Below are positions 1-64,000 of a stretch of DNA of 64,000 nt, one piece after another (the stretch's first letter is position 1; each line of letters opens with the position of its first letter). Position numbers and translations under genes: made by a program. This DNA comes from Flavobacterium haoranii (GTDB lineage Bacteria > Bacteroidota > Bacteroidia > Flavobacteriales > Flavobacteriaceae). Where the stretch lies: the NCBI RefSeq assembly GCF_009363055.1, contig NZ_CP045292.1, positions 1,488,001 to 1,552,000 on the forward strand. The letters are read 5' to 3'. The notes under the pieces are model-generated. The model made no database searches. It worked only from the letters and a program-made list of their open reading frames with translations, and was not told the origin of the DNA.

Positions 1-174
1 AATCCGAAACACGAACGCTTGATGAAAGTGATGGATATGATTCGTAAAAAAACGGGCGAACGCAAAATACGATTGGGCAACCAAGATTTAGATCGAACAT
101 GGAAAATGAAACAAAATTTCTTATCTAAAAAATACACCACTAATCTCGACGATATATTAGAAGTAAAATGTTAA
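1..174 (+). CDS. umuC: DNA polymerase V subunit UmuC, C-terminal end (partial)
   Basis: Only the last 57 codons lie in the window; frame 1 is open from base 1 to the TAA at 172-174. The residues match the C-terminal tail of Y-family polymerase UmuC, with a run like QDLDRTWKMKQNFLSKKYTTN near the end, the conserved region that precedes the UmuC C-terminus. UmuC is the error-prone translesion polymerase of the SOS response. Its stop codon overlaps the ATG of umuD by 7 bases, so the two genes are translationally coupled. The order umuC then umuD is the reverse of the classical operon. The 5' part lies outside the window. Confidence 0.85.
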   Translation, partial: NPKHERLMKVMDMIRKKTGERKIRLGNQDLDRTWKMKQNFLSKKYTTNLDDILEVKC

Positions 175-602
175 AACCAAAAAACTTACAATTTTATCAA
201 CCCGATATTGAAAATTCATTATCAGCACCTTTTATTCCAAGCGGAATTAAAGCGGGATTTCCTTCGCCTGCTGGTGATTTTGATGAAAGTAAAATTAGTA
301 TCGATCAAATTGTAGTAAAAAATCAGGCGACTACTTTTTATGCAAAAGCCTCTGGAAATTCGATGGTGAATGCCGGAATAGATGATGGCGATATTTTAGT
401 AATTGACAGAAGTCTTGAACCTTCAAATTTTAAAATTGCGGTTTGTTATATTGACGGAGAATTTACTGTAAAACGCATTAAAATTGACAAGACAGGCACT
501 TATCTTCAACCTGAAAATGACGCTTATAATCCTATTAAAATTACAGAAGAAAACGAACTTATTATTTGGGGAATTGTAACTTATGTCATAAAAAAACTAT
601 AA
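168..602 (+). CDS. umuD: UmuD-like S24 family translesion-synthesis protease
   Basis: This 144-residue protein is the length of UmuD. The self-cleavage site is recognisable at Ala29-Gly30 (KAGFPSPAGD), the catalytic serine is Ser65 in GNSM, and the general-base lysine is Lys102 in TVKR. The Ser-Lys spacing of 37 residues equals that of E. coli UmuD. After RecA-stimulated autocleavage such proteins join UmuC to form polymerase V. There is no DNA-binding domain, so it is not LexA. It overlaps the end of umuC by 7 bases and is followed after 10 bases by an aminotransferase gene. Confidence 0.93.
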   Translation: MLKPKNLQFYQPDIENSLSAPFIPSGIKAGFPSPAGDFDESKISIDQIVVKNQATTFYAKASGNSMVNAGIDDGDILVIDRSLEPSNFKIAVCYIDGEFTVKRIKIDKTGTYLQPENDAYNPIKITEENELIIWGIVTYVIKKL

Positions 603-612
603 TATTGTTACC

Positions 613-1740
613 ATGTCGAAACTACCCAATATTACTACGAGCATATTTTCTGTGATGTCGCAATTAGCGAACCAACACGGTTCGATTAATTTATCACAAG
701 GATTTCCAAATTTTCCAGAAGATGAACGTTTGTTGCAAATTTCAGAACGTATTCTTCGAGAAAATATTCATCAATATACACCTATGGCGGGTTTGCCTTT
801 GTTATTGGAAAAAATTGCTTTACAAACTCAAAAACAATACAATAGAAAAGTTGATATTACCTCTGAAATATTAATAACTGCTGGCGCGACTCAAGGCATC
901 TTTACAGCAATCAATACCTTTGTAAATCAGGGAGATGAAGTTGTTATTTTGGATCCAAGTTATGATAGTTATGAACCTTCTGTTTTAGTTGCTGGCGGAA
1001 AACCTGTTCGTGTTTCATTAAACGATGATTACACCCCAAATTTCAACCGAATTGAAAGTACTATTACATCAAAAACCAAAATGATTGTCGTAAATAATCC
1101 GCATAATCCGGCTGGTAGAATTTGGACAGAACAAGATTTTGAAGCTTTAGAAACCATCCTTGAAAAACATCCTCAAATTTTAGTTCTAGGCGATGAAGTG
1201 TACGAATACATTACGTTTACACAACCACATATTTCATTTAATACTCGTGAAATATTAAAACATAGAACGATTATTGCTTCTTCTTTTGGAAAATCGTTGC
1301 ATGTTACAGGTTGGAAAGTCGGCTATTTAATTGCACCTGAAAATTTAATGTATGAAATGAAAAAAGTACACCAATTTTTAGTATTCAGTGTGAATAGTTT
1401 TTCCCAATATGCAATTGCAGAATATTTAGAAGTTGTAGATTTTAGTGAAGTATCGAAAATGTACCAACAAAAAAGAGATTTATTTCAAAACCTACTAAAA
1501 GACAGTCGGTTTGAACTAATGCCTTGTGATGGAACGTATTTTCAGGTAGTAAATTACAATGCGATTTCAAAAGAAAATGATGTCGATTTTGCAAAAAAAC
1601 TAATAACCGAACACGGTGTAGCAGCTATTCCAATCTCTGTTTTTTATGAAGATGCTACCGACAAACACATGTTGCGATTTTGTTTCGCTAAAACAGATGA
1701 AACATTGATTGCTGCTGCTGAAAAGTTGTGTGGGATTTAA
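613..1740 (+). CDS. PLP-dependent methionine aminotransferase (class I/II fold)
   Basis: The 375-residue protein is a fold-type I aminotransferase of the YbdL/kynurenine aminotransferase-like group. Visible landmarks are the N-terminal LSQGFPNF motif, the YTPMAGLPLL region, NNPHNPAGR that contacts the cofactor, and SFGKSLHVTGWK, which carries the PLP-binding Lys227. Relatives transaminate methionine and aromatic amino acids with 2-oxo acids in the cytosol, often as part of methionine salvage. It starts 10 bases after umuD, but a shared function with SOS repair is unlikely. Exact substrate preference cannot be read from the sequence. Confidence 0.88.
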   Translation: MSKLPNITTSIFSVMSQLANQHGSINLSQGFPNFPEDERLLQISERILRENIHQYTPMAGLPLLLEKIALQTQKQYNRKVDITSEILITAGATQGIFTAINTFVNQGDEVVILDPSYDSYEPSVLVAGGKPVRVSLNDDYTPNFNRIESTITSKTKMIVVNNPHNPAGRIWTEQDFEALETILEKHPQILVLGDEVYEYITFTQPHISFNTREILKHRTIIASSFGKSLHVTGWKVGYLIAPENLMYEMKKVHQFLVFSVNSFSQYAIAEYLEVVDFSEVSKMYQQKRDLFQNLLKDSRFELMPCDGTYFQVVNYNAISKENDVDFAKKLITEHGVAAIPISVFYEDATDKHMLRFCFAKTDETLIAAAEKLCGI

Positions 1741-1780
1741 TTTTTACCGCAAACTAAGTTTGCTCCTCTTAATATCAAAT

Positions 1781-1795
1781 GCTCGAAGTGACAAC
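1781..1795. repeat. Fragment of dispersed intergenic repeat (GTCACTTCGAGC type)
   Basis: The bases GCTCGAAGTGACAAC are the reverse complement of the GTCACTTCGAGC core seen at 8177 and 16132. It sits between the convergent ends of the aminotransferase and nucleosidase genes and touches the nucleosidase stop codon. Confidence 0.5.
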
Positions 1796-2355
1796 TAACT
1801 TAAATTATTTTCAATTGCTTCAATTGCCGATAGAAAATCAATTTCTTTTACGTGTTCGAAAAAGTCAATTTCAGTTTCATACGGTAGGTAATCGGAAATA
1901 ACACGTACAATAAAATCTTGTGGCTGTTTTAAATACATAAAGGTGTAATCTTCCATATTGACTACTGTTTTTTGCGCTAAATTTGTAGTTCGTACAAATT
2001 TATCTGAAGTCAATGACGATAAACAAGGTAAGTTCAATTTTGGTTGAACTTTAATAGGTTTTCCATTTTCAAATAATCCGCCTTCATAACCATATAAAGA
2101 AGCAGTTGTAATTTCAATTGGTTTACCAAAACTTAATTCGCTTGGCATTTCAGATTCTTTTCCAACAATAGTCGCAAATCCTAATAAAACCGTACAATCC
2201 CCTTTTGGTAAATGCATCATTGTTTTTGCTGTAGCTTCTCTTCCTATTTTAGAAATTACTATTTGATAATCGTGTTTTTTGTTTAAAATTCTCCCAATGG
2301 CACTTAAAACTTTCTCTTTTTCAATTTCCATTGGAGTTATGATGTTTATTTTCAT
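1795..2355 (-). CDS. Divergent nucleosidase/phosphorylase-fold protein (MTA/SAH nucleosidase-like)
   Basis: This 186-residue protein resembles methylthioadenosine/S-adenosylhomocysteine or futalosine nucleosidases. It has an N-terminal PMEIEKEKV (compare AMEQE), an IGREATAKT segment where the family has IGKVNAA, a VVNMEDYTFMY segment at the purine-contacting ME motif, and VRVISDYLPYE containing the ISD aspartate. It is shorter than typical MTAN (about 230 residues) and the glycine-rich TGSAGG region is weak. It may hydrolyse a purine nucleoside, or it may be a non-catalytic relative. It stands alone, convergent with the aminotransferase gene. A role in methionine salvage next to a methionine aminotransferase is attractive but only inferred. 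Confidence 0.55.
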   Translation of the reverse strand: MKINIITPMEIEKEKVLSAIGRILNKKHDYQIVISKIGREATAKTMMHLPKGDCTVLLGFATIVGKESEMPSELSFGKPIEITTASLYGYEGGLFENGKPIKVQPKLNLPCLSSLTSDKFVRTTNLAQKTVVNMEDYTFMYLKQPQDFIVRVISDYLPYETEIDFFEHVKEIDFLSAIEAIENNLS

Positions 2356-2516
2356 TAATAAATTTTTTGCAAAAATAAGATTCTTAAATAATTGGTAATT
2401 TTTACACTAACTTTTTATGCCAAAATATATTTTACTATATTGTCTATTGTTAACAAATTTAACTTGAATAAACCATAAATAATTGTATTTTTACCATCCA
2501 AAATTCAAATCGCAAA

Positions 2517-3281
2517 ATGGGTAAAATAATCGCAATTGCTAATCAAAAAGGTGGTGTAGGAAAAACTACAACTTCAGTTAATCTTGCAGCGTCTTTAGGC
2601 GTTTTAGAGAAAAAAGTCTTACTAATTGATGCTGATCCACAGGCTAATGCAAGCTCTGGTTTAGGTATTGATGTTGAAACTATTGATATTGGAACATACC
2701 AAGTTCTAGAACATAGCAACACACCCGATGAAGCAACAATTGGTTGTTCTGCTCCTAATGTAAAGATTATTCCTGCACATATCGATTTAGTCGCTATCGA
2801 AATTGAATTAGTCGATAAAGAAAATCGTGAATACATGCTTAAACAAGCATTAGAATCGGTTAAAGATAAATACGATTACATCATTATCGATTGCGCTCCA
2901 TCATTAGGATTATTAACATTAAATGCCTTAACAGCTGCTGATAGTGTTATTATCCCAATTCAATGTGAATATTTTGCGTTAGAAGGATTAGGAAAATTAT
3001 TAAACACCATTAAAAGTGTACAAAAAATTCACAATCCTGAATTAGATATTGAAGGTTTATTATTAACGATGTACGATTCTCGTTTACGTTTATCAAACCA
3101 AGTAGTTGAAGAAGTTCAAAAACACTTTAACAACATGGTATTTGAAACGGTAATTCAAAGAAATATTAAATTAAGTGAAGCACCAAGTTTTGGAGAAAGT
3201 ATCATTAATTATGATGCAACTAGTAAAGGTGCAAGTAATTACTTAAATTTAGCAGAAGAAATTATTAAGAAAAATAAATAA
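2517..3281 (+). CDS. parA: Chromosome partitioning ATPase ParA (Soj)
   Basis: The 254-residue protein begins with the deviant Walker A motif QKGGVGKTT (residues 10-18, signature Lys11 and Lys16), followed by LIDADPQANAS and IIDCAPSLG, the Walker A' and B motifs of ParA/MinD ATPases. It has no N-terminal helix-turn-helix, which is typical of chromosomal Soj-type ParA. It binds DNA non-specifically as an ATP dimer and moves ParB-parS complexes during segregation. parB follows 5 bases after its stop, then DUF5683, dapB and lepB, a gene order familiar in Flavobacteria. The upstream 160 bases are AT-rich with no clear -7 box. Confidence 0.96.
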   Translation: MGKIIAIANQKGGVGKTTTSVNLAASLGVLEKKVLLIDADPQANASSGLGIDVETIDIGTYQVLEHSNTPDEATIGCSAPNVKIIPAHIDLVAIEIELVDKENREYMLKQALESVKDKYDYIIIDCAPSLGLLTLNALTAADSVIIPIQCEYFALEGLGKLLNTIKSVQKIHNPELDIEGLLLTMYDSRLRLSNQVVEEVQKHFNNMVFETVIQRNIKLSEAPSFGESIINYDATSKGASNYLNLAEEIIKKNK

Positions 3282-3286
3282 TACGA

Positions 3287-4183
3287 ATGGCGAAAGCAGT
3301 TAAAAAACAAGCATTAGGTAGAGGTTTATCGGCACTTTTGAAAGATCCATCAAACGATATTAAATCGGTGGAAGACAAAGGAGCTGAACAAGTTGTTGGT
3401 AATATTATTGAGCTTGAATTAAATGCAATTGAGGTAAATCCATTTCAACCGAGATCTAATTTTAACGAAGAAACGCTTAATGAGTTAGCAAAATCTATTA
3501 AAGAATTAGGTGTTATTCAACCTATTACTGTTAGAAAACTTGATTTTAACAAATACCAATTAATTTCTGGAGAACGTCGTTTACGTGCTTCAAAATTAGC
3601 TGGCTTAGAAACTATTCCTGCATACATTCGTTTGGCTAACGATAATGAATCGTTAGTAATGGCATTAGTTGAGAACATTCAACGCCACGATTTAGACCCT
3701 ATTGAGGTGGCAATTTCTTATCAAAGATTAATCGATGAAATTAGCTTAACACAAGAAGAATTAAGTGAAAGAGTTGGAAAAAAACGTTCAACAATAACCA
3801 ATTATTTACGTCTTTTAAAATTAGACCCAATTATCCAAACAGGAATGAGAGATGGTTTTATCTCTATGGGGCATGGTCGAGCTTTAATTAATATTGATGA
3901 TGCCGATGCGCAAAGTGATATTTACCATAAAGTAGTTACACAAAACTTATCGGTAAGAGAAACTGAAGCTTTAGTAAAAAAATATCACGATAGTTTAAAA
4001 CCAAAATCAGCTCAAACTAGTTCTAAATCTTTCGAATTAGATGAAGAAAACAAGAAAACATTTAATAACTTTTTTGGTGCTAAAGTAGATGTAAAAATTG
4101 CTTCAAACGGTAAAGGAAAAATCACAATTCCATTTCATTCTGAAGAAGACTTTAACCGAATTTTGAAATTAATCAACAATTAG
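3287..4183 (+). CDS. parB: Chromosome partitioning protein ParB (Spo0J/Noc family)
   Basis: The 298-residue protein has the ParB N-terminal CTPase domain with NPFQPR and the SGERRLRASKLAG motif (around residues 90-110), a central helix-turn-helix region (LTQEELSERVGKKRSTITNYLRLLKL), and a short C-terminal dimerisation domain. The N-terminus KKQALGRGLSALL is the usual ParA-interacting start. It binds parS sites near the origin and spreads as a CTP-dependent clamp. No parS site was recognised in the window. The stop overlaps the GTG start of the next gene by one base, so the two are probably co-translated. Confidence 0.96.
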   Translation: MAKAVKKQALGRGLSALLKDPSNDIKSVEDKGAEQVVGNIIELELNAIEVNPFQPRSNFNEETLNELAKSIKELGVIQPITVRKLDFNKYQLISGERRLRASKLAGLETIPAYIRLANDNESLVMALVENIQRHDLDPIEVAISYQRLIDEISLTQEELSERVGKKRSTITNYLRLLKLDPIIQTGMRDGFISMGHGRALINIDDADAQSDIYHKVVTQNLSVRETEALVKKYHDSLKPKSAQTSSKSFELDEENKKTFNNFFGAKVDVKIASNGKGKITIPFHSEEDFNRILKLINN

Positions 4184-4740
4184 TGAGAATCAGTTGTAAA
4201 ATACTTGTACTGTTTTTATTTTGGAGTTTTTCTTCATTAGCTCAAGAAGAGTTAAAAATTGAAGTAAAAGATACAATTAAAACAACCATTAATCCGTTAG
4301 CACCAGCTAAAGCAGCGTTTTACTCAGCTGTTATTCCTGGTTTAGGACAAGCGTACAATAAAAAATATTGGAAAATTCCGCTGGTTTACATTGGTATGGG
4401 AGCTGGTATTTATTATTATACTTGGAATAACAAAAAATATCACGAATACCGTGATGAATATAAAAGAAGATTAGCAGGAACTGATGATCCTAATCATCCA
4501 ATATATAGTGGTTTAGATAACGACAGACTACTTAACGCCCAAAAGTTTCACCAAAGAAATAGAGATTTATCTGCTTTAATTACAGCAGGTATTTACATTT
4601 TAAATATTGTAGATGCCAATGTTGACGCACATTTAATGCAGTTCAATGTAAACGAAAATCTTTCTGTTGCACCAAACATCAATCAAAATGAGATTGATTA
4701 TAAATTCAACACTGGGCTAAAACTAACTTACAATTTTTAA
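4183..4740 (+). CDS. DUF5683 domain membrane protein
   Basis: The 185-residue protein starts with GTG overlapping the parB stop codon. It has a signal peptide (residues 1-20, ending LAQ), then a segment ALAPAKAAFYSAVIPGLGQAYNKKYWKIP and a membrane segment around residues 60-80 (LVYIGMGAGIYYYTW). The PGLGQAYNKKYWK motif is the hallmark of DUF5683, which in Bacteroidota usually sits directly after parB. Its function is unknown; the position suggests a conserved cell-envelope role, perhaps linked to cell-cycle genes, but this is inference. Confidence 0.8.
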   Translation: MRISCKILVLFLFWSFSSLAQEELKIEVKDTIKTTINPLAPAKAAFYSAVIPGLGQAYNKKYWKIPLVYIGMGAGIYYYTWNNKKYHEYRDEYKRRLAGTDDPNHPIYSGLDNDRLLNAQKFHQRNRDLSALITAGIYILNIVDANVDAHLMQFNVNENLSVAPNINQNEIDYKFNTGLKLTYNF

Positions 4741-4784
4741 CATTTCATTAGCTAACAAATAAAAGAAATCATCATCTAACAAGA

Positions 4785-5495
4785 ATGAAAATAGCATTAT
4801 TAGGATACGGGAAAATGGGAAAAGTTATCGAAAGAATAGCTTTAGAAAGAGGTCATGAAATTGTTCTAAGAAAAGGAAGTCAAGATTCATTTGATGGTTT
4901 AGAAAATGCTGATGTTGCTATCGATTTTAGTGTTCCATCTAGTGCTGTTTTAAATATTTCAACTTGTTTTAATAGCGGTGTTCCTGTAATTTGCGGAACA
5001 ACAGGCTGGTTAGAACACTATGATGAAATGGTTGCTTTATGCAATGAAAAGAATGAAAGCTTTATTTACGGTTCTAATTTTAGTTTAGGTGTGAATATCT
5101 TTTTTGAATTGAATGAATATTTAGCAAAAATGATGGCAAACTTGAAGCAATACAACGTTTCAATGGAAGAAATTCATCACACTCAAAAACTAGATGCACC
5201 AAGCGGAACAGCAATTTCATTAGCAAACGGAATAATTAAAAACACTTCGTATGAAAATTGGACCTTAGATGATGCTAAAGGTCACGAAATTCATATTGAA
5301 GCTAAAAGAATAGAAAATATTCCTGGAACGCACAGCATTTTTTATGATAGCAACGTAGATCAAATTGAAATTAAACACACTGCACATTCACGCGAGGGTT
5401 TTGCTTTAGGAGCAGTAGTTGCTGCCGAATGGATTATAGGAAAAAAAGGCGTTTTTACAATGAAAGACGTACTTTTTTCAGAAAATAGAGAATAG
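4785..5495 (+). CDS. dapB: 4-hydroxy-tetrahydrodipicolinate reductase DapB
   Basis: The 236-residue enzyme reduces the dehydrated DapA product with NAD(P)H in the lysine/diaminopimelate pathway. It has the GYGKMGK Rossmann motif at residues 7-13, CGTTGW around residue 70, and the catalytic HHTQKLDAPSGTA segment. It is shorter than the E. coli enzyme (273), as usual for Bacteroidota. It lies between the parAB-DUF5683 group and lepB on the same strand, with 44 bases upstream of its ATG. Confidence 0.95.
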   Translation: MKIALLGYGKMGKVIERIALERGHEIVLRKGSQDSFDGLENADVAIDFSVPSSAVLNISTCFNSGVPVICGTTGWLEHYDEMVALCNEKNESFIYGSNFSLGVNIFFELNEYLAKMMANLKQYNVSMEEIHHTQKLDAPSGTAISLANGIIKNTSYENWTLDDAKGHEIHIEAKRIENIPGTHSIFYDSNVDQIEIKHTAHSREGFALGAVVAAEWIIGKKGVFTMKDVLFSENRE

Positions 5496-5512
5496 AATAT
5501 AGAAAAAAGACA
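5472..5512. repeat. Left inverted-repeat flank of the four-helix-bundle gene
   Basis: The purine-rich string around GAAAATAGAGAATAGAATA lies just before the four-helix-bundle gene and overlaps the dapB 3' end. Its imperfect inverted copy (TATTTTCTATTCTCTATAT) is found just after the gene at 5878-5907. The pair brackets the gene like the ends of a small cassette. Confidence 0.45.
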
Positions 5513-5513
5513 A

Positions 5514-5876
5514 TTGATGAATGGCAAAAGACATAATTATAAAAATTTGAAAATCTGGCAATTTGGCTTAGAAATCGCCAATGATGTTTCAGATGTTTTA
5601 ATTAATTTCCCCATTCATGAAAGATATGATTTAAGTTCTCAAATAAGTAGATGTTCAATTTCAATTCCAAGTAAAATTGCTGAAGGTTCTTCAAGAACAG
5701 ATAAATCATTCAGCCATTTTTTAGATATTTCACTTGGCTCATCATTTGAATTGATTACACAACTACATATAGCAAAATACAGAAAGTATATTACGGAAGA
5801 AAAATTTAATACATTAGAAATTAAAATTGAAGAATTTCAAAGAATGACAATGAGTTTTCAAAACGGACTTAATTAA
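5514..5876 (+). CDS. Four-helix-bundle protein (S23 / 23S rRNA intervening-sequence protein family)
   Basis: This 120-residue protein has the family's features: N-terminal HNYKNLKIWQFG, then YDLSSQISRCSISIPSKIAEGSSR (residues about 40-63) and a FLDISLGSSFELITQL helix. The family is named after ORFs found inside rRNA intervening sequences, but most members are scattered free-standing genes in Bacteroidota; the structure is a pentameric helical bundle of unknown role. The ATG at 5517 is an equally possible start. The gene splits dapB from lepB and is bracketed by imperfect inverted repeats, which suggests it was inserted as a mobile cassette. No rRNA sequence surrounds it. Confidence 0.85.
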   Translation: MMNGKRHNYKNLKIWQFGLEIANDVSDVLINFPIHERYDLSSQISRCSISIPSKIAEGSSRTDKSFSHFLDISLGSSFELITQLHIAKYRKYITEEKFNTLEIKIEEFQRMTMSFQNGLN

Positions 5877-5877
5877 G

Positions 5878-5907
5878 TCTATTTTCTATTCTCTATATTC
5901 TTTGTTC
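5878..5907. repeat. Right inverted-repeat flank of the four-helix-bundle gene
   Basis: The string CTATTTTCTATTCTCTATAT is an imperfect reverse complement of the flank at 5472-5512. It could also form a hairpin with it in a transcript covering the whole gene. Confidence 0.45.
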
Positions 5908-5922
5908 TTAAAATAAAAAATT

Positions 5923-7473
5923 ATGGAAACATCAAGTTGGATTTTATTTATACTACTAGTTCAAGTTATTCACGGATTAGGAACTTGGAAACTATATATA
6001 AAAGCTGGTAGAAAAGCTTGGGAAGCATTCGTTCCTATTTACAATGCAATAGTTTTAATGAAAATTATTAATCGCCCTTCTTGGTGGACATTTTTACTTT
6101 TCGTTCCTATTATAAACTTGTTTATGTTTCCAATTGTTTGGATTGAAACACTGAGAACTTTTGGTAAAAAATCTACTTTAGATATGATTCTTGGAATCGT
6201 AACTTTTGGATTTTATATCGCTTATGTAAATTACACACAAGAAGTAACTTATTTTGCTGATCGCGATTTAAAAGCACCAACAAAAGCTATGGATACTGTA
6301 GGCTCAATTGCGTTTGCAATTATTGTAGCAACTTTTGTTCACACCTATTTTATTCAGCCATTTACAATTCCAACATCTTCATTAGAAAAATCTTTACTTG
6401 TTGGAGACTTCTTATTTGTAAGTAAATTTCATTACGGTGCTAGAACACCAATGACTGCAGTTGCAGCACCAATGGTTCATGATACGTTACCAATTGTTCA
6501 TACAAAATCGTATACAAAATGGCCACAATTGCCTTATTTTAGATTTCCTGGGTTTCAACAAATAGAACGCAATGATATTGTTGTTTTTAACTGGCCAGTA
6601 GACACTGTTTACAAATTTTTTGACCGCTCTGGAAGAAGAGCTGACAAACCTATTGACAAAAAATCAAATTATGTTAAAAGATGTGTAGGTGTTGCTGGAG
6701 ATGAAATTCAAATTAAAGAAGGAATTTTGTATGTAAACGGTCAAGTATTACAATTACCAGAAAGAGCAAAACCACAGTTTTCTTATAAAATTGCTATTGA
6801 TGGTAAAACTCCAATTAACTTTGAATATCTTTTAAAAGAGTTGAATATTACTGATCCTGCTTATCAAGTTTCTCAAGATACCATTTTATTTAGAGCGCTT
6901 CCAGATGAAAGTGTTGCACGATTGAAAAATGTTCCAGGAATTACAAATGTTATCCGTATTGTGTCTCACGATGTTGAAAAAGGAATTTTTCCTCATACAA
7001 AAAATTGGAACGTAGACAATTTAGGTCCAATTTACATTCCACAAGAAGGAAAAACAGTTGAATTAAATGCTGAAACTTTACCTTTTTATAAAAATATAAT
7101 TACAGACTACGAACACAACAAACTAGAAGTAAACGGTAATGAAATTAGAATAAATGGTAAAGTAGTTACAAGCTATACTTTTAAACAAAACTATTATTGG
7201 ATGATGGGTGATAATCGTCACAATTCTGAGGATTCTCGTTATTGGGGTTATGTGCCTGAAGATCATATTGTAGGAAAACCAATATTCATTTGGATGAGTA
7301 TTGACGGTATAAACAACGGATTAAGTAACTGGAAAATTAGATGGGACCGATTATTCACAACAGTTTCAGGTGAAGGTCAGCCTAAATCATATTTTAAATA
7401 CTTCTTAGTATTATTAGCACTTTATTTCGTTGGTGAATATTTTTGGAAGAAAAAGAAGAAAGAAAATGCGTAA
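5923..7473 (+). CDS. lepB: Signal peptidase I (long Bacteroidota type with DUF5684 N-terminus)
   Basis: The 516-residue protein joins an N-terminal membrane domain (DUF5684-like, several hydrophobic helices in residues 1-110) to an S26 signal peptidase domain. The catalytic serine is probably Ser153 in IPTSSLEKSL, aligned with PSGSM of E. coli, and the catalytic lysine Lys252 in NYVKRCVG. The GDNRHNSEDSRYWGYV box is present near residue 428. A C-terminal hydrophobic segment precedes a basic tail. It removes signal peptides from secreted pre-proteins at the inner membrane. The length is normal for Flavobacteria. It follows the dapB region and precedes the WbqC gene. Confidence 0.94.
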   Translation: METSSWILFILLVQVIHGLGTWKLYIKAGRKAWEAFVPIYNAIVLMKIINRPSWWTFLLFVPIINLFMFPIVWIETLRTFGKKSTLDMILGIVTFGFYIAYVNYTQEVTYFADRDLKAPTKAMDTVGSIAFAIIVATFVHTYFIQPFTIPTSSLEKSLLVGDFLFVSKFHYGARTPMTAVAAPMVHDTLPIVHTKSYTKWPQLPYFRFPGFQQIERNDIVVFNWPVDTVYKFFDRSGRRADKPIDKKSNYVKRCVGVAGDEIQIKEGILYVNGQVLQLPERAKPQFSYKIAIDGKTPINFEYLLKELNITDPAYQVSQDTILFRALPDESVARLKNVPGITNVIRIVSHDVEKGIFPHTKNWNVDNLGPIYIPQEGKTVELNAETLPFYKNIITDYEHNKLEVNGNEIRINGKVVTSYTFKQNYYWMMGDNRHNSEDSRYWGYVPEDHIVGKPIFIWMSIDGINNGLSNWKIRWDRLFTTVSGEGQPKSYFKYFLVLLALYFVGEYFWKKKKKENA

Positions 7474-7489
7474 TAAATTGAATTATAAA

Positions 7490-7553
7490 TTATGAGTTAT
7501 GAATTTTATTTTTGAATATTAAATTTATAACTCATAACTTAAAACTCATAACT
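7490..7553. repeat. Inverted/direct repeat cluster of AACTCATAA units
   Basis: TTATGAGTTAT at 7490-7500 pairs exactly with ATAACTCATAA at 7527-7537, and a third copy AAAACTCATAAC follows at 7541-7552. It lies between lepB and the WbqC gene and could act as a weak transcription terminator for lepB, although no clean T-tract follows. Confidence 0.5.
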
Positions 7554-7558
7554 TTAAC

Positions 7559-8170
7559 ATGAACATAATCCTTCATCCAACATATTTCCCATCAATTAGC
7601 CATTATGTGGCTATGATTCAAGCTCAAGAAATTACTTTTGAAGTAGAGGATAATTTCCAAAAGCAAACGAATAGAAACAGAATGTACATTCATAGTCCAA
7701 ATGGATTACAAATGTTAAACATTCCTATAAAACACACTAAAGATAAACATCAAAAATTTAAAGATATAAAAATTGAAAATGATTTTAATTGGCAAAAAAA
7801 TCATTTCAAATCTTTAGAAGCTGCCTATAGAACTTCTCCTTTTTTCGAATATTTTGAAGACGATATTCGTCCTATTTTTGAAAAAAAACAGGATTTTATG
7901 ATGGACTTAAATTTTGAAATTTTTGAAATTGTAAATAATTGTTTAGGAGTTGATTTACCTTTTTTAAAAACCGAAGAATATTTTCATGAAATAATTGACA
8001 AAACAGATTTTCGATATTTAACAAACGGTAAGAAAGATTTGTTTCAAAATGAAGAATACACACAGGTTTTTGAAGAAAAAAATGGTTTTATCCCTAATTT
8101 AAGTATTCTTGATTTACTTTTTAACGAAGGTAGATATGCTGTTGATTACTTGAAAAATCAGAAGCTATAA
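7559..8170 (+). CDS. WbqC family protein
   Basis: The 203-residue protein starts with the family-typical LHPTYFPSISHYVAMIQAQEITFEVEDNFQKQT region and contains NRMYIHSPNG and FKSLEAAYRTSPFFEYFED, both hallmark WbqC motifs. WbqC-like proteins occur in O-antigen and other glycan clusters elsewhere but in Flavobacteria lie next to lepB; their activity is unknown. It is the last gene of the plus-strand run that starts at parA. Confidence 0.85.
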   Translation: MNIILHPTYFPSISHYVAMIQAQEITFEVEDNFQKQTNRNRMYIHSPNGLQMLNIPIKHTKDKHQKFKDIKIENDFNWQKNHFKSLEAAYRTSPFFEYFEDDIRPIFEKKQDFMMDLNFEIFEIVNNCLGVDLPFLKTEEYFHEIIDKTDFRYLTNGKKDLFQNEEYTQVFEEKNGFIPNLSILDLLFNEGRYAVDYLKNQKL

Positions 8171-8176
8171 ATTATA

Positions 8177-8220
8177 CGTCACTTCGAGTGTTTCGATTTA
8201 TCGGAATGTATCGAGAAGTA
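8177..8220. repeat. Dispersed intergenic repeat (GTCACTTCGAGTG...TATCGAGAAGT type)
   Basis: CGTCACTTCGAGTG at 8177-8190 is followed by TATCGAGAAGT at 8209-8219. The same pair of blocks recurs at 16132 and, in palindromic form, at 25559 and 30831. It sits between convergent genes. Confidence 0.6.
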
Positions 8221-8263
8221 ATTTTAATTTCTCAAGATGATTTACAACACTAACTGAAAAAAA

Positions 8264-9295
8264 TTATTTTTCTAAACTCACACGTGTAAAGATAGGAAAA
8301 TGATCACTCAATTTTACTTTAGTATCATTTTTAAACTTTTTAATTTTAAACTGATTGTCGGTAAAAATGTAATCGATGCGCGCTGGATAAAAATCAAAAT
8401 TATACGATTTCCCAAAGCCTTTACCAGCTGTTTCAAATGCATCTTTCATTTCGCCTTTGATAGTTCTGTAAACGTACGAAAAAGCGCTATTATTCATATC
8501 GCCACAAATAATTTTTGGATACGAACAATTTTGATAATGCTCTTTTATCATTTCGGCTTGTAATTGTTGTTCGCTAAATGCCTCACTTATTCGTTTAAAG
8601 ATAAATTTCGATTTATTTTCATCTATATTTTCATGAATATCAGTACTAATCTTTATCGATTGTAAATGCATGCTATAAACACGAATTGTATCTTTTAAGT
8701 TAACGATATCTGCAAAAATTACATTATTTGATGATTCAGGAAAATCAATTTCTCCTTTGTTAATAATTTCAAATTTTGAATAAATTGCCTGACCATATTT
8801 ATTTTTACCTCCTTTAACTTCAACAAACTTATAAGGAAAATTACGAAGTCTTACACGATCATTTGGCGAATACTCTTGCAAACATAAAATATCCGGATTG
8901 TAATCTTGAATTACTTCTGTTATTTGCTCAGGAACATCTTGAGCTGGCAACCATTCGTACAAATTAAACAACCTTACGTTGTAACTCATTAAAGTAATGT
9001 CATTCGTTTCTGAAGGTAAATTATTCTCTGAGAACTTATAAAATTTATTGATAAAGGTAATTCCGAAGAACAAAACCATTCCAGATAACAACATTTTTCG
9101 TTTCAATTGTAATGCCCATAATGCAAAAAAAGCAGCATTTAAAATTAAAAACAAAGGCATTAAAAGTGTTAGCACACTCAAAAAAGGAAAAAATTTAGGT
9201 GCTAAAAAAGGTAATATATAAGCAAGAAAAGTTAATAAAGCCAAAACCTTATTAAAGAAAAAAACAACTTTACTTATAAACGATTCTTCTCGCAT
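8264..9295 (-). CDS. Endonuclease/exonuclease/phosphatase family membrane protein
   Basis: The 343-residue protein has three N-terminal hydrophobic helices (roughly residues 10-95) and then an EEP-fold domain. Catalytic landmarks are SYNVRLFN, LCLQEYSPN with the metal-binding Glu, CGDMNNSAFS, ARIDYIFTD and the terminal SDHFPI with Asp-His. Such metal-dependent phosphodiesterases cleave nucleic acids or phospholipids; with the membrane anchor and likely periplasmic catalytic domain, the substrate remains unknown. Its ATG directly abuts the stop of the upstream rhomboid gene, so they form one operon with mutL. Confidence 0.85.
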   Translation of the reverse strand: MREESFISKVVFFFNKVLALLTFLAYILPFLAPKFFPFLSVLTLLMPLFLILNAAFFALWALQLKRKMLLSGMVLFFGITFINKFYKFSENNLPSETNDITLMSYNVRLFNLYEWLPAQDVPEQITEVIQDYNPDILCLQEYSPNDRVRLRNFPYKFVEVKGGKNKYGQAIYSKFEIINKGEIDFPESSNNVIFADIVNLKDTIRVYSMHLQSIKISTDIHENIDENKSKFIFKRISEAFSEQQLQAEMIKEHYQNCSYPKIICGDMNNSAFSYVYRTIKGEMKDAFETAGKGFGKSYNFDFYPARIDYIFTDNQFKIKKFKNDTKVKLSDHFPIFTRVSLEK

Positions 9296-10153
9296 TTATT
9301 TACCAGCTTTAAACAAAAACTCTTTTTCTTCTTTCGTTAAACTATCGTAACCAGATTGACTAATTTTATCCAAAATATCATCAATTTTCTTTTGATTGAT
9401 GTCCTTAGAAAAATTTGAATTAGTAGTATTGATGTTGCTATTCTTATGAACAGCTTTAAATGGGGGCTTCTTTTTCTTAGGTTTTTGCAAATCTTCGAAA
9501 AAGTCTTGCAATATAGAAATTGGTTTTGATAAATCAAATCCTCTTTGTAAAGTTTTAATATAGATAAAGCCAAATAAAGCTCCTGCTAAATGCGCTAAAT
9601 GTCCACCACTATTTTCAATTGGTAATTGTACCAAATCGAATAATAATAAAACTAGTGCAACTTGCCATAATTTTACCCTGCCAATTAAAGCCAATCGCAA
9701 TTCCATGTAAGGCGCATAAACAGCTGTGGCAATTAAAACACCCATTATAGCACCACTTGCTCCAACTAATTTTGTTGAAATTCCAAGCGTAGAATAAATT
9801 CCTACATACACTAAACCCGAAAATATTCCAGTAAGAATATACAAACCTAGCATTTGCCTGTCGGTAAAAAAAGTAGCAAATAATCTTCCAGCAAAGTGAA
9901 GCACCATCATGTTGAATAATAAATGTAAAAATCCAGCATGTAAGAACATATAAGTAAATACTGTCCAAGGATTTGTACCAAAAACTGTTACCGATGACGA
10001 CAATGCCAACCAATTAGGGTACACAAAAGTTTTATAAGAAAAGCTATAAAACAAAGGCAATGAAATAATATACAACGCCACATTAAGGAATATCAACTTT
10101 TGTGCTATTCCTCCTGTTTTGTATTGAAATTTTAAATCGTCTAAAATTGGCAT
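9296..10153 (-). CDS. Rhomboid family intramembrane serine protease
   Basis: The 285-residue protein has about six membrane helices. It carries HAGFLHLLFNM in the second helix, the catalytic serine motif VGASGAIMG and the catalytic histidine in GGHLAHLAGALFGF. The C-terminal 70 residues are a basic cytosolic tail. Rhomboids cut transmembrane helices within the membrane. It is the second of two tandem rhomboid genes downstream of mutL, a frequent arrangement in Flavobacteria, and its stop codon abuts the next gene. Confidence 0.92.
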   Translation of the reverse strand: MPILDDLKFQYKTGGIAQKLIFLNVALYIISLPLFYSFSYKTFVYPNWLALSSSVTVFGTNPWTVFTYMFLHAGFLHLLFNMMVLHFAGRLFATFFTDRQMLGLYILTGIFSGLVYVGIYSTLGISTKLVGASGAIMGVLIATAVYAPYMELRLALIGRVKLWQVALVLLLFDLVQLPIENSGGHLAHLAGALFGFIYIKTLQRGFDLSKPISILQDFFEDLQKPKKKKPPFKAVHKNSNINTTNSNFSKDINQKKIDDILDKISQSGYDSLTKEEKEFLFKAGK

Positions 10154-10227
10154 TTTTTTTATTTTTTACACCCCTAAAGTCCCCTCACGGGACAATTCAA
10201 ATTTCTAAATTCTGAATTCTAATTTAA

Positions 10228-11030
10228 CTATCTATCCCAACGGTTATTATGAAATTGATTTTTCTTCCAATACCACATCATAATAAAACCAAACAAAGCA
10301 CCTCCTAAATGAGCAAAATGCGCAATACCAGTACTTCCACCAAAAAGCGGATTTCCGTTTAAACCTAAATATAAATCTATTAACAATAAAGCGGGTACAA
10401 AATATTTAGCTTTTACAGGAACTGGTAAAAACAACAACATCAATTCGGCATTAGGAAACATAAATGCAAACGCTACCAATAAACCATATATTGCACCAGA
10501 AGCTCCTAAAGAACCCGATTGATTTATACAAGCAGCATTAAAAAGTGATTCAAATTGCTCGTTATTAAAATGATATTTTTCTAATAAATCTTGAATTTGA
10601 GGTATTAAAAGTTCGCTTTTATAATAATTACCATCCGACATATTTTTATTCAACATTTCATGCAAATCTGCACTTGAAATATTCATTGAACTTAAATCGG
10701 CTAAAATGGTATGTAATTCATAATAAGTAAACAAATTATGCAATAAAGCTGCTCCTAATCCACAAGAAATGTAAAAAAACAAGAACTTTTTACTCCCCCA
10801 AAATTGTTCAAGTGTACTACCAAAAGTCACTAAAGCAAACATATTAAAAAAGATATGACCTACTCCGCCATGCATGAACATACTTGAAATAGGTTGCCAA
10901 AGCGAAATTTATCACTTTCGAAATAATACATTGTTAAAAGTTCTTTTGCCTGAGGAACCGCATAACTTCCTATAAAGAATATAATATTAATTATAAGCAA
11001 ATGCTTAACCATATCTGTCATTCTCATCAT
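10228..11030 (-). pseudogene. Rhomboid family protease, frameshifted (probably intact in the organism)
   Basis: The long 217-codon piece (10228-10881) begins at MFMHGGVGHIFFNM, inside the second helix, so it lacks the first membrane helix. That missing part is present upstream in another frame: an ATG at 11028-11030 overlapping the mutL TGA, then MTDMVKHLLIINIIFFIGSY and a segment ending DKFRF. Adding one T (an A on the plus strand) at the AAA of 10899-10901 gives FRFWQPISSMFMHGG and a complete protein of about 267 residues. The catalytic GASGAIYG and AHFAHLGGALFGF motifs are intact. I read this as a missing base in the sequence rather than a dead gene. Confidence 0.85.
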
Positions 11031-12898
11031 AATGCAAATTTTTTATCTAAATCTTCCACACTCAAGGTAATGAAAGTAGGTTTATTAAAAGGTGACACGT
11101 TTGGATCTTTACATGCAAAAAGAGAATTTACTAAGTTTTCTTGCTCTTTTACATTTAAAAAAGTTCCTGTTTTAATTGCTAAGCTTTTTGCCATAGTTTT
11201 AGCAATACCATCATTTAACGAAAAACTATTTTCTGGAATTTCATTTTGTAAATTAGATAACAATTCTTCTAAAACAATGGATACTTCGCTTTCTTGAATG
11301 TTAACCGGAATACCTGAAATTAAAATACTTTCGCTACCAATTTCGTCAAAAATAAATCCTGTATTTTCTAATGAAGGTTTTAATTCTTCAATAAATTGAA
11401 TTTCATCAAATGAATAAAACAATTCTAATGGAAATAGTAATTTTTGACTAGATGCACTTTGTACCGTAATATTAGCTAAAAATTGTTCATATAAAACGCG
11501 TTGATGTGCTTTGTTTTGATCTACAACCAACATTCCCGATTTAATAGAACTTACTATATATTTTTTATGAATTTGATAAGTTGTAGTAGTCTTTTCTACT
11601 TCAGTTTCATCAAACAACGAACCTGTTACTTCTTCGCTTTCAAATGAAATGGAAACAACTTCCTCTGTATCCGACTTTAAATCTACATACAAACTTTCCC
11701 ACGAAGCCGATTCGCGTTTAGGAAAATTACTTTTAAAACCAAACGAACTAGAGCTAGATGTAGTCGTAGTAGCTTTAGTTGAAACTTCCTCAGCAAATGG
11801 ATTAAAATTAGCATCGACTTGAATAATAGGCATCGACGAATCTTTATCTTTATACTCATAGGGAGTATCTAGATTAGGATCGCGTTCAAAATCTAAAACT
11901 GGAGCTACATTAAACTGACCTAAACTATGTTTTACTGATGCTCTTAAAATAGCATACAACGATTGCTCATCGTCAAACTTAATTTCCGTTTTAGTAGGGT
12001 GAATATTAATATCTATGGTATGTGGTGGTACTTGTAGATATAAAAAGTAACTAGGCTGATTTCCTTCTTTCAATAAACCTTCATAGGCACTCATTAAAGC
12101 ATGATGCAAATAACTGCTTTTTATGAAACGATCGTTTACAAAGAAAAACTGTTCGCCTCTACTCTTTTTTGCAAATTCGGGCTTGCCTATAAATCCGCTA
12201 ATTTTTACAATCTCCGTTTCTTCAGTTACTGGAACTAACTTTTCATTTGATTTTCCTCCTAAAATGTTTACAATTCTTTGTCGGTAATTAGAAGCTGGTA
12301 AATTAAATACTTCACTTCCATTATGAATCAAGGTAAAATAAATATTAGGGTGTGCCAAAACTACTCGTTGAAACTCATCAATAATATGACGCATTTCTAC
12401 CACATCTGATTTTAAAAAATTGCGTCTTGCCGGAATATTAAAAAATAAATTCTTAATTAAAAAAGAAGTGCCTTTTGGTAATACTGCTACTTCTTGAGAA
12501 ACAAACTTGCTCCCTTCAATTACTAAATGAATTCCTAATTCTTCTTGATCTTGTTTTGTTTTTAATTCAACATGAGCAATTGCAGCAATTGATGCTAGAG
12601 CTTCTCCTCTAAATCCTTTGGTATGCAAATCAAACAAATCTTCGGCATGGCGAATTTTTGAAGTTGCATGACGCTCAAAGCACAAACGAGCATCGGTAAC
12701 ATTCATACCAACACCGTTGTCTATAACTTGGATTAGAGTTTTACCAGCATCTTTAACTACTAGTTTAATATCTGTTGCTTTTGCATCGATACTATTTTCT
12801 AGTAATTCTTTTACTACTGAAGCTGGTCGTTGCACCACTTCTCCAGCAGCTATTTGGTTCGCTACATGATCTGGTAATAGTTGAATTACATTAGGCAT
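11027..12898 (-). CDS. mutL: DNA mismatch repair protein MutL
   Basis: The 623-residue protein has the GHKL ATPase domain with ELLENSIDA, IDNGVGM and KGFRGEALASI, a transducer domain ending around residue 330, an acidic linker rich in Ser/Thr, and a C-terminal dimerisation domain. MutL links MutS mismatch recognition to strand removal. The nuclease signature DQHA(X)2E is degenerate here (DQNKAHQRVLYE), and ACR and CPHGRP are also replaced (AKSLAIK, SPFNKP). Loss of the intrinsic nicking activity is therefore likely, or a different motif is used. The ATG abuts the stop of the small membrane protein upstream, and a rhomboid start overlaps its TGA. Confidence 0.96.
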   Translation of the reverse strand: MPNVIQLLPDHVANQIAAGEVVQRPASVVKELLENSIDAKATDIKLVVKDAGKTLIQVIDNGVGMNVTDARLCFERHATSKIRHAEDLFDLHTKGFRGEALASIAAIAHVELKTKQDQEELGIHLVIEGSKFVSQEVAVLPKGTSFLIKNLFFNIPARRNFLKSDVVEMRHIIDEFQRVVLAHPNIYFTLIHNGSEVFNLPASNYRQRIVNILGGKSNEKLVPVTEETEIVKISGFIGKPEFAKKSRGEQFFFVNDRFIKSSYLHHALMSAYEGLLKEGNQPSYFLYLQVPPHTIDINIHPTKTEIKFDDEQSLYAILRASVKHSLGQFNVAPVLDFERDPNLDTPYEYKDKDSSMPIIQVDANFNPFAEEVSTKATTTTSSSSSFGFKSNFPKRESASWESLYVDLKSDTEEVVSISFESEEVTGSLFDETEVEKTTTTYQIHKKYIVSSIKSGMLVVDQNKAHQRVLYEQFLANITVQSASSQKLLFPLELFYSFDEIQFIEELKPSLENTGFIFDEIGSESILISGIPVNIQESEVSIVLEELLSNLQNEIPENSFSLNDGIAKTMAKSLAIKTGTFLNVKEQENLVNSLFACKDPNVSPFNKPTFITLSVEDLDKKFAL

Positions 12899-13186
12899 TT
12901 ATTTTCTTTTGAAGATCGATAAATCAAAATCAATTATAAATAAAAAAATCAATAACAAGATTCCAATAATAATTAAAATTCGGTTATTTGCTTCTTTGTT
13001 TTTATTGTATTTATAATCATTTAGTGCTTTTATAAATTTAGTTTTCAAACCTTTATTAGAGCCAATAGTAACACGATAATCGTCGAATTTTTGTTTAATT
13101 TCAAACGGACTACCTTCTCCATCTTGTTCGTAATACCTTGGTTGGTAACTAAACTTTTTATTTTTTCTTTTTGCCAAAAGTCCCAT
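12899..13186 (-). CDS. Small single-pass membrane protein (Flavobacteria, upstream of mutL)
   Basis: The 95-residue protein has an N-terminal basic segment with KKFSYQPRYY, a charged middle and one hydrophobic helix near the C-terminus (ILIIIGILLLIFLFIIDF). The upstream neighbour at 13198 has the matching TFNYQPRF motif and a C-terminal helix, so the two are paralogues. Homologues have been labelled riboflavin synthase subunit beta in databases because of the nearby ribH; the sequence gives no support for that. Function unknown. It is followed without spacing by mutL. Confidence 0.7.
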   Translation of the reverse strand: MGLLAKRKNKKFSYQPRYYEQDGEGSPFEIKQKFDDYRVTIGSNKGLKTKFIKALNDYKYNKNKEANNRILIIIGILLLIFLFIIDFDLSIFKRK

Positions 13187-13197
13187 TTTGTTCAGTT

Positions 13198-13434
13198 TTA
13201 ATTAATATACATGTCTAATGCATAAATCCCAAGCAATAATAATACCAATAAAAGTAGTAACGACCACATGGGCAAAACCGATTTCACTTTTCTGTTTTGT
13301 TTATGCTCTTCTTTCCATTTTGAAACAAAATCATTTTTCGATTCAGAATCGCTGGTATTCAAACTCTTATTTTCACCAGAAAACCTCGGTTGATAGTTAA
13401 AAGTTCTATTTTTAGACGACTTTATTAATTTCAT
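13198..13434 (-). CDS. Small single-pass membrane protein, paralogue of the 12899 gene
   Basis: The 78-residue protein contains NRTFNYQPRFSG near the N-terminus, a polar middle, and a C-terminal membrane helix (SLLLLLVLLLLGIYAL). It resembles its downstream neighbour in layout and in the F-x-YQPR motif, suggesting a local duplication. It is the first gene of the operon leading into mutL and the rhomboids, and follows the terminator at 13514-13541. Function unknown. Confidence 0.65.
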   Translation of the reverse strand: MKLIKSSKNRTFNYQPRFSGENKSLNTSDSESKNDFVSKWKEEHKQNRKVKSVLPMWSLLLLLVLLLLGIYALDMYIN

Positions 13435-13513
13435 TCCAAACGTAAAAATATGATATTGGTAAAGATTTTCAAAAATACGGATTTTTGAGCGTTATTCTCT
13501 CAATTATTTGTTA

Positions 13514-13541
13514 ACAAAAAATCCCGAACAAGTCGGGATTT
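13514..13541 (-). terminator. Rho-independent terminator after ribH
   Basis: AAATCCCGA (13519-13527) pairs with TCGGGATTT (13533-13541) around a short loop. On the minus strand the stem is followed by a T-tract, right after the ribH stop. Confidence 0.85.
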
Positions 13542-13564
13542 AGCGTTTTGAAAACGAATATTTT

Positions 13565-14053
13565 TTAAATCGACTTATTTAAAGCTACCATTTTAATTGC
13601 AGCGATAGCCGCTTCAGTTCCTTTGTTACCGTGTTTACCACCACTTCTATCGATAGATTGTTGCATGTTGTTATCGGTTAACACACAAAAGATTGTGGGA
13701 ATATCGTATTTAATATTCAAATCTTTAATTCCTTGTGTTACGCCTTCACATACAAATTCGAAATGCATCGTTTCTCCTTTAATAACACTCCCAATAACAA
13801 TAACGCAATCTACATTTTGAGTTTGAATCATTCTGTTAGCTCCAAAAGTTAATTCAAAACTTCCAGGTACATTCCAACGCACAATATTTTCCTCTAAAGT
13901 ACCGCAATCTAAAAGTGCTGCTTTAGCACCATTAAACAATCCTTCTGTTATGGTTTCATTCCACTCTGAAACAACAATCCCAAACCGAAAATCTTTCGCG
14001 TTTGGGATTGTGTTTTTATCGTATTGTGATAAATTTTTATTTTCTGTAGCCAT
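13565..14053 (-). CDS. ribH: 6,7-dimethyl-8-ribityllumazine synthase
   Basis: The 162-residue enzyme condenses 5-amino-6-ribitylamino-uracil with 3,4-dihydroxy-2-butanone 4-phosphate in the penultimate step of riboflavin synthesis. Visible family signatures are VSEWNETIT near residue 30, VPGSFELTFGA, the GSVIKGETMHFEFVCEG segment with the catalytic histidine, and IPTIFCVLT. Such proteins form icosahedral or pentameric shells. It lies 6 bases after the TPR membrane protein gene and ends at a strong terminator. Confidence 0.96.
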   Translation of the reverse strand: MATENKNLSQYDKNTIPNAKDFRFGIVVSEWNETITEGLFNGAKAALLDCGTLEENIVRWNVPGSFELTFGANRMIQTQNVDCVIVIGSVIKGETMHFEFVCEGVTQGIKDLNIKYDIPTIFCVLTDNNMQQSIDRSGGKHGNKGTEAAIAAIKMVALNKSI

Positions 14054-14059
14054 TATAGC

Positions 14060-14851
14060 TTATTTTGTCATTTCAATATAAGCATCAACATTCATTGATT
14101 CTCTCATACCTTCATAATTTTCTTTAATTTGAGTGTATAATTTATGAGCTTCTTCTTTTTTATTGTTTAAGAATGCCAATTGAGCCGCTTTTAATAAGAA
14201 TCTTGGAGATGTATAATCATTCTCGTTCATTGAAGCCGCTTTTTTATAAGCTTCAATTGCATCTTCTACTTTATTTAATTCTGAATACACATCACCTAAA
14301 GCTCCTTGTGCCATTGCTCCTAAAACTGCATCGTCTGATTTAAATTTCAATAAAAATGTTTCAGCATTTTTGAAGTCTTTTAATTGTAAATAAGACATCC
14401 CAGCGTAGTAATTAGCTAAGTTTCCAGATTTTGTTCCAGAATATTGTTCAGCTACACCAACAAATCCTAATTTACCTTCACCACCTTTAAGTGCTAAATT
14501 AAATAATGAATCTTTAGCCGTATCTGTAGCAGCCAATGCATCATTAAAATAAGTTTGTGCTTGGTAAATATCGTTTAAAGCTTTATCTTCTTTAGGTTCT
14601 ACAGCAAACTTGTTGAAAAAGAAGTATCCCAATGTTAAAATTGCGATTGCTCCAACAACTCCTAAAATAACTTTTTGATTTTTAGCTACCCACTCCTCTG
14701 TTTTGTTAGCAGTTTCATCTAATGTATCAAAAACCTCTGCAGTAGTACTTTCACCAGTTTCTACAACTTCTTCAAATTCATTGAACTCATTTTCAACGTT
14801 TTCATCTTTCGGTTTTGGTGCTTTATACCCTCTTTTGTTATATGTTGCCAT
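14060..14851 (-). CDS. Tetratricopeptide-repeat membrane protein (YfgM-like)
   Basis: The 263-residue protein has an acidic N-terminal cytoplasmic region, one membrane helix at about residues 63-80 (VILGVVGAIAILTLGYFFF) and a periplasmic part with several TPR motifs, e.g. KNAETFLLKF, ALGDVYSELNKVEDAIEAYKKAA and AQLAFLNNKKEEAHKLY. This layout resembles YfgM/ancillary SecYEG-translocon proteins, but the family link is tentative. It is co-transcribed with ribH, as is usual in Flavobacteria, without any known functional tie. Confidence 0.75.
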   Translation of the reverse strand: MATYNKRGYKAPKPKDENVENEFNEFEEVVETGESTTAEVFDTLDETANKTEEWVAKNQKVILGVVGAIAILTLGYFFFNKFAVEPKEDKALNDIYQAQTYFNDALAATDTAKDSLFNLALKGGEGKLGFVGVAEQYSGTKSGNLANYYAGMSYLQLKDFKNAETFLLKFKSDDAVLGAMAQGALGDVYSELNKVEDAIEAYKKAASMNENDYTSPRFLLKAAQLAFLNNKKEEAHKLYTQIKENYEGMRESMNVDAYIEMTK

Positions 14852-14964
14852 TTATTAGAAATTTATTGAGGTGCAAAAATATAATTTTTATTGAAACTCG
14901 CACAAAAAATTAATTCAAAATTCAAAATCAAATTAAATTTAAATCAAATAATTATATAATCTGT

Positions 14965-14972
14965 TACTTTTG
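14965..14972 (+). promoter_or_regulatory. Candidate Bacteroidota -7 box upstream of recF
   Basis: TACTTTTG matches the TAnnTTTG consensus and would start transcription about 10-15 bases before the recF start codon. No clear TTTG is seen at -33, so confidence is moderate. Confidence 0.4.
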
Positions 14973-14991
14973 CATTTAAAATCGCATCATT

Positions 14992-16071
14992 TTGTTTTTA
15001 AAAGAACTCCATTTAATTAATTATAAAAATATAAGCCAACAAGATTTTATTTTCGACAGTAAAATAAATTGTTTTGTAGGTAAAAATGGTATTGGTAAAA
15101 CCAATATTTTAGATGCTATTTATCAATTAGCTTACACCAAAAGTTATTTTAATCCGCAAGCCGTTCAAAACATTAAACACGATGAAGATTTTTTTGTTAT
15201 CGACGCTGCATTTAACAAAGAAAGTAAAGAAGAAAAAATAACGTGTAGTTTAAAAAGAGGGCAAAAAAAAGTTATTAAGCGCAACAACAAGCCCTATGAA
15301 AAATTATCAGAGCACATCGGATTAATTCCTCTTGTTATGATTTCTCCTGCCGATAGTGATTTAATTTCAGAAGGAAGTGAAACGAGAAGAAAATTTATAG
15401 ATGGCGTTATTGCTACTTCAGATAATTTATTTTTAAACGAACTATTACAATATCAAAAGCTTATTGCTCAACGCAATGCATTATTAAAATATTTTGCTGT
15501 AAATCATGTTTTCGACCAAGATAATTTAGCGATTTACGACGAACAAATTATTCCGTTAGGAAATCAAATTTTCGAAAAAAGGAAAAGTTTTTTAGCTCAA
15601 TTTGTTCCTATTTTTAAAAAATATTACGCAGAAATTTCAAACGAAGCCGAAGAAGTCGATTTAGTGTATCAAAGTCAGTTATTAGAAAAATCTTTTGACA
15701 ACCTTTTAAAGGAAAATCTAAACAAAGATCGAGCACTTCAGTACACGAGTTCAGGAATACACAAAGACGATTTAAACTTCGAAATAAGCGGTTATCCAGT
15801 TAAGAAATTTGGTTCTCAAGGTCAACAAAAATCGTTTTTAATAGCATTAAAGTTGGCACAATTTGAATTTTTAAAACAGAAAAGTGGCGCTGCTCCTATT
15901 CTACTTTTTGACGACATTTTTGATAAATTAGATGCTTCAAGAGTAGAAAAAATTGTAACTATGGTAAACAATGATGTTTTTGGACAAATTTTTATTTCAG
16001 ACACACATGAAGAACGTACTGAAACCATTGTAAAACAAACACATCAATCTTATAAAATATTTAGACTTTAG
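14992..16071 (+). CDS. recF: DNA replication/repair protein RecF
   Basis: The 359-residue ABC-type ATPase has Walker [16 protein letters not shown] near residue 30, the signature [18 protein letters not shown] near residue 270, and Walker [14 protein letters not shown]. RecF, with RecO and RecR, loads RecA at gaps in DNA. The best start is the TTG at 14992, because the protein then begins [12 protein letters not shown] as in relatives; no in-frame ATG lies at the correct place. It is transcribed away from the TPR-ribH operon. The oriC-dnaA-dnaN region is not here. Confidence 0.95.
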
Positions 16072-16131
16072 ATTGTTAGATTTAGAGATTGAATGATTAA
16101 ATAATAAAAAATATAATTTTAATTCCAACTT

Positions 16132-16157
16132 GTCACTTCGAGCGGAGTCGAGAAGTA
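16132..16157. repeat. Dispersed intergenic repeat (GTCACTTCGAGCGGAGTCGAGAAGT)
   Basis: This 26-base element contains GTCACTTCGAGC followed by GTCGAGAAGTA. The same blocks occur at 8177-8220. It lies between recF and murB and is the reason an upstream start for murB is rejected. Confidence 0.65.
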
Positions 16158-16171
16158 AAAAAATAAAAAAC

Positions 16172-17179
16172 ATGAACTACCAACATAATTTCTCTTTAAA
16201 AAGCTACAATACCTTTGGAATTGAAGCTTCGGCGCAATCTTTTATTGAAGTTACAAATGAGCAAGAATTAGCAAAAGTTTTAAAGGAAAATCAAAATATT
16301 TTTGTTTTAGGAGGCGGAAGTAATATGCTTTTAACTCAAAACATTAATCAATTAGTTGTTCATGTAAATTTAAAAGGTATCGAAATTGTTCAAGAAGATG
16401 CAGATTTTGTTTGGGTAAAAGGAAATGCTGGCGAAAACTGGCACGAATTTGTACAATGGTGTATTACAAAAGACTTTGGTGGTATCGAAAATTTATCGCT
16501 AATTCCTGGAAATGTAGGCACTACTCCTATCCAAAATATTGGTGCTTATGGTGTGGAAATTAAAGACACCATGTTTAGTTGCGAAGCTATGGAAATTGCA
16601 ACTCAAAAAATGCGAATTTTCACCAATGCGGAATGTGAATTTGCTTACCGCGAAAGTATTTTTAAAAACGAATTAAAAGGACAATTTATCATTACATCGG
16701 TAATTTATAAATTAACAAAAAAGAACCACAACCTCAACACTTCTTATGGTGCTATTGATGCCGAATTAGTAAAAATGAATGTTGAAAAACCTACTATAAA
16801 AACAATTAGCGAAGCGGTAATCGCCATTCGTAGTAGTAAATTACCAAACCCTAAAGACCTTGGAAATAGCGGAAGTTTCTTCAAAAACCCAATTATTTCT
16901 AAAGCACAATATGACAAAGCTGTGGAACGATTTCCTGAAATGCCACACTATAAAGTTTCAGATAATGAAGTTAAAGTTCCTGCGGGTTGGCTTATTGAGC
17001 AGGCTGGTTTTAAAGGAAAACGTTTTGGCGATGCAGGAATTCATAAAAACCAGGCTTTAGTTCTAGTAAATTATGGTGGCGCTACAGGAAAAGAAATTTA
17101 CGATTTATCGAAACTGATTCAAAAAACGGTTTTAGAACAATTTGGAGTTGCTATTGAAGCCGAAGTGAATATTATTTAA
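16172..17179 (+). CDS. murB: UDP-N-acetylenolpyruvoylglucosamine reductase MurB
   Basis: The 335-residue flavoenzyme reduces UDP-GlcNAc-enolpyruvate to UDP-MurNAc in peptidoglycan synthesis. Motifs include the FAD-binding VLGGGSNMLL, IPGNVGTTPIQNIGAYGVEI, the catalytic serine segment GNSGSFFKNP and the C-terminal glutamate region AIEAEVNII. It is the type I, E. coli-like length. I place the start at the ATG 16172 (MNYQHNFSLKSYNTFG), because the upstream in-frame extension reads through a dispersed repeat. Confidence 0.95.
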   Translation: MNYQHNFSLKSYNTFGIEASAQSFIEVTNEQELAKVLKENQNIFVLGGGSNMLLTQNINQLVVHVNLKGIEIVQEDADFVWVKGNAGENWHEFVQWCITKDFGGIENLSLIPGNVGTTPIQNIGAYGVEIKDTMFSCEAMEIATQKMRIFTNAECEFAYRESIFKNELKGQFIITSVIYKLTKKNHNLNTSYGAIDAELVKMNVEKPTIKTISEAVIAIRSSKLPNPKDLGNSGSFFKNPIISKAQYDKAVERFPEMPHYKVSDNEVKVPAGWLIEQAGFKGKRFGDAGIHKNQALVLVNYGGATGKEIYDLSKLIQKTVLEQFGVAIEAEVNII

Positions 17180-17240
17180 ATAATAAGCAAAACGTTATTG
17201 TATAAAATTTTTTATTATTTTTATTGGCAACATATTACCT

Positions 17241-19040
17241 GTGAAAACTATAAAAAACATTTATTTATATCTATTACTCTTCCCTATTTTAAGTCTTTCT
17301 CAAAGTTTTCAGTGGATTCAAAATGGAGGAGGCAATAATACAATTAGCGGGAGTTTCTACTATCAAAAAGAACAAGTAATTGATATAGCTACAGATAGTC
17401 AACGAAATGTTTACATTATTTCAATTGTTAGTAAGGATGGAGCATTAGTTAATGAAAATCCTATAACAACGTATGAAGCAAATTCAAACAATTATGATTT
17501 TTTATTAGTCAGTTATTCCTGTGATGGAAACTATCGTTGGCATAAAGTTTTTGGAGGTGGAAGCTCAGAATATCCTTCTTGTATTGAAGTTGATAGCCAA
17601 GATAATATATTCATAATTGGTTTTTTTGCAGAATGTGACTTACCATCGGACTTGTATTACTCTACAGCTCGAATAGGAGATAATAATGGTATTGATTATA
17701 CATCACCTAATACCCCTACTTCTTGTCAAAGAACATTTTTAGCTAAATTCAATTCAAATGGTACTTTTCAATGGATACATTTTCCTTATTCTGCAATAGA
17801 TAATTTCCCTTATTCCTCACATCCGTTCTCTAGTAGAAATTTTTATATCATAGACGATGAAATTTATTGGATAGCTAGTATTCCTCCAGGTAGTTATGAA
17901 GGAGGCTCATTTAGTAATACTAACAATAGTTTTCCATTCTTGTATTATCTATTAAAATATGATACTTCTGGTAATTTTATAAGTGCTACTCCTTTTGATT
18001 TAGAACTTTCAAACTATACTTCGGCAGAGTTACGATGGTATCGAAACCCTTATAATGGGTATTATTATGCTTTATATTTAAACAACTCTAGCAATAACAT
18101 TACAGTATCAGCTGGCGGTAATAATCTCGATTATACTTTACCTAAAATAATTTGTTTTAATGAACTAGGACAATACCAATGGCATAGAGAATCAACAGGT
18201 ACAAATTTCAATTTTTTAGCAATTGATTTCGATTCTAGTAATAATGTTTTTATATCCGGAGCTACAAAAGGCACAACTACTGACAGTTTTTTAGGTTGGA
18301 CATTAAATGGTTTATTTACAGGTGCATCTTCTTACATAATGAAATGTAACCCAAATCTTACTGCATATAATTGGGTAACTTATTATACAACCCCAGGCTT
18401 TATTGCAGGATATATTCAACAACCATTAACTTCAATATATTACGACACATTTAATAATGAGCTTGTTTTTGGTGGTAGTATTGCTACTTCAACATTTTCT
18501 TGGAATCCTGTAACATTAACTGGGCCCGGATCGAACAATAGTAGCGATCCTTTACTTGCAAGATTTGACCCTTCAAATGGTAGTTGTTTAGGTATGCATA
18601 GAATTATTGGCACTAATGGTTATCAAGATGCTTTTACTTCTATTGAACAAGATATAGCAGGCGATTTAATTGTTGGTGGTTATATGGGTTTAGATTTAAC
18701 AGACAGCTATGGCAATACTAGTTTTACTAGTGGTGGAAACTCCGATTTTTTTGTAACTAAATTTGCTAATCAAGTTTGCCAATCGTTAAGTAATGAAAGT
18801 TTTGAGAGTGACACCATTGAAATATATCCAAATCCGACTAAGAACATTCTGAATATTATTAATCTATCTGAAAACTGTGAATATACAATTTTCAATATAA
18901 TGGGTTCAAAGGTGCTTTATGGTAAAGTTACTCGAGAATCAAATTCTATCGATTTATCTGAACTTCAATCTGGATATTATATTTTAAATTTAAATAAATC
19001 AAATGGTTTGAATAAAACTTTAAAAGTTATAAAAGAGTAA
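17241..19040 (+). CDS. T9SS-exported SBBP/beta-propeller-like protein, paralogue 1 of 3
   Basis: The 599-residue protein starts with GTG, has a signal peptide (hydrophobic to about residue 20), repeated blade-like units of the type IDIATDSQRNVYIIS, IEVDSQDNIFIIG and IDFDSSNNVFISG, and a C-terminal T9SS type A sorting domain (IEIYPNPTKNILNI... to KTLKVIKE). The repeats resemble SBBP beta-propellers. It is probably a cell-surface or secreted protein passed through the outer membrane by the PorSS/T9SS machinery. It differs clearly from paralogues 2 and 3 while keeping the same layout, so it is the older copy or evolves separately. Ligand unknown. Confidence 0.85.
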   Translation: MKTIKNIYLYLLLFPILSLSQSFQWIQNGGGNNTISGSFYYQKEQVIDIATDSQRNVYIISIVSKDGALVNENPITTYEANSNNYDFLLVSYSCDGNYRWHKVFGGGSSEYPSCIEVDSQDNIFIIGFFAECDLPSDLYYSTARIGDNNGIDYTSPNTPTSCQRTFLAKFNSNGTFQWIHFPYSAIDNFPYSSHPFSSRNFYIIDDEIYWIASIPPGSYEGGSFSNTNNSFPFLYYLLKYDTSGNFISATPFDLELSNYTSAELRWYRNPYNGYYYALYLNNSSNNITVSAGGNNLDYTLPKIICFNELGQYQWHRESTGTNFNFLAIDFDSSNNVFISGATKGTTTDSFLGWTLNGLFTGASSYIMKCNPNLTAYNWVTYYTTPGFIAGYIQQPLTSIYYDTFNNELVFGGSIATSTFSWNPVTLTGPGSNNSSDPLLARFDPSNGSCLGMHRIIGTNGYQDAFTSIEQDIAGDLIVGGYMGLDLTDSYGNTSFTSGGNSDFFVTKFANQVCQSLSNESFESDTIEIYPNPTKNILNIINLSENCEYTIFNIMGSKVLYGKVTRESNSIDLSELQSGYYILNLNKSNGLNKTLKVIKE

Positions 19041-19046
19041 TTTAAT

Positions 19047-20825
19047 TTGAATTTTAAACTATACATAATAGTAGTAATCTTTCCTCTTTGTTGCTTTTCC
19101 CAAAGTTTTCAATGGTTGCAAAATGGAGGAGGAAATAATTCGGTTAGTAGCAACAAAAGAGAAGAAGTGATTGATATTGCGACAGATAGTCAACGAAATG
19201 TTTATATTGTTTCTAAAATTAGTAAAGATGGTACTATGTTAAACAGTTCTTTGCCTATATCAGTATATGAATTAAACTCAAATGATGTTGATGTAATTTT
19301 GGTTAGTTATAGTTGTGAAGGTAATTATCGTTGGCATAAAGTTTTTGGAGGAGGAGATAATGATAATATTGTAGGTGTTGAAGTGGATACACAAGATAAC
19401 ATTTTTGTAGTTGGAAGTTTAGCACAATGTAGAAATGATGACGGTTCTTATCCTTCTTATTCTATACCCAGAATTGGCGATAATAATGGAGTAGATTTTA
19501 TATCTAGTAATACTCAAGACTTTTGTAATCGTAGTTTTATAGCTAAGTTTACTAGTAATGGAGTTTATCAATGGGTTCATTTTTTTCATGACCCCGTGCC
19601 TTATGACCAACCAACTTTATTTATGATTCGCAATACATATATAGTTAATGATAATTTATTTTGTATTGCAAGAATTGCCCCAGGAAGTTATGAAGGAGGC
19701 GCATTTAGTAATACCAATAATAGTTTACCTTTTTTACATTATTTATTAAAATATGATACTTCTGGTAATTTTATTAGTGCCACACCATTTGAATTAGAAC
19801 TCTCAAATTATACTTCAGCAGAGTTACGATGGTATCGTAATCCTTATAATGGGTATTATTATGCAATCTTTTTGTATAATTCTAATACTATTACTGTAAG
19901 TGCAGGAGGAAACAATTTAGATTATACTTTACCTAAAATTATTTGCTTTAATAATTTAGGTCAGTATCAGTGGCATAGAGAACCAAGTGGAAGTCAAATT
20001 AATTTTACCTCATTAGATTTTGATTCAAGTAACCATTTGTATCTATCTGGAGTAGGGAATAGTTTTATTAACGACACATTTTTAAATTGGTCAGTACCTT
20101 CAAATACAGGAGTAACTAGTTATATAATGAAATGTAACTCTGAAGTTACATCGTATGAATGGGTAACAAATTTTTCTGTACCAGGTTATCCTGTAGGATA
20201 CAGTCAACAAAATAGGGTTTTATTTTTTGATCAATTCAATAACGAATTAATTTTCGCTGGAGATATTGCAGGAAATAGTTTGTACTGGAGCCCAATTACA
20301 CTTACAGGTCCTGGAGTTAATAATAGTGGTGACCCATTACTTGCGAGATTCGATTCTTCTAATGGAAATTGTTTGAGCATGCATAGAATTGTAGGGACAA
20401 ATGGTTTTCAAGATTCATTTACTGCAATTGAACAAGATGTTGCTGGCGATTTAATTGTAGGAGGATTTATGGGATTAGATTTAACAGATAGTAATGGGAA
20501 TACCCATTATACAAGTGGAGGTAATACTGATTTTTTTGTAACAAAATTTGCTACACAAGCTTGTCAATCGTTAAGTAATGAGAATTTTGACCATCTTAAA
20601 ATTGATGTTTTTCCAAACCCCACAAGAGATATTTTAAATCTAAATAATGTACCAGAAACAATGCAGTATATTATTTATAATCTTATGGGCGCTAAAATGC
20701 TAGAAGGGAATATTTCATCTGAATTAAGCAGTATTGATGTTTCAAAACTTTCTATGGGTTGTTATCTATTAAGTTTAAAAAACGAAAAGGGTTTAATAGA
20801 AACTTTTAAAATAGTAAAAGAATAA
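19047..20825 (+). CDS. T9SS-exported SBBP/beta-propeller-like protein, paralogue 2 of 3
   Basis: The 592-residue protein starts at a TTG six bases after paralogue 1. It has a signal peptide ending near CFSQ, the FQWLQNGGGNNSVSSN motif, repeated DSQRNVYIV/DTQDNIFVV blade units, and a T9SS type A sorting domain (IDVFPNPTRDILNLNN to FKIVKE). The first ~310 residues and last ~180 are nearly identical to paralogue 3, while residues about 310-410 differ, the pattern of recombination or gene conversion between tandem copies. Secreted, function unknown. Confidence 0.85.
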   Translation: MNFKLYIIVVIFPLCCFSQSFQWLQNGGGNNSVSSNKREEVIDIATDSQRNVYIVSKISKDGTMLNSSLPISVYELNSNDVDVILVSYSCEGNYRWHKVFGGGDNDNIVGVEVDTQDNIFVVGSLAQCRNDDGSYPSYSIPRIGDNNGVDFISSNTQDFCNRSFIAKFTSNGVYQWVHFFHDPVPYDQPTLFMIRNTYIVNDNLFCIARIAPGSYEGGAFSNTNNSLPFLHYLLKYDTSGNFISATPFELELSNYTSAELRWYRNPYNGYYYAIFLYNSNTITVSAGGNNLDYTLPKIICFNNLGQYQWHREPSGSQINFTSLDFDSSNHLYLSGVGNSFINDTFLNWSVPSNTGVTSYIMKCNSEVTSYEWVTNFSVPGYPVGYSQQNRVLFFDQFNNELIFAGDIAGNSLYWSPITLTGPGVNNSGDPLLARFDSSNGNCLSMHRIVGTNGFQDSFTAIEQDVAGDLIVGGFMGLDLTDSNGNTHYTSGGNTDFFVTKFATQACQSLSNENFDHLKIDVFPNPTRDILNLNNVPETMQYIIYNLMGAKMLEGNISSELSSIDVSKLSMGCYLLSLKNEKGLIETFKIVKE

Positions 20826-20828
20826 ATA

Positions 20829-22606
20829 TTGAATTTTAGACACTACATACTTGTTCTAATTTTTCCATTCATAGGCTTATCCCAAAGTTTTCAATGGTTG
20901 CAGAATGGAGGTGGAAATAATTCGGTTAGTAGCAACAAAAGAGAAGAAGTGATTGATATTGCAACAGATAGTCAACGAAATGTTTATATAGTTTCTAAAA
21001 TTAGTAAAGATGGTACTATGATAAACAGTTCTTTGCCTATATCAGTATATGAATTAAACTCAAATGATGTTGATGTAATTTTGGTTAGTTATAGTTGTGA
21101 AGGTAATTATCGTTGGCATAAAGTTTTTGGAGGAGGAGATAATGATAATATTTTAGGTGTTGAAGTGGATACACAAGATAACATTTTTGTAGTTGGAAGT
21201 TTAGCACAATGTAGAAATGATGACGGTTCTTATCCTTCTTATTCTATACCCAGAATTGGCGATAATAATGGAGTAGATTTTATATCTAGTAATACTCAAG
21301 ACTTTTGTAATCGTAGTTTTATAGCTAAGTTTACTAGTAATGGAGTTTATCAATGGGTTCATTTTTTTCATGACCCCGTGCCTTATGATCAACCAACTTT
21401 ATTTATGATTCGCAATACATATATGGTTAATGATAATTTATTTTGTATTGCAAGAATTGCCCCAGGAAGTTATGAAGGAGGCGCATTTAGTAATACCAAT
21501 AATAGTTTACCTTTTTACATTATTTATTAAAATATGATACTTCTGGTAATTTTATTAGTGCCACTCCATTTGAATTAGAACTCTCAAACTATACTTCAGC
21601 AGAGTTACGATGGTGTCGTAATCCTTATAATGGGTATTATTATGCAATCTTTTTGTATAATTCTAATACTATTACTGTAAGTGCAGGAGGAAACAATTTA
21701 GATTATACTTTACCTAAAATTATTTGCTTTAATAATTTAGGTCAGTATCAGTGGTATCGTGAAGTAACTGGATCTGCAACATTAAATACCTTAACTTTTG
21801 ATGATCAAAATAATATTTATGTAGGAGGTTTTCCAGGTAATCAAATCTTACCAGGTAGTTTTAATAATTACTCCTACACTTCTGGTTATGATGGCAATTA
21901 TTTTATAATGAAATGCAATTCTGATATTACATCCTATGATTGGGTTACAAGATATTCAACTCCAGGTAATATTGGAGGTTATGGGCAACTAGCATCATCA
22001 TCCTTACATTATGATAGAATTAATAGTGAAATAATTTTTGGAGGTCAAATAATATTAAATACAACATGGGGAACACAAAATATTTTAGGTCCTGGAGTTA
22101 ACAATACAGGAGACCCATTACTTGCGAGATTTGATTCTTCTAATGGGAATTGTTTGAGCATGCATAGAATTGTAGGGACAAATGGTTTTCAAGATTCATT
22201 TACTGCAATTGAACAAGATGTTGCTGGCGATTTAATTGTAGGAGGATTTATGGGATTAGACTTAACAGACAGTAATGGAAATACCCATTATACAAGTGGA
22301 GGTAATACTGATTTTTTTGTAACAAAATTTGCTACACAAGCTTGTCAATCGTTAAGTAATGAGAATTTTGATTATCTTAAAATTGATGTTTTTCCAAACC
22401 CCGCAAGAGATATTTTAAATCTAAATAATGTACCAGAAACAATGCAGTATATTATTTATAATCTTATGGGCGCTAAAATGCTTGAAGGGAATATTTCATC
22501 TGAATTAAGCAGTATTGATGTTTCAAAACTTTCTGTGGGTTGTTATCTATTAAGTTTAAAAAACGAAAAGGGTTTAATAGAAACTTTTAAAATAGTAAAA
22601 GAGTAA
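20829..22606 (+). pseudogene. T9SS-exported SBBP/beta-propeller-like protein, paralogue 3 of 3, frameshifted
   Basis: The gene starts with TTG at 20829 and is open to 21530, where it stops early after LPFYIIY. The same place in paralogue 2 has six Ts (19730-19735) while this copy has five (21512-21516). Restoring one T gives LPFLHYLLKYDTSG and a continuous 592-residue protein, exactly the length of paralogue 2, ending in the same T9SS sorting domain. The second half is therefore not a separate gene. The middle (about residues 310-410, ATLNTLTFDDQNNIYVGGF) is unlike paralogue 2. The frameshift may be an assembly error; note that assembly is difficult across near-identical tandem copies. Confidence 0.85.
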
Positions 22607-22644
22607 ATTTTACCCTATACAAATAACAATTCATTTTTCTTTTG

Positions 22645-22652
22645 TAAATTTG
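22645..22652 (+). promoter_or_regulatory. Candidate -7 box upstream of the 22670 gene
   Basis: TAAATTTG matches the TAnnTTTG consensus and lies about 18 bases before the ATG of the small secreted protein. Confidence 0.45.
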
Positions 22653-22669
22653 CATCAAAATAGAATATC

Positions 22670-22873
22670 ATGAAACTAGCATTACTTACCATAGGATTAT
22701 TATTATTAGCAGTTGCCGGAATTGCCATTAAAATTTGGGGTAAAAAAGATGGTAAATTCGCAGGAACATGTGCTAGTCAAAGTCCGTTTTTAAACCAAGA
22801 AGGCGAAACTTGTAGCTATTGCGGAAGAACTCCAGAACAATACAAAGATTGTAACGAACCTTCACACTCTTAA
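22670..22873 (+). CDS. Small membrane or secreted cysteine-containing protein
   Basis: The 67-residue protein has an N-terminal hydrophobic helix (LALLTIGLLLLAVAGIAI) that could be a signal anchor, followed by about 45 residues with four cysteines in C-x(n)-C and CSYCG/DCN arrangements. The CxxC-like spacing suggests metal binding or disulfides. Related small proteins are widespread in Flavobacteria with no assigned role. It lies directly upstream of a glycosyltransferase gene. Confidence 0.7.
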   Translation: MKLALLTIGLLLLAVAGIAIKIWGKKDGKFAGTCASQSPFLNQEGETCSYCGRTPEQYKDCNEPSHS

Positions 22874-22887
22874 GTTTTTCTTCTTTT

Positions 22888-23997
22888 ATGGTTTTTGAAA
22901 TTCTACTCATTGCTTTTGCAACAGTAACTTTGTTGCAATTCCTTTATTATATCGTTTTTTTCGGAAGGTTTAGTTTTGCTAAAAAGCACGAAGCTAAAAC
23001 TAAGAAAATTCCTATTTCAGTTATTGTTTGTGCTAAAAATGAAGCCGAAAACGTAAAAAAGTTTGTTCCGCTACTTTTAGAGCAAAATTATCCCGATTAT
23101 GAAGTTGTCCTTATCGATGATGCTTCAAGCGACGAAACTAGAGAACTTTTTGAGTATTTTGAAAAACAAAACACAAAGGTTAAACTAGTTAAAGTAGACA
23201 ACAATGAAGCTTTTTGGGGTAATAAAAAATATGCCTTAACATTAGGAATTAAAGCTGCTAAAAACGAATATTTACTTTTTACTGATGGCGATTGTTACCC
23301 AAATTCAAACAATTGGATTACGGAAATGACGGCGCATTTAACCATGCATAAAACTATAGTTTTAGGTTATGGTGCTTATGAAAAAGTTAAAAATTCTTTC
23401 TTAAATAAAATTATTCGATTTGAAACTTTATTAACTGCTACGCAATATTTTGCTTGGGCAAAAATGGGGCAACCCTACATGGGAGTTGGTCGAAATTTAG
23501 CCTACAAAAAAGAAGAATTTTTTAAAGTTCGTGGTTTTATGGATCACATGAAAATTCGCTCTGGAGACGATGATTTATTTATCAATCAAGCAGCAAATAA
23601 ACAAAATACCACAATTTGTTTTTCAGAAGATAGTTTTACTTATTCGGAACCAAGAAAAACTTTTAAAGAATGGTTTAACCAAAAAAGACGTCATGTTTCT
23701 ACGGCTAAACACTATAAAGCTTTCGATAAATTTCAATTAGGCTTATTCTTTTTTACACAAATTAGTTTCTTTTTACTAGCTGTAATTCTTTTAGCTTTTC
23801 AATACCAATGGATGATTGTGTTACCAATTGTAGTTTTTCGCTACATTTTCACTTGGTTATCTTTAGGTTTTGCCGCTGGAAAGTTGAAAGAAAAAGATGT
23901 AATGTATTGGTTCCCATTTATTGAAATATTCCTTATATTCACACAATTAAACGTTTTCATTACTAACATTTTTTCAAAACCAGTACATTGGAAATAA
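22888..23997 (+). CDS. Family 2 glycosyltransferase, membrane anchored
   Basis: The 369-residue protein has one N-terminal membrane helix, a GT-A domain with ISVIVCAKNEAENV, the VLIDDASSDETRE DD motif and FTDGDCYPNS (the DxD-like motif), a RSGDDDLFIN acceptor-binding segment, and a QKRRHVST sequence at the QxxRW position, followed by two or three C-terminal membrane helices. It likely transfers a sugar from a nucleotide donor to a lipid or envelope glycan. The acceptor cannot be told. The following sigma factor gene starts inside its last codons. Confidence 0.88.
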   Translation: MVFEILLIAFATVTLLQFLYYIVFFGRFSFAKKHEAKTKKIPISVIVCAKNEAENVKKFVPLLLEQNYPDYEVVLIDDASSDETRELFEYFEKQNTKVKLVKVDNNEAFWGNKKYALTLGIKAAKNEYLLFTDGDCYPNSNNWITEMTAHLTMHKTIVLGYGAYEKVKNSFLNKIIRFETLLTATQYFAWAKMGQPYMGVGRNLAYKKEEFFKVRGFMDHMKIRSGDDDLFINQAANKQNTTICFSEDSFTYSEPRKTFKEWFNQKRRHVSTAKHYKAFDKFQLGLFFFTQISFFLLAVILLAFQYQWMIVLPIVVFRYIFTWLSLGFAAGKLKEKDVMYWFPFIEIFLIFTQLNVFITNIFSKPVHWK

Positions 23998-24566
23998 CAT
24001 CCGAAATCATTCAAAGTAATATTGAAAAAGCAAAAAATGGCGACCAAGTTGCTTTTACTTTTTTGCTCGATTTTTATTGGAATGAAGTGTATGGTTTTAT
24101 GCTAAAAAGAACTGAAAACGAACACGATACCGATGATATTGTTATTGAAACTTTTGCAAAAGCTTTCGACAAATTAAACAGTTATAATCCCGAATTTGGT
24201 TTTAATACTTGGTTAATTACTATTGCAAAAAACGTTCATATCGATATGTTGCGCAAAAAGAAATCCTCTCTATTTGTTGACCTATCAAGTGAAGATGATG
24301 AACGCGCTTTTGATGTCGTTGATGAAAGTCCTTCAGCCGAAGATGATTTAATTACAGAACAAAATCTTTCGCAATTATTGCAATACATCAAGCAACTAAA
24401 ACCAGCTTACCAAGAAGTTATTCAAATGCGTTATTTTCAAGAAATGAGCTATCAAGAAATGGCAGAAAGTTTAAACGAACCATTGAATAACATTAAAATT
24501 AAATTACTGAGAGCTAAAAAATTACTAGCAGAAGTAATTACAAAAAAGGAGAAAAAAAGAAAGTAA
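23988..24566 (+). CDS. ECF-type RNA polymerase sigma factor (sigma-70 family)
   Basis: The 192-residue protein contains sigma region 2 (DTDDIVIETFAKAFDKLNSYNPEFGFNTWLITIAKN) and region 4 (LKPAYQEVIQMRYFQEMSYQEMAESLNEPLNNIKIKLLRAKKLL). It starts at a TTG overlapping the glycosyltransferase stop by 10 bases, which implies translational coupling. No anti-sigma factor gene follows; the next gene is lipA, so its control is unclear. ECF sigma factors activate stress or envelope regulons. Confidence 0.9.
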   Translation: MEITSEIIQSNIEKAKNGDQVAFTFLLDFYWNEVYGFMLKRTENEHDTDDIVIETFAKAFDKLNSYNPEFGFNTWLITIAKNVHIDMLRKKKSSLFVDLSSEDDERAFDVVDESPSAEDDLITEQNLSQLLQYIKQLKPAYQEVIQMRYFQEMSYQEMAESLNEPLNNIKIKLLRAKKLLAEVITKKEKKRK

Positions 24567-24651
24567 TTCTAAACTTTTTCTTTTTTCAAGGCTTAAATTC
24601 TTTTAGTAGAAATTTATAATTTCTAACTTCTAATTTCTAATTTGCATATCG

Positions 24652-24659
24652 TATCTTTG
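24652..24659 (+). promoter_or_regulatory. Candidate -7 box upstream of lipA
   Basis: TATCTTTG matches TAnnTTTG and lies 20 bases before the lipA ATG, predicting a short leader of about 14 bases. Confidence 0.5.
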
Positions 24660-24679
24660 CATTTCGAAAAAGAATTATT

Positions 24680-25555
24680 ATGGAAAATGTAGCTGAAAAT
24701 GTATTTCCTCCTAGAGAGCCTAAACCAAAATGGTTAAGAGTTAAATTACCAACTGGAAAAAACTATAGTGATCTTCGCGGATTAGTAGATAAATACAAAT
24801 TAAATACTATTTGTACTTCAGGAAGTTGTCCTAATATGGGCGAATGTTGGGGTGAAGGAACGGCTACATTTATGATTCTTGGAAATGTTTGTACGCGTTC
24901 GTGCGGTTTTTGTGGTGTAAAAACAGGACGACCAGAAACTGTAGAATGGGACGAACCAGAAAAAGTAGCTCGTTCAATCAAAATAATGAAAATTAAACAC
25001 GCTGTAATTACTTCGGTAGATAGAGACGATTTAAAAGATGGCGGTTCTATTATTTGGGCAGAAACTGTAAAAGCTATTCGTAGAATGAATCCGGAAACTA
25101 CTTTAGAAACATTAATTCCAGATTTTCAAGGTATTCATAGAAACATTGATCGTATTATTGAAGTTGCTCCAGAAGTTGTTTCGCACAACATGGAAACCGT
25201 TCGTCGTTTAACTCGTGAAGTGCGTATCCAAGCAAAATATGATAGAAGTTTAGAGGTTTTAAAATACTTAAAAGATCAAGGCATAAAAAGAACCAAATCG
25301 GGTATCATGTTAGGTTTAGGTGAAACTGAAGAAGAAGTTATCGAAACTTTACACGATTTAAAAGCTGCCAATGTCGATATTGTTACTATCGGTCAGTATT
25401 TACAGCCTAGTAAAAAACATTTACCTGTAAAGGAATTTATTCGTCCAGAACAATTTGAAAAATACGAAAAAATAGGAAAAGAACTTGGTTTCCGTCATGT
25501 AGAAAGTGGTGCTTTAGTGCGTTCTTCTTATCATGCCGAAAAACATATTCATTAA
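24680..25555 (+). CDS. lipA: Lipoyl synthase (radical SAM)
   Basis: The 291-residue enzyme inserts two sulfur atoms into protein-bound octanoate. Both iron-sulfur cluster motifs are present: Cys45, Cys50 and Cys56 for the auxiliary cluster, and Cys71, Cys75 and Cys78 (CTRSCGFC) for the radical SAM cluster. The C-terminal RSSYHA motif that donates the serine ligand is also intact. Length and motifs are normal. It is followed by a dispersed palindromic repeat and then gap. Confidence 0.97.
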
Positions 25556-25557
25556 AA

Positions 25558-25645
25558 CGTCAAATCGAGTGTTTTTTTGATTCGGTTCTCGATAATTTTC
25601 TTTAGAAAAACTCGAACTGACGAACCAAAAAAATGTATCGAGAAT
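25558..25645. repeat. Dispersed palindromic repeat between lipA and gap
   Basis: CGTCAAATCGAGT near 25559 is an inverted partner of ACTCGAACTGACG at 25610-25622, and GTTCTCGATA-type and TATCGAGAA blocks occur inside and after. The same building blocks make up the larger palindrome at 30831-30958. It may act as a terminator for lipA. Confidence 0.6.
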
Positions 25646-25673
25646 AAATTAAAGTTAGAATTTAGAACACTAA

Positions 25674-26675
25674 ATGACGAAAATAAAAGTTGCTATAAAT
25701 GGATTTGGTAGAATTGGCCGAAATGTTTTTCGCTTATTACTAAATCATCCTTCTATTGAAGTTGTTGCTATAAATGACATTGCCGATAATAAAACTATGG
25801 CACATTTATTAAAATACGACAGCATTCATGGCATATTACCACAAACTGTAACTCACGATGAAAACGGAATTTATGTTGAGAATCAGTTTGTGCATTTTTT
25901 TCATGAAAAGGAAATTAGCAATTTAAATTGGAACGATTTACAAATTGATTACGTTGTGGAATCTACAGGTAAATTTAAAACTAGAGCCACTTTAGAAAAT
26001 CATATTAAAGCGGGTGCTAAAAAAGTTATTTTATCTGTTCCACCTGAAGACGATTCCATTAAAACTGTAGTTTTAGGTGTTAACGATTCTATTATTGATG
26101 GTACCGAAAACATTATTTCAAATGCAAGTTGTACTACAAATAATGCCGCACCTATGATCAAAGTTTTACAAGAACTTTGTAAAATTGAACAAGCATACAT
26201 TACAACCGTACATTCTTATACAACCGATCAAAGTTTACACGACCAACCTCATAAAGATTTAAGAAGAGCGCGTGGAGCTGCACAATCTATTGTTCCTACA
26301 ACAACTGGAGCTGCAAAAGCTTTAACAAAGATTTTCCCTGAACTTGATGGAAAAATTGGAGGTTGTGGTATTCGTGTTCCTGTTCCAGATGGTTCTTTAA
26401 CGGATATCACATTCAATGTAAAAAAAGAAGTTACGATTGAAGAAATTAACGCTGCATTTAAAAAAGCTGCCGAAACAGATTTAAAAGGAGTTTTAGCTTA
26501 TACCGAAGATCCAATTGTTTCAGTAGATATTTTAGGAAATACAAATTCTTGTTTATTTGACGCCCAATTAACATCTGTAATCGACAGAATGGTGAAGGTT
26601 GTGGGTTGGTATGATAATGAAATTGGTTACTCTTCTCGAATCGTAGATTTAATTTTATTCTTAAACAATAAATAA
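25674..26675 (+). CDS. gap: Glyceraldehyde-3-phosphate dehydrogenase (type I)
   Basis: The 333-residue protein has the NAD-binding INGFGRIGRNVFR motif, AINDIADNKTMAHLLKYDS with the aspartate typical of NAD preference, the catalytic cysteine in SNASCTTNNAAP, the TTVHSYTTDQ segment with the catalytic histidine, and WYDNEIGYSSR at the C-terminus. It oxidises glyceraldehyde-3-phosphate in glycolysis. Most homologues have CTTNCLAP, so the CTTNNAAP variant suggests the second GAPDH type often found in Bacteroidota. Confidence 0.95.
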   Translation: MTKIKVAINGFGRIGRNVFRLLLNHPSIEVVAINDIADNKTMAHLLKYDSIHGILPQTVTHDENGIYVENQFVHFFHEKEISNLNWNDLQIDYVVESTGKFKTRATLENHIKAGAKKVILSVPPEDDSIKTVVLGVNDSIIDGTENIISNASCTTNNAAPMIKVLQELCKIEQAYITTVHSYTTDQSLHDQPHKDLRRARGAAQSIVPTTTGAAKALTKIFPELDGKIGGCGIRVPVPDGSLTDITFNVKKEVTIEEINAAFKKAAETDLKGVLAYTEDPIVSVDILGNTNSCLFDAQLTSVIDRMVKVVGWYDNEIGYSSRIVDLILFLNNK

Positions 26676-26730
26676 TTTTTACTATTTTTATAACAAGTTA
26701 CTCACCAACTTCACAAATAGTAAAATTGCA

Positions 26731-28940
26731 TTGAAGAAGAAGATTTCATTTCAAATACTTTTATTCTTTTTAGTAACCTTTTCGGGTTATTCGCAATCAT
26801 TGTACAAAGAAGTTGCCGAAATTAATGACAGTGTCGATTACTATTTAGAAATTGCAATTTTCAACAAAGAAGATAAAAAATCGTTTAACAAAGCAATTGT
26901 TTACACCGAAAAAGCGATTGATTTTGCTATTAACAACAAATTAGAACACAAACTTGCCGATTGTTATTTAGTTCTAGGTGGCATTTATTACGATTTAGAA
27001 AAACCAGAAACCGCAATTGAACATTTTATTCGAAGTATAAACATTTATACAAAAGAAGACGCAAACTCAAATTTAGCACTCGCCTATTATAATCTTGGAA
27101 AATGTTATTTAGAGAAAGATAAACCTGAATTATCGGAAATTTATTTTAAAAAAGCGACTTCCATTTATCAAAGTCTAGAATTTGATGATGCTATCGAACT
27201 CATAAACCTGCAAAAAGGAATACTTCAAAAAAACAAAGGAAATATTAATATTGCCGAAGAAATTTTTAAAAAAGTAATTGCTAATATTTCGGATAGTAAT
27301 GCTTTAATTGAAACCAAAATTGAAGCTTATTATCAACTTGGAGAAATTTATTTTACGAAACTCAATTATGATGCCGCTATTGATGCTTTTGAAACTGCAC
27401 ATAAAATAAACCTCAACAACAATAAAAATATTGTACTTCAAAAAAGGTTCTTAAGAAGTTAAGTGAGGTTCTTGCAGAAACTAGCGATTTTAAAAGATCA
27501 AATATTTATCTAAACCGATACATAACAATTTCTGATTCTATTGGTGAATATTACTCAAAATATTTATCGGATAATACTTTTGAGAAGATTGAATTTGACA
27601 AACAATTAAAAACTATTGAATTACTCGATAAAGAAAAAAAGAACCAACAAAAAACGCTACGTTTTTCTAAGCTTATCAGTATTTTAAGTATTGCTTTAAT
27701 TTCCATTTTATCGTTATTAAGTTTGTCTTTATACAAAAACAACAAAATAAGAATTTCGACCAATAAACTTTTAAAAGAGAAAAACTTAGAACTCACATTA
27801 GAAAAAGAAAGAGCAGAAAAAGCATCGAAAGCAAGAGCTGAATTCTTAGCAACTGTGAGTCACGAATTAAGAACTCCATTAAATGCTATTAACGGAATTA
27901 CCTATCTTTTACTTCAAGAAAAACCAAGAGCTAATCAATTAAATTATCTAAAATCATTAGAGTTTTCAGGAAGTTACTTACTCAATTTCATTAACGATAT
28001 CTTAGAAATTAACCGATTAGAATCGGATAAAGTAATGGTAGAAAATATTAATTTCTCCCTAACTGAACTTCTAGACAATATTAAAACTTCTTTTAAAGAA
28101 TTTATACTTTCAAACAATATCAATTTCCATCAAAGTATAGATTCTAATATAAATTATAACGTTGTTGGCGATCCTACAAAACTTTCACAGGTTTTAATCA
28201 ATTTAATTAATAACGCTATAAAATTCAGTAAAAATGGTGATGTTTGGTTAACCATTAATGAAGTAGAAAATGATGGTGAAAATGTAAAATTATTTTTCGA
28301 AATAAAAGATAACGGAATTGGAATTCCAAAAGACAAACAAAAAGATATTTTCGACAGTTTTAGTCAAGGTTCAGTAGAGATAAATAGAACTTACGGCGGA
28401 ACTGGTTTAGGACTTTCTATTGTAAAGAAAATTTTAGAAATTCTAGGAAGCGATATTCATTTAGAAAGTGAAAGCAATCATGGAACTAAGTTTACTTTTA
28501 CTTTAGATTTCAAAAAAGGAGCATCTATAAAAACAGAAAATTTACAACAATCTACAGATGAAACTATTTTTATAGACAAAAACATCCTTTTAGTTGAAGA
28601 CAACAAAATTAATCAAATGATTACCAAAAAAATGCTTGAGAAAAAAGGCATGGAGTGTACAGTTCTTGAAAATGGTGAAGATGCTATCGAAAATTTAAAG
28701 GAAAATCAGTACGATTTAGTTTTAATGGATGTTCATTTACCAGGAATTAATGGAACTGAAGCCACTGCAATAATTAGAAAATTTGATTCTAAAACTCCAA
28801 TTATTGCGCTTACTGCTATTTCTTTAAATGAAAACCGAGAAATGCTACTTTCTTTTGGTATGAATGATGTAATTACAAAACCATTCATCCCAGAAGAATT
28901 TTATAACACTATTTCAAATCATCTTACAGTTTCACAATAA
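26731..28940 (+). pseudogene. TPR hybrid histidine kinase with receiver domain, frameshifted
   Basis: The first part (26731-27462, TTG start) has a signal peptide and TPR repeats. It stops after VLQKRFLRS. The next 260 bases stay open in the +1 frame (KKLSEVLAETSDFKRSN...), leading through a membrane helix (SLISILSIALISILSLLSLSL) into the kinase part. Restoring one A in the six-A run 27440-27445 fuses both halves into one protein of about 736 residues: TPRs, TM, HisKA with SHELRTPLNAI, HATPase with NLINNAIKF and DNGIGIP, and a C-terminal receiver domain with VLMDVHLPG. No DNA-binding output domain follows. The frameshift looks like a sequence error. Confidence 0.8.
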
Positions 28941-29739
28941 GATTTTTAATTAAGTTTCGCACAACAGGTTCCGCTTTCTTAGCAGCTTCTAAAACCTCAT
29001 CGTGATTCACTTCTTCAATATTATCTTCATCACCCATATCGGTAATTACAGAAACACCAAAACAATCCATATTCATGTGTCGTGCTACAATAACTTCAGG
29101 AACTGTTGACATTCCTACGCAATCGGCACCAAGAACTTTTACCATTTTGTATTCTGCCAAAGTTTCAAACGTAGGACCTTGTAAGGCTAAATAAACGCCT
29201 TCTTTTAAATCGAACTGAAATTCTTGGGCAATTTGTCGCGCAACTTTCATGATGCTTTTAGAATAAGGTTCGCTCATGTTTAGGAATCTTGGCCCAAAAC
29301 GCTCATCATTTTTCCCACGAAGCGGATGCTCTGGCATAAAATTAATATGATCGGTAATCATCATGACATCACCCACTTTAAAACTCGGATTTACTCCGCC
29401 AGAAGCATTTGAAACCACTAATCTTTGAACACCTAAATATTTCATTACGCGAACAGGAAAAGTCACTTGTTGCATGGTATAACCTTCATAATAATGAAAA
29501 CGCCCTTGCATGGCTACAACTTTTTTATTACCAATTGTTCCAAATAACAAAGCTCCTTTATGCCCTTGAACAGTCGAAATAGGAAAATTTGGTATTTCGT
29601 TATACGAAATTGCATATTCTACTTTAACATCATCTGCAAATCCGCCTAAACCAGAACCTAAAATTACTCCAAATTCTGGTGAAAAATGATTGGTTTTTTC
29701 GTTTAAAAATTGAACAGTTTCTTGAACTTTATCCCACAT
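28924..29739 (-). CDS. pnp: Purine-nucleoside phosphorylase (trimeric type)
   Basis: The 271-residue enzyme cleaves purine ribonucleosides and deoxyribonucleosides with phosphate to free base and sugar-1-phosphate. It shows GVILGSGLGGFAD at the phosphate loop, MQGRFHYYEGY, the base-binding region SNASGGVNPSFKVGDVMM and the ALQGPTFETLAEY segment. Length fits the PNP/MTAP class II group. It overlaps the end of lpxK by 11 bases and converges with the kinase gene, whose 3' end overlaps it by 17 bases. Confidence 0.93.
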   Translation of the reverse strand: MWDKVQETVQFLNEKTNHFSPEFGVILGSGLGGFADDVKVEYAISYNEIPNFPISTVQGHKGALLFGTIGNKKVVAMQGRFHYYEGYTMQQVTFPVRVMKYLGVQRLVVSNASGGVNPSFKVGDVMMITDHINFMPEHPLRGKNDERFGPRFLNMSEPYSKSIMKVARQIAQEFQFDLKEGVYLALQGPTFETLAEYKMVKVLGADCVGMSTVPEVIVARHMNMDCFGVSVITDMGDEDNIEEVNHDEVLEAAKKAEPVVRNLIKNLIVKL

Positions 29740-30717
29740 ATTCTAAAATCTTTTTATCAAATTCTTGTTTGTTGTTTATCGCAACTTTTATTGGTAAATA
29801 ATACAAATATTCCTTACTAATTTTTCCTTTCAATCGCATAAAATCTTTTTCGGTAGTAATAATTTTTTTACCATTTGCTTTCGTAATGATATTCTCAATT
29901 TCACTCTCCGAAAATTCATGATGATCAGGAAATAACATTACTTCATCATTTTCTTTTTCAAGAAATCGACAAAGCTTTTGGGTTTTGCAATTCCAGCAAC
30001 TATTAATTTAGGTTCGTTTACAGCAGAAATAGTAACAGCAGATTCGCCATTATAAATTTGTTCGTCGTAAACAATGTGACTAAAAAATACCGGAACGCTA
30101 ACTTTTAATTTCTTAATAATATTTTGCTGCGCAATTTCAGAAATATCATGCGGACATTTTGTGACAATTATCACATTAGCTCTTTTTTTACCAAAAGAAG
30201 GTTCTCTTAAATCGCCAAAAGGCAAAATATAGTCTTCTGAAAAAAGATTGCTATAATCGGTTAGTAAAACGGTAAAGCCAGCCGTAACTTTTCGATGTTG
30301 GTATGCATCGTCTAAAAGAATAATTTCAGGTTGTACCAATTGCATCAATTGTTGTACACCATTGGTTCTATTACCATCAACCGCAACGGAAATATTTTTA
30401 AACTTTGTAAAAAACTGAAACGGCTCATCTCCTATTTCTGTTGGTTTTACTTGTTCATTAGCTAAAATAAATCCTTTAGTTTTGCGACCATAACCTCTAC
30501 TTAATGTTGCTATCTTTTTATTTTGAAGCAAGCGAATTAAATACTCTATGTGAGGTGTTTTACCAGTACCGCCCACACTAAGATTCCCAACAACAATACT
30601 CTTTACAGGAATTTTATAACTTTTAAAAATTCCAATATCATAAAATACGTTACGTAGATAAGTAATTATCCAATAAAAGATTCCGAAAGGAAAAAGTAAT
30701 TTTCGTACCAATTGCAT
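29729..30717 (-). pseudogene. lpxK: Tetraacyldisaccharide 4'-kinase LpxK, frameshifted (probably intact)
   Basis: The 5' piece (29938-30717, 259 codons) has the P-loop VVGNLSVGGTGKTPHIEYL and DDAYQHRKV motifs of LpxK and ends KPKSFVDFLKKKMMK. The last 69 codons (29729-29938) follow in a different frame with HHEFSESEIENI and TTEKDFMRLK, the conserved C-terminal end of LpxK. Restoring one base in the T5 run at 29954-29958 (A on the coding strand) gives DFLKKENDEVMLFPDHHEFS and a normal 329-residue protein. LpxK phosphorylates lipid A at the 4' position and is usually essential, which argues for a sequencing error. Confidence 0.88.
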
Positions 30718-30830
30718 AACACGAAAGTAATTATTTTAATACAAATTCAATCTATTTAAAACAAATAAAACACTTCAAATCGCTATTAAAATAGTATATT
30801 TGATTTGTCTTTTGAGTTTAAATTGAAATT

Positions 30831-30958
30831 CGTCAGTTCGAGTGATTTTTGTCAATTCGAGTGAAACGAGAATAAAAAAATCTTATCGAGAACAAGAATT
30901 TAGAAAATAACATTAGTTCTCGATACAAAATTCTTTCAGAATTTCACTCGAACTGACG
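30831..30958. repeat. Long nested palindromic dispersed repeat
   Basis: CGTCAGTTCGAGTG at 30831-30844 pairs perfectly with CACTCGAACTGACG at 30945-30958, and within it TATCGAGAAC at 30884-30893 pairs with GTTCTCGATA at 30916-30925. It lies upstream of the Nif3-like gene. The blocks recur in other intergenic spaces of the window (8177, 16132, 25559). Confidence 0.75.
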
Positions 30959-30986
30959 GACGGTTATAATAGAAATACTACTCAAA

Positions 30987-32081
30987 ATGGAACTACACAA
31001 AATTCTTTCTGTTTTAGAAGAAATGGCGCCACTACAATACGCCGAAGACTTCGATAATGTGGGTTTATTAGTTGGAAATCCAAACGATAACATCACTGGT
31101 GTTTTGGTTTGCCATGATGCTTTAGAAAATGTAATTGACGAAGCTATAGAAAAAAAATGCAATTTAGTAGTTTGCTTTCACCCTATTTTATTTAGTGGTA
31201 TTAAGAAAATTACGGGTAAAAATTATGTCGAAAGAGCTATTTTAAAGGCTATTAAAAATGATATTGCTATTTATGCCGTTCACACAGCACTAGACAATCA
31301 TAAAAAAGGTGTGAACAAAATATTTTGTGATGCTTTAGGTTTAACAAATACAAAAACATTGGTTCCAAAGGCAAATTACATTAAAAAGCTGGTAACGTAC
31401 ACTATTTCCGAAAATGCTGAAAAATTAAGAAATGCTTTATTTGATGCGGGTGCTGGAAAAATTGGCAATTATGAAGATTGCAGTTTTAACAGCAAGGGAA
31501 TTGGCACTTATTTAGGAAACGAAGAATCGAATCCTGAAATAGGCGAACGTTTTGAATTTGTAGAAAACGAAGAAGTTAAAATTGAAGTTACTTTCGAAAA
31601 ACATTTGGAAACTAAAATTTTAAAAGCGCTGTTTAAAAATCATGTGTACGAAGAAGTAGCTTATGAAATTTATTCTTTAGATAATTTACATCAAAATATT
31701 GGTTTAGGAATGGTAGGCGAATTTGACACAGCACTAACTGAAACCGATTTTCTAAAATTTGTAAAAGAAAAAATGCAATGTGGTGGTATTCGTCATAGTG
31801 CTTTTACGGGAAAAACTGTTAAAAAAGTGGCGGTTTTAGGCGGTTCGGGAAGTTTTGCCATTAAGCAAGCCATCGCTTCTGGTGCCGATGCTTTTTTGAC
31901 TGCCGATTTAAAATATCACCAGTTTTATGAAGCTGAAGGAAAACTACTTTTGGCCGACATTGGACACTTTGAAAGTGAAAGATTTACAAAAAATTATATT
32001 GTTGATTATCTTAAAGAAAAAATCACTAATTTTGCAATCATTTTATCAGAAGTAAATACAAACCCGGTTCAATATTTTTAA
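30987..32081 (+). CDS. Nif3-like dinuclear metal centre hexameric protein
   Basis: The 364-residue protein has the two conserved halves of the Nif3/YbgI family, with FDNVGLLVG near residue 23, the metal-binding CFHPILFSG and the TALDNHKKGVN motif, then a PII-like insertion (about residues 130-230), and a C-terminal DIGHFESERF segment that supplies more metal ligands. A GTP cyclohydrolase I type 2-like activity has been proposed for the family but is not proven. As in many Bacteroidota it is followed directly by the coiled-coil/zinc-ribbon gene. Confidence 0.9.
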   Translation: MELHKILSVLEEMAPLQYAEDFDNVGLLVGNPNDNITGVLVCHDALENVIDEAIEKKCNLVVCFHPILFSGIKKITGKNYVERAILKAIKNDIAIYAVHTALDNHKKGVNKIFCDALGLTNTKTLVPKANYIKKLVTYTISENAEKLRNALFDAGAGKIGNYEDCSFNSKGIGTYLGNEESNPEIGERFEFVENEEVKIEVTFEKHLETKILKALFKNHVYEEVAYEIYSLDNLHQNIGLGMVGEFDTALTETDFLKFVKEKMQCGGIRHSAFTGKTVKKVAVLGGSGSFAIKQAIASGADAFLTADLKYHQFYEAEGKLLLADIGHFESERFTKNYIVDYLKEKITNFAIILSEVNTNPVQYF

Positions 32082-32083
32082 AT

Positions 32084-32862
32084 ATGGCAAACACTAAAGA
32101 ACTAAGCGTAGAAGACAAGTTAAGAGCAATTTACAGCTTACAGTTAATCGATTCTAAAATTGACGAGATCAGAAGCGTAAGAGGAGAATTACCACTAGAA
32201 GTTGAAGATTTAGAAGACGAAGTTGCTGGTCTAACTAAGCGTTTAGAGAAATTTAAAAATGATTTAGACACAATTGATGCTCAAATTAAAGAGAAGAAAA
32301 ATGCTATAGACGAGCATAAAGCTACTATAAAAAAATATTTAGAGCAACAAAAAAATGTTCGCAATAATAGAGAATACAACTCTTTAACAAAAGAAGTTGA
32401 GTTCCAAGAATTAGAAATTCAATTAGCAGAAAAGCACATTAAAGAAATGAAAGCTTCTGTGGAGCATAAAAAGAATTGGTTGCCCAAACTAAAGAAAAAT
32501 TAGATGGTAAACAAAACCACTTAAAGCACAAAAAAGCGGAATTAAAAGATATTATGGCTGAAACTGAAAAAGAAGAAAACTTCTTAATGGAAAAATCGGC
32601 TGAATATGAAAAACAAATTGAGGAGCGTTTATTAGCTGCTTACAAAAGAATTAGAGGAAGTGTAAGAAACGGTTTAGCGGTAGTTTCTATCGAGCGTGGT
32701 GCTTCTGCAGGTTCTTTCTTTACTATTCCACCACAAACGCAAATGGAAATTGCAGGTCGCAAAAAAATTATTACTGACGAGCACAGTGGTCGTATTTTAG
32801 TAGATAATGTTTTAGCTGACGAAGTGAAAGAAGAAATGGAAAAATTATTTGCTAAGTTGTAA
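32084..32862 (+). pseudogene. Coiled-coil plus degenerate zinc-ribbon protein (DUF164/CdsZ-like), frameshifted
   Basis: The 5' piece (32084-32503) encodes a long coiled coil and stops after KNWLPKLKKN; the rest (from 32476 on) follows in another frame. Restoring one A in the five-A run 32468-32472 gives HKKELVAQTKEKLDGK and a continuous 259-residue protein. The C-terminal zinc-ribbon region aligns with the family (FFTIPPQTQMEI, EHSGRILVD), but all four expected cysteines are replaced (GASAGSF, TDEHSG), so zinc is probably not bound. The function is unknown; the neighbour Nif3 is conserved. The start 2 bases after the Nif3 stop indicates an operon. Confidence 0.82.
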
Positions 32863-32881
32863 GAACTGGTAAATTATAGAT

Positions 32882-32917
32882 AAAAAAAATCCCAACTCTA
32901 CGAGTTGGGATTTTTTA
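32882..32917. terminator. Bidirectional Rho-independent terminator
   Basis: AAAATCCCAACTC pairs with GAGTTGGGATTTT around a TAC loop, with an A-tract on one side and a T-tract on the other. It serves the zinc-ribbon operon on the plus strand and the convergent gene on the minus strand. Confidence 0.9.
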
Positions 32918-32985
32918 TTATGGTAGCATAGATTACGAATCTATGTTAGATAGAATAATTTTATTAATAATTTATGAACTTTACA

Positions 32986-33599
32986 TTAGTTAGCTTTTTT
33001 TATTTTACTAAATAATAATAGAGAAAAAACAAATTGTAGAATAAAATTAATTATATAATTGTAAATTGATTTATTCATAATAGGAATTGTATAAAACAAA
33101 AAAGTCAAAACAAAAGACATAAAAAGCAAAAAGAAAAATCCATAACGGTCCCATGTCCTCCTAAACCCGTTTTAACCCTATAAATTGATAGAATAAAAAG
33201 TAAAGAACCTGATGATAAATACATCAAAATAAAAGATCTATTGTCAGTAATTTTACTTGTATTCGAATTCAAATTCTGATTTGAATTATCATTTAATAAC
33301 ACTACATTTTTTTTAAATTCATTTAAAAATGACAAATAATGTCTTGAAATAAGAATTTCATTTTCCATATTTCTTAAAACTCTAAGCTTATCTTCATCTT
33401 CATTATAGTTGTTTTTTAATTTATTAATCATTTCCAATTGATTTAACTTATTATTTAAAAAATAATTAAAAGTAAGATTAAACGAAAAATCAATAAACAG
33501 TAAAAAAACTAATAGACTAATAAAAAATGTAAATTTTGAAATTACTGAATTAGTTTTACTCGTAAAAATATCATAGAAAGATTTAATACCTTCAAACAT
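32986..33599 (-). pseudogene. Hypothetical membrane protein with three helices, frameshifted
   Basis: The 164-codon ORF (33105-33599) has two membrane helices flanking a polar coiled region, then ends in an unlikely TGLGGHGTVMDFSF tail. In the neighbouring frame the sequence continues with DRYGFFFLLFMSFVLTFLFYTI and further helices to KIKKAN at a TAA 32986-32988. Adding one base between about 33147 and 33168 (e.g. to the AAA at 33163-33165) fuses them into a 204-residue protein. No family is recognised. It is an isolated gene between two terminator or promoter regions and looks accessory. Confidence 0.65.
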
Positions 33600-33694
33600 T
33601 TTAAATTATAGTTTTTATTATTAACAAATATAACCAAATCAAACTTCTAATTACTTACCATAAATTTAAAATTATTTATAACTACTAAAAAGTT

Positions 33695-33702
33695 TATCTT
33701 TG
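33695..33702 (+). promoter_or_regulatory. Candidate -7 box upstream of rluF (possibly leaderless)
   Basis: TATCTTTG matches TAnnTTTG and ends only 4 bases before the ATG at 33707. Transcription would begin at or just inside the start codon. Confidence 0.45.
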
Positions 33703-33706
33703 CGAT

Positions 33707-34498
33707 ATGGAAGAAAACAAAACACGTATTAATAAATTTCTCTCGGAAAGTGGATTTTGTTCGCGTCGCGAAGCTGACAAATTAATTGAACAAGGTCGTG
33801 TTACTATTAACGGACAAATTCCTGAAATGGGAACTAAAGTTGGTCCTGATGATGAAGTACGCGTAAATGGAAAATTGATTCAAGAGAAAAAAGAAAACTT
33901 TGTGTATTTGCTGTTCCATAAACCTGTTGGTATAGAATGTACTACGAACCAAAGCGTAAAAGGAAATGTGGTAGATTACATCAACTATCCCGAGCGTATT
34001 TTTCCTATTGGTCGTTTAGACAAAGCCAGTGAAGGTTTGCTGTTAATGACAAACGATGGTGATATTGTAAATAAAATTCTTCGTGCAAGAAACAATCACG
34101 AAAAAGAATATATTGTAACAGTAAATAAACCTATTACCGATCGTTTTATTCAGCGTATGAGTAATGGTGTGCCTATTTTAGATACGATAACGCGTAAATG
34201 TAAAGTGGAACAAATTAGTAAATACACATTTCGTATTATTTTAACGCAAGGTTTAAATCGTCAAATTCGTAGAATGTGTGAATATTTAGATTACGAAGTA
34301 ACGGCTTTAAAACGCATTCGCATTATTAATATTTCGCTTGATGTTCCGGTTGGAAAGTATCGTGAATTAACGAAAAAAGAACTTGCCGATTTAAATAAAT
34401 TGATTGAACCGTCGAGCAAAACAGAAGAAGCGAGTTTACCTGCAAACAATAAACAAGGTTTTTCGGGAAAACGCAATTATGGAACGAGGAATCGTTAA
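33707..34498 (+). CDS. rluF: 23S rRNA pseudouridine synthase, RluF/RsuA family
   Basis: The 263-residue protein has an N-terminal S4 RNA-binding domain (RINKFLSESGFCSRREADKLIEQGRVTING) and a catalytic domain with IGRLDKASEGLLL, whose Asp105 is the nucleophile, and GLNRQIRRMCEYLDYEV. The sequence GIECTTN and the spacing fit RluF, which modifies U2604 of 23S rRNA; RluB or RsuA activity is not excluded. A basic Gly/Arg tail follows the catalytic domain. Confidence 0.85.
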   Translation: MEENKTRINKFLSESGFCSRREADKLIEQGRVTINGQIPEMGTKVGPDDEVRVNGKLIQEKKENFVYLLFHKPVGIECTTNQSVKGNVVDYINYPERIFPIGRLDKASEGLLLMTNDGDIVNKILRARNNHEKEYIVTVNKPITDRFIQRMSNGVPILDTITRKCKVEQISKYTFRIILTQGLNRQIRRMCEYLDYEVTALKRIRIINISLDVPVGKYRELTKKELADLNKLIEPSSKTEEASLPANNKQGFSGKRNYGTRNR

Positions 34499-34534
34499 TA
34501 ATGAGCAGTAACCCATTTTAGAAACTTACGCAAA

Positions 34535-35167
34535 ATGGACCAATACGAAGAAACATTTAAAACTTGGAACAAAGTAGCGTCGTTATACGAAGAAAAGTTT
34601 ATGAGCTTAAATTTGTATGATGAAACTTATGATTTTATTTGTAAATCGGTTGCTAAAAACCAAGCAAAAATTCTAGACATTGGTTGTGGTCCGGGAAATG
34701 TTTCTAAATATCTTTTATCGCAAAGAGCAGATTTTAATATTTTGGGCATTGATATTGCGCCAAATATGATTGAATTGGCGAAAAAGAATAATCCAACAGC
34801 TGATTTTTTGGTAATGGACAGCCGAAATATTAATGAAATTCAAGCAAAATTTGACGCTATTGTTTGTGGATTTTGTTTGCCTTATTTATCAGATTTAGAT
34901 TGCAAAAAATTTCTTGCAGATTGCTACCATTTACTTCATGAAAATGGATTGATTTATTTAAGTTTTGTAGAAGCTGAATCGTATAAATCTGAGTTTAAAA
35001 CTTCAAGCACAGGCGACCGCGTTTTCTTTTATTTTCACAACTTAAATGATTTAAAAAACCAACTTACAGCAACAGGTTTTGGAAACCAAATTGTTTTTAA
35101 CGTCGATTTCAAAAGATCTGAAAGTGAAGTGGAAATGCATACCATCTTGATTGCTGGGAAGAAATAG
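34535..35167 (+). CDS. Class I SAM-dependent methyltransferase
   Basis: The 210-residue protein has the methyltransferase motif I ILDIGCGPGNVSKYLL near residue 50, motif II GIDIAPNMIELAKKN, and FDAIVCGFCLPYLSD. It resembles small-molecule methyltransferases, but no substrate can be assigned. It starts 36 bases after rluF on the same strand, so it may be co-transcribed. It is followed by a convergent accessory gene block. Confidence 0.85.
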   Translation: MDQYEETFKTWNKVASLYEEKFMSLNLYDETYDFICKSVAKNQAKILDIGCGPGNVSKYLLSQRADFNILGIDIAPNMIELAKKNNPTADFLVMDSRNINEIQAKFDAIVCGFCLPYLSDLDCKKFLADCYHLLHENGLIYLSFVEAESYKSEFKTSSTGDRVFFYFHNLNDLKNQLTATGFGNQIVFNVDFKRSESEVEMHTILIAGKK

Positions 35168-35205
35168 AAACTCATCAAAATCAGTTATATCATAAAGCTA
35201 TTTAT

Positions 35206-36227
35206 TTAATTTTGAGTCCATTTAACAAATTCATTCATAACTTCTTGCCAATGTTCTTTTTCATAATTAATAGTTCCATCATTATTAATCTCAAAAAAGT
35301 TATGCTCTAAGTTTAGATATCTTTTATATGTTAGATTTTCTTTAGAATTTTGAATATAAAATAATGGTACTAAATCACATAAATCAGAAGCAATATCATT
35401 TGTACCATATGCTAAATAAGTTGGTATTTTAATTATTAACCAATCATTTATTAACGGTCTTGAAAATGATTTCCACGCAAGTAAATTAGGGCTTTTAGCT
35501 AAAGAATCTTTATTAAATGCATTTTTATACATTTCATATTTTTCCTCAATTTTTTTATCTGCTTCTTTCCAAGAAATTTGATTAAACTCTGCTTCTTTTC
35601 TATATTCTCTAATTAATTGGTCAATTCTGCCAAATGGATTAGCTGCAAAAAGACCAAGATGTGTTACTTTTTTATTATTTAACGCGATCAGAGTTGCAAC
35701 TTTAGAGCCTTGAGAGTGTCCTGCAACAACTAATTTTGAATTATCTACCCATGTTTGTTTCTTTAAAAATTTCAATACTTTATTTGCTCTTCTTTCATAA
35801 TTCTCTAAAAATCAGATTTAACGTATTCATCATCAAATTCATCTGGTTTATTTGAATTTGGAACAAAACAATACGATTTATTTAGATTAATTTCATTAAC
35901 AATTACGGGCGTTTTTGGCATTGAAATAACAATTAAATGATAGGTTTTTCTTATTTCACTTACATCAAAATTATTTATACCTCCACCAATCATCCAAATA
36001 TCTCCTTTTTCCAGTTTTACAAATAAAGGCATTGGTAAAGAACCTTGACAAAATAAAAATATAGGTTTTTTCTCGTTTATCTTTTTATCTATTAAAATGA
36101 AATCAATAGTATTATTCTTTTGTTTAAGACTAAAATGTATTGCTTCATTATTAATTATATCTTGACTTTGCGCATTTGCTTTAAAAACAAATATTATTAG
36201 TAATAACTTGATATAACTTTTTTTCAT
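35206..36227 (-). pseudogene. Exported alpha/beta hydrolase, frameshifted
   Basis: The 5' piece (35805-36227) has a signal peptide and ends DDEYVKSDF; the second piece (35206-35775) starts KFLKKQTWVDNSKLVVAGHSQG. One base added to the A5 run 35807-35811 (T on the coding strand) connects them through DFLENYERRANKVLKFLKK, giving 340 residues. The GHSQG motif around residue 170 holds the nucleophilic serine and the C-terminal LNLEHNF histidine completes a triad. Substrate unknown; periplasmic location inferred. The upstream gene ends 9 bases before its ATG once that gene is frame-corrected. Confidence 0.75.
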
Positions 36228-36235
36228 CTAATTTT

Positions 36236-37134
36236 TTAATTTTCCCAATTAACTTCTTTTTTAAAACTTTCTAGGAATTCCTTGTCTTCGATTGGAATTT
36301 CATTTCCATTCTTCCTAAAACTTGGCGGAATTTGATTGATTTTAAAACTATTGAATTTTTGAAACCCATTTTTTAAGTAACAATAAAATCAAAGTCTTGA
36401 AATATAACATTTGTAATCTGATTTTTCATGTAAGATTTTTTGATATATGGAAATAACAAATTCCAAGTTTTATTAGTATTCTCTCTGAAATTATGAATCA
36501 AAACCGTTCTATAATTTTGAACCAATCCAAGATTATAAGTACTTGGCAATTCATCGTATTTTTTCGAAATATAAAGTAAATCATCAATGTTTTTAAAGTA
36601 GTAGTTTGCTGTAATTTCTATAAATTTATTCTTTTGAATAGAATCTAAATTTAACTGATTTTGCAAATCGGCACTATATTTAGCAATAACTTGATCTTTA
36701 ACGGGAAGTTCATTTAAAGTTTTGATATCTAATTGTTTTTCAAAATTATGCTTTAACCAATACAAATGATTTTTCAAATACATTTTTTTAAACCATTTAG
36801 AAAGCTTTCCAAACATAATTGAATTATAATAACTTTCATTTTCATTCATAAATGTTACTTGAAAACCATAATTTTTAACTAAAATTGAAAGTTCTTCTTT
36901 AAAAAAATCAAAATCTTCAAACAGAAAACTTTTATCAATCAACTTATATTTAAACTCAGGTTCATAGCCATATTCTTTTTCAAGTTTTAAAACATTTGAC
37001 TTCAATATTTCATATTCCAATTTTGAAATCATTTTATTATTGATTGTGTTTAATATTGAATCTTGAATAAAAATATCTCGCTTGTTTTGGGAATAACATA
37101 TAAATGTAAAAAACAGTAGTATTATATATCTCAT
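36236..37134 (-). pseudogene. Exported protein of unknown function, probably frameshifted near its C-terminus
   Basis: The 253-codon ORF (36373-37134) starts with a signal peptide ending ICYSQ and contains no motif I recognise. Beyond its stop, another frame is open and reads like coding sequence (NGFQKFNSFKINQIPPSFRK to FKKEVNWEN) up to a TAA at 36236-36238, just before the hydrolase ATG. Restoring one base around 36378-36390 would give a 299-residue protein with operon-like spacing. Without the correction, about 145 bases would be non-coding. The extension is an inference from codon flow. Confidence 0.6.
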
Positions 37135-38051
37135 TTAGTTTATAAATTTAACTGTTAAATCAATTTTTAACCGATCGTAAAATTTTCCTTTGTTATCATT
37201 TCCTAAATAGGAATTAAAATTCCAATTTCCCGAATTTCTATACCGAACCCAAGATTCTTCATTTTTTGATTTTCGTATTCTTTCAAAATTGATTGATGGA
37301 GCAGTAAAAGCACCCGCTAGTTTAGGTTTTTTGTATTTTGTATTAATCACTTCTACTCCAACACATATTCCGTTTTCCAAGAATGGAATATTAAAAGCTT
37401 CTACATCAATATTTAAACTATAGGTTTTATTCTTTGGCTCAACAAATATTGGTTTTGAATAAATTTCATTCCCTGGCTTTTTATTTTTAACATCATATTC
37501 ATAAAACTTAATATTAAAATCGGTTATATAATCGACTTTGCAATTCCTACAATCTTTAGTTCCATCTTTTACTTCTTTTAAATCTAGTACCAAAGATTGA
37601 ATTTTCCCTTTTATGCGAGAATTATTTGGAATATAAATGCAATGTTCTGTTCCTAATTGAAATGAGAAATAATTTGTCTCTTCTGCTTTTAAGTTTTCTT
37701 TTATTTTTTTGAAGAAGCGTATTCTAACTTTTCACCCAAAAGAACTATTTCATCTAATTTTTTCTTTGTTTCGGCTAAATAAAATTCTTTTGTTGATACG
37801 ATATCAGAAATTCTAAATTTTTGAATTTTGTAACCAATTGTTGAAAAATATAAAGTATCATTTTCATTACTGAAATCTAATTTAAATTCACCTTTATCAT
37901 TAGTAAAAGTTCCATAAGTTGTTTTCTTAAAAAAAACATTTACAAATTCTAATGGTTGTTTTGTTTCGGAATCATAAACTTTACCTTCTAATGTTTGAGA
38001 TTGTAAAGTTGTAGAAAAGAATAACAAAAAGATGAGTTCCACTTGCTTCAT
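37135..38051 (-). pseudogene. Carboxypeptidase-regulatory-like domain protein, frameshifted
   Basis: The 5' piece (37701-38051) is a signal peptide plus a CarboxypepD_reg-like domain (LEGKVYDSETKQPLEFVNVFF ... GTFTNDKGEFKLDF). The second piece (37135-37593) has no start of its own in the expected place; its frame is open back to 37710 (KIKENLKAEETNYFSFQL, HCIYIPNNSRIKGKI). Restoring one base in the seven-base run 37704-37710 joins them into a 305-residue protein. Proteins with this N-terminal domain in Bacteroidota are often outer-membrane or surface associated. Its stop abuts the ATG of the unknown exported protein, so they form an operon. Confidence 0.75.
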
Positions 38052-38121
38052 TTAACTTATAATTTTAATTCTAAATCAATCTTTATGCAATTGTAAATTT
38101 TACTCTAATGATTTTAATTTT

Positions 38122-39579
38122 CTACACTTTATTCAAAGCGTTCAAAATTTGTTGGTACAATTCTTCTGCTTCAGAAGGTTTTTTAGTTGAAGGTAATACT
38201 AATTCTCCTTTTTCATTGAACAATAAATACCTAGGAATGTAAACACCATTAGGTTCGTTCAATAATTCTTGTAATGATTGCTGAATTTTATCAGAAGCAA
38301 AGAAATGATTTCCTTCTAAATTACTCCCTTTAATATTAGGATACCATTTTTTTATATTTTTTTCACTATCAATATTAATGTAAAGCATTTCAATTTTGTG
38401 TTTCATAAAGAATTCAAACAATTTTTCTGAATATGAAAATTCTTGAAAACATGGACCGCAATAAGAAGCCCATAAATCAACAAAAACTGGCTTTCCTCTA
38501 AAATTCTCTTTAATAAGATTACTTATATTTTCACTTTTAAGATGAGTTTTTATTTCAAACTTTCCATTAATATAATAACCAAAATCAAATGGTTGATATT
38601 TTATAGCTTTTTTGTCATCAATTTTATGCTCAATATAACTTGAGTATTTACTTTTTGGGAATGTTTTTTTGAATTGTAATAATTCTTCTTCTTTAAGTGC
38701 ATCAACTAAAAACAAATAAGCAGCGTAATTTTCTTGATATTTAAGAGGTAGATAATTCAAGTAACTGTCTTGTTCCCATAAATTTGAAATATTGATTTTT
38801 TCGTTTCTTTTAGATTCTTTGTAAATTCTAGCAATGTTACTCAAATTCAATAAAGAAGTTAGTGATGAAAATTTTTCGTATTCTTCTTCATTCGGGTACA
38901 AAAAATCTATGTTTTGATTTAAAATCCACAAAAAATCATCTTCTGTCAATTTTGTTTCTTTATATCGTTCTCTTCTAAAATTATCTTCAATAATCGAATT
39001 AAAATTAAACAAAGCAATTGCTTGTAAATTTAAAATTGAAACTTTATAAATTTCTTCTGTAATCTTGTTTTTATCGTGAAGTTCATTTATTCTATTCAAT
39101 TCTTTATCATATTCTTGCAAACAGAAATTAAACACTTCTTCTTTGGTCTTCGCATTTGTTATAATTGGAGAAAATTTTCTATTTAATAATTGATATTTAT
39201 AAATGGTATCCTGATTTATGGGAATTAAAATAGAACTACTTTTCCCTCCATAATGAATATGGTATTTATTGTTATCGTTTTTTGAAACATTTAGCACTAT
39301 ATTATCATTAGGCTCATATAAAATATTTATACCTGGATTAGCTCTTGAAACTGAAAAATATAAATAACCTGCAGAAATTGTTGCAAAGTTTAAGACAGCA
39401 CTATTATTTTTAGTGTAAATTGTATCAGTATCTTTTTGAAAATAAGCTGGATTTTCATTTATAGATTTAGAAATTAATATTGGAATCGAATCCTGTACAT
39501 TCTCAAACTTTAGTTTAATAGAAACATTTTGAGAAAAACAATACTGAAACAATAAAAAAACAATAAAAAGAACTCTCAT
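38122..39579 (-). CDS. TlpA-like thioredoxin-family lipoprotein/periplasmic protein
   Basis: The 485-residue protein has a signal peptide (residues 1-16), an N-terminal DUF4369-like beta region, a helical middle, and a C-terminal thioredoxin-like domain with VFVDLWASYCGPCFQEF, so the CxxC (CGPC) is near residue 370. It is probably a periplasmic disulfide reductase/oxidase, a type abundant in Bacteroidota. Its partner is unknown. The gene leads the minus-strand accessory block. Confidence 0.85.
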   Translation of the reverse strand: MRVLFIVFLLFQYCFSQNVSIKLKFENVQDSIPILISKSINENPAYFQKDTDTIYTKNNSAVLNFATISAGYLYFSVSRANPGINILYEPNDNIVLNVSKNDNNKYHIHYGGKSSSILIPINQDTIYKYQLLNRKFSPIITNAKTKEEVFNFCLQEYDKELNRINELHDKNKITEEIYKVSILNLQAIALFNFNSIIEDNFRRERYKETKLTEDDFLWILNQNIDFLYPNEEEYEKFSSLTSLLNLSNIARIYKESKRNEKINISNLWEQDSYLNYLPLKYQENYAAYLFLVDALKEEELLQFKKTFPKSKYSSYIEHKIDDKKAIKYQPFDFGYYINGKFEIKTHLKSENISNLIKENFRGKPVFVDLWASYCGPCFQEFSYSEKLFEFFMKHKIEMLYINIDSEKNIKKWYPNIKGSNLEGNHFFASDKIQQSLQELLNEPNGVYIPRYLLFNEKGELVLPSTKKPSEAEELYQQILNALNKV

Positions 39580-39648
39580 GATGAATTATGTATTAAATAC
39601 AACTAACGGTTTTGAGACATAATTATTGTAATTTATTTCGTATATAAA

Positions 39649-40140
39649 TTAAATTTTCACTTCCATAACATAATCATCCATAACATAACCGCGACCAATA
39701 TCTATAACTTCTTCTTTTACGATTTTAAAATCTAATTTATTGTAAAAATGTTGGGCGTTGTTGTACTTGTTTACGTTTAAAAAAATAGCTTTTTGATTTG
39801 CTTTTAGAGCTTCTTCCCTAACCTTTTCAAATAATAATTTTCCTAAACCTATACCTTGTGTTTCGGGTAACACATATATTTTATGAATTTTGGTTTTGTG
39901 CAGTTCGCAATTCAATTCATACGAAACGAATCCTAAATAATCACCCAAATTGTTTTGGACTAAATAAAAAACATGTCCTTTTTCTAATTGCGAAATCAAC
40001 GCTTCTTCAGAATAAAACATAGTGAGCATGTATTCTAATTGTTCTTGACTTAAAATATCTGCATAAGCAACTGGCCAAATTTTTCGTGCTAGTTGCTCGA
40101 TTATAGAAAGAAGATTGGAATTAGCTTTTATTAACTGCAT
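39649..40140 (-). CDS. GNAT family N-acetyltransferase
   Basis: The 163-residue protein has the acetyl-CoA binding motif VLPETQGIGLGKLLFEKV and a C-terminal NAQHFYNKLDFKIVKEE motif typical of GNAT enzymes. The substrate is not predictable. It is followed downstream by about 70 bases to the TlpA-like gene and preceded by an inverted repeat (40148-40222). Confidence 0.88.
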   Translation of the reverse strand: MQLIKANSNLLSIIEQLARKIWPVAYADILSQEQLEYMLTMFYSEEALISQLEKGHVFYLVQNNLGDYLGFVSYELNCELHKTKIHKIYVLPETQGIGLGKLLFEKVREEALKANQKAIFLNVNKYNNAQHFYNKLDFKIVKEEVIDIGRGYVMDDYVMEVKI

Positions 40141-40147
40141 AAAATAA

Positions 40148-40222
40148 TGTCATTCTGAACTCGTTTCAAAATCTATCAAAGATAATTATTCTAAAAGAAA
40201 CTGAAACAAGTTCAGTTTGACA
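40148..40222. repeat. Imperfect inverted repeat between DUF3467 and GNAT genes
   Basis: TGTCATTCTGAACTCGTTTCA (21 bases at 40148-40168) pairs with TGAAACAAGTTCAGTTTGAC at 40202-40222 with three mismatches. It belongs to the class of dispersed TGTCATTCTGAAC-type intergenic palindromes and may terminate the DUF3467 transcript. Confidence 0.6.
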
Positions 40223-40233
40223 AAATAAATTTA

Positions 40234-40560
40234 TTAAGCTTGTCCAGTTGGACCAAAATTTAAAGGAATATTTGGTGCTTCCCCTTCAGAAATTTCACCA
40301 TGTTGTGCTTCAAAACGTTTTACATTTTCAGCTAATGCTTTTAATAAACGTTTCGCATGTTGAGGCGTTAATACAATTCTAGACTTTACCTTAGCTTTAG
40401 GAACTCCTGGCATAATAGCAATAAAATCTAAAACAAACTCGCTATGCGAATGATTAATTATCGCCAAATTAGAATAAATTCCTTCAGCCGTTTTTTCGTC
40501 AAGTTCAATATTAATTTGTCCTTGTGGGTTATTGTTGTTATTGTTATCCATAAGTTTCAA
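40234..40560 (-). CDS. DUF3467 domain protein
   Basis: The 108-residue protein has an Asn-rich start (DNNNNNNPQGQ) and the conserved segment INIELDEKTAEGIYSNLAIINHSHSEFVLDFI, then LTPQHAKRLLKALAENVKRFE. DUF3467 proteins are small and of unknown function; in Bacteroidota they lie next to rpoC. The ATG at 40551 (MDNNNN) is an equally good start. A terminator separates it from rpoC. Confidence 0.88.
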   Translation of the reverse strand: MKLMDNNNNNNPQGQINIELDEKTAEGIYSNLAIINHSHSEFVLDFIAIMPGVPKAKVKSRIVLTPQHAKRLLKALAENVKRFEAQHGEISEGEAPNIPLNFGPTGQA

Positions 40561-40564
40561 AGTT

Positions 40565-40597
40565 AAAAAAACCTAACAGATAACTGTTAGGTTTTTT
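40565..40597 (-). terminator. Rho-independent terminator after rpoC
   Basis: AAAAAACCTAACAG pairs with CTGTTAGGTTTTTT around a 4-base loop, directly after the rpoC stop. It also has terminator symmetry on the plus strand. Confidence 0.92.
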
Positions 40598-40613
40598 ATT
40601 ATTAGACTAAAAA

Positions 40614-43600
40614 TTAGAAATTGAATTCTTCTTTTGTAGCCATTAATTCATTGTATTCTTCTTTCGATCCAACGATTGTATTATCGTAATCTCTCATACC
40701 TGTACCAGCAGGAATTCTGTGACCAACAATAACATTCTCTTTCAATCCTTCTAAGGTATCAATTTTACCAGCAACAGCTGCTTCATTTAATACTTTAGTT
40801 GTTTCCTGGAACGATGCAGCAGAGATGAATGATTTCGTTTGCAACGAAGCTCTTGTAATACCTTGAAGAACTGGAGTTGCAGTTGCAGGAACTACGTCGC
40901 GTGCTACTACTAAGTTTTTATCTTCACGTTTTAACAATGAGTTTTCATCACGTAATTGACGAGGTGTGATAATTTGACCTGCTTTTAGGTTTTGAGAATC
41001 ACCAGCATCTTCAACTACTTTCATTCCGTATAACTTATCATTTTCAACAATAAAGTCAGATGTATGAGCCAATTGATCTTCTAAGAATAGAGTATCTCCT
41101 GGATCTTGAATTCTAACTTTACGCATCATTTGACGAATTACAACTTCAAAGTGCTTATCATTAATTTTTACTCCTTGTAAACGGTAAACCTCTTGAATTT
41201 CGTTTACTAAATACTGTTGTACAGCAGAAGGTCCCATAATTCTTAAGATATCTTCTGGAGTAATTGCTCCATCAGATAACGGCATACCAGCTTTAACGAA
41301 GTCGTTCTCTTGAACTAAAATTTGGTTAGAAAGTTTTACTAAATATTTCTTCACTTCACCAAATCTTGACTCAATTGAAATCTCACGGTTACCTCTCTTG
41401 ATTTTACCAAAAGTTACTACACCATCAATTTCAGAAACAACTGCAGGGTTAGATGGATTACGAGCTTCTAATAACTCGGTAATTCTTGGTAAACCTCCTG
41501 TAATATCTCCCGCTTTCGAAGAACGACGAGGAATCTTAACTAAAATTTTACCAGCTTTAATTTTTTCTCCATCATCAACCATTAAGTGAGAACCTACAGG
41601 TAAGTTGTAAGAACGAATTAATTCTCCATCTTTACCATAAATATGTAATGTAGGAATTAATTTTTTATTACGAGCTTCAGAGATAACTTTCTCTTGGAAA
41701 CCTGTTTGCTCATCAATCTCAACTAAGAAAGATTCACCTTGCTTAATATCTTCATATTCTACTTTACCTGTAAATTCAGAAATGATTACACCATTATATG
41801 GATCCCATTTACAGATTGCAGTTCCTTTTTCAACAACATCTCCGTCTTTTACATAAATGTAAGAACCGTAAGGAATGTTGTGAGTATTTAATAATATACC
41901 AGTTTTAGCATCAAATAATTTTAACTCAGTAGAACGAGAAATCACGATATCTACCTCATTTCCTTCATTATCTTCGCCTTTAACAGTTTTTAATTCTTCA
42001 ATTTCTAAACGACCAGCAAATTTAGTAACAATGCTTGACTCTTCAGATAAACCACCAGCAACCCCTCCAACGTGGAACGTACGAAGTGTTAACTGTGTAC
42101 CTGGCTCACCAATTGATTGTGCTGCAATAACTCCAACTGCTTCACCTTTTTGAGTCATTTTACCTGTTGCTAAGTTTCTACCGTAACATTTAGCACAAAT
42201 ACCTTTTGTAGCCTCACAAGTTAATGGAGAACGCACTTCTACCCTTTCGATAGGAGAATTCTCAATTTTCTTAACAATTGCTTCAGTAATTTCTGTACCA
42301 GCAGGAACTAAAACTTCTGTTGTTAACGGATCGATTACATCATGTAAAGCAACACGTCCTAAAATTCTTTCTCCTAACGATTCAACAACTTCTTCATTTT
42401 TCTTAAGAGCTGTTACTTCGATTCCTCTTAATGTACCACAATCAACTGAATTAACAATAACATCTTGAGATACATCATGTAACCTTCTTGTTAAGTAACC
42501 AGCATCGGCAGTTTTAAGAGCCGTATCGGCAAGACCTTTACGAGCACCGTGTGTAGAAATAAAGTATTCTAAAATTGATAATCCTTCTTTAAAGTTAGAT
42601 AAGATCGGGTTTTCAATAATTTCTCCACCAGCTGCAGTTGATTTTTTAGGCTTAGCCATCAAACCACGCATACCTGTTAACTGACGAATCTGTTCTTTTG
42701 ATCCCCTCGCTCCAGAATCTAACATCATGAATACTGAGTTAAATCCTTGTTGATCTTCTCTAATGTTCTTCATTGCTAATTCAGTCAATAAAGCATTTGT
42801 TGAAGTCCAAACGTCGATAACTTGGTTATAACGCTCATTATTTGTAATAAGCCCCATGTTATAGTTCATAGTAATACCTTCTACTTGCTCATTTGCATCA
42901 GCAATTAACTGACCTTTTTGATCAGGAATTTTAATATCACCTAATGAGAATGAAAGTCCACCTTGGAAAGCGAAACGGTATCCCATATTTTTAATATCAT
43001 CTAAGAATGCAGCTGTCGTAGGAACATCAGTTACTCCTAAAATTTTACCAATAATATCACGTAAAGATTTTTTAGTCAATACTTCATTGATATAACCAGC
43101 TGCTTCAGGAACTACTTCATTAAATAATACTCTACCTGCAGTTGTTTGGATAATTTTATAAACCAACTCACCGTTTTCGTTAAAATCTTTAGCTCTTACT
43201 TTTACGCGAGCATTTAAATCTAAACGACCTTCATTTATAGCAATATGAACCTCTTCAACTGAATAGAAAGTTTGTCCTTCTCCTTTAATTTTCATATCTG
43301 GAGTAGATAAACGTTCTTTTGTCATATAATATAAACCAAGAACCATGTCTTGAGAAGGTACTGTAATAGGAGCACCATTTGCAGGGTTCAAGATATTATG
43401 AGAGCCTAGCATTAATAACTGAGCTTCTAAAATAGCTTCAGGTCCTAATGGTAAGTGAACCGCCATCTGGTCACCATCGAAATCGGCGTTGAAAGCCGTA
43501 CAAGTCAATGGGTGTAACTGGATTGCTTTTCCTTCAATTAATTTTGGCTGGAACGCTTGAATACCTAAACGGTGAAGCGTAGGAGCACGGTTTAGTAATA

Positions 43601-44912
43601 CTGGATGTCCTTTAATTACATTTTCTAAGATATCCCATACTACTGGTTCTTTTTTATCGATAATTTTCTTAGCCGATTTAACTGTTTTTACAATACCTCT
43701 TTCAATTAATTTACGAATAACGAATGGTTTGTAAAGTTCAGCAGCCATATCTTTTGGTAAACCACACTCATACATTTTTAATTCTGGTCCTACAACAATT
43801 ACAGAACGAGCAGAATAATCAACACGTTTACCTAATAAGTTTTGACGGAAACGACCTTGTTTTCCTTTTAATGAATCAGATAAAGATTTTAATGGACGGT
43901 TTGATTCTGTTTTAACAGCAGAAGCTTTTCTAGTGTTATCAAACAATGAATCCACTGCCTCTTGTAACATACGTTTTTCATTACGTAAAATTACTTCAGG
44001 AGCTTTAATTTCCATTAATCTTTTTAAACGATTGTTACGAATGATAACTCTTCTATATAAATCATTTAAATCTGATGTTGCAAAACGACCACCATCTAGT
44101 GGAACTAATGGACGTAATTCAGGTGGAATAACCGGAACTACTTTTAAAATCATCCATTCTGGACGGTTTTCTCTATTTTCATTAGCTTCACGGAAAGACT
44201 CAACAACTTGTAATCTTTTTAAAGCTTCTGTTTTACGTTGCTTGGATGTTTCATTGTTAGCAGCGTGACGTAATTGATATGATAATTGATCAAGATCAGT
44301 ACGTGCTAATAAATCCATAATACACTCTGCACCCATCTTAGCGATGAATTTGTTCGGATCTGTATCATCTAAATATTGGTTCTCCATAGGAAGCGTATCT
44401 AAAATATTTAAATATTCTTCTTCTGTTAAGAAATCCATTGCATTTAATGTATCTCCTTCTGGATTTTTAGCAATACCTGGTTGAATTACTACGTATCTTT
44501 CGTAGTAAATAATCATATCTAATTTCTTAGAAGGTAATCCTAAAAGGTATCCAATTTTGTTTGGAAGTGAACGGAAATACCAAATGTGTGCGATAGGCAC
44601 CACTAAATTAATATGTCCAACACGGTCTCTACGAACTTTTTTCTCCGTTACTTCAACACCACATCGGTCACATACAATTCCTTTATAACGAATTCTTTTG
44701 TACTTACCACAAGCACACTCATAATCTTTAACAGGACCGAAAATACGCTCACAGAAAAGACCATCACGCTCAGGTTTGTGAGTACGATAGTTAATCGTTT
44801 CAGGTTTTAAAACTTCCCCTCTAGATTCTGCTAAAATAGACTCGGGAGATGCTAAACCTATCGTAATTCTATTGAATCTTTTAATGGTATTTTTATCTTT
44901 TAATCTTGTCAT
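40614..44912 (-). CDS. rpoC: DNA-directed RNA polymerase subunit beta'
   Basis: The 1432-residue protein carries the N-terminal zinc finger [20 protein letters not shown] (near residue 68), the active-site [12 protein letters not shown] aspartates near residue 475, and a second zinc-binding site [13 protein letters not shown] around residue 900. It is the catalytic beta' subunit of RNA polymerase. It is somewhat longer than the E. coli subunit (1407). It follows rpoB after about 80 bases and ends the rplKAJL-rpoBC transcript at a strong terminator. All motifs are intact. Confidence 0.98.
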
Positions 44913-44922
44913 TTTCTTTTAG

Positions 44923-44980
44923 TTTAAAGTTTCAAGTTTAAGGTTTCAAGTTCAAGGTTTAAGATTTTTCCTAAACCTTG
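44923..44980. repeat. Short AAGTTTCAAGTTTAAGG-type direct repeats and hairpin between rpoB and rpoC
   Basis: Related units AGTTTAAAGTTTCAAG, TTTAAGGTTTCAAG and TTCAAGGTTTAAG occur in tandem, and CAAGGTTTA at 44953-44961 pairs with TAAACCTTG at 44972-44980. The hairpin lies in the intercistronic space of the polymerase operon and could set message processing. Confidence 0.5.
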
Positions 44981-44994
44981 ACTTTCAACTAAAA

Positions 44995-47900
44995 CTATTC
45001 TTCTAATCTGATGTCTAAACCTAGACCTTTTAATTCATGCATTAATACATTGAATGACTCAGGTAATCCTGGTTCTGGCATTGGTTCACCTTTTACGATT
45101 GACTCGTAAGTTTTAGCTCTACCAATTACGTCATCAGATTTAACCGTTAAGATCTCTCTCAAGGTACTTGAAGCACCATAAGCTTCAAGAGCCCAAACCT
45201 CCATCTCTCCAAAACGCTGACCTCCGAATTGAGCTTTACCTCCTAATGGTTGTTGCGTAATTAAAGAGTAAGGTCCGATAGAACGTGCGTGCATCTTATC
45301 ATCAACCATGTGACCTAATTTCAACATGTAAATTACACCCACAGTTGCTGGCTGATGGAAACGCTCTCCAGTTCCACCATCATATAAATAAGTATGACCG
45401 AATCTTGGAATACCAGCTTCATCAGTTAAAGCATTGATTTCATCTAATGTAGCACCATCAAAGATTGGAGTTGCAAACTTTTTACCAAGTTTTAAACCTG
45501 CCCAACCTAAAACAGTTTCATAAATCTGACCAATGTTCATACGAGAAGGTACCCCTAGTGGATTCAATACGATATCTACTGGTGTTCCGTCTTCTAAGAA
45601 AGGCATATCTTCTTGACGAACAATTTTCGCAACAATACCTTTATTACCGTGACGTCCCGCCATTTTATCTCCTACTTTAAGTTTACGTTTTTTAGCAATG
45701 TAAACTTTAGCAAGTTTTAAGATTCCAGATGGTAACTCATCTCCTACAGTGATGGTGAATTTTTCTCTTCTTAACCATCCTTGTAAGTCGTTTAACTTGA
45801 TTTTATAGTTATGAACAAGTTCGTTGATTAATTTATTTGTATGCTCATCAGTAGTCCATTGACCTTTTGTTAAGTGAGCAAAATCATCAACTGCTTGTAA
45901 CATCTTTTTAGTGAATTTTTTACCTTTTGGTAATACTTCTTCACCTAAATCATTGATAACACCTTGAGAAGTTTTTCCGTCAACGATGATAAATAATTTT
46001 TCAATTAATTTATCTTTTAATTCGTTGTATTTAACGTCAAACTCCATTTCTAGTTTATCAACGTCTTCTTTATCTTTAGAACGTTTACGTTTATCTTTTA
46101 CAGCTTTAGCAAATAATTTTTTGTCTAAAACTACACCGCTTAATGATGGAGAAGCTTTTAATGAAGCATCTTTAACATCACCAGCTTTGTCACCAAAGAT
46201 TGCACGAAGTAATTTTTCTTCTGGTGTTGGATCAGACTCTCCTTTTGGAGTAATCTTACCAATTAAGATATCACCAGGTTTTACTTCAGCACCGATACGA
46301 ATCATACCGTTTTCATCTAAGTCTTTAGTAGCCTCTTCAGAAACGTTAGGAATATCGTTAGTTAACTCTTCGTTACCTAATTTTGTATCACGTACTTCTA
46401 ATGAATAATCATCAATGTGAATTGATGTAAAAATATCATCACGAACAACTTTTTCAGAAATTACAATTGCATCCTCGAAGTTATATCCTTTCCAAGGCAT
46501 GAAGGCAACTTGTAAGTTTCTACCTAAAGCTAATTCTCCGTTTTGAGTTGCATAACCTTCACAAAGAACTTGGCCTTTAACAACTCTATCACCTCTTCTT
46601 ACGATTGGTTTTAAGTTGATAGAAGTACTTTGGTTGGTTTTTCTGAATTTAATTAAGAAATAAGTTTTATCGTCTTCGTCAAAACTTACCATTCTTTCTT
46701 CTTCAGTTCTATCGTATTTAATAGTTACTTTTTCAGCATCTACATAAGTTACAACTCCATCCCCTTCAGCGTTAATTAAAACTCTTGAATCTGAAGCAAC
46801 TTGTCTTTCTAATCCAGTTCCAACAATTGGAGCTTGAGGACGTAATAAAGGAACCGCTTGACGCATCATGTTTGATCCCATCAACGCACGGTTCGCATCA
46901 TCATGCTCTAAGAACGGAATTAATGAAGCCGAGATTGAAGCAATTTGGTTTGGTGCAACGTCAGTATAATGAACTGTATTTGGTTCTACAACTGGGAAAT
47001 CACCTTCTTCACGAGCAATTACTCTTTCAGCAGTGATTTGACCTTCAGTAGTCATTTCAATGTTAGCCTGAGCGATTAATTTACCTTCTTCTTCTTCAGC
47101 ACTTAAATAAATTGGATCGTTTTTAAGATCTACAACACCGTTTTCAACTTTACGATAAGGAGTTTCGATGAATCCCATTCCGTTTACTTTTGCATAAACC
47201 CCTAAAGATGAAATCAAACCAATGTTTGGTCCCTCTGGAGTTTCAATTGGACATAAACGTCCGTAGTGCGTATAGTGAACGTCACGTACCTCGAAACCAG
47301 CTCTTTCTCTAGATAAACCTCCAGGTCCTAAAGCAGATAAACGACGTTTGTGAGTAATCTCTGCTAATGGATTCGTTTGGTCCATAAATTGAGATAACTG
47401 GTTTGTACCAAAGAATGAATTGATAACTGATGATAATGTTTTAGCATTAATCAAGTCGATTGGTGTAAACACCTCATTATCACGAACGTTCATTCTCTCA
47501 CGAATAGTTCTTGCCATACGTGCTAAACCAACACCAAACTGAGCTGATAATTGCTCACCTACTGTTCTTACACGACGGTTTGATAAGTGGTCGATATCAT
47601 CAATCTCAGCTTTTGAATTGATTAACTCAATTAAATACTTAACGATAGTAATAATATCTTCCTTAGTTAATACTTGTTTATCCATTGGGATATCTAAGCC
47701 TAACTTTTTATTCATTCTGTAACGTCCTACATCACCTAAATTATAACGTTGATCAGAGAAGAATAATTTATCAATTATTCCTCTTGCTGTCTCCTCATCA
47801 GGTGGTTCAGCATTACGTAATTGTCTATATATATGCTCAACAGCTTCTTTTTCAGAGTTTGTTGGGTCTTTTTGTAATGTATTGTGAATAATTGTGTAAT

Positions 47901-48810
47901 CAGCTGCATGATTATCTTCCTTGTGTAATAAGATAGCTTTTACATCTGCTTCAATAATTTCCTCTACATTGTCTTTATCTAAAATTGTATCACGATCTAA
48001 GATAATTTCGTTACGCTCGATAGATACAACTTCTCCTGTATCCTCATCAACGAAATCTTCATGCCAAGTATTTAAAACACGAGCAGCTAACTTACGACCG
48101 ATATATTTTTTAATTCCTGATTTAGAAACTTTGATTTCCTCAGCAAGGTCAAAAATTTCTAAGATATCTTTATCACGTTCAAAACCAATTGCACGGAATA
48201 AAGTAGTTACAGGTAATTTTTTCTTTCTATCAATATAAGCATACATTACGCTATTGATATCTGTTGCGAATTCAATCCAAGATCCTTTAAAAGGAATAAT
48301 TCTTGCAGAATACAACTTAGTACCATTAGCATGGAAAGACTGTCCAAAGAATACACCTGGAGATCTGTGTAACTGAGAAACTACCACACGCTCAGCACCA
48401 TTGATAACGAATGTACCACTTGGCGTCATGTAAGGTATTGTTCCTAAATATACATCTTGAACAATAGTTTCGAAATCTTCGTGCTCTGGATCAGTACAGT
48501 ATAATTTTAAACGTGCTTTAAGAGGCACACTGTAAGTTAAACCTCTATCGATACACTCTTCAATAGTATAACGAGGTGGGTCGATAAAATAATCAAGAAA
48601 CTCTAATACGAATTGATTTCTTGTGTCTGTGATTGGAAAATTTTCCATGAAGGTATTATAAAGACCTTCATTGCTTCTTTCATCCGATTTCGTTTCCAAC
48701 TGGAAGAAGTCTCTAAACGATTTAATCTGAATATCAAGAAAATCCGGATAATTCGGAATGTTCTTTGTTGAAGCAAAATTGATTCTTTCAGTCTGATTAG
48801 CAATCATCAA
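44995..48810 (-). CDS. rpoB: DNA-directed RNA polymerase subunit beta
   Basis: The 1271-residue beta subunit starts [14 protein letters not shown] and has the rifampicin region [20 protein letters not shown] followed by [11 protein letters not shown]. The usual resistance positions (Asp of MDQ, His of THKRR, Ser of LSALG) hold wild-type residues. The conserved [12 protein letters not shown] near residue 1060 and the C-terminal [24 protein letters not shown] region are present. It lies between the rplL hairpin and rpoC. Length is slightly shorter than E. coli (1342), normal for Bacteroidota. Confidence 0.98.
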
Positions 48811-48991
48811 TGGACAATTTTTTGATTTAAAAAAAGTAATTTTGTGTTTAAAAACACTAATTTATTTATACTTCCTTTTATACATAATCAATACATCTTT
48901 AAAAATAAACCAGGAAAGTTAGTTTATTTTCTTTCTTCGTATTGACTACTTTTTTTGTATTTAAAATACGATATTTTTATATATGCAAAAT

Positions 48992-49028
48992 GGTTTAGGC
49001 CTTTGGGAAAGATTCCCAAGGCCTAAAC
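48992..49028 (-). promoter_or_regulatory. Long hairpin between rplL and rpoB
   Basis: GGTTTAGGCCTTTGGGA (48992-49008) pairs with TCCCAAGGCCTAAACC (49013-49028) with one bulged base. On the coding (minus) strand no long T-tract follows, so it is more likely a partial terminator or an RNA-processing hairpin that lowers rpoBC output relative to ribosomal proteins than a full terminator. Confidence 0.7.
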
Positions 49029-49050
49029 CTAGCTTTTTGCTTTGTTTAGC

Positions 49051-49422
49051 TTATTTAAGCTCAACTACAGCTCCTGCCTCTTCTAAAGCTTTCTTAAGAC
49101 CTTCTGCCTCATCTTTAGAAACTCCTTCTTTTACGTTAGCTGGAGCAGCATCTACTAAATCTTTAGCTTCTTTTAATCCTAATCCAGTTAATTCTTTAAC
49201 AGCTTTAACTACACCTAATTTAGAAGCACCAGCATCTTTTAATACTACTGTAAATTCTGATTGCTCAGCAGCAGCATCACCACCAGCTGCACCACCAGCT
49301 ACAACTACAGCTGCAGCAGCAGGCTCGATACCATACTCGTCTTTTAATATTGTTGCTAATTCGTTAACTTCTTTAACTGTTAAGTTAACTAATTGTTCTG
49401 CGAATTGTTTTAAATCTGCCAT
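49051..49422 (-). CDS. rplL: 50S ribosomal protein bL12 (L7/L12)
   Basis: The 123-residue protein has the N-terminal dimerisation domain ([26 protein letters not shown]), an Ala-rich flexible hinge ([20 protein letters not shown]) and a C-terminal domain ending AGAVVELK. It forms the ribosomal stalk that recruits translation GTPases. It lies between rplJ and the rpoB hairpin. Confidence 0.97.
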
Positions 49423-49490
49423 TTTTTCCTATCTTTTAATGATTTTGTAAAATATAATAATTTATTTGTGCGTTCTTTTCTAAAAGAAAA

Positions 49491-49988
49491 TTATTCTGCA
49501 GCGTCTTCTTTTCCTTCTTGGTTTTGAAGAGCAGCGATAACTCTTTGCGCTGGAGACTGAAGTAATCCGATGATTTCTGCAATAACTTCTTCTCTAGATT
49601 TAATAGCTACTAAGCTATCTAATAAGTTATCTCCAATATAAATTTCTTCGTTAATAAAAGCTCCTTTTAATAAAGGCTTATCACTTTTTTTACGGAATTC
49701 TTTGATAATTTTTGCAGGCCCATTAGCAGCTTCTGCAATCATAATTGAAGTATTTCCTTTTAAAACTGAAGGTAATTCACCATAGTTTGTTTCAGAAGCT
49801 TCCATTGCTTTTTCAAGTAATGTATTCTTAACAACCTCTAATTTAATACCCGCTTTAAAACAAGCTCTTCTTAAGTTTGAAGTAGTTTCTGCATCTAGTC
49901 CTGAAGTGTCTGCTAAATAAATAACATTCACACCCGCTAACTTTGCAGTTAAATCTTCAATAGCAATTGCTTTTTCTTCTCTAGTCAT
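49491..49988 (-). CDS. rplJ: 50S ribosomal protein uL10
   Basis: The 165-residue protein (MTREEKAIAIEDLTAKL ... VIAALQNQEG) is the stalk base that binds 23S rRNA and carries bL12 dimers on its C-terminal helix. Length and sequence are normal for the family. It lies downstream of rplA. Confidence 0.97.
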   Translation of the reverse strand: MTREEKAIAIEDLTAKLAGVNVIYLADTSGLDAETTSNLRRACFKAGIKLEVVKNTLLEKAMEASETNYGELPSVLKGNTSIMIAEAANGPAKIIKEFRKKSDKPLLKGAFINEEIYIGDNLLDSLVAIKSREEVIAEIIGLLQSPAQRVIAALQNQEGKEDAAE

Positions 49989-50014
49989 GATACTAAAAAT
50001 TTTTAACTACCAAA

Positions 50015-50704
50015 TTATACTGCCTTAGGATCTAAAGCAATAGCAGGACTTTGAGTACTTGATAAGTGAATAGACTTAATATAAGTACCTTTAGCTGCAG
50101 TTGGTTTTAATTTTATTAATGTTTGAATAATTTCGTGAGCGTTGTCATAGATTTTGTCAGCTTCGAAAGAAACTTTACCTATACCAGCGTGAACGATACC
50201 AGTTTTATCAACTTTGAAATCGATTTTACCAGCTTTTACTTCTTGAACAGCTTTAGCAACATCCATAGTTACTGTACCTGTTTTAGGGTTTGGCATTAAA
50301 CCACGAGGACCTAATACACGTCCTAATGGACCTAATTTACCCATAACAGCAGGCATAGTGATGATTACATCAACATCTGTCCAACCATCTTTAATTTTTT
50401 GTAGATAGTCATCTAAACCTACGTGGTCAGCACCAGCAGCTTTAGCTTCAGCTTCTTTATCTGGAGTAACAAGCGCTAAAACACGAACATCTTTACCAGT
50501 TCCGTGAGGTAACGTTACAACACCTCTTACCATTTGATTCGCTTTTCTAGGATCTACACCTAATCTTACAGCGATATCTACAGACTCATCAAATTTTGCA
50601 GAAGCTACTTCTTTAATTAATGCAGAAGCATCTTTTAAAGTATATAGTCTGTTCTTTTCAATTTTTGATGCAGCCTCTTTTTGTTTTTTTGTCAATTTTG
50701 CCAT
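50015..50704 (-). CDS. rplA: 50S ribosomal protein uL1
   Basis: The 229-residue protein has the RLYTLKDA start, the conserved [18 protein letters not shown] segment and [10 protein letters not shown], which binds 23S rRNA at the L1 stalk. uL1 also represses its own operon in many bacteria by binding the mRNA; no obvious rRNA-like mimic was seen here. It follows rplK after about 20 bases. Confidence 0.97.
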
Positions 50705-50724
50705 TTGTCTAATTCATTTAACGA

Positions 50725-51189
50725 TTAAAAAGGAGCATTTCCTGTAACTGTTATACCCATAGATCTAGCTGTACCAGCAACCATACTCATAGCTTTCTCA
50801 ATCTCGAAAGCATTTAAGTCAGCCATTTTGTCTTCAGCAATAGTTCTAATTTGATCCCAAGTAACGTTCGCTACTTTTTTACGATTTGGTTGACCTGAAC
50901 CAGACTTGATTTTAGCTGCCTCTAATAATTGAATTGCAGCTGGTGGCGTTTTAACAACAAAGTCGAAAGACTTATCTTTGTACACAGTAATTTGTACTGG
51001 TAAAACTTTGCCAGGTTTATCTTGTGTTCTAGCATTAAATTGCTTACAGAACTCCATGATGTTAACCCCAGCAGCCCCCAAAGCAGGTCCAACCGGTGGC
51101 GACGGATTCGCAGCACCTCCCTTAACTTGTAGTTTAACTACTTTACTAACTTCTTTTGCCATTTTAAAAAAATTTAGCACATCTATCAA
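50725..51189 (-). CDS. rplK: 50S ribosomal protein uL11
   Basis: The core protein [18 protein letters not shown]... is about 145 residues and is preceded by an in-frame extension (MIDVLNFFK) in the longest ORF. The true start is most likely the ATG at 51160-51162 (MAKEVSKVV), the classic N-terminus; the upstream nine residues are probably untranslated. Motifs [19 protein letters not shown] and the proline-rich N-terminal region are intact. It binds the GTPase centre of 23S rRNA. Confidence 0.95.
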
Positions 51190-51226
51190 TTGGAAGCGAT
51201 TGATGTGATTTATAATGTAACTTATA

Positions 51227-51778
51227 TTATACTTTTTCTACTTGCATAAAACTTAACTCTAATGGCGTCTTTCTTCCAAAAATTTTCACCATCACTTCAA
51301 GTTTACGCTTTTCCTCATTTACCTTTTCAATAGTTCCATTAAAACCATTGAAAGGACCATCAATTACTTTTACTGTCTCACCAACAGAATAAGGTATTGC
51401 AACATTATCAACTTTAACCGATAATTCATCAACCTTACCTAACATTCTATTTACCTCGGCTTGACGCAAAGGAACTGCATCACCTCCTTTTGTTTCACCT
51501 AAAAAGCCGATAACACCAGGAATTGATTTTATAATATGAGGAATTTCTCCAGTTAAGTTAGCTTCAATCATAACATAACCTGGAAAATACACTCTTTCTT
51601 TAGTAATTTTTTTACCTTCTCTTACTTGCACCACTTTTTCAGTTGGAACTAGAACTTGAGAAACATAATCTGACATGCCCAGACGCGCAGTTTCAGTCTC
51701 GATATAATTTTTAACCTTATTCTCTTGACCACTAACAGCTCTTACAACATACCACTTTTTAACATTATTGTCTGCCAT
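51227..51778 (-). CDS. nusG: Transcription termination/antitermination factor NusG
   Basis: The 183-residue protein has the NGN domain ([27 protein letters not shown]) and a C-terminal KOW domain ([19 protein letters not shown]). NusG couples RNA polymerase to Rho and the ribosome. It sits between secE and rplK, with the standard order. Confidence 0.97.
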
Positions 51779-51787
51779 AACAAGAGA

Positions 51788-51982
51788 CTATTTTATTAAA
51801 TTAAAAAAACCTTCCAATGCTTTAACAAACAACTGATCAACACCCCAAGTTAATAAAGCAAAGATTACTGAAAATAGAGCAACAATAATAGTTAACTTTT
51901 GAACTTCCGACCATTCTGGCCAAGAAACATTATTTTTCAATTCCTGAAAAGCTTCCGTTATGTAAGAAACAAATTTTGTCAT
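51788..51982 (-). CDS. secE: Protein translocase subunit SecE
   Basis: I place the start at the ATG 51980-51982 (MTKFVSYITEAFQELKNNVSWP), giving 64 residues, a normal length for the short SecE of Bacteroidota. The longer ORF extends upstream into tRNA-Trp and cannot be coding there. The protein has one conserved amphipathic helix and one C-terminal membrane helix (LTIIVALFSVIFALLTWGVDQLF). It completes SecYEG. Confidence 0.93.
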   Translation of the reverse strand: MTKFVSYITEAFQELKNNVSWPEWSEVQKLTIIVALFSVIFALLTWGVDQLFVKALEGFFNLIK

Positions 51983-51996
51983 TTTTCTATCATTTG

Positions 51997-52068
51997 CACG
52001 GGCGGAGGGATTCGAACCCCCATCAATGGTTTTGGAGACCACTATACTAGCCCTTGTACTACGCCCGT
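51997..52068 (-). tRNA. tRNA-Trp (CCA)
   Basis: The minus strand folds as a complete cloverleaf: acceptor ACGGGCG pairs with CGCCCGT, the anticodon loop CTCCAAA has anticodon CCA, and GGTTCGAAT forms the T loop. The discriminator base is G, as expected for tRNA-Trp. It lies between tuf and secE. Confidence 0.95.
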
Positions 52069-52073
52069 TTGTT

Positions 52074-52102
52074 AAAAAACCAGCAGCTTGACTGCTGGTT
52101 TT
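52074..52102 (-). terminator. Rho-independent terminator after tuf
   Basis: AAACCAGCAG (52077-52086) pairs with CTGCTGGTTT (52092-52101); on the minus strand the stem is followed by a T-tract. It separates tuf from tRNA-Trp, so the latter needs its own promoter or read-through. Confidence 0.88.
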
Positions 52103-52121
52103 ATTTATTATTGACTTATAA

Positions 52122-53309
52122 TTAGTCTAAAATTTCAGTTACCTGACCAGCACCTACTGTTCTACCACCTTCACGAACAGCAAAACGTAAACCTACTGAT
52201 AAAGCGATTGGACTTAATAATTGAACTTCAATAGTTAAGTTATCACCAGGCATAACCATCTCTACACCAGCTGGTAAAGAAATAGTACCCGTTACGTCAG
52301 TTGTACGTACGTAAAACTGTGGACGGTAGTTATTGTGGAATGGAGTGTGACGTCCACCTTCTTCTTTTTTCAAGATATAAACCTCAGCTTTGAAATGAGC
52401 GTGTGGCTTAACAGAACCTGGCTTAACAATAACCATACCTCTTTTGATATCAGCTTTGTCAATACCACGTAATAATAAACCTACGTTATCACCAGCTTCT
52501 CCTCTATCAAGGATTTTACGGAACATCTCAACCCCTGTAATAGTAGAAGTTAATTTATCAGCCCCCATACCAATGATTTCAACAGCATCACCTGTATTAG
52601 CAACTCCAGTTTCGATACGACCTGTAGCAACAGTTCCACGACCTGTAATTGTGAATACATCCTCAACTGGCATTAAGAAAGGCTTATCAACATCACGAGC
52701 AGGTAATTCAATCCAGTTATCAACAGCTTCCATTAAAGCTAAAACAGTATCAACCCATTTTGGCTCACCATTTAAAGCTCCTAAAGCAGAACCTTGAACA
52801 ACAGGACCATTATCACCATCATATTGATAGAAAGATAATAAATCTCTAATTTCCATTTCTACTAACTCTAATAACTCAGCATCATCAACCATATCCACTT
52901 TGTTCATGAATACAACCATTCTAGGCACACCAACTTGACGACCTAATAAGATGTGCTCACGAGTTTGAGGCATAGGACCATCAGTAGCAGCAACCACTAA
53001 GATAGCACCATCCATTTGTGCAGCACCAGTAACCATGTTCTTAACGTAATCCGCGTGACCTGGACAGTCAACGTGAGCGTAGTGACGGTTAGCTGTAGAA
53101 TATTCTACGTGAGATGTATTAATAGTAATACCTCTTTCTTTTTCTTCTGGAGCATTATCAATCTGATCGAATGATTTAGCTTCTGATAAACCAGCATCTG
53201 CTAATACTTTAGTAATCGCAGCAGTTAAAGTTGTTTTACCGTGGTCAACGTGTCCGATAGTACCAATATTTAAATGGGGCTTCGAACGATCAAAGGTTTC
53301 TTTTGCCAT
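52122..53309 (-). CDS. tuf: Translation elongation factor Tu
   Basis: The 395-residue GTPase has all G motifs: GHVDHGKT (residues 19-26), [16 protein letters not shown] and SALGALNG. It delivers aminoacyl-tRNA to the ribosome. It is preceded by a tRNA cluster and followed by a terminator, then tRNA-Trp and secE. Confidence 0.98.
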
Positions 53310-53345
53310 GACTTAATAATTTAATCTTAGTTATATATTAGTGTT

Positions 53346-53353
53346 CAAATTTA
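53346..53353 (-). promoter_or_regulatory. Candidate -7 box upstream of tuf
   Basis: On the minus strand TAAATTTG matches the TAnnTTTG consensus about 37 bases before the tuf ATG, just after tRNA-Thr. No TTTG at the -33 spacing was seen. Confidence 0.35.
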
Positions 53354-53367
53354 ATACTTTTTATAAG

Positions 53368-53439
53368 AGCCAATGACGGGATTTGAACCCGTGACCCCTT
53401 CCTTACCAAGGAAGTACTCTACCCCTGAGCTACACCGGC
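53368..53439 (-). tRNA. tRNA-Thr (GGT)
   Basis: On the minus strand the acceptor GCCGGTG pairs with CATTGGC (with G-T pairs), the anticodon stem CTTCC/GGAAG closes loop TTGGTAA with anticodon GGT, and the T loop is GGTTCAAAT. It is the tRNA nearest tuf. Confidence 0.93.
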
Positions 53440-53469
53440 TTAAACCTGTCATCGACAGGAAAATAATAG

Positions 53470-53552
53470 TGGGGAGAGCAGGATTCGAACCTGCGAAGGT
53501 GAAAACCAGCAGATTTACAGTCTGCCCTCGTTGGCCGCTTGAGTATCTCCCC
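53470..53552 (-). tRNA. tRNA-Tyr (GTA)
   Basis: On the minus strand the acceptor GGGGAGA pairs with TCTCCCC, the stem GCAGA/TCTGC closes loop CTGTAAA with anticodon GTA, and the long variable arm typical of tRNA-Tyr is present. The discriminator base is A. Confidence 0.95.
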
Positions 53553-53585
53553 AATCCATTAATTTTCAATATTTTATAGAACTTG

Positions 53586-53659
53586 AGCCGATGGAGGGAC
53601 TCGAACCCACGACCTGCTGATTACAAATCAGCTGCTCTAGCCAGCTGAGCTACACCGGC
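53586..53659 (-). tRNA. tRNA-Thr (TGT)
   Basis: On the minus strand the acceptor GCCGGTG pairs with CATCGGC, the anticodon stem GCTGA/TCAGC closes loop TTTGTAA with anticodon TGT, and the T loop GGTTCGAGT is standard. First of three tRNAs in this cluster. Confidence 0.95.
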
Positions 53660-53670
53660 GGCTTTCAATA

Positions 53671-53696
53671 AAAAAGTCCGCTATTTCTAACGGACT
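53671..53696 (-). terminator. Rho-independent terminator after hpf
   Basis: AGTCCG (53675-53680) pairs with CGGACT (53691-53696) around a 10-base loop; on the minus strand the stem is followed by TTTTTT. It ends the xerC-hpf transcript before the tRNA cluster. Confidence 0.88.
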
Positions 53697-53750
53697 GCAA
53701 ATGTATATAATTTATTTTTTATTCAAAACTTTTTTTGATTTTTTTTTCTA

Positions 53751-54053
53751 TTAAACATGTGCTCTTATTTTTTCTTTGTATTTAACAAGCATTCTTTCTA
53801 GCGATTGTTCTGCCGAATCCACTGCTTCTTCAAAAGTTTTACATGTTTTTTTGATTACCAATTCATCTCCTGGAACCTGAACTTTAATCTCTACTTCTTT
53901 ATTTTCTTTGTCACTTGTATTTTCAACCCTCAAATAAACATTCGTCGATACAATTTTATCAAAATACTTTTCTAATTTACTTAATTTTTCTTCAACAAAA
54001 ACGACTAATTTTTTGTCAACATTAAAGTTAACCGCCTGAACATTTACTTTCAT
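53751..54053 (-). CDS. hpf: Ribosome hibernation promoting factor HPF/RaiA (short form)
   Basis: The 100-residue protein (MKVNVQAVNFNVDKKLVVFVEEKLSKLEKYFD ... YKEKIRAHV) is the size and layout of short HPF, which binds the decoding centre of 30S subunits in stationary phase. No long C-terminal dimerisation extension is present. It lies between the recombinase and a terminator. Confidence 0.9.
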   Translation of the reverse strand: MKVNVQAVNFNVDKKLVVFVEEKLSKLEKYFDKIVSTNVYLRVENTSDKENKEVEIKVQVPGDELVIKKTCKTFEEAVDSAEQSLERMLVKYKEKIRAHV

Positions 54054-54087
54054 AATAAAAAATGTTTTGTATTAAACAATAGAACTA

Positions 54088-54984
54088 TTAACCTCTTGGG
54101 TGCGTCTCTTTGTATACTTTTTGCAATTCAGCTAAACTGCTGTGCGTATAAATTTGAGTTGACGACAAACTTGCGTGACCTAATAGTTCTTTTACTGAAT
54201 TTAAATCGGCTCCATTATTCAACAAATGCGTTGCAAATGTATGCCTAAGAACGTGTGGACTCTTTTTTACTTTTTGAGACACACTACTAAAGTAATAATT
54301 AATCAAACGATAAACAAAAGATTGACTCAATTTATTTCCTTTTTTGGATAAAATTAACACCTTATCGTCTTTAATTATATCTAGCTTGTTTCTGAAATTT
54401 AAATACTCTAAAATTAATTTTTTAGTTGACAATAGAATAGGAATTACTCTTTCTTTATTTCTTTTACCCAAAACCTTAATTTGATTTAATTCAAAATCTA
54501 CATGATGTAATTGTAATTCAATTAATTCACTTTTTCGAATTCCAGTCCCATAAAATATTTCAACAACCAATCTGTCTCTAATTCCATCGAAGTCATTTGG
54601 GAAATCATTAAAATCAAATAAATCACTAATTTCTTTTTCAGAAAAAGAGACCTGAACTTTTTTAGACACCTTTAAAGATTTATGCTTTACTAAAGGATTA
54701 ACTGAAATAACTTTAACTTTTAGCAAAAATTTAAAAAAGGATTTTAAAGAGGATATCTTTCTATTTATTGATTTATTCGCAATTCCTGCATCAACCAAAC
54801 TTACAATCCAATTTCTAACAAAAACATATTGTGTTTCTTCTAACTTAATTCCACAAGAAACTTCTAAAAAATCATTAAACTCTAATACATCTTTAATATA
54901 AGCATTAATAGTATGGATAGAATAATTCTTTTCTTTACTTAAATATTCTTTAAACGAATCAAGATTTGACATATAAAAAATCAA
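54088..54984 (-). CDS. xerC: Tyrosine recombinase, XerC/XerD type
   Basis: The 298-residue protein has a SAM-like core-binding N-terminal domain and a catalytic domain with FYGTGIRKSELIEL (first Arg), the HVLRHTFATHLLNNG box with His-x-x-Arg, GHASLSSTQIYTHSSL with the second His and the Tyr nucleophile. It resolves chromosome dimers at dif. XerC and XerD cannot be separated from sequence alone. It heads a transcript running through hpf. Confidence 0.85.
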   Translation of the reverse strand: MIFYMSNLDSFKEYLSKEKNYSIHTINAYIKDVLEFNDFLEVSCGIKLEETQYVFVRNWIVSLVDAGIANKSINRKISSLKSFFKFLLKVKVISVNPLVKHKSLKVSKKVQVSFSEKEISDLFDFNDFPNDFDGIRDRLVVEIFYGTGIRKSELIELQLHHVDFELNQIKVLGKRNKERVIPILLSTKKLILEYLNFRNKLDIIKDDKVLILSKKGNKLSQSFVYRLINYYFSSVSQKVKKSPHVLRHTFATHLLNNGADLNSVKELLGHASLSSTQIYTHSSLAELQKVYKETHPRG

Positions 54985-55000
54985 GTTTAATCAAATATAT

Positions 55001-55032
55001 AAAAAAAAGCCGCTAACAAAAGTTAACGGCTT
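55001..55032 (-). terminator. Rho-independent terminator after rpsU
   Basis: GCCGCTAAC (55009-55017) pairs with GTTAACGGC (55022-55030), with one mismatch and a long T-tract on the minus strand, directly after rpsU and before xerC. Confidence 0.88.
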
Positions 55033-55056
55033 CTTATAATATAAGTAACTAAGATA

Positions 55057-55251
55057 TTAAGACTCTACAGAATCCTTTAATCTTTGAATATACTGCGCTT
55101 TTTGAATTTCAGCTCTTCTAGCAACAGAAGGTTTTGTAAACTGCTGACGAGATCTTAATTGACGTACAGTTCCAGTTTTATCGAATTTTCTTTTGTAGCG
55201 TTTTAACGCTTTATCGATGTTTTCACCGTCTTTAATTGGAATAATTAACAT
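55057..55251 (-). CDS. rpsU: 30S ribosomal protein bS21
   Basis: The 64-residue protein (MLIIPIKDGENIDKALKRYKRKF ... LKDSVES) matches the basic, helical bS21 family. In Bacteroidota bS21 sits at the platform and helps cover the 3' end of 16S rRNA, so anti-Shine-Dalgarno pairing is mostly blocked. Unlike every other gene checked in the window, this one has a strong Shine-Dalgarno sequence (55260-55269) 8 bases before its ATG. A consensus promoter lies just upstream, so the mRNA leader is only about 22-25 bases. A terminator follows. Confidence 0.95.
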   Translation of the reverse strand: MLIIPIKDGENIDKALKRYKRKFDKTGTVRQLRSRQQFTKPSVARRAEIQKAQYIQRLKDSVES

Positions 55252-55259
55252 AATTTAGG

Positions 55260-55269
55260 CACCCCCTTT
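55260..55269 (-). promoter_or_regulatory. Strong Shine-Dalgarno sequence of rpsU
   Basis: On the minus strand AAAGGGGGTG is close to the ideal AAGGAGGTG and its 3' end lies 8 bases before the ATG. Such sites are nearly absent elsewhere in Flavobacteria, so this is a probable autoregulatory element. Confidence 0.85.
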
Positions 55270-55280
55270 CATTTAGGTTG

Positions 55281-55310
55281 CAAACTTATAAAATAATTTT
55301 GAATTACAAA
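55281..55310 (-). promoter_or_regulatory. rpsU promoter (Bacteroidota consensus)
   Basis: On the minus strand TTTG (55307-55310) and TAAGTTTG (55281-55288) are separated by 18 bases, matching the -33 and -7 consensus of Bacteroidota. Transcription should begin near 55273-55276. Confidence 0.75.
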
Positions 55311-55345
55311 TTACAAATTACGAATTATTTTATTTTTTGCTTTTA

Positions 55346-55437
55346 GCCCTGATGGCAGCGGCATCCTGTTATTGCGATTTTAAGATTGCTTTGTCCCTCG
55401 CAATGACAGATACAGCGAACAGCAGGAATAGCTTCTA
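55346..55437. repeat. Dispersed intergenic repeat with CATCCTGT / ACAGCAGGA blocks
   Basis: A locally GC-richer stretch of about 90 bases, unlike its surroundings, contains AGCGGCATCCTGTTATTGCGA and TCGCAATGACAGATACAGCG with partly inverted relationship (ATTGCGA/TCGCAAT). It looks like a member of a second dispersed intergenic repeat family and sits between rpsU and the acyl-CoA dehydrogenase gene. Confidence 0.5.
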
Positions 55438-55441
55438 AAAA

Positions 55442-56611
55442 TTATTTTACAGCAGGCTCATAATCTTTATTATCGATTATCATTTTAGACAAAATCTCTT
55501 TTAGAATTTCTGAAGTACCTCCACCAATTGGTCCCAAACGACTATCTCTAAACAAGCGCGCTAACGGATATTCTTCCATATAACCATATCCACCTAACAT
55601 TTGCAAACAATCGTATATAGCATCATCAGCAACTTTAGTTGACTTTAATTTAGCCATTGTAGCTTCTTTTACCACATATTCTCCTTTATCTAATCTATAA
55701 ACAGCAGCATAATTAAACAACTTACAGTGTTCAATTTCAGTAGCATGTTCTACTATCTTGTGACGTAAAGCTTGAAATTTATCGATTGTTTTTCCAAAAG
55801 CTTCACGTTGCGACATATATTCTAACGTATAATCGATAGCATATTCAGCTCTTGCATGTGCATTGATTGCCATAATTAATCTTTCTAGCGCAAAATGCTG
55901 CATAATGTACGCAAAACCTTTACTTTCTTCTCCCATTAAATTTTCTAATGGAATTTCTACATTATCAAAAGCAATCTCAGCAGTATCAGAAGCTCTCCAT
56001 CCTAATTTATCTAATTTAGTAGCGGATACCCCATTACTTTTACTATCTACAAGAAAAATACTAATTCCTTTGTTCCCTAAATCAGGATTTGTTTTTGCTG
56101 CTACAACATAATAATCGGCATACACACCATTTGTAATAAATGTTTTAGAACCATTAATTACATACTTATCACCTTTTTTGATAGCTGTAGTTCTCATACC
56201 AGCCACATCACTCCCACCAAAAGGTTCTGTAATACACAATGCTCCAATTAAATCTCCAGAAATACTTGGTGCTAAATATTCTTGCTTAATTCGTTCATCT
56301 CCTTCTGCATTTAAATGAGTCATCGCTAAATAAGAATGTGCCCACATAGCTGCAGCAAAACCTGCAGATTTAATTTTTTGAAGTTCTTCTAAGAATATTA
56401 CGGTATAAAATAAGTCTAAGTTTAAACCGCCATAAGCTTCAGGATATCGGATTCCAAAAAAGCCCATTTCTCCGAATTTTTTCCAAATAAAGCGCTCGAT
56501 AGTTCCTGTTTTTTCCCATTTTTCGATATGGGGAACCACTTCTTTATTTAAAAAGTCACGTAAACTTTCTCTAAATAGTTGATGTTCTTCTGTAAAATAT
56601 AACGAATTCAT
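55442..56611 (-). CDS. Acyl-CoA dehydrogenase
   Basis: The 389-residue flavoprotein has a helical N-terminal domain, the GALCITEPFGGSD FAD-binding beta region, SKTFITNGVYADYYVVAAKT and the C-terminal LGGYGYMEEYPLARLFRDSR and GGTSEILKEI motifs. It performs the first oxidation of acyl-CoA chains in beta-oxidation or branched-chain amino acid degradation. Electrons go to an electron-transfer flavoprotein. It is a single gene; chain-length preference is not predictable. Confidence 0.92.
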   Translation of the reverse strand: MNSLYFTEEHQLFRESLRDFLNKEVVPHIEKWEKTGTIERFIWKKFGEMGFFGIRYPEAYGGLNLDLFYTVIFLEELQKIKSAGFAAAMWAHSYLAMTHLNAEGDERIKQEYLAPSISGDLIGALCITEPFGGSDVAGMRTTAIKKGDKYVINGSKTFITNGVYADYYVVAAKTNPDLGNKGISIFLVDSKSNGVSATKLDKLGWRASDTAEIAFDNVEIPLENLMGEESKGFAYIMQHFALERLIMAINAHARAEYAIDYTLEYMSQREAFGKTIDKFQALRHKIVEHATEIEHCKLFNYAAVYRLDKGEYVVKEATMAKLKSTKVADDAIYDCLQMLGGYGYMEEYPLARLFRDSRLGPIGGGTSEILKEILSKMIIDNKDYEPAVK

Positions 56612-56650
56612 AGTTTGTATTGAAGTTGATTATTTGGTTTTTACGCTTTT

Positions 56651-57535
56651 TTAATCAAATTCCAAATATAAAACTATTATTTTTATTTTATCAACAGAAA
56701 TTCCTTTAATTTTTGTTAAATCCTCAATGTTTCTAATTTCGCCATTCATACTTCTATAAGTAACAATTTCTTTAGAAATAGCATAATTGAAATATGGAAA
56801 TTGAGAAAGTTCTCTAGAAGATGCTGAATTTATTTTAATCTTCTTTAATTCGCCAGAAATTGGCTTAACAAAAAATTGCTTTTTTACATTTTCAAATGTT
56901 TCTGGAGTAATGCCCCACATCCAAGAAATTTGATCAATAGAAACAAATTCTCCTAATTTACTCTTTTCATTTAAAATATTATCAGAAAGTTTTTCGCCTA
57001 TTCCATAAACTTTCATCAACTCTTCTTTTGTCGCAGAATTTAAATTGATTTGAACAACTGATTCTTTCTTAACAAAACTATGGGCAGTACGAGTTGAATT
57101 TTGCTTATTAACTACCCAATCTGGAAACTTAAAAAACGGGGAAATCTTAGCTAAAAGTTCGTTTGAAACTTTTGTTACTTGTTGAAACTCTTTAGCAGAA
57201 TTTACAAATTTATTTTGTGAACGAAATTTATGAAGCCTATCAATTTCTTCAATTGACATTCCTAACATATAGCCTTTATAATCGGTTATATAATTAGGAT
57301 TAAACGGATAAATTTTATTGGTACTTGTCTCTTTAACTTGAAGTAAACTATCGACTTCTTTTTTAAATTGGAGTTCCGCTTGAGATCTACTCACGTCAGT
57401 TTTATCATCAAAAAAATTATAAATTCGATTAAAATTCAAAATTATAATTTGAAGAAAAACTATTATTCCCAATAATAAAAAAATCCCATTTCGGTGCTCC
57501 GATGAAAACACGAAATAGGATTTTATTTTTTTCAT
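56651..57535 (-). CDS. Helix-hairpin-helix (ComEA-like) membrane-anchored protein
   Basis: The 294-residue protein has an N-terminal membrane helix (NGIFLLLGIIVFLQIIILNF) and at least three HhH units, such as INLNSATKEELMKVYGIGEKLSDNI, INSASSRELSQFPYF and TKIKGISVDKIKII. ComEA-like proteins bind DNA in the periplasm during uptake. The many-HhH, N-terminal TM layout is common in Bacteroidota; a DNA-uptake role is likely but not proven. Confidence 0.82.
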   Translation of the reverse strand: MKKIKSYFVFSSEHRNGIFLLLGIIVFLQIIILNFNRIYNFFDDKTDVSRSQAELQFKKEVDSLLQVKETSTNKIYPFNPNYITDYKGYMLGMSIEEIDRLHKFRSQNKFVNSAKEFQQVTKVSNELLAKISPFFKFPDWVVNKQNSTRTAHSFVKKESVVQINLNSATKEELMKVYGIGEKLSDNILNEKSKLGEFVSIDQISWMWGITPETFENVKKQFFVKPISGELKKIKINSASSRELSQFPYFNYAISKEIVTYRSMNGEIRNIEDLTKIKGISVDKIKIIVLYLEFD

Positions 57536-57547
57536 TTTATATAATAA

Positions 57548-57702
57548 TTAGTCTTGTTGTCTTACTAGTTCATCATCATTCTCGCTGTAAGAATCTGGTT
57601 CTTGTTTAGGCGGAATAGTAAGTACTTTATAGAAAAAAATGATGCAAAGGCAATAACAATACCTTGAGCACAAACCATAGTTATAATTGCTGTTGAATTC
57701 AT
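57548..57702 (-). pseudogene. MetS-type small subunit of NSS transporter, frameshifted
   Basis: The ATG (57700-57702) overlaps the transporter TGA in ATGA. The 5' half is one membrane helix (STAIITMVCAQGIVIAFASFF). The natural frame stops after a run of nonsense (FRLNKNQILTARM), but adding one A in the seven-A run 57633-57639 continues as FFYKVLTIPPKQEPDSYSEN and ends DDELVRQQD at 57548-57550, a 51-residue protein. The KVLTIPPKPEPDSY signature is that of MetS small subunits of NSS transporters. The short coding frame had been hidden by the frameshift. Confidence 0.7.
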
Positions 57703-59519
57703 AATGTTGCTCTCCCTTCTTTAACTCTTTTTTTGTAGGCTAATAATACCACGATTGAAATAAATATAAACAATGCTAATAATAACATTCTACCTAAGAA
57801 TTTGTATAAAGTATTGTTTGTAAACTTACCGGTAGCAATTTTATCTGCTGGAGAAATTATTTGATCTACCTTAACTATTACTTCTTGATTATTTTCAGCT
57901 TTGAAATTATATTCTTTATAATCTGTAAATGGCACTTTTACAACTTCCCCAGTTGCTTTATCAAAAACTTTTTTCTCATTATCAAATGCAATTTTTAAAT
58001 ATTGAGAGGTAGCTTCAACAACTTTGCCAGTCACTTTACCCGTTGATTCAAAATTTTCTGCAAAATAAGCATCTGCAAACCATTCTTTGTTATGAGTGTC
58101 GTTATCTTTTATCTTATCAACCCAATCTGGAATACTTGATATTAAAACCCATCCTAATAAAGCTGGAGTAACAATTAAAATTATATACTTATAAAAACCT
58201 GGAAGCTTAATATCGGCACCTTTATTGATTTCAGCCCAACCTTTCTTAATCCCAAATATATAAGAAAATAATATAGTTTCTAAAAACGCAAAAACTACCA
58301 AACTTACTGTACCTGCCCAATAATCGTACTGATCAAACAATCCTTCATTAAAAAATATTACTGTTGGCAATCCCATTGTTAATGCTAAAAATCCAAAAGA
58401 CCAAGCTCCTTTGTTTTTACTCCAATTGAACTCATCTCTCATAAAGCCCATCCATGGAGTTCCCATTGCTAACGAAGAAGTAATACCAGCAAAGAACAAT
58501 AATCCAAACCAAAATACTCCAGCAAAAATTGCTAATACTTCACCCCATTGTTGAAATAAATAAGGCATTGTTTGGAACGCCATACCGAAACCAGCATTTT
58601 GAATAACCCAGTCTAAACCTAAATAACCCGCAGCAATTGGAATAACAATTAAACTTCCTAAAACCACTTCTACGAATTCATTCATAAAACCAGCAGAAAC
58701 AGCATTTAAAGCAATATCATCTCTCTCTTTTAAATAAGCAGCATAACAATGAATTGTTCCCATTCCTACAGAAAGTGTAAAGAAAATTTGTCCGGCTGCC
58801 GCTAACCAAACTTTAGGATTACTTAAAGAATCAAATTGTGGTGTCCATAAAAAGTTTAAACCATCCCAAGCATTAGCATTAGGGAAAATATCTGATGCAC
58901 CTGAAGTCCCTAGTGTTAACCCTCTAATTGCTAATACCACACCAAATAATATTAATAATGGCATACCAATTTTAGCTACCTTTTCTATTCCACCTAAACC
59001 TTTAGACAAAATATAAGTATTTAAAAGTAAACATATTACATAGAAAACAACTGCTTCATAAGGAATTCCTGTAGTTGAATGAGCTACGTCAACATAAGAA
59101 TTGAAAAAATTAGCAACATCACCCTGAGACATTCCATTAAAAGTACCAACGATTGAATGGTATACATAAGACATTGTCCAAGATTCGATATAACAATAGT
59201 AGGCAGCAACAGCTATATTGGTAAAGATTCCGAAAACACCAATGTATTTCCAAATTCTTCCTTTTGCCATTGTGTCTAATATATATGGTGTACTATGGTT
59301 ACCAAATTTACCTCCATATCGACCTGTAGACCATTCGATAAACAATAGTGGAATTCCCATTACTAGGAAACAAACTAAATATGGAATAATAAATGCTCCT
59401 CCTCCATTTTGAACTGCTTGAACCGGAAATCTTAAAAAATTCCCTAATCCTACAGCATTTCCAGCCATAGCTAAAATAAGGCCAACTCTTGAACCCCAAG
59501 ATTCTGTTTTTGTAGACAT
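57699..59519 (-). CDS. Neurotransmitter:sodium symporter (NSS) family transporter
   Basis: The 606-residue protein has the NSS signature WGSRVGLILAMAGNAVGLGNFLRFP in helix 1 (sodium and substrate site), about 12 membrane helices, and a large hydrophilic loop of about 90 residues near residues 480-570 (KEWFADAYFAENFESTGKVTGK ... VKVDQIISPADKIAT) before the last helix. It imports amino acids with sodium. The MetS small-subunit gene follows with a 4-base overlap; the substrate is not predictable but methionine or branched-chain amino acids are plausible by analogy with MetPS. Confidence 0.85.
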   Translation of the reverse strand: MSTKTESWGSRVGLILAMAGNAVGLGNFLRFPVQAVQNGGGAFIIPYLVCFLVMGIPLLFIEWSTGRYGGKFGNHSTPYILDTMAKGRIWKYIGVFGIFTNIAVAAYYCYIESWTMSYVYHSIVGTFNGMSQGDVANFFNSYVDVAHSTTGIPYEAVVFYVICLLLNTYILSKGLGGIEKVAKIGMPLLILFGVVLAIRGLTLGTSGASDIFPNANAWDGLNFLWTPQFDSLSNPKVWLAAAGQIFFTLSVGMGTIHCYAAYLKERDDIALNAVSAGFMNEFVEVVLGSLIVIPIAAGYLGLDWVIQNAGFGMAFQTMPYLFQQWGEVLAIFAGVFWFGLLFFAGITSSLAMGTPWMGFMRDEFNWSKNKGAWSFGFLALTMGLPTVIFFNEGLFDQYDYWAGTVSLVVFAFLETILFSYIFGIKKGWAEINKGADIKLPGFYKYIILIVTPALLGWVLISSIPDWVDKIKDNDTHNKEWFADAYFAENFESTGKVTGKVVEATSQYLKIAFDNEKKVFDKATGEVVKVPFTDYKEYNFKAENNQEVIVKVDQIISPADKIATGKFTNNTLYKFLGRMLLLALFIFISIVVLLAYKKRVKEGRATL

Positions 59520-59594
59520 AAGTTAATTGGTTGATAATTTTCCAAAGATAAGAAAAGTAACCTAATTACAAAGAAAAGTTAAAAAATGCCGCTA

Positions 59595-59816
59595 TTACAA
59601 ATCAAAAACTGAGCTTCTCTTAGTATGGATCATATCTTTTAAGCGTAAAAGAAAAGCCAAAGTAAGATAAAAGCCAAAACCTAAACCAATTGTTATAAAC
59701 GAAATGTAAATAAAGAACAAACGTACATTTGTTGCTCTAATTCCTAACCTTTCTGCTAGTCTTTGTGCAACAAAAAATCCGTGTTTTTCAAAAAAATGTA
59801 AAAGATTTGTAACCAT
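59595..59816 (-). CDS. PspC domain protein
   Basis: The 73-residue protein contains the PspC core GFFVAQRLAERLGIRATNVRLFFIYISFITIGLGFGFYLTLAFLL, one or two membrane helices. PspC-like proteins sense envelope stress with PspA in other bacteria. Here it is a short, single-domain form between the transporter and the DUF2851 gene, a frequent neighbour pair in Flavobacteria. Confidence 0.82.
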   Translation of the reverse strand: MVTNLLHFFEKHGFFVAQRLAERLGIRATNVRLFFIYISFITIGLGFGFYLTLAFLLRLKDMIHTKRSSVFDL

Positions 59817-59835
59817 TTATTTTTTTTCAAATGTA

Positions 59836-61110
59836 TTAAATTTTACCCAAAACATCTAATCCAATTGAACATTTCAAACATTCATTTTTATTACAATAAT
59901 TTTGTTTCAGATGTAGTAAAGCTTGCGAATCGAAAGCATTTTCATTTGAAACACCAATTTCTTCAAAACGAGAAGTAATTGAATTTCTTTCACTTTTCAA
60001 TTCTTTTATTAAATTTAAAGAATCGTCATTAAAATCTAAACCAAGTTGTTTTGCATAAACATACTTCAAGGGCAAAATTGTATTGATAATTACCAATTGA
60101 ATAAATTCTTTAGATAATTTCCGTTTATTTGAGTTTTTTATTGATTTATCAAAATTAAAATGATTCAGCCAATATTCAGAAACTTCAATTTCAAAAATTT
60201 TATAAAAGTTTTCTAAATTATTGCTTTCTATAATTCGTGCAAAAACATCAACACATTTTACATACAAAGCACATAATTGAGCAATTCTAATAGTAGGAAA
60301 ATTATCAGGTCGCAATTTATAAAATTGAAAAGTCGCGTTTTTATATTCGGAAATTCTGTATTTCGCTTTTTGATAATTCCAAATATCCTGAAGTTCTTTC
60401 GCGTAATTATCTTCAAAATGAGCATTTAAAAAATTTCCACTTCCAAAAAATAAAGCTTCAAGATTTTTACTATTAACTGCCTCTTTTCTTATTATTGAAA
60501 ATGGTATTTTAGAAAACAATTCGTAAAAAGAGTTCCCATTTATATTAAGACCAAAATTCTTTGCTAGCATTACAAAACAAGTAGCTTCCCAATTTTTTTC
60601 TTGATTTTCAAAAACTTCTAAAATAAATTTTGATTTCTCTTCTAAGCGTTCAAAAAATAATCTTTCTTTCCAAATCGCCAACTTTAAATTAGGAACTTCA
60701 CTAATTTGATTTTCACAATTAATCCAAGATTTACTTACAAACAAAGTATCTATTTTGAGAAGTAAATCCGAATCTACACTATTTTTTAGTTCTAAAACGG
60801 GAATTTCATTATTATTGGTATAAAAAACTTCCTGATCGTGTTCCCAAACCACATGAAGAATAACATTATTATAAGCCAAATCTTGTTCGTGATGATGCAC
60901 ATACCAATCTGAAGACTTAACATGCATTTCTACATTTCCAGCCCATTTTTGATTACCAATAACAATTTGGGCATTAAAAAAATCAGGACCTGCAGTTTCT
61001 AAATATTGACCGAAATTTAAAATTTGGAGACTTTCTCCTTTTGTAGTTACTAATTGACGAGCATCAATTTTCTTATGCAACCACAAATAATGTAATACAT
61101 TTTCTTTCAT
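59836..61110 (-). CDS. DUF2851 family protein
   Basis: The 424-residue protein begins ENVLHYLWLHKKIDARQLVTTKG and contains LETAGPDFFNAQIVIGNQKWAGNVEMHVKSSDW and HVVWEHD, the DUF2851 signature. The Cys-rich C-terminus (CNKNECLKCSIG) could bind metal. The family is common in Bacteroidota and unstudied. Its stop lies 20 bases before the PspC start. Confidence 0.85.
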   Translation of the reverse strand: MKENVLHYLWLHKKIDARQLVTTKGESLQILNFGQYLETAGPDFFNAQIVIGNQKWAGNVEMHVKSSDWYVHHHEQDLAYNNVILHVVWEHDQEVFYTNNNEIPVLELKNSVDSDLLLKIDTLFVSKSWINCENQISEVPNLKLAIWKERLFFERLEEKSKFILEVFENQEKNWEATCFVMLAKNFGLNINGNSFYELFSKIPFSIIRKEAVNSKNLEALFFGSGNFLNAHFEDNYAKELQDIWNYQKAKYRISEYKNATFQFYKLRPDNFPTIRIAQLCALYVKCVDVFARIIESNNLENFYKIFEIEVSEYWLNHFNFDKSIKNSNKRKLSKEFIQLVIINTILPLKYVYAKQLGLDFNDDSLNLIKELKSERNSITSRFEEIGVSNENAFDSQALLHLKQNYCNKNECLKCSIGLDVLGKI

Positions 61111-61270
61111 AAATTAATTTGTATGGCGTATATAATTGAAAAACAAATATAAAAAAATATATATCTATATAAACTTGTTATTTATGAAAAAATCAAAATC
61201 CTTAAAATCATATTTTATTTTCAAATGAATTAAATAATAAAAAAATTAAAAAAGGAATAAATGATAAATA

Positions 61271-61301
61271 AAAAAAGACGTTCAAATGAACGTCCTTTTT
61301 T
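61271..61301 (-). terminator. Rho-independent terminator after the CBS-domain synthase gene
   Basis: GACGTTC (61277-61283) pairs with GAACGTC (61288-61294), flanked by A6 and T6 runs, just after the synthase stop. The remainder of the 224-base gap 61111-61334 is AT-rich with no gene or other motif. Confidence 0.88.
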
Positions 61302-61334
61302 AGAAACTGAAATTACTTCAGTTTGACAAAAGTA

Positions 61335-62696
61335 TTATTTTATCGAATTGATAATATCGTGTTTTGTAATAATGTGATGTTTACCATTTCCTAAATCAAT
61401 TAAAACAGCTTGATTATCTTTTGTAATTAATCTTGAAACATCTTCAATTGGAGTTCCTAATTTCACAATTGGAAAAGGTTTACCCATAACTTCTCTAATT
61501 GGTCTTTCCGCTGTGTTTTTATCGGTGATATAACTTTGGAATAAATCAGACTCATCTACAGAACCTACAAATCCGTTTACATCAACTACTGGAATTTGAG
61601 AAATTTTATATTTTCTCATTCTTTCGATAGCGTGCGATACTAATTCTTCTGTACGAACAATTACTAATGGTTTTTCGATATGTTCTTTGATTAAATCTTC
61701 TGCTTTTGTGATTTCTTCTTCAAGGAAACCTCTTTCGCGCATCCAATCATCGTTAAACATCTTTCCAACATAACGGCTTCCAGAATCGTGAAATAAGACC
61801 ACAACTACATCGTCTGGACCAAAATGTTCTTTTAACTGCAGTAAACCCTTTACAGCGGCTCCAGCAGAGTTTCCAACAAAAATCCCTTCTTCTAAAGCTA
61901 TTTTTCGAGTATAAACCGCAGCATCTTTATCAGTAACTTTTGTAAAACCATCGATTAATGAAAAGTCAACATTCTTAGGTAAAATATCTTCACCAATACC
62001 TTCAGTGATGTAAGAATAGATTTCGTTCTCGTCAAAAATTCCAGTTTCGTGGTATTTTTTGAAAACTGAACCATAAGTATCGATTCCCCAAATTTTGATG
62101 TTTGGATTTTTCTCTTTTAAATATTTTGCAGTTCCAGAAATTGTTCCTCCAGTTCCAACACCTACTACAAAATGCGTAATCTTTCCTTCTGTTTGTTCCC
62201 AAATTTCAGGACCAGTTTGTTCGTAATGGGCTATAGCATTACTTGGATTATCGTATTGGTTAACATACCAAGCATTTGGAGTTTCTTCTGCTAAACGCTT
62301 TGAAACTGAATAATAAGAACGAGGATCGGTAGGCTCAACATCTGTAGGACAAACTACAACTTTTGCGCCAACAGCTCTAAGAATATCCATTTTCTCTTTA
62401 GACTGTTTGTCCGAAATAACACAAATTAGTTTATAACCTTTAACAATAGCAGCTAAAGCCAAACCCATTCCAGTATTTCCCGAAGTTCCTTCGATAATTG
62501 TTCCACCTGGTTTTAAACGACCATCTGCTTCTGCATCTTCAATCATTTTAACAGCCATTCTATCTTTAACAGAATTTCCAGGATTAAAAGTTTCCACTTT
62601 TGCCAATACCAAAGCATCAACTTCAGATGTAACTTTATTCAATTTAACTAATGGCGTATTTCCAATAGTTTCTAGTATGTTTTTAGCGTATTTCAT
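61335..62696 (-). CDS. PLP-dependent cysteine/cystathionine beta-synthase with C-terminal CBS domains
   Basis: The 453-residue protein has a fold-type II PLP domain: FNPGNSVKDRMA with the Schiff-base lysine, GTSGNTGMGLALA, and GVGTGGTISG for the phosphate. A pair of CBS domains follows (about residues 330-453). It joins serine/O-acetylserine with homocysteine or sulfide; the family cannot be split into CysM-like or CBS by eye. It has an own candidate promoter and a palindrome in the leader. Confidence 0.9.
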   Translation of the reverse strand: MKYAKNILETIGNTPLVKLNKVTSEVDALVLAKVETFNPGNSVKDRMAVKMIEDAEADGRLKPGGTIIEGTSGNTGMGLALAAIVKGYKLICVISDKQSKEKMDILRAVGAKVVVCPTDVEPTDPRSYYSVSKRLAEETPNAWYVNQYDNPSNAIAHYEQTGPEIWEQTEGKITHFVVGVGTGGTISGTAKYLKEKNPNIKIWGIDTYGSVFKKYHETGIFDENEIYSYITEGIGEDILPKNVDFSLIDGFTKVTDKDAAVYTRKIALEEGIFVGNSAGAAVKGLLQLKEHFGPDDVVVVLFHDSGSRYVGKMFNDDWMRERGFLEEEITKAEDLIKEHIEKPLVIVRTEELVSHAIERMRKYKISQIPVVDVNGFVGSVDESDLFQSYITDKNTAERPIREVMGKPFPIVKLGTPIEDVSRLITKDNQAVLIDLGNGKHHIITKHDIINSIK

Positions 62697-62713
62697 TAAA
62701 ATTTAGTTTAAAA

Positions 62714-62730
62714 ATCGGTATAATTCCGAT
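62714..62730. promoter_or_regulatory. Candidate operator palindrome upstream of the synthase gene
   Basis: ATCGGTATAATTCCGAT has arms ATCGG and CCGAT with a 7-base centre. It is between the -7 box (62748) and the start codon (62696), i.e. in the transcribed leader. It could be a repressor site; an Rrf2-type regulator is one possibility, but none is encoded nearby. Confidence 0.4.
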
Positions 62731-62747
62731 TAATACGTAATTATCGA

Positions 62748-62755
62748 CAAAGGTA
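62748..62755 (-). promoter_or_regulatory. Candidate -7 box of the synthase gene
   Basis: On the minus strand TACCTTTG matches TAnnTTTG. It lies about 50 bases before the start codon, upstream of the palindrome at 62714-62730. No TTTG at the expected -33 spacing. Confidence 0.4.
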
Positions 62756-62834
62756 TTTATATTTTTTGGAATAATTATCTAGGGTAATTACAAATAAGAA
62801 ATTTATAGTTACCAAACAATCAAAAGTAAAACTA

Positions 62835-64000
62835 CTATCTGAAGAAATTCCAAACTAATCCGAAACGCACTATAAAATCGCGGTAAGGATAATTTGGAGC
62901 TGAATAAAAGTTATAACCTGTCCAAGCCGAATTAAAATGTTCAGCTTTTAAAAATATTCTTGCTTGGCGCACTTTAGCATTTACAAAGAAATCAAACATT
63001 GGGAAACCACCAATTTTAGTCTGATTTTGTACGTAAAACTCACCTAACAAAGGGTTATAATCATTAGCATAATATTCGGTAAAGTAATTGAATATTACAC
63101 CAGTTTGTAAAAACATCGCTTTCTTAAATACGTGATCGCTAAAATACAAGGTATTTCGAGTAACAATTTGTGGAACATTAAGAATGTTATCACTTTGTTC
63201 TACATTTTGGTAAAGAATTGTATTATCTAAAGCAAATTTCCAAAGTTTAATTTCTTTATTTGCTTTAACTGAGAAATAATTGATTGTATTCGAATATTGT
63301 GCTGGAGCTACTAATAAATTTTCAATATCATTTGTAGTATTATAAAAATACAAATGATCGTTAAGCACTTTACAATTCGCTTCAACATTCAACCATTTGG
63401 TATCCACTTTAAAAAGAAAGCATTTAGTTTTTCATTTTTAAAATTATTCTTCCAATTATAAAACACATAATCACTTTGATATAAATTATAATTTAGATTT
63501 GGAAGAGAATTGAGTTTCTGATATTTAAATTCGAATTTAATATTATCGTTTAAAGCATATTTAGCAATTGCTTCTATATTAGATACAGATTGATTTGTAA
63601 TTGAATTTGAAACATTTAAAAACATGTTAATTCCATTCAAATTATAATTATAGTTAGCACCAAATGAAGAAATTTGATCATTAATTGAATTAGGAACTAA
63701 AACTCCTGAGGTGCTATAAAGAACATTTCTATAAAAATAATTATAGTTGTTATTTTCCACATAAGCGATTATGTCACCAAACTTCTTTGTTGTAAATCCA
63801 ACACCAATTTTATTATATAGATGATTGTATCTTGTTTTATTATTTATTTTATTACGAAATGCATCACCAAACCTTTCACTAACCGTAGGTTGGTTAAACT
63901 CGAAGAATTTATATTCATGATTAAATTGATGGTAAATCATTAAACTATTTGGGTTCGATTTACTCAACTTATAATTATGATCTACAAAAAATCGATTCCC
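62835..64000 (-). pseudogene. Putative outer-membrane porin, C-terminal part, frameshifted and cut by the window edge
   Basis: The gene continues beyond base 64000. One segment (63389-64000) runs with alternating hydrophobic residues and ends LNAFFLKWIPNG; the next (62835-63407) begins DTKWLNVEANCKVLNDHL. Adding one base in the five-A run 63411-63415 (T on the coding strand) joins them as AFFFKVDTKWLNVEA. The terminal strand ends in FIVRFGLVWNFFR, i.e. an aromatic beta-barrel C-terminus. It resembles the putative porin family of Flavobacteria. Substrate unknown. Confidence 0.75.

Follow-up and report, generated by a model that had tools for sequence, protein, structure and literature searches.

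The rpsU gene of Flavobacterium haoranii, which encodes the ribosomal protein bS21, is preceded by an extended Shine-Dalgarno (SD) sequence that is very probably the cis element of a published bS21 feedback loop. The mechanism of this site is already known from the loop described for Flavobacterium johnsoniae (McNutt et al. 2023, PMC9976891), and the F. haoranii site extends the set of cases by one species. What the present analysis adds is that there is one SD-bearing copy in each multi-copy genome whose leaders were read, and that the SD-less copies are often found beside genes for RpoD-like sigma factors. The window is the whole stretch of 64,000 nucleotides that was analysed, and its rpsU locus contains the following features.

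55057 to 55251, minus strand: rpsU, encoding bS21 (64 amino acids, Tyr54 present), 55.4 bits against the TIGR00030 cut-off of 28.95
55260 to 55270, minus strand: extended SD GAAAGGGGGUG, forming 11 base pairs with the genome's own 16S tail at -19.0 kcal/mol
55281 to 55288, minus strand: -7 element TAAGTTTG, a match at offset -37 to TAnnTTTG, which we take to be the Bacteroidota -7 promoter motif
55307 to 55310, minus strand: -33 element TTTG, 18 nucleotides 5' of the -7 element, at offset -59
55255 to 55272, minus strand: upstream in-frame AUG-AAA-GGG-GGU-GCC-UAA, overlapping the SD; a putative upstream open reading frame (uORF) of possibly 5 codons, read from the sequence
55004 to 55035, minus strand: intrinsic terminator-like hairpin 3' of rpsU (1 found versus a shuffle mean of 0.4)

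On the minus strand, the order of elements is TTTG (55310-55307), 18 nucleotides, TAAGTTTG (55288-55281), a C, AACCTAAATG, AAAGGGGGTG (55269-55260), 8 nucleotides and the ATG (55251-55249). A preliminary description of this DNA had placed a strong SD 8 nucleotides before the rpsU ATG behind a promoter of the form TTTG-N18-TAAGTTTG, and both are read directly here. A similar flavobacterial promoter consensus is quoted in PMC3587595. Together, the promoter match and the terminator-like hairpin are sequence signals that flank rpsU as a single gene, and the hairpin makes this gene look monocistronic. There is nothing unusual about the fold of the leader (z -0.5). When the leader is folded with the first codons, the minimum-energy structure pairs part of the SD and the centroid leaves the SD open. 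A Flavo-1 RNA (RF01705, 61.9 bits, cut-off 42) is encoded on the other strand at 55341-55433 (+), immediately upstream of the rpsU promoter.

The genome is a single contig of 2.87 Mb with three 16S matches, whose ends read ...GGCTGGAACACCTCCTTTCT / GGAACACCTCCTTTCT, and the anti-SD CACCTCCTTTCT is intact in all three. One of the 11 base pairs formed between the rpsU leader and the 16S tail is a G-U pair, and other tail lengths give values from -17.1 to -19.6 kcal/mol. The value of -19.0 kcal/mol passes the published threshold of < -13 kcal/mol, although our program differs from the free_scan used in that paper (PMC9976891). The SD had been called near-ideal; it falls short of perfection, because one core G (GGGGG core) is located opposite a U.

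Sites of this strength are rare in the part of the genome examined. Pairing energies were computed for a sample of 464 kb (~16% of the genome), consisting of the window and 20 stretches of 20 kb, in which the starts scored were the first ATGs of 427 open frames with a minimum length of 90 amino acids rather than gene calls. The strongest of these 427 other starts reaches -10.7 kcal/mol and the best of the mock windows reaches -9.7 kcal/mol. The level of -6 kcal/mol is reached or exceeded by 16 starts versus 30 mock windows, and thus weak SDs are less frequent at starts. At -8 or stronger there are 6 starts versus 4 mock windows, and at -10 or stronger there are 4 versus 0. The 285-amino-acid open reading frame (ORF) at 9296-10153 (-), rhomboid-like by eye, ranks next to rpsU in SD-like pairing among the scanned window ORF starts of at least 90 amino acids, with AGGGGTGT at an unusual distance of 14 nucleotides before the ATG (-10.5 kcal/mol).

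The rpsU SD also exceeds that of every other ribosomal gene start scored in the window, the next being rplL at -7.0 kcal/mol, followed by rplK (+1.5 from a TTG start or -3.5 from an ATG start), rplA (-0.7) and rplJ (0.0). A value of -7 is the limit for a strong SD according to Jha et al., as quoted in PMC9976891, and rplL is situated at this limit. The start of secE scores -4.0 (GTG) or -2.4 (ATG) kcal/mol, and further window starts are those of tuf (-0.5), nusG (0.0), rpoB (0.0), xerC (+0.2), hpf (+1.7) and an acyl-CoA dehydrogenase gene (+2.0). These values agree with the earlier statement that no comparable site precedes the other ribosomal genes of the window or tuf. Outside the 464-kb sample, the genome was covered by one SD pattern rather than by pairing energy. 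There are 13 occurrences of AAGGRGGTN4-11ATG in the whole genome versus 23 for the reversed control. Among the 11 of these 13 that were inspected, rpsU is the only obvious gene start and the others are found inside longer open frames, including one that starts a 90-amino-acid ORF within a frame of 221 codons. Many equally strong sites elsewhere in the genome, which the preliminary description had named as a finding that would speak against its reading, were not found among the 427 ORF starts and the 11 inspected occurrences.

Conservation of the leader, which had been proposed as a check, is evident among relatives. The site is present in all 80 named loci that constitute the best 80 of 474 relatives, with energies from -18.1 to -21.9 kcal/mol; being the best 80, these are close relatives. 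From another search, 29 Flavobacterium loci were read, several of them from genomes shared with the 80, and all 29 score -19.0 kcal/mol or stronger. The SD of the window is weaker than that of most relatives (-19.0 versus about -20.7 kcal/mol) because of its central G-U pair and the C that follows GUG. The GGGGG wobble core occurs in 7 of 81 leaders, that of the window included, and 6 of these 7 also carry an upstream AUG (uAUG) with a stop codon. One contig labelled as a Limnohabitans metagenome-assembled genome (MAG) (L011) carries a Flavobacterium-type rpsU locus with xerC and is probably mis-binned.

In F. johnsoniae, bS21 acts with bS18 and bS6 to hide the 16S tail, ribosomes without bS21 translate rpsU better, and reporters react to bS21 depletion only when the SD is strong (PMC9976891). 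The same paper reports that extended SDs stronger than -13 kcal/mol mark rpsU across much of the phylum, and that ~80% of Flavobacteriales satisfy both criteria used there. In F. haoranii, a short rpsU mRNA would be produced from its own promoter, with a leader of ~22-28 nucleotides, the extended SD and a terminator. Complete ribosomes, with the 16S tail held in the bS21/bS18/bS6 pocket, would make poor use of the rpsU SD. In 30S particles lacking bS21 the tail would be exposed, allowing it to pair with the rpsU leader so that bS21 is made. The anatomy, the pairing, the rarity within the genome part examined and the conservation come from the present analysis and the biochemistry comes from the F. 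johnsoniae work, by analogy with which we infer that the loop operates in F. haoranii. The preliminary description had likewise proposed a hidden anti-SD and feedback via ribosomes without bS21, and this interpretation is supported, as it agrees both with the mechanism in print (PMC9976891) and with the anatomy of the locus.

The F. haoranii and F. johnsoniae rpsU genes share an extended SD, an intact anti-SD, Tyr54, an apparently monocistronic arrangement and a short leader, predicted at 25 nucleotides in F. johnsoniae (PMC9976891). Differences from the F. johnsoniae system are the central G-U pair in the GGGGG core, an in-frame uAUG with its stop codon, and a second bS21 gene without an SD. 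Should the product of this second gene be able to occupy ribosomes, it might allow a partial bypass of the loop in this genome.

Two other explanations for the rpsU leader must be weighed. The more probable of the two, which we nevertheless consider unlikely, is that the uAUG inside the SD sharpens the switch. The leader reads AUG AAA GGG GGU GCC UAA AUU AUG, and thus the uAUG opens a frame of five codons that closes three bases before rpsU. Perhaps complete, SD-blind ribosomes start at the uAUG and stop at this UAA, and SD-using ribosomes set on the rpsU AUG would cover the uAUG. Starts in F. johnsoniae are said to depend on the absence of nearby AUGs (PMC9976891), which favours such an arrangement. 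In addition, an in-frame uAUG is found in 39 of 81 leaders, and a stop codon precedes rpsU in 31 of these 39 versus 12 of the 42 leaders without the uAUG (Fisher 6e-6, uncorrected for kinship). However, on the xerC tree (79 of the 81 rows) there are ~4:0 independent pairs in the expected direction, which is not significant (median p 0.125). Furthermore, there is no stop codon in 8 of the 39 uAUG leaders, and a 25-nucleotide leader would place the uAUG only ~4 nucleotides from the 5' end. The 42 leaders without an in-frame uAUG, many with ACG in its place, indicate that the SD is independent of it. As a conserved switch the uORF was rejected, its counts being suggestive and its kinship-corrected test not significant, and it is retained as a rival only. 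Still less credible is the view that feedback plays no part and that the SD is a plain, strong ribosome-binding site, constitutively serving a small protein that is abundant. Toeprints show that wild-type F. johnsoniae ribosomes also form very stable complexes with rpsU mRNA (PMC9976891), as such a site would. Against this, mock windows show SD-like pairing at -6 kcal/mol more often than starts do, the tested window ribosomal genes do not exceed the value for rplL, and the published reporters respond to bS21 depletion only with a strong SD (PMC9976891). Moreover, 51 of 53 accessory bS21 genes described below have no SD, and thus an SD is no general need of bS21 genes. The feedback loop remains the preferred reading of the rpsU site.

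A search of the genome with the window's bS21 revealed a second bS21 gene outside the window at C1:738787-738978 (+), whose product is 62% identical. It scores 41.8 bits against the TIGR00030 cut-off of 28.95, and both bS21 genes pass the Pfam (PF01165) cut-off. Tyr54 is present, and there is no extended SD before this gene (0.0 kcal/mol). It is a bS21 gene, yet it is located outside the SD-regulated class. A tRNA-Arg gene lies ~430 bases upstream. When 150 Flavobacterium genomes were searched with bS21, 136 gave a match and two matches were found only in the window's genome; several of the 14 genomes without a match are incomplete. A MAG of F. haoranii (L001) also has two bS21 genes, the second of which is SD-less and is located downstream of a tRNA-Leu gene. 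Relatives of the second protein in the protein database are 78-95% identical, and one of them is named Flavobacterium okayamense. In the bS21 protein tree, which is based on 64 columns with weak support and in which long database proteins were trimmed to begin at MLI where present, the second bS21 groups with an accessory type that follows a cold-shock gene in several genomes. Upstream of the second gene, within L086 (G000:C1:730000-748000), there are ORFs that by eye look like those for a restriction-modification specificity subunit, for a regulator of the ImmA/IrrE type and for a two-component pair, which makes a genomic island possible. Judging from the missing SD and the retained Tyr54, the second bS21 is probably translated outside the loop, and its product could fill vacant ribosomes and damp rpsU.

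A phage origin for this gene was considered and is not supported, given that the phage bS21 proteins found with it are 51.8-57.8% identical and that 13 of 17 viral rows cluster separately in the tree. A start was found in 31 of 32 viral bS21 loci, and the strongest leaders score -12.1 (L150), -7.1 (L118) and -5.8 (L117) kcal/mol, with the others being weaker. The strongest of these 31 leaders, that of L150, carries AAAGGAGG before its start.

Accessory copies of bS21 are widespread in the family. There are 347 Flavobacteriaceae genomes that are at least 90% complete, and bS21 is found in 342 of them, with two or more matches in about 136; this latter count is approximate, as it was hand-copied from a table and its matches may include fragments (G411). 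Three of these 136 genomes have contamination > 5%, and in one the second copy is below the Pfam cut-off (G353). Leaders were read in 45 of the 136, the window's genome included, that were picked for few contigs or three matches and represent 38 genera, and in the F. haoranii MAG, giving 46 genomes. The second bS21 of G411 is partial and was dropped because no start was found, which leaves 46 SD copies and 53 SD-less copies in these 46 genomes. There is exactly one extended-SD copy (-17.2 to -21.9 kcal/mol) in 45 of the 45 genomes with two or more readable copies, and there is also one in G411. Among the 53 SD-less copies, 51 are between -3.5 and +2.9 kcal/mol. The two exceptions, with intermediate SDs, are L237 (G288) at -9.8 and L211 (G323) at -12.0 kcal/mol, and L211 has His in place of Tyr54. 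Tyr54 is found in 46 of 46 SD copies and in 50 of 53 SD-less copies. The protein tree separates the accessory copies from the SD copies, whose 46 rows fall into what is essentially a single group (2 changes) that also takes in some database and viral proteins.

Accessory genes that lack an SD would have to be translated by ordinary, SD-blind ribosomes. Their leaders are rich in A at positions -8 to -11 (0.64-0.85), and there is no close match to the start signature of F. johnsoniae, as the frequencies of A at -3, -6, -12 and -13 are 0.25, 0.40, 0.43 and 0.32. The paucity of A at the positions named for F. johnsoniae weakens the argument for SD-blind translation. Most of their products retain the pocket residue Tyr54, which contributes to covering the anti-SD. 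Accessory bS21 is probably made outside the loop, and it could fill vacant ribosomes and damp the SD copy.

Many accessory genes are located close to genes for RpoD-like sigma factors, so named because their best matches are to RpoD models, below curated cut-offs, and because the single match that the sigma query has in the window's genome is 80% identical. A sigma gene lies within 2 kb on the same strand for 28 of 45 SD-less copies versus 0 of 40 SD copies (Fisher 7e-11, uncorrected for kinship), a count that omits G482 (L333, bS21-NYN-sigma) and G150, with G482 being absent from the sigma search. An RpoD-like sigma gene directly precedes 21 of the 53 SD-less copies and ends 28-111 nucleotides upstream of them. 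Seven further SD-less copies, three of them in genomes already counted, have a more divergent sigma gene (48-65% identical to the query) located 71-1410 nucleotides downstream. The order bS21, NYN protein and RpoD-like sigma, tightly packed, is found in five loci (L320, L321, L322, L323 and L333), with a cold-shock gene in front of the cluster in L320 and L321. NYN and OST-HTH domains were confirmed by Pfam in both loci tested, L320 and L333. In the sigma tree, which covered 13 of the 21 directly linked sigmas, these 13 form one supported clade (97/98) apart from 20 of 21 unlinked sigmas, that of the window's genome included. There is no sigma linkage for the second bS21 of the window's genome, in which the sigma query matches a single place, C1:2734009. 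A palindrome, TTTAGGATAATCCTAAA, located before accessory bS21 genes was ruled out as an operator, as it overlaps the 3' end of the upstream sigma gene (...KTYLG*). A DUF2797 gene and a gene beginning MPI.. recur beside accessory bS21 in L204, L335, L320, L329, L330, L331 and L332, with DUF2797 tested by Pfam in L320 and recognized elsewhere by similar sequence. Since these neighbours occur both with and without sigma linkage, they suggest one ancestral locus.

The gene arrangement suggests that accessory bS21 may act with an alternative sigma factor. There is almost an even chance, however, that the closeness of the two genes is an inherited neighbourhood with no functional coupling. Two or three RpoD-like sigmas are found in each of the 21 linked genomes, but two are also found in 7 of 9 single-bS21 genomes outside Flavobacterium, and only one is found in the nine genomes that carry this bS21 type at another place (in 7 of them beside a recurrent other gene, the remaining two being G212 and G345), a count uncorrected for kinship. 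All four Flavobacterium genomes tested, among them the window's genome and the F. haoranii MAG, likewise have a single RpoD-like sigma. Mere inheritance is less easily reconciled with the existence of two arrangements, in which sigma is either before or after bS21, and with the tight packing of five loci. For F. haoranii itself there is the additional possibility, which we doubt without dismissing it, that the second bS21 gene has no regulatory meaning and is a passenger, whether recent, non-functional or derived from a phage. A second match in 0 of the 149 other Flavobacterium genomes searched (14 of the 150 having no match at all), the adjoining tRNA-Arg gene and the occurrence of bS21 genes in phages are all compatible with a passenger. 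However, the gene is intact and over the bS21 family cut-off, it has retained Tyr54, and its database relatives are 78-95% identical. It also groups, with weak support, with chromosomal accessory copies rather than with the main phage cluster.

The enterobacterial macromolecular synthesis operon has the order rpsU-dnaG-rpoD. In both this operon and the loci described here, bS21 and an RpoD-type sigma are encoded together. The Flavobacteriaceae loci differ in that accessory bS21 is joined to a paralogous sigma, in the order sigma-bS21 or bS21-NYN-sigma and in some cases preceded by csp, that no dnaG was seen among the loci read, and that the SD copy of bS21 has a separate location. The association of rpsU with the primase gene and rpoD is also mentioned in work on Francisella tularensis (Trautmann and Ramsey 2022, PMC9578407). 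That species likewise has several bS21 genes per genome, and its different bS21 homologues enter ribosomes (PMC9578407). In Flavobacteriaceae, by contrast, the copies differ in their translation signal, with one SD copy and the rest mostly SD-less, and the family belongs to the group whose studied ribosome hides its anti-SD with the help of bS21. A literature search that covered listings, abstracts and passages yielded no description of accessory bS21 in Flavobacteriaceae or of its linkage to sigma genes. The groups with extra bS21 copies listed in PMC9976891 include none from Bacteroidota. A census of ribosomal proteins (PMC3353972) states that paralogues are enumerated, and its tables may list some. 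Two RpoD homologues per genome were noted in marine Flavobacteriaceae (Dokdonia) in PMC3587595. S21 has 0 occurrences in the main text of that paper, and the bS21 linkage is described here.

These observations cause us to consider, tentatively, a wider reading that we regard as possible rather than probable. Many Flavobacteriaceae would have one housekeeping bS21 that is autoregulated via its SD, together with SD-less accessory copies that are often co-inherited with an alternative RpoD-like sigma (as sigma-bS21 or as bS21-NYN/OST-HTH-sigma, sometimes behind a cold-shock gene). Perhaps expression of the accessory gene swaps the bS21 of the ribosome and closes the anti-SD without feedback, which would turn the SD copy off, and the specificities of transcription and of the ribosome would then change together. 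The window's genome would carry an unlinked version of the accessory gene.

Among published examples of specialised ribosomes in bacteria, the rpsU SD is a clean one. The loop was established in Flavobacterium, a genus whose searched genomes almost always contain a single bS21 gene. If it is true that more than a third of the family has a further SD-less bS21, often beside a spare sigma, then the feedback model would be incomplete there. Species that naturally have one copy or multiple copies would then allow the question of whether bS21 exchange reprogrammes translation to be asked directly.
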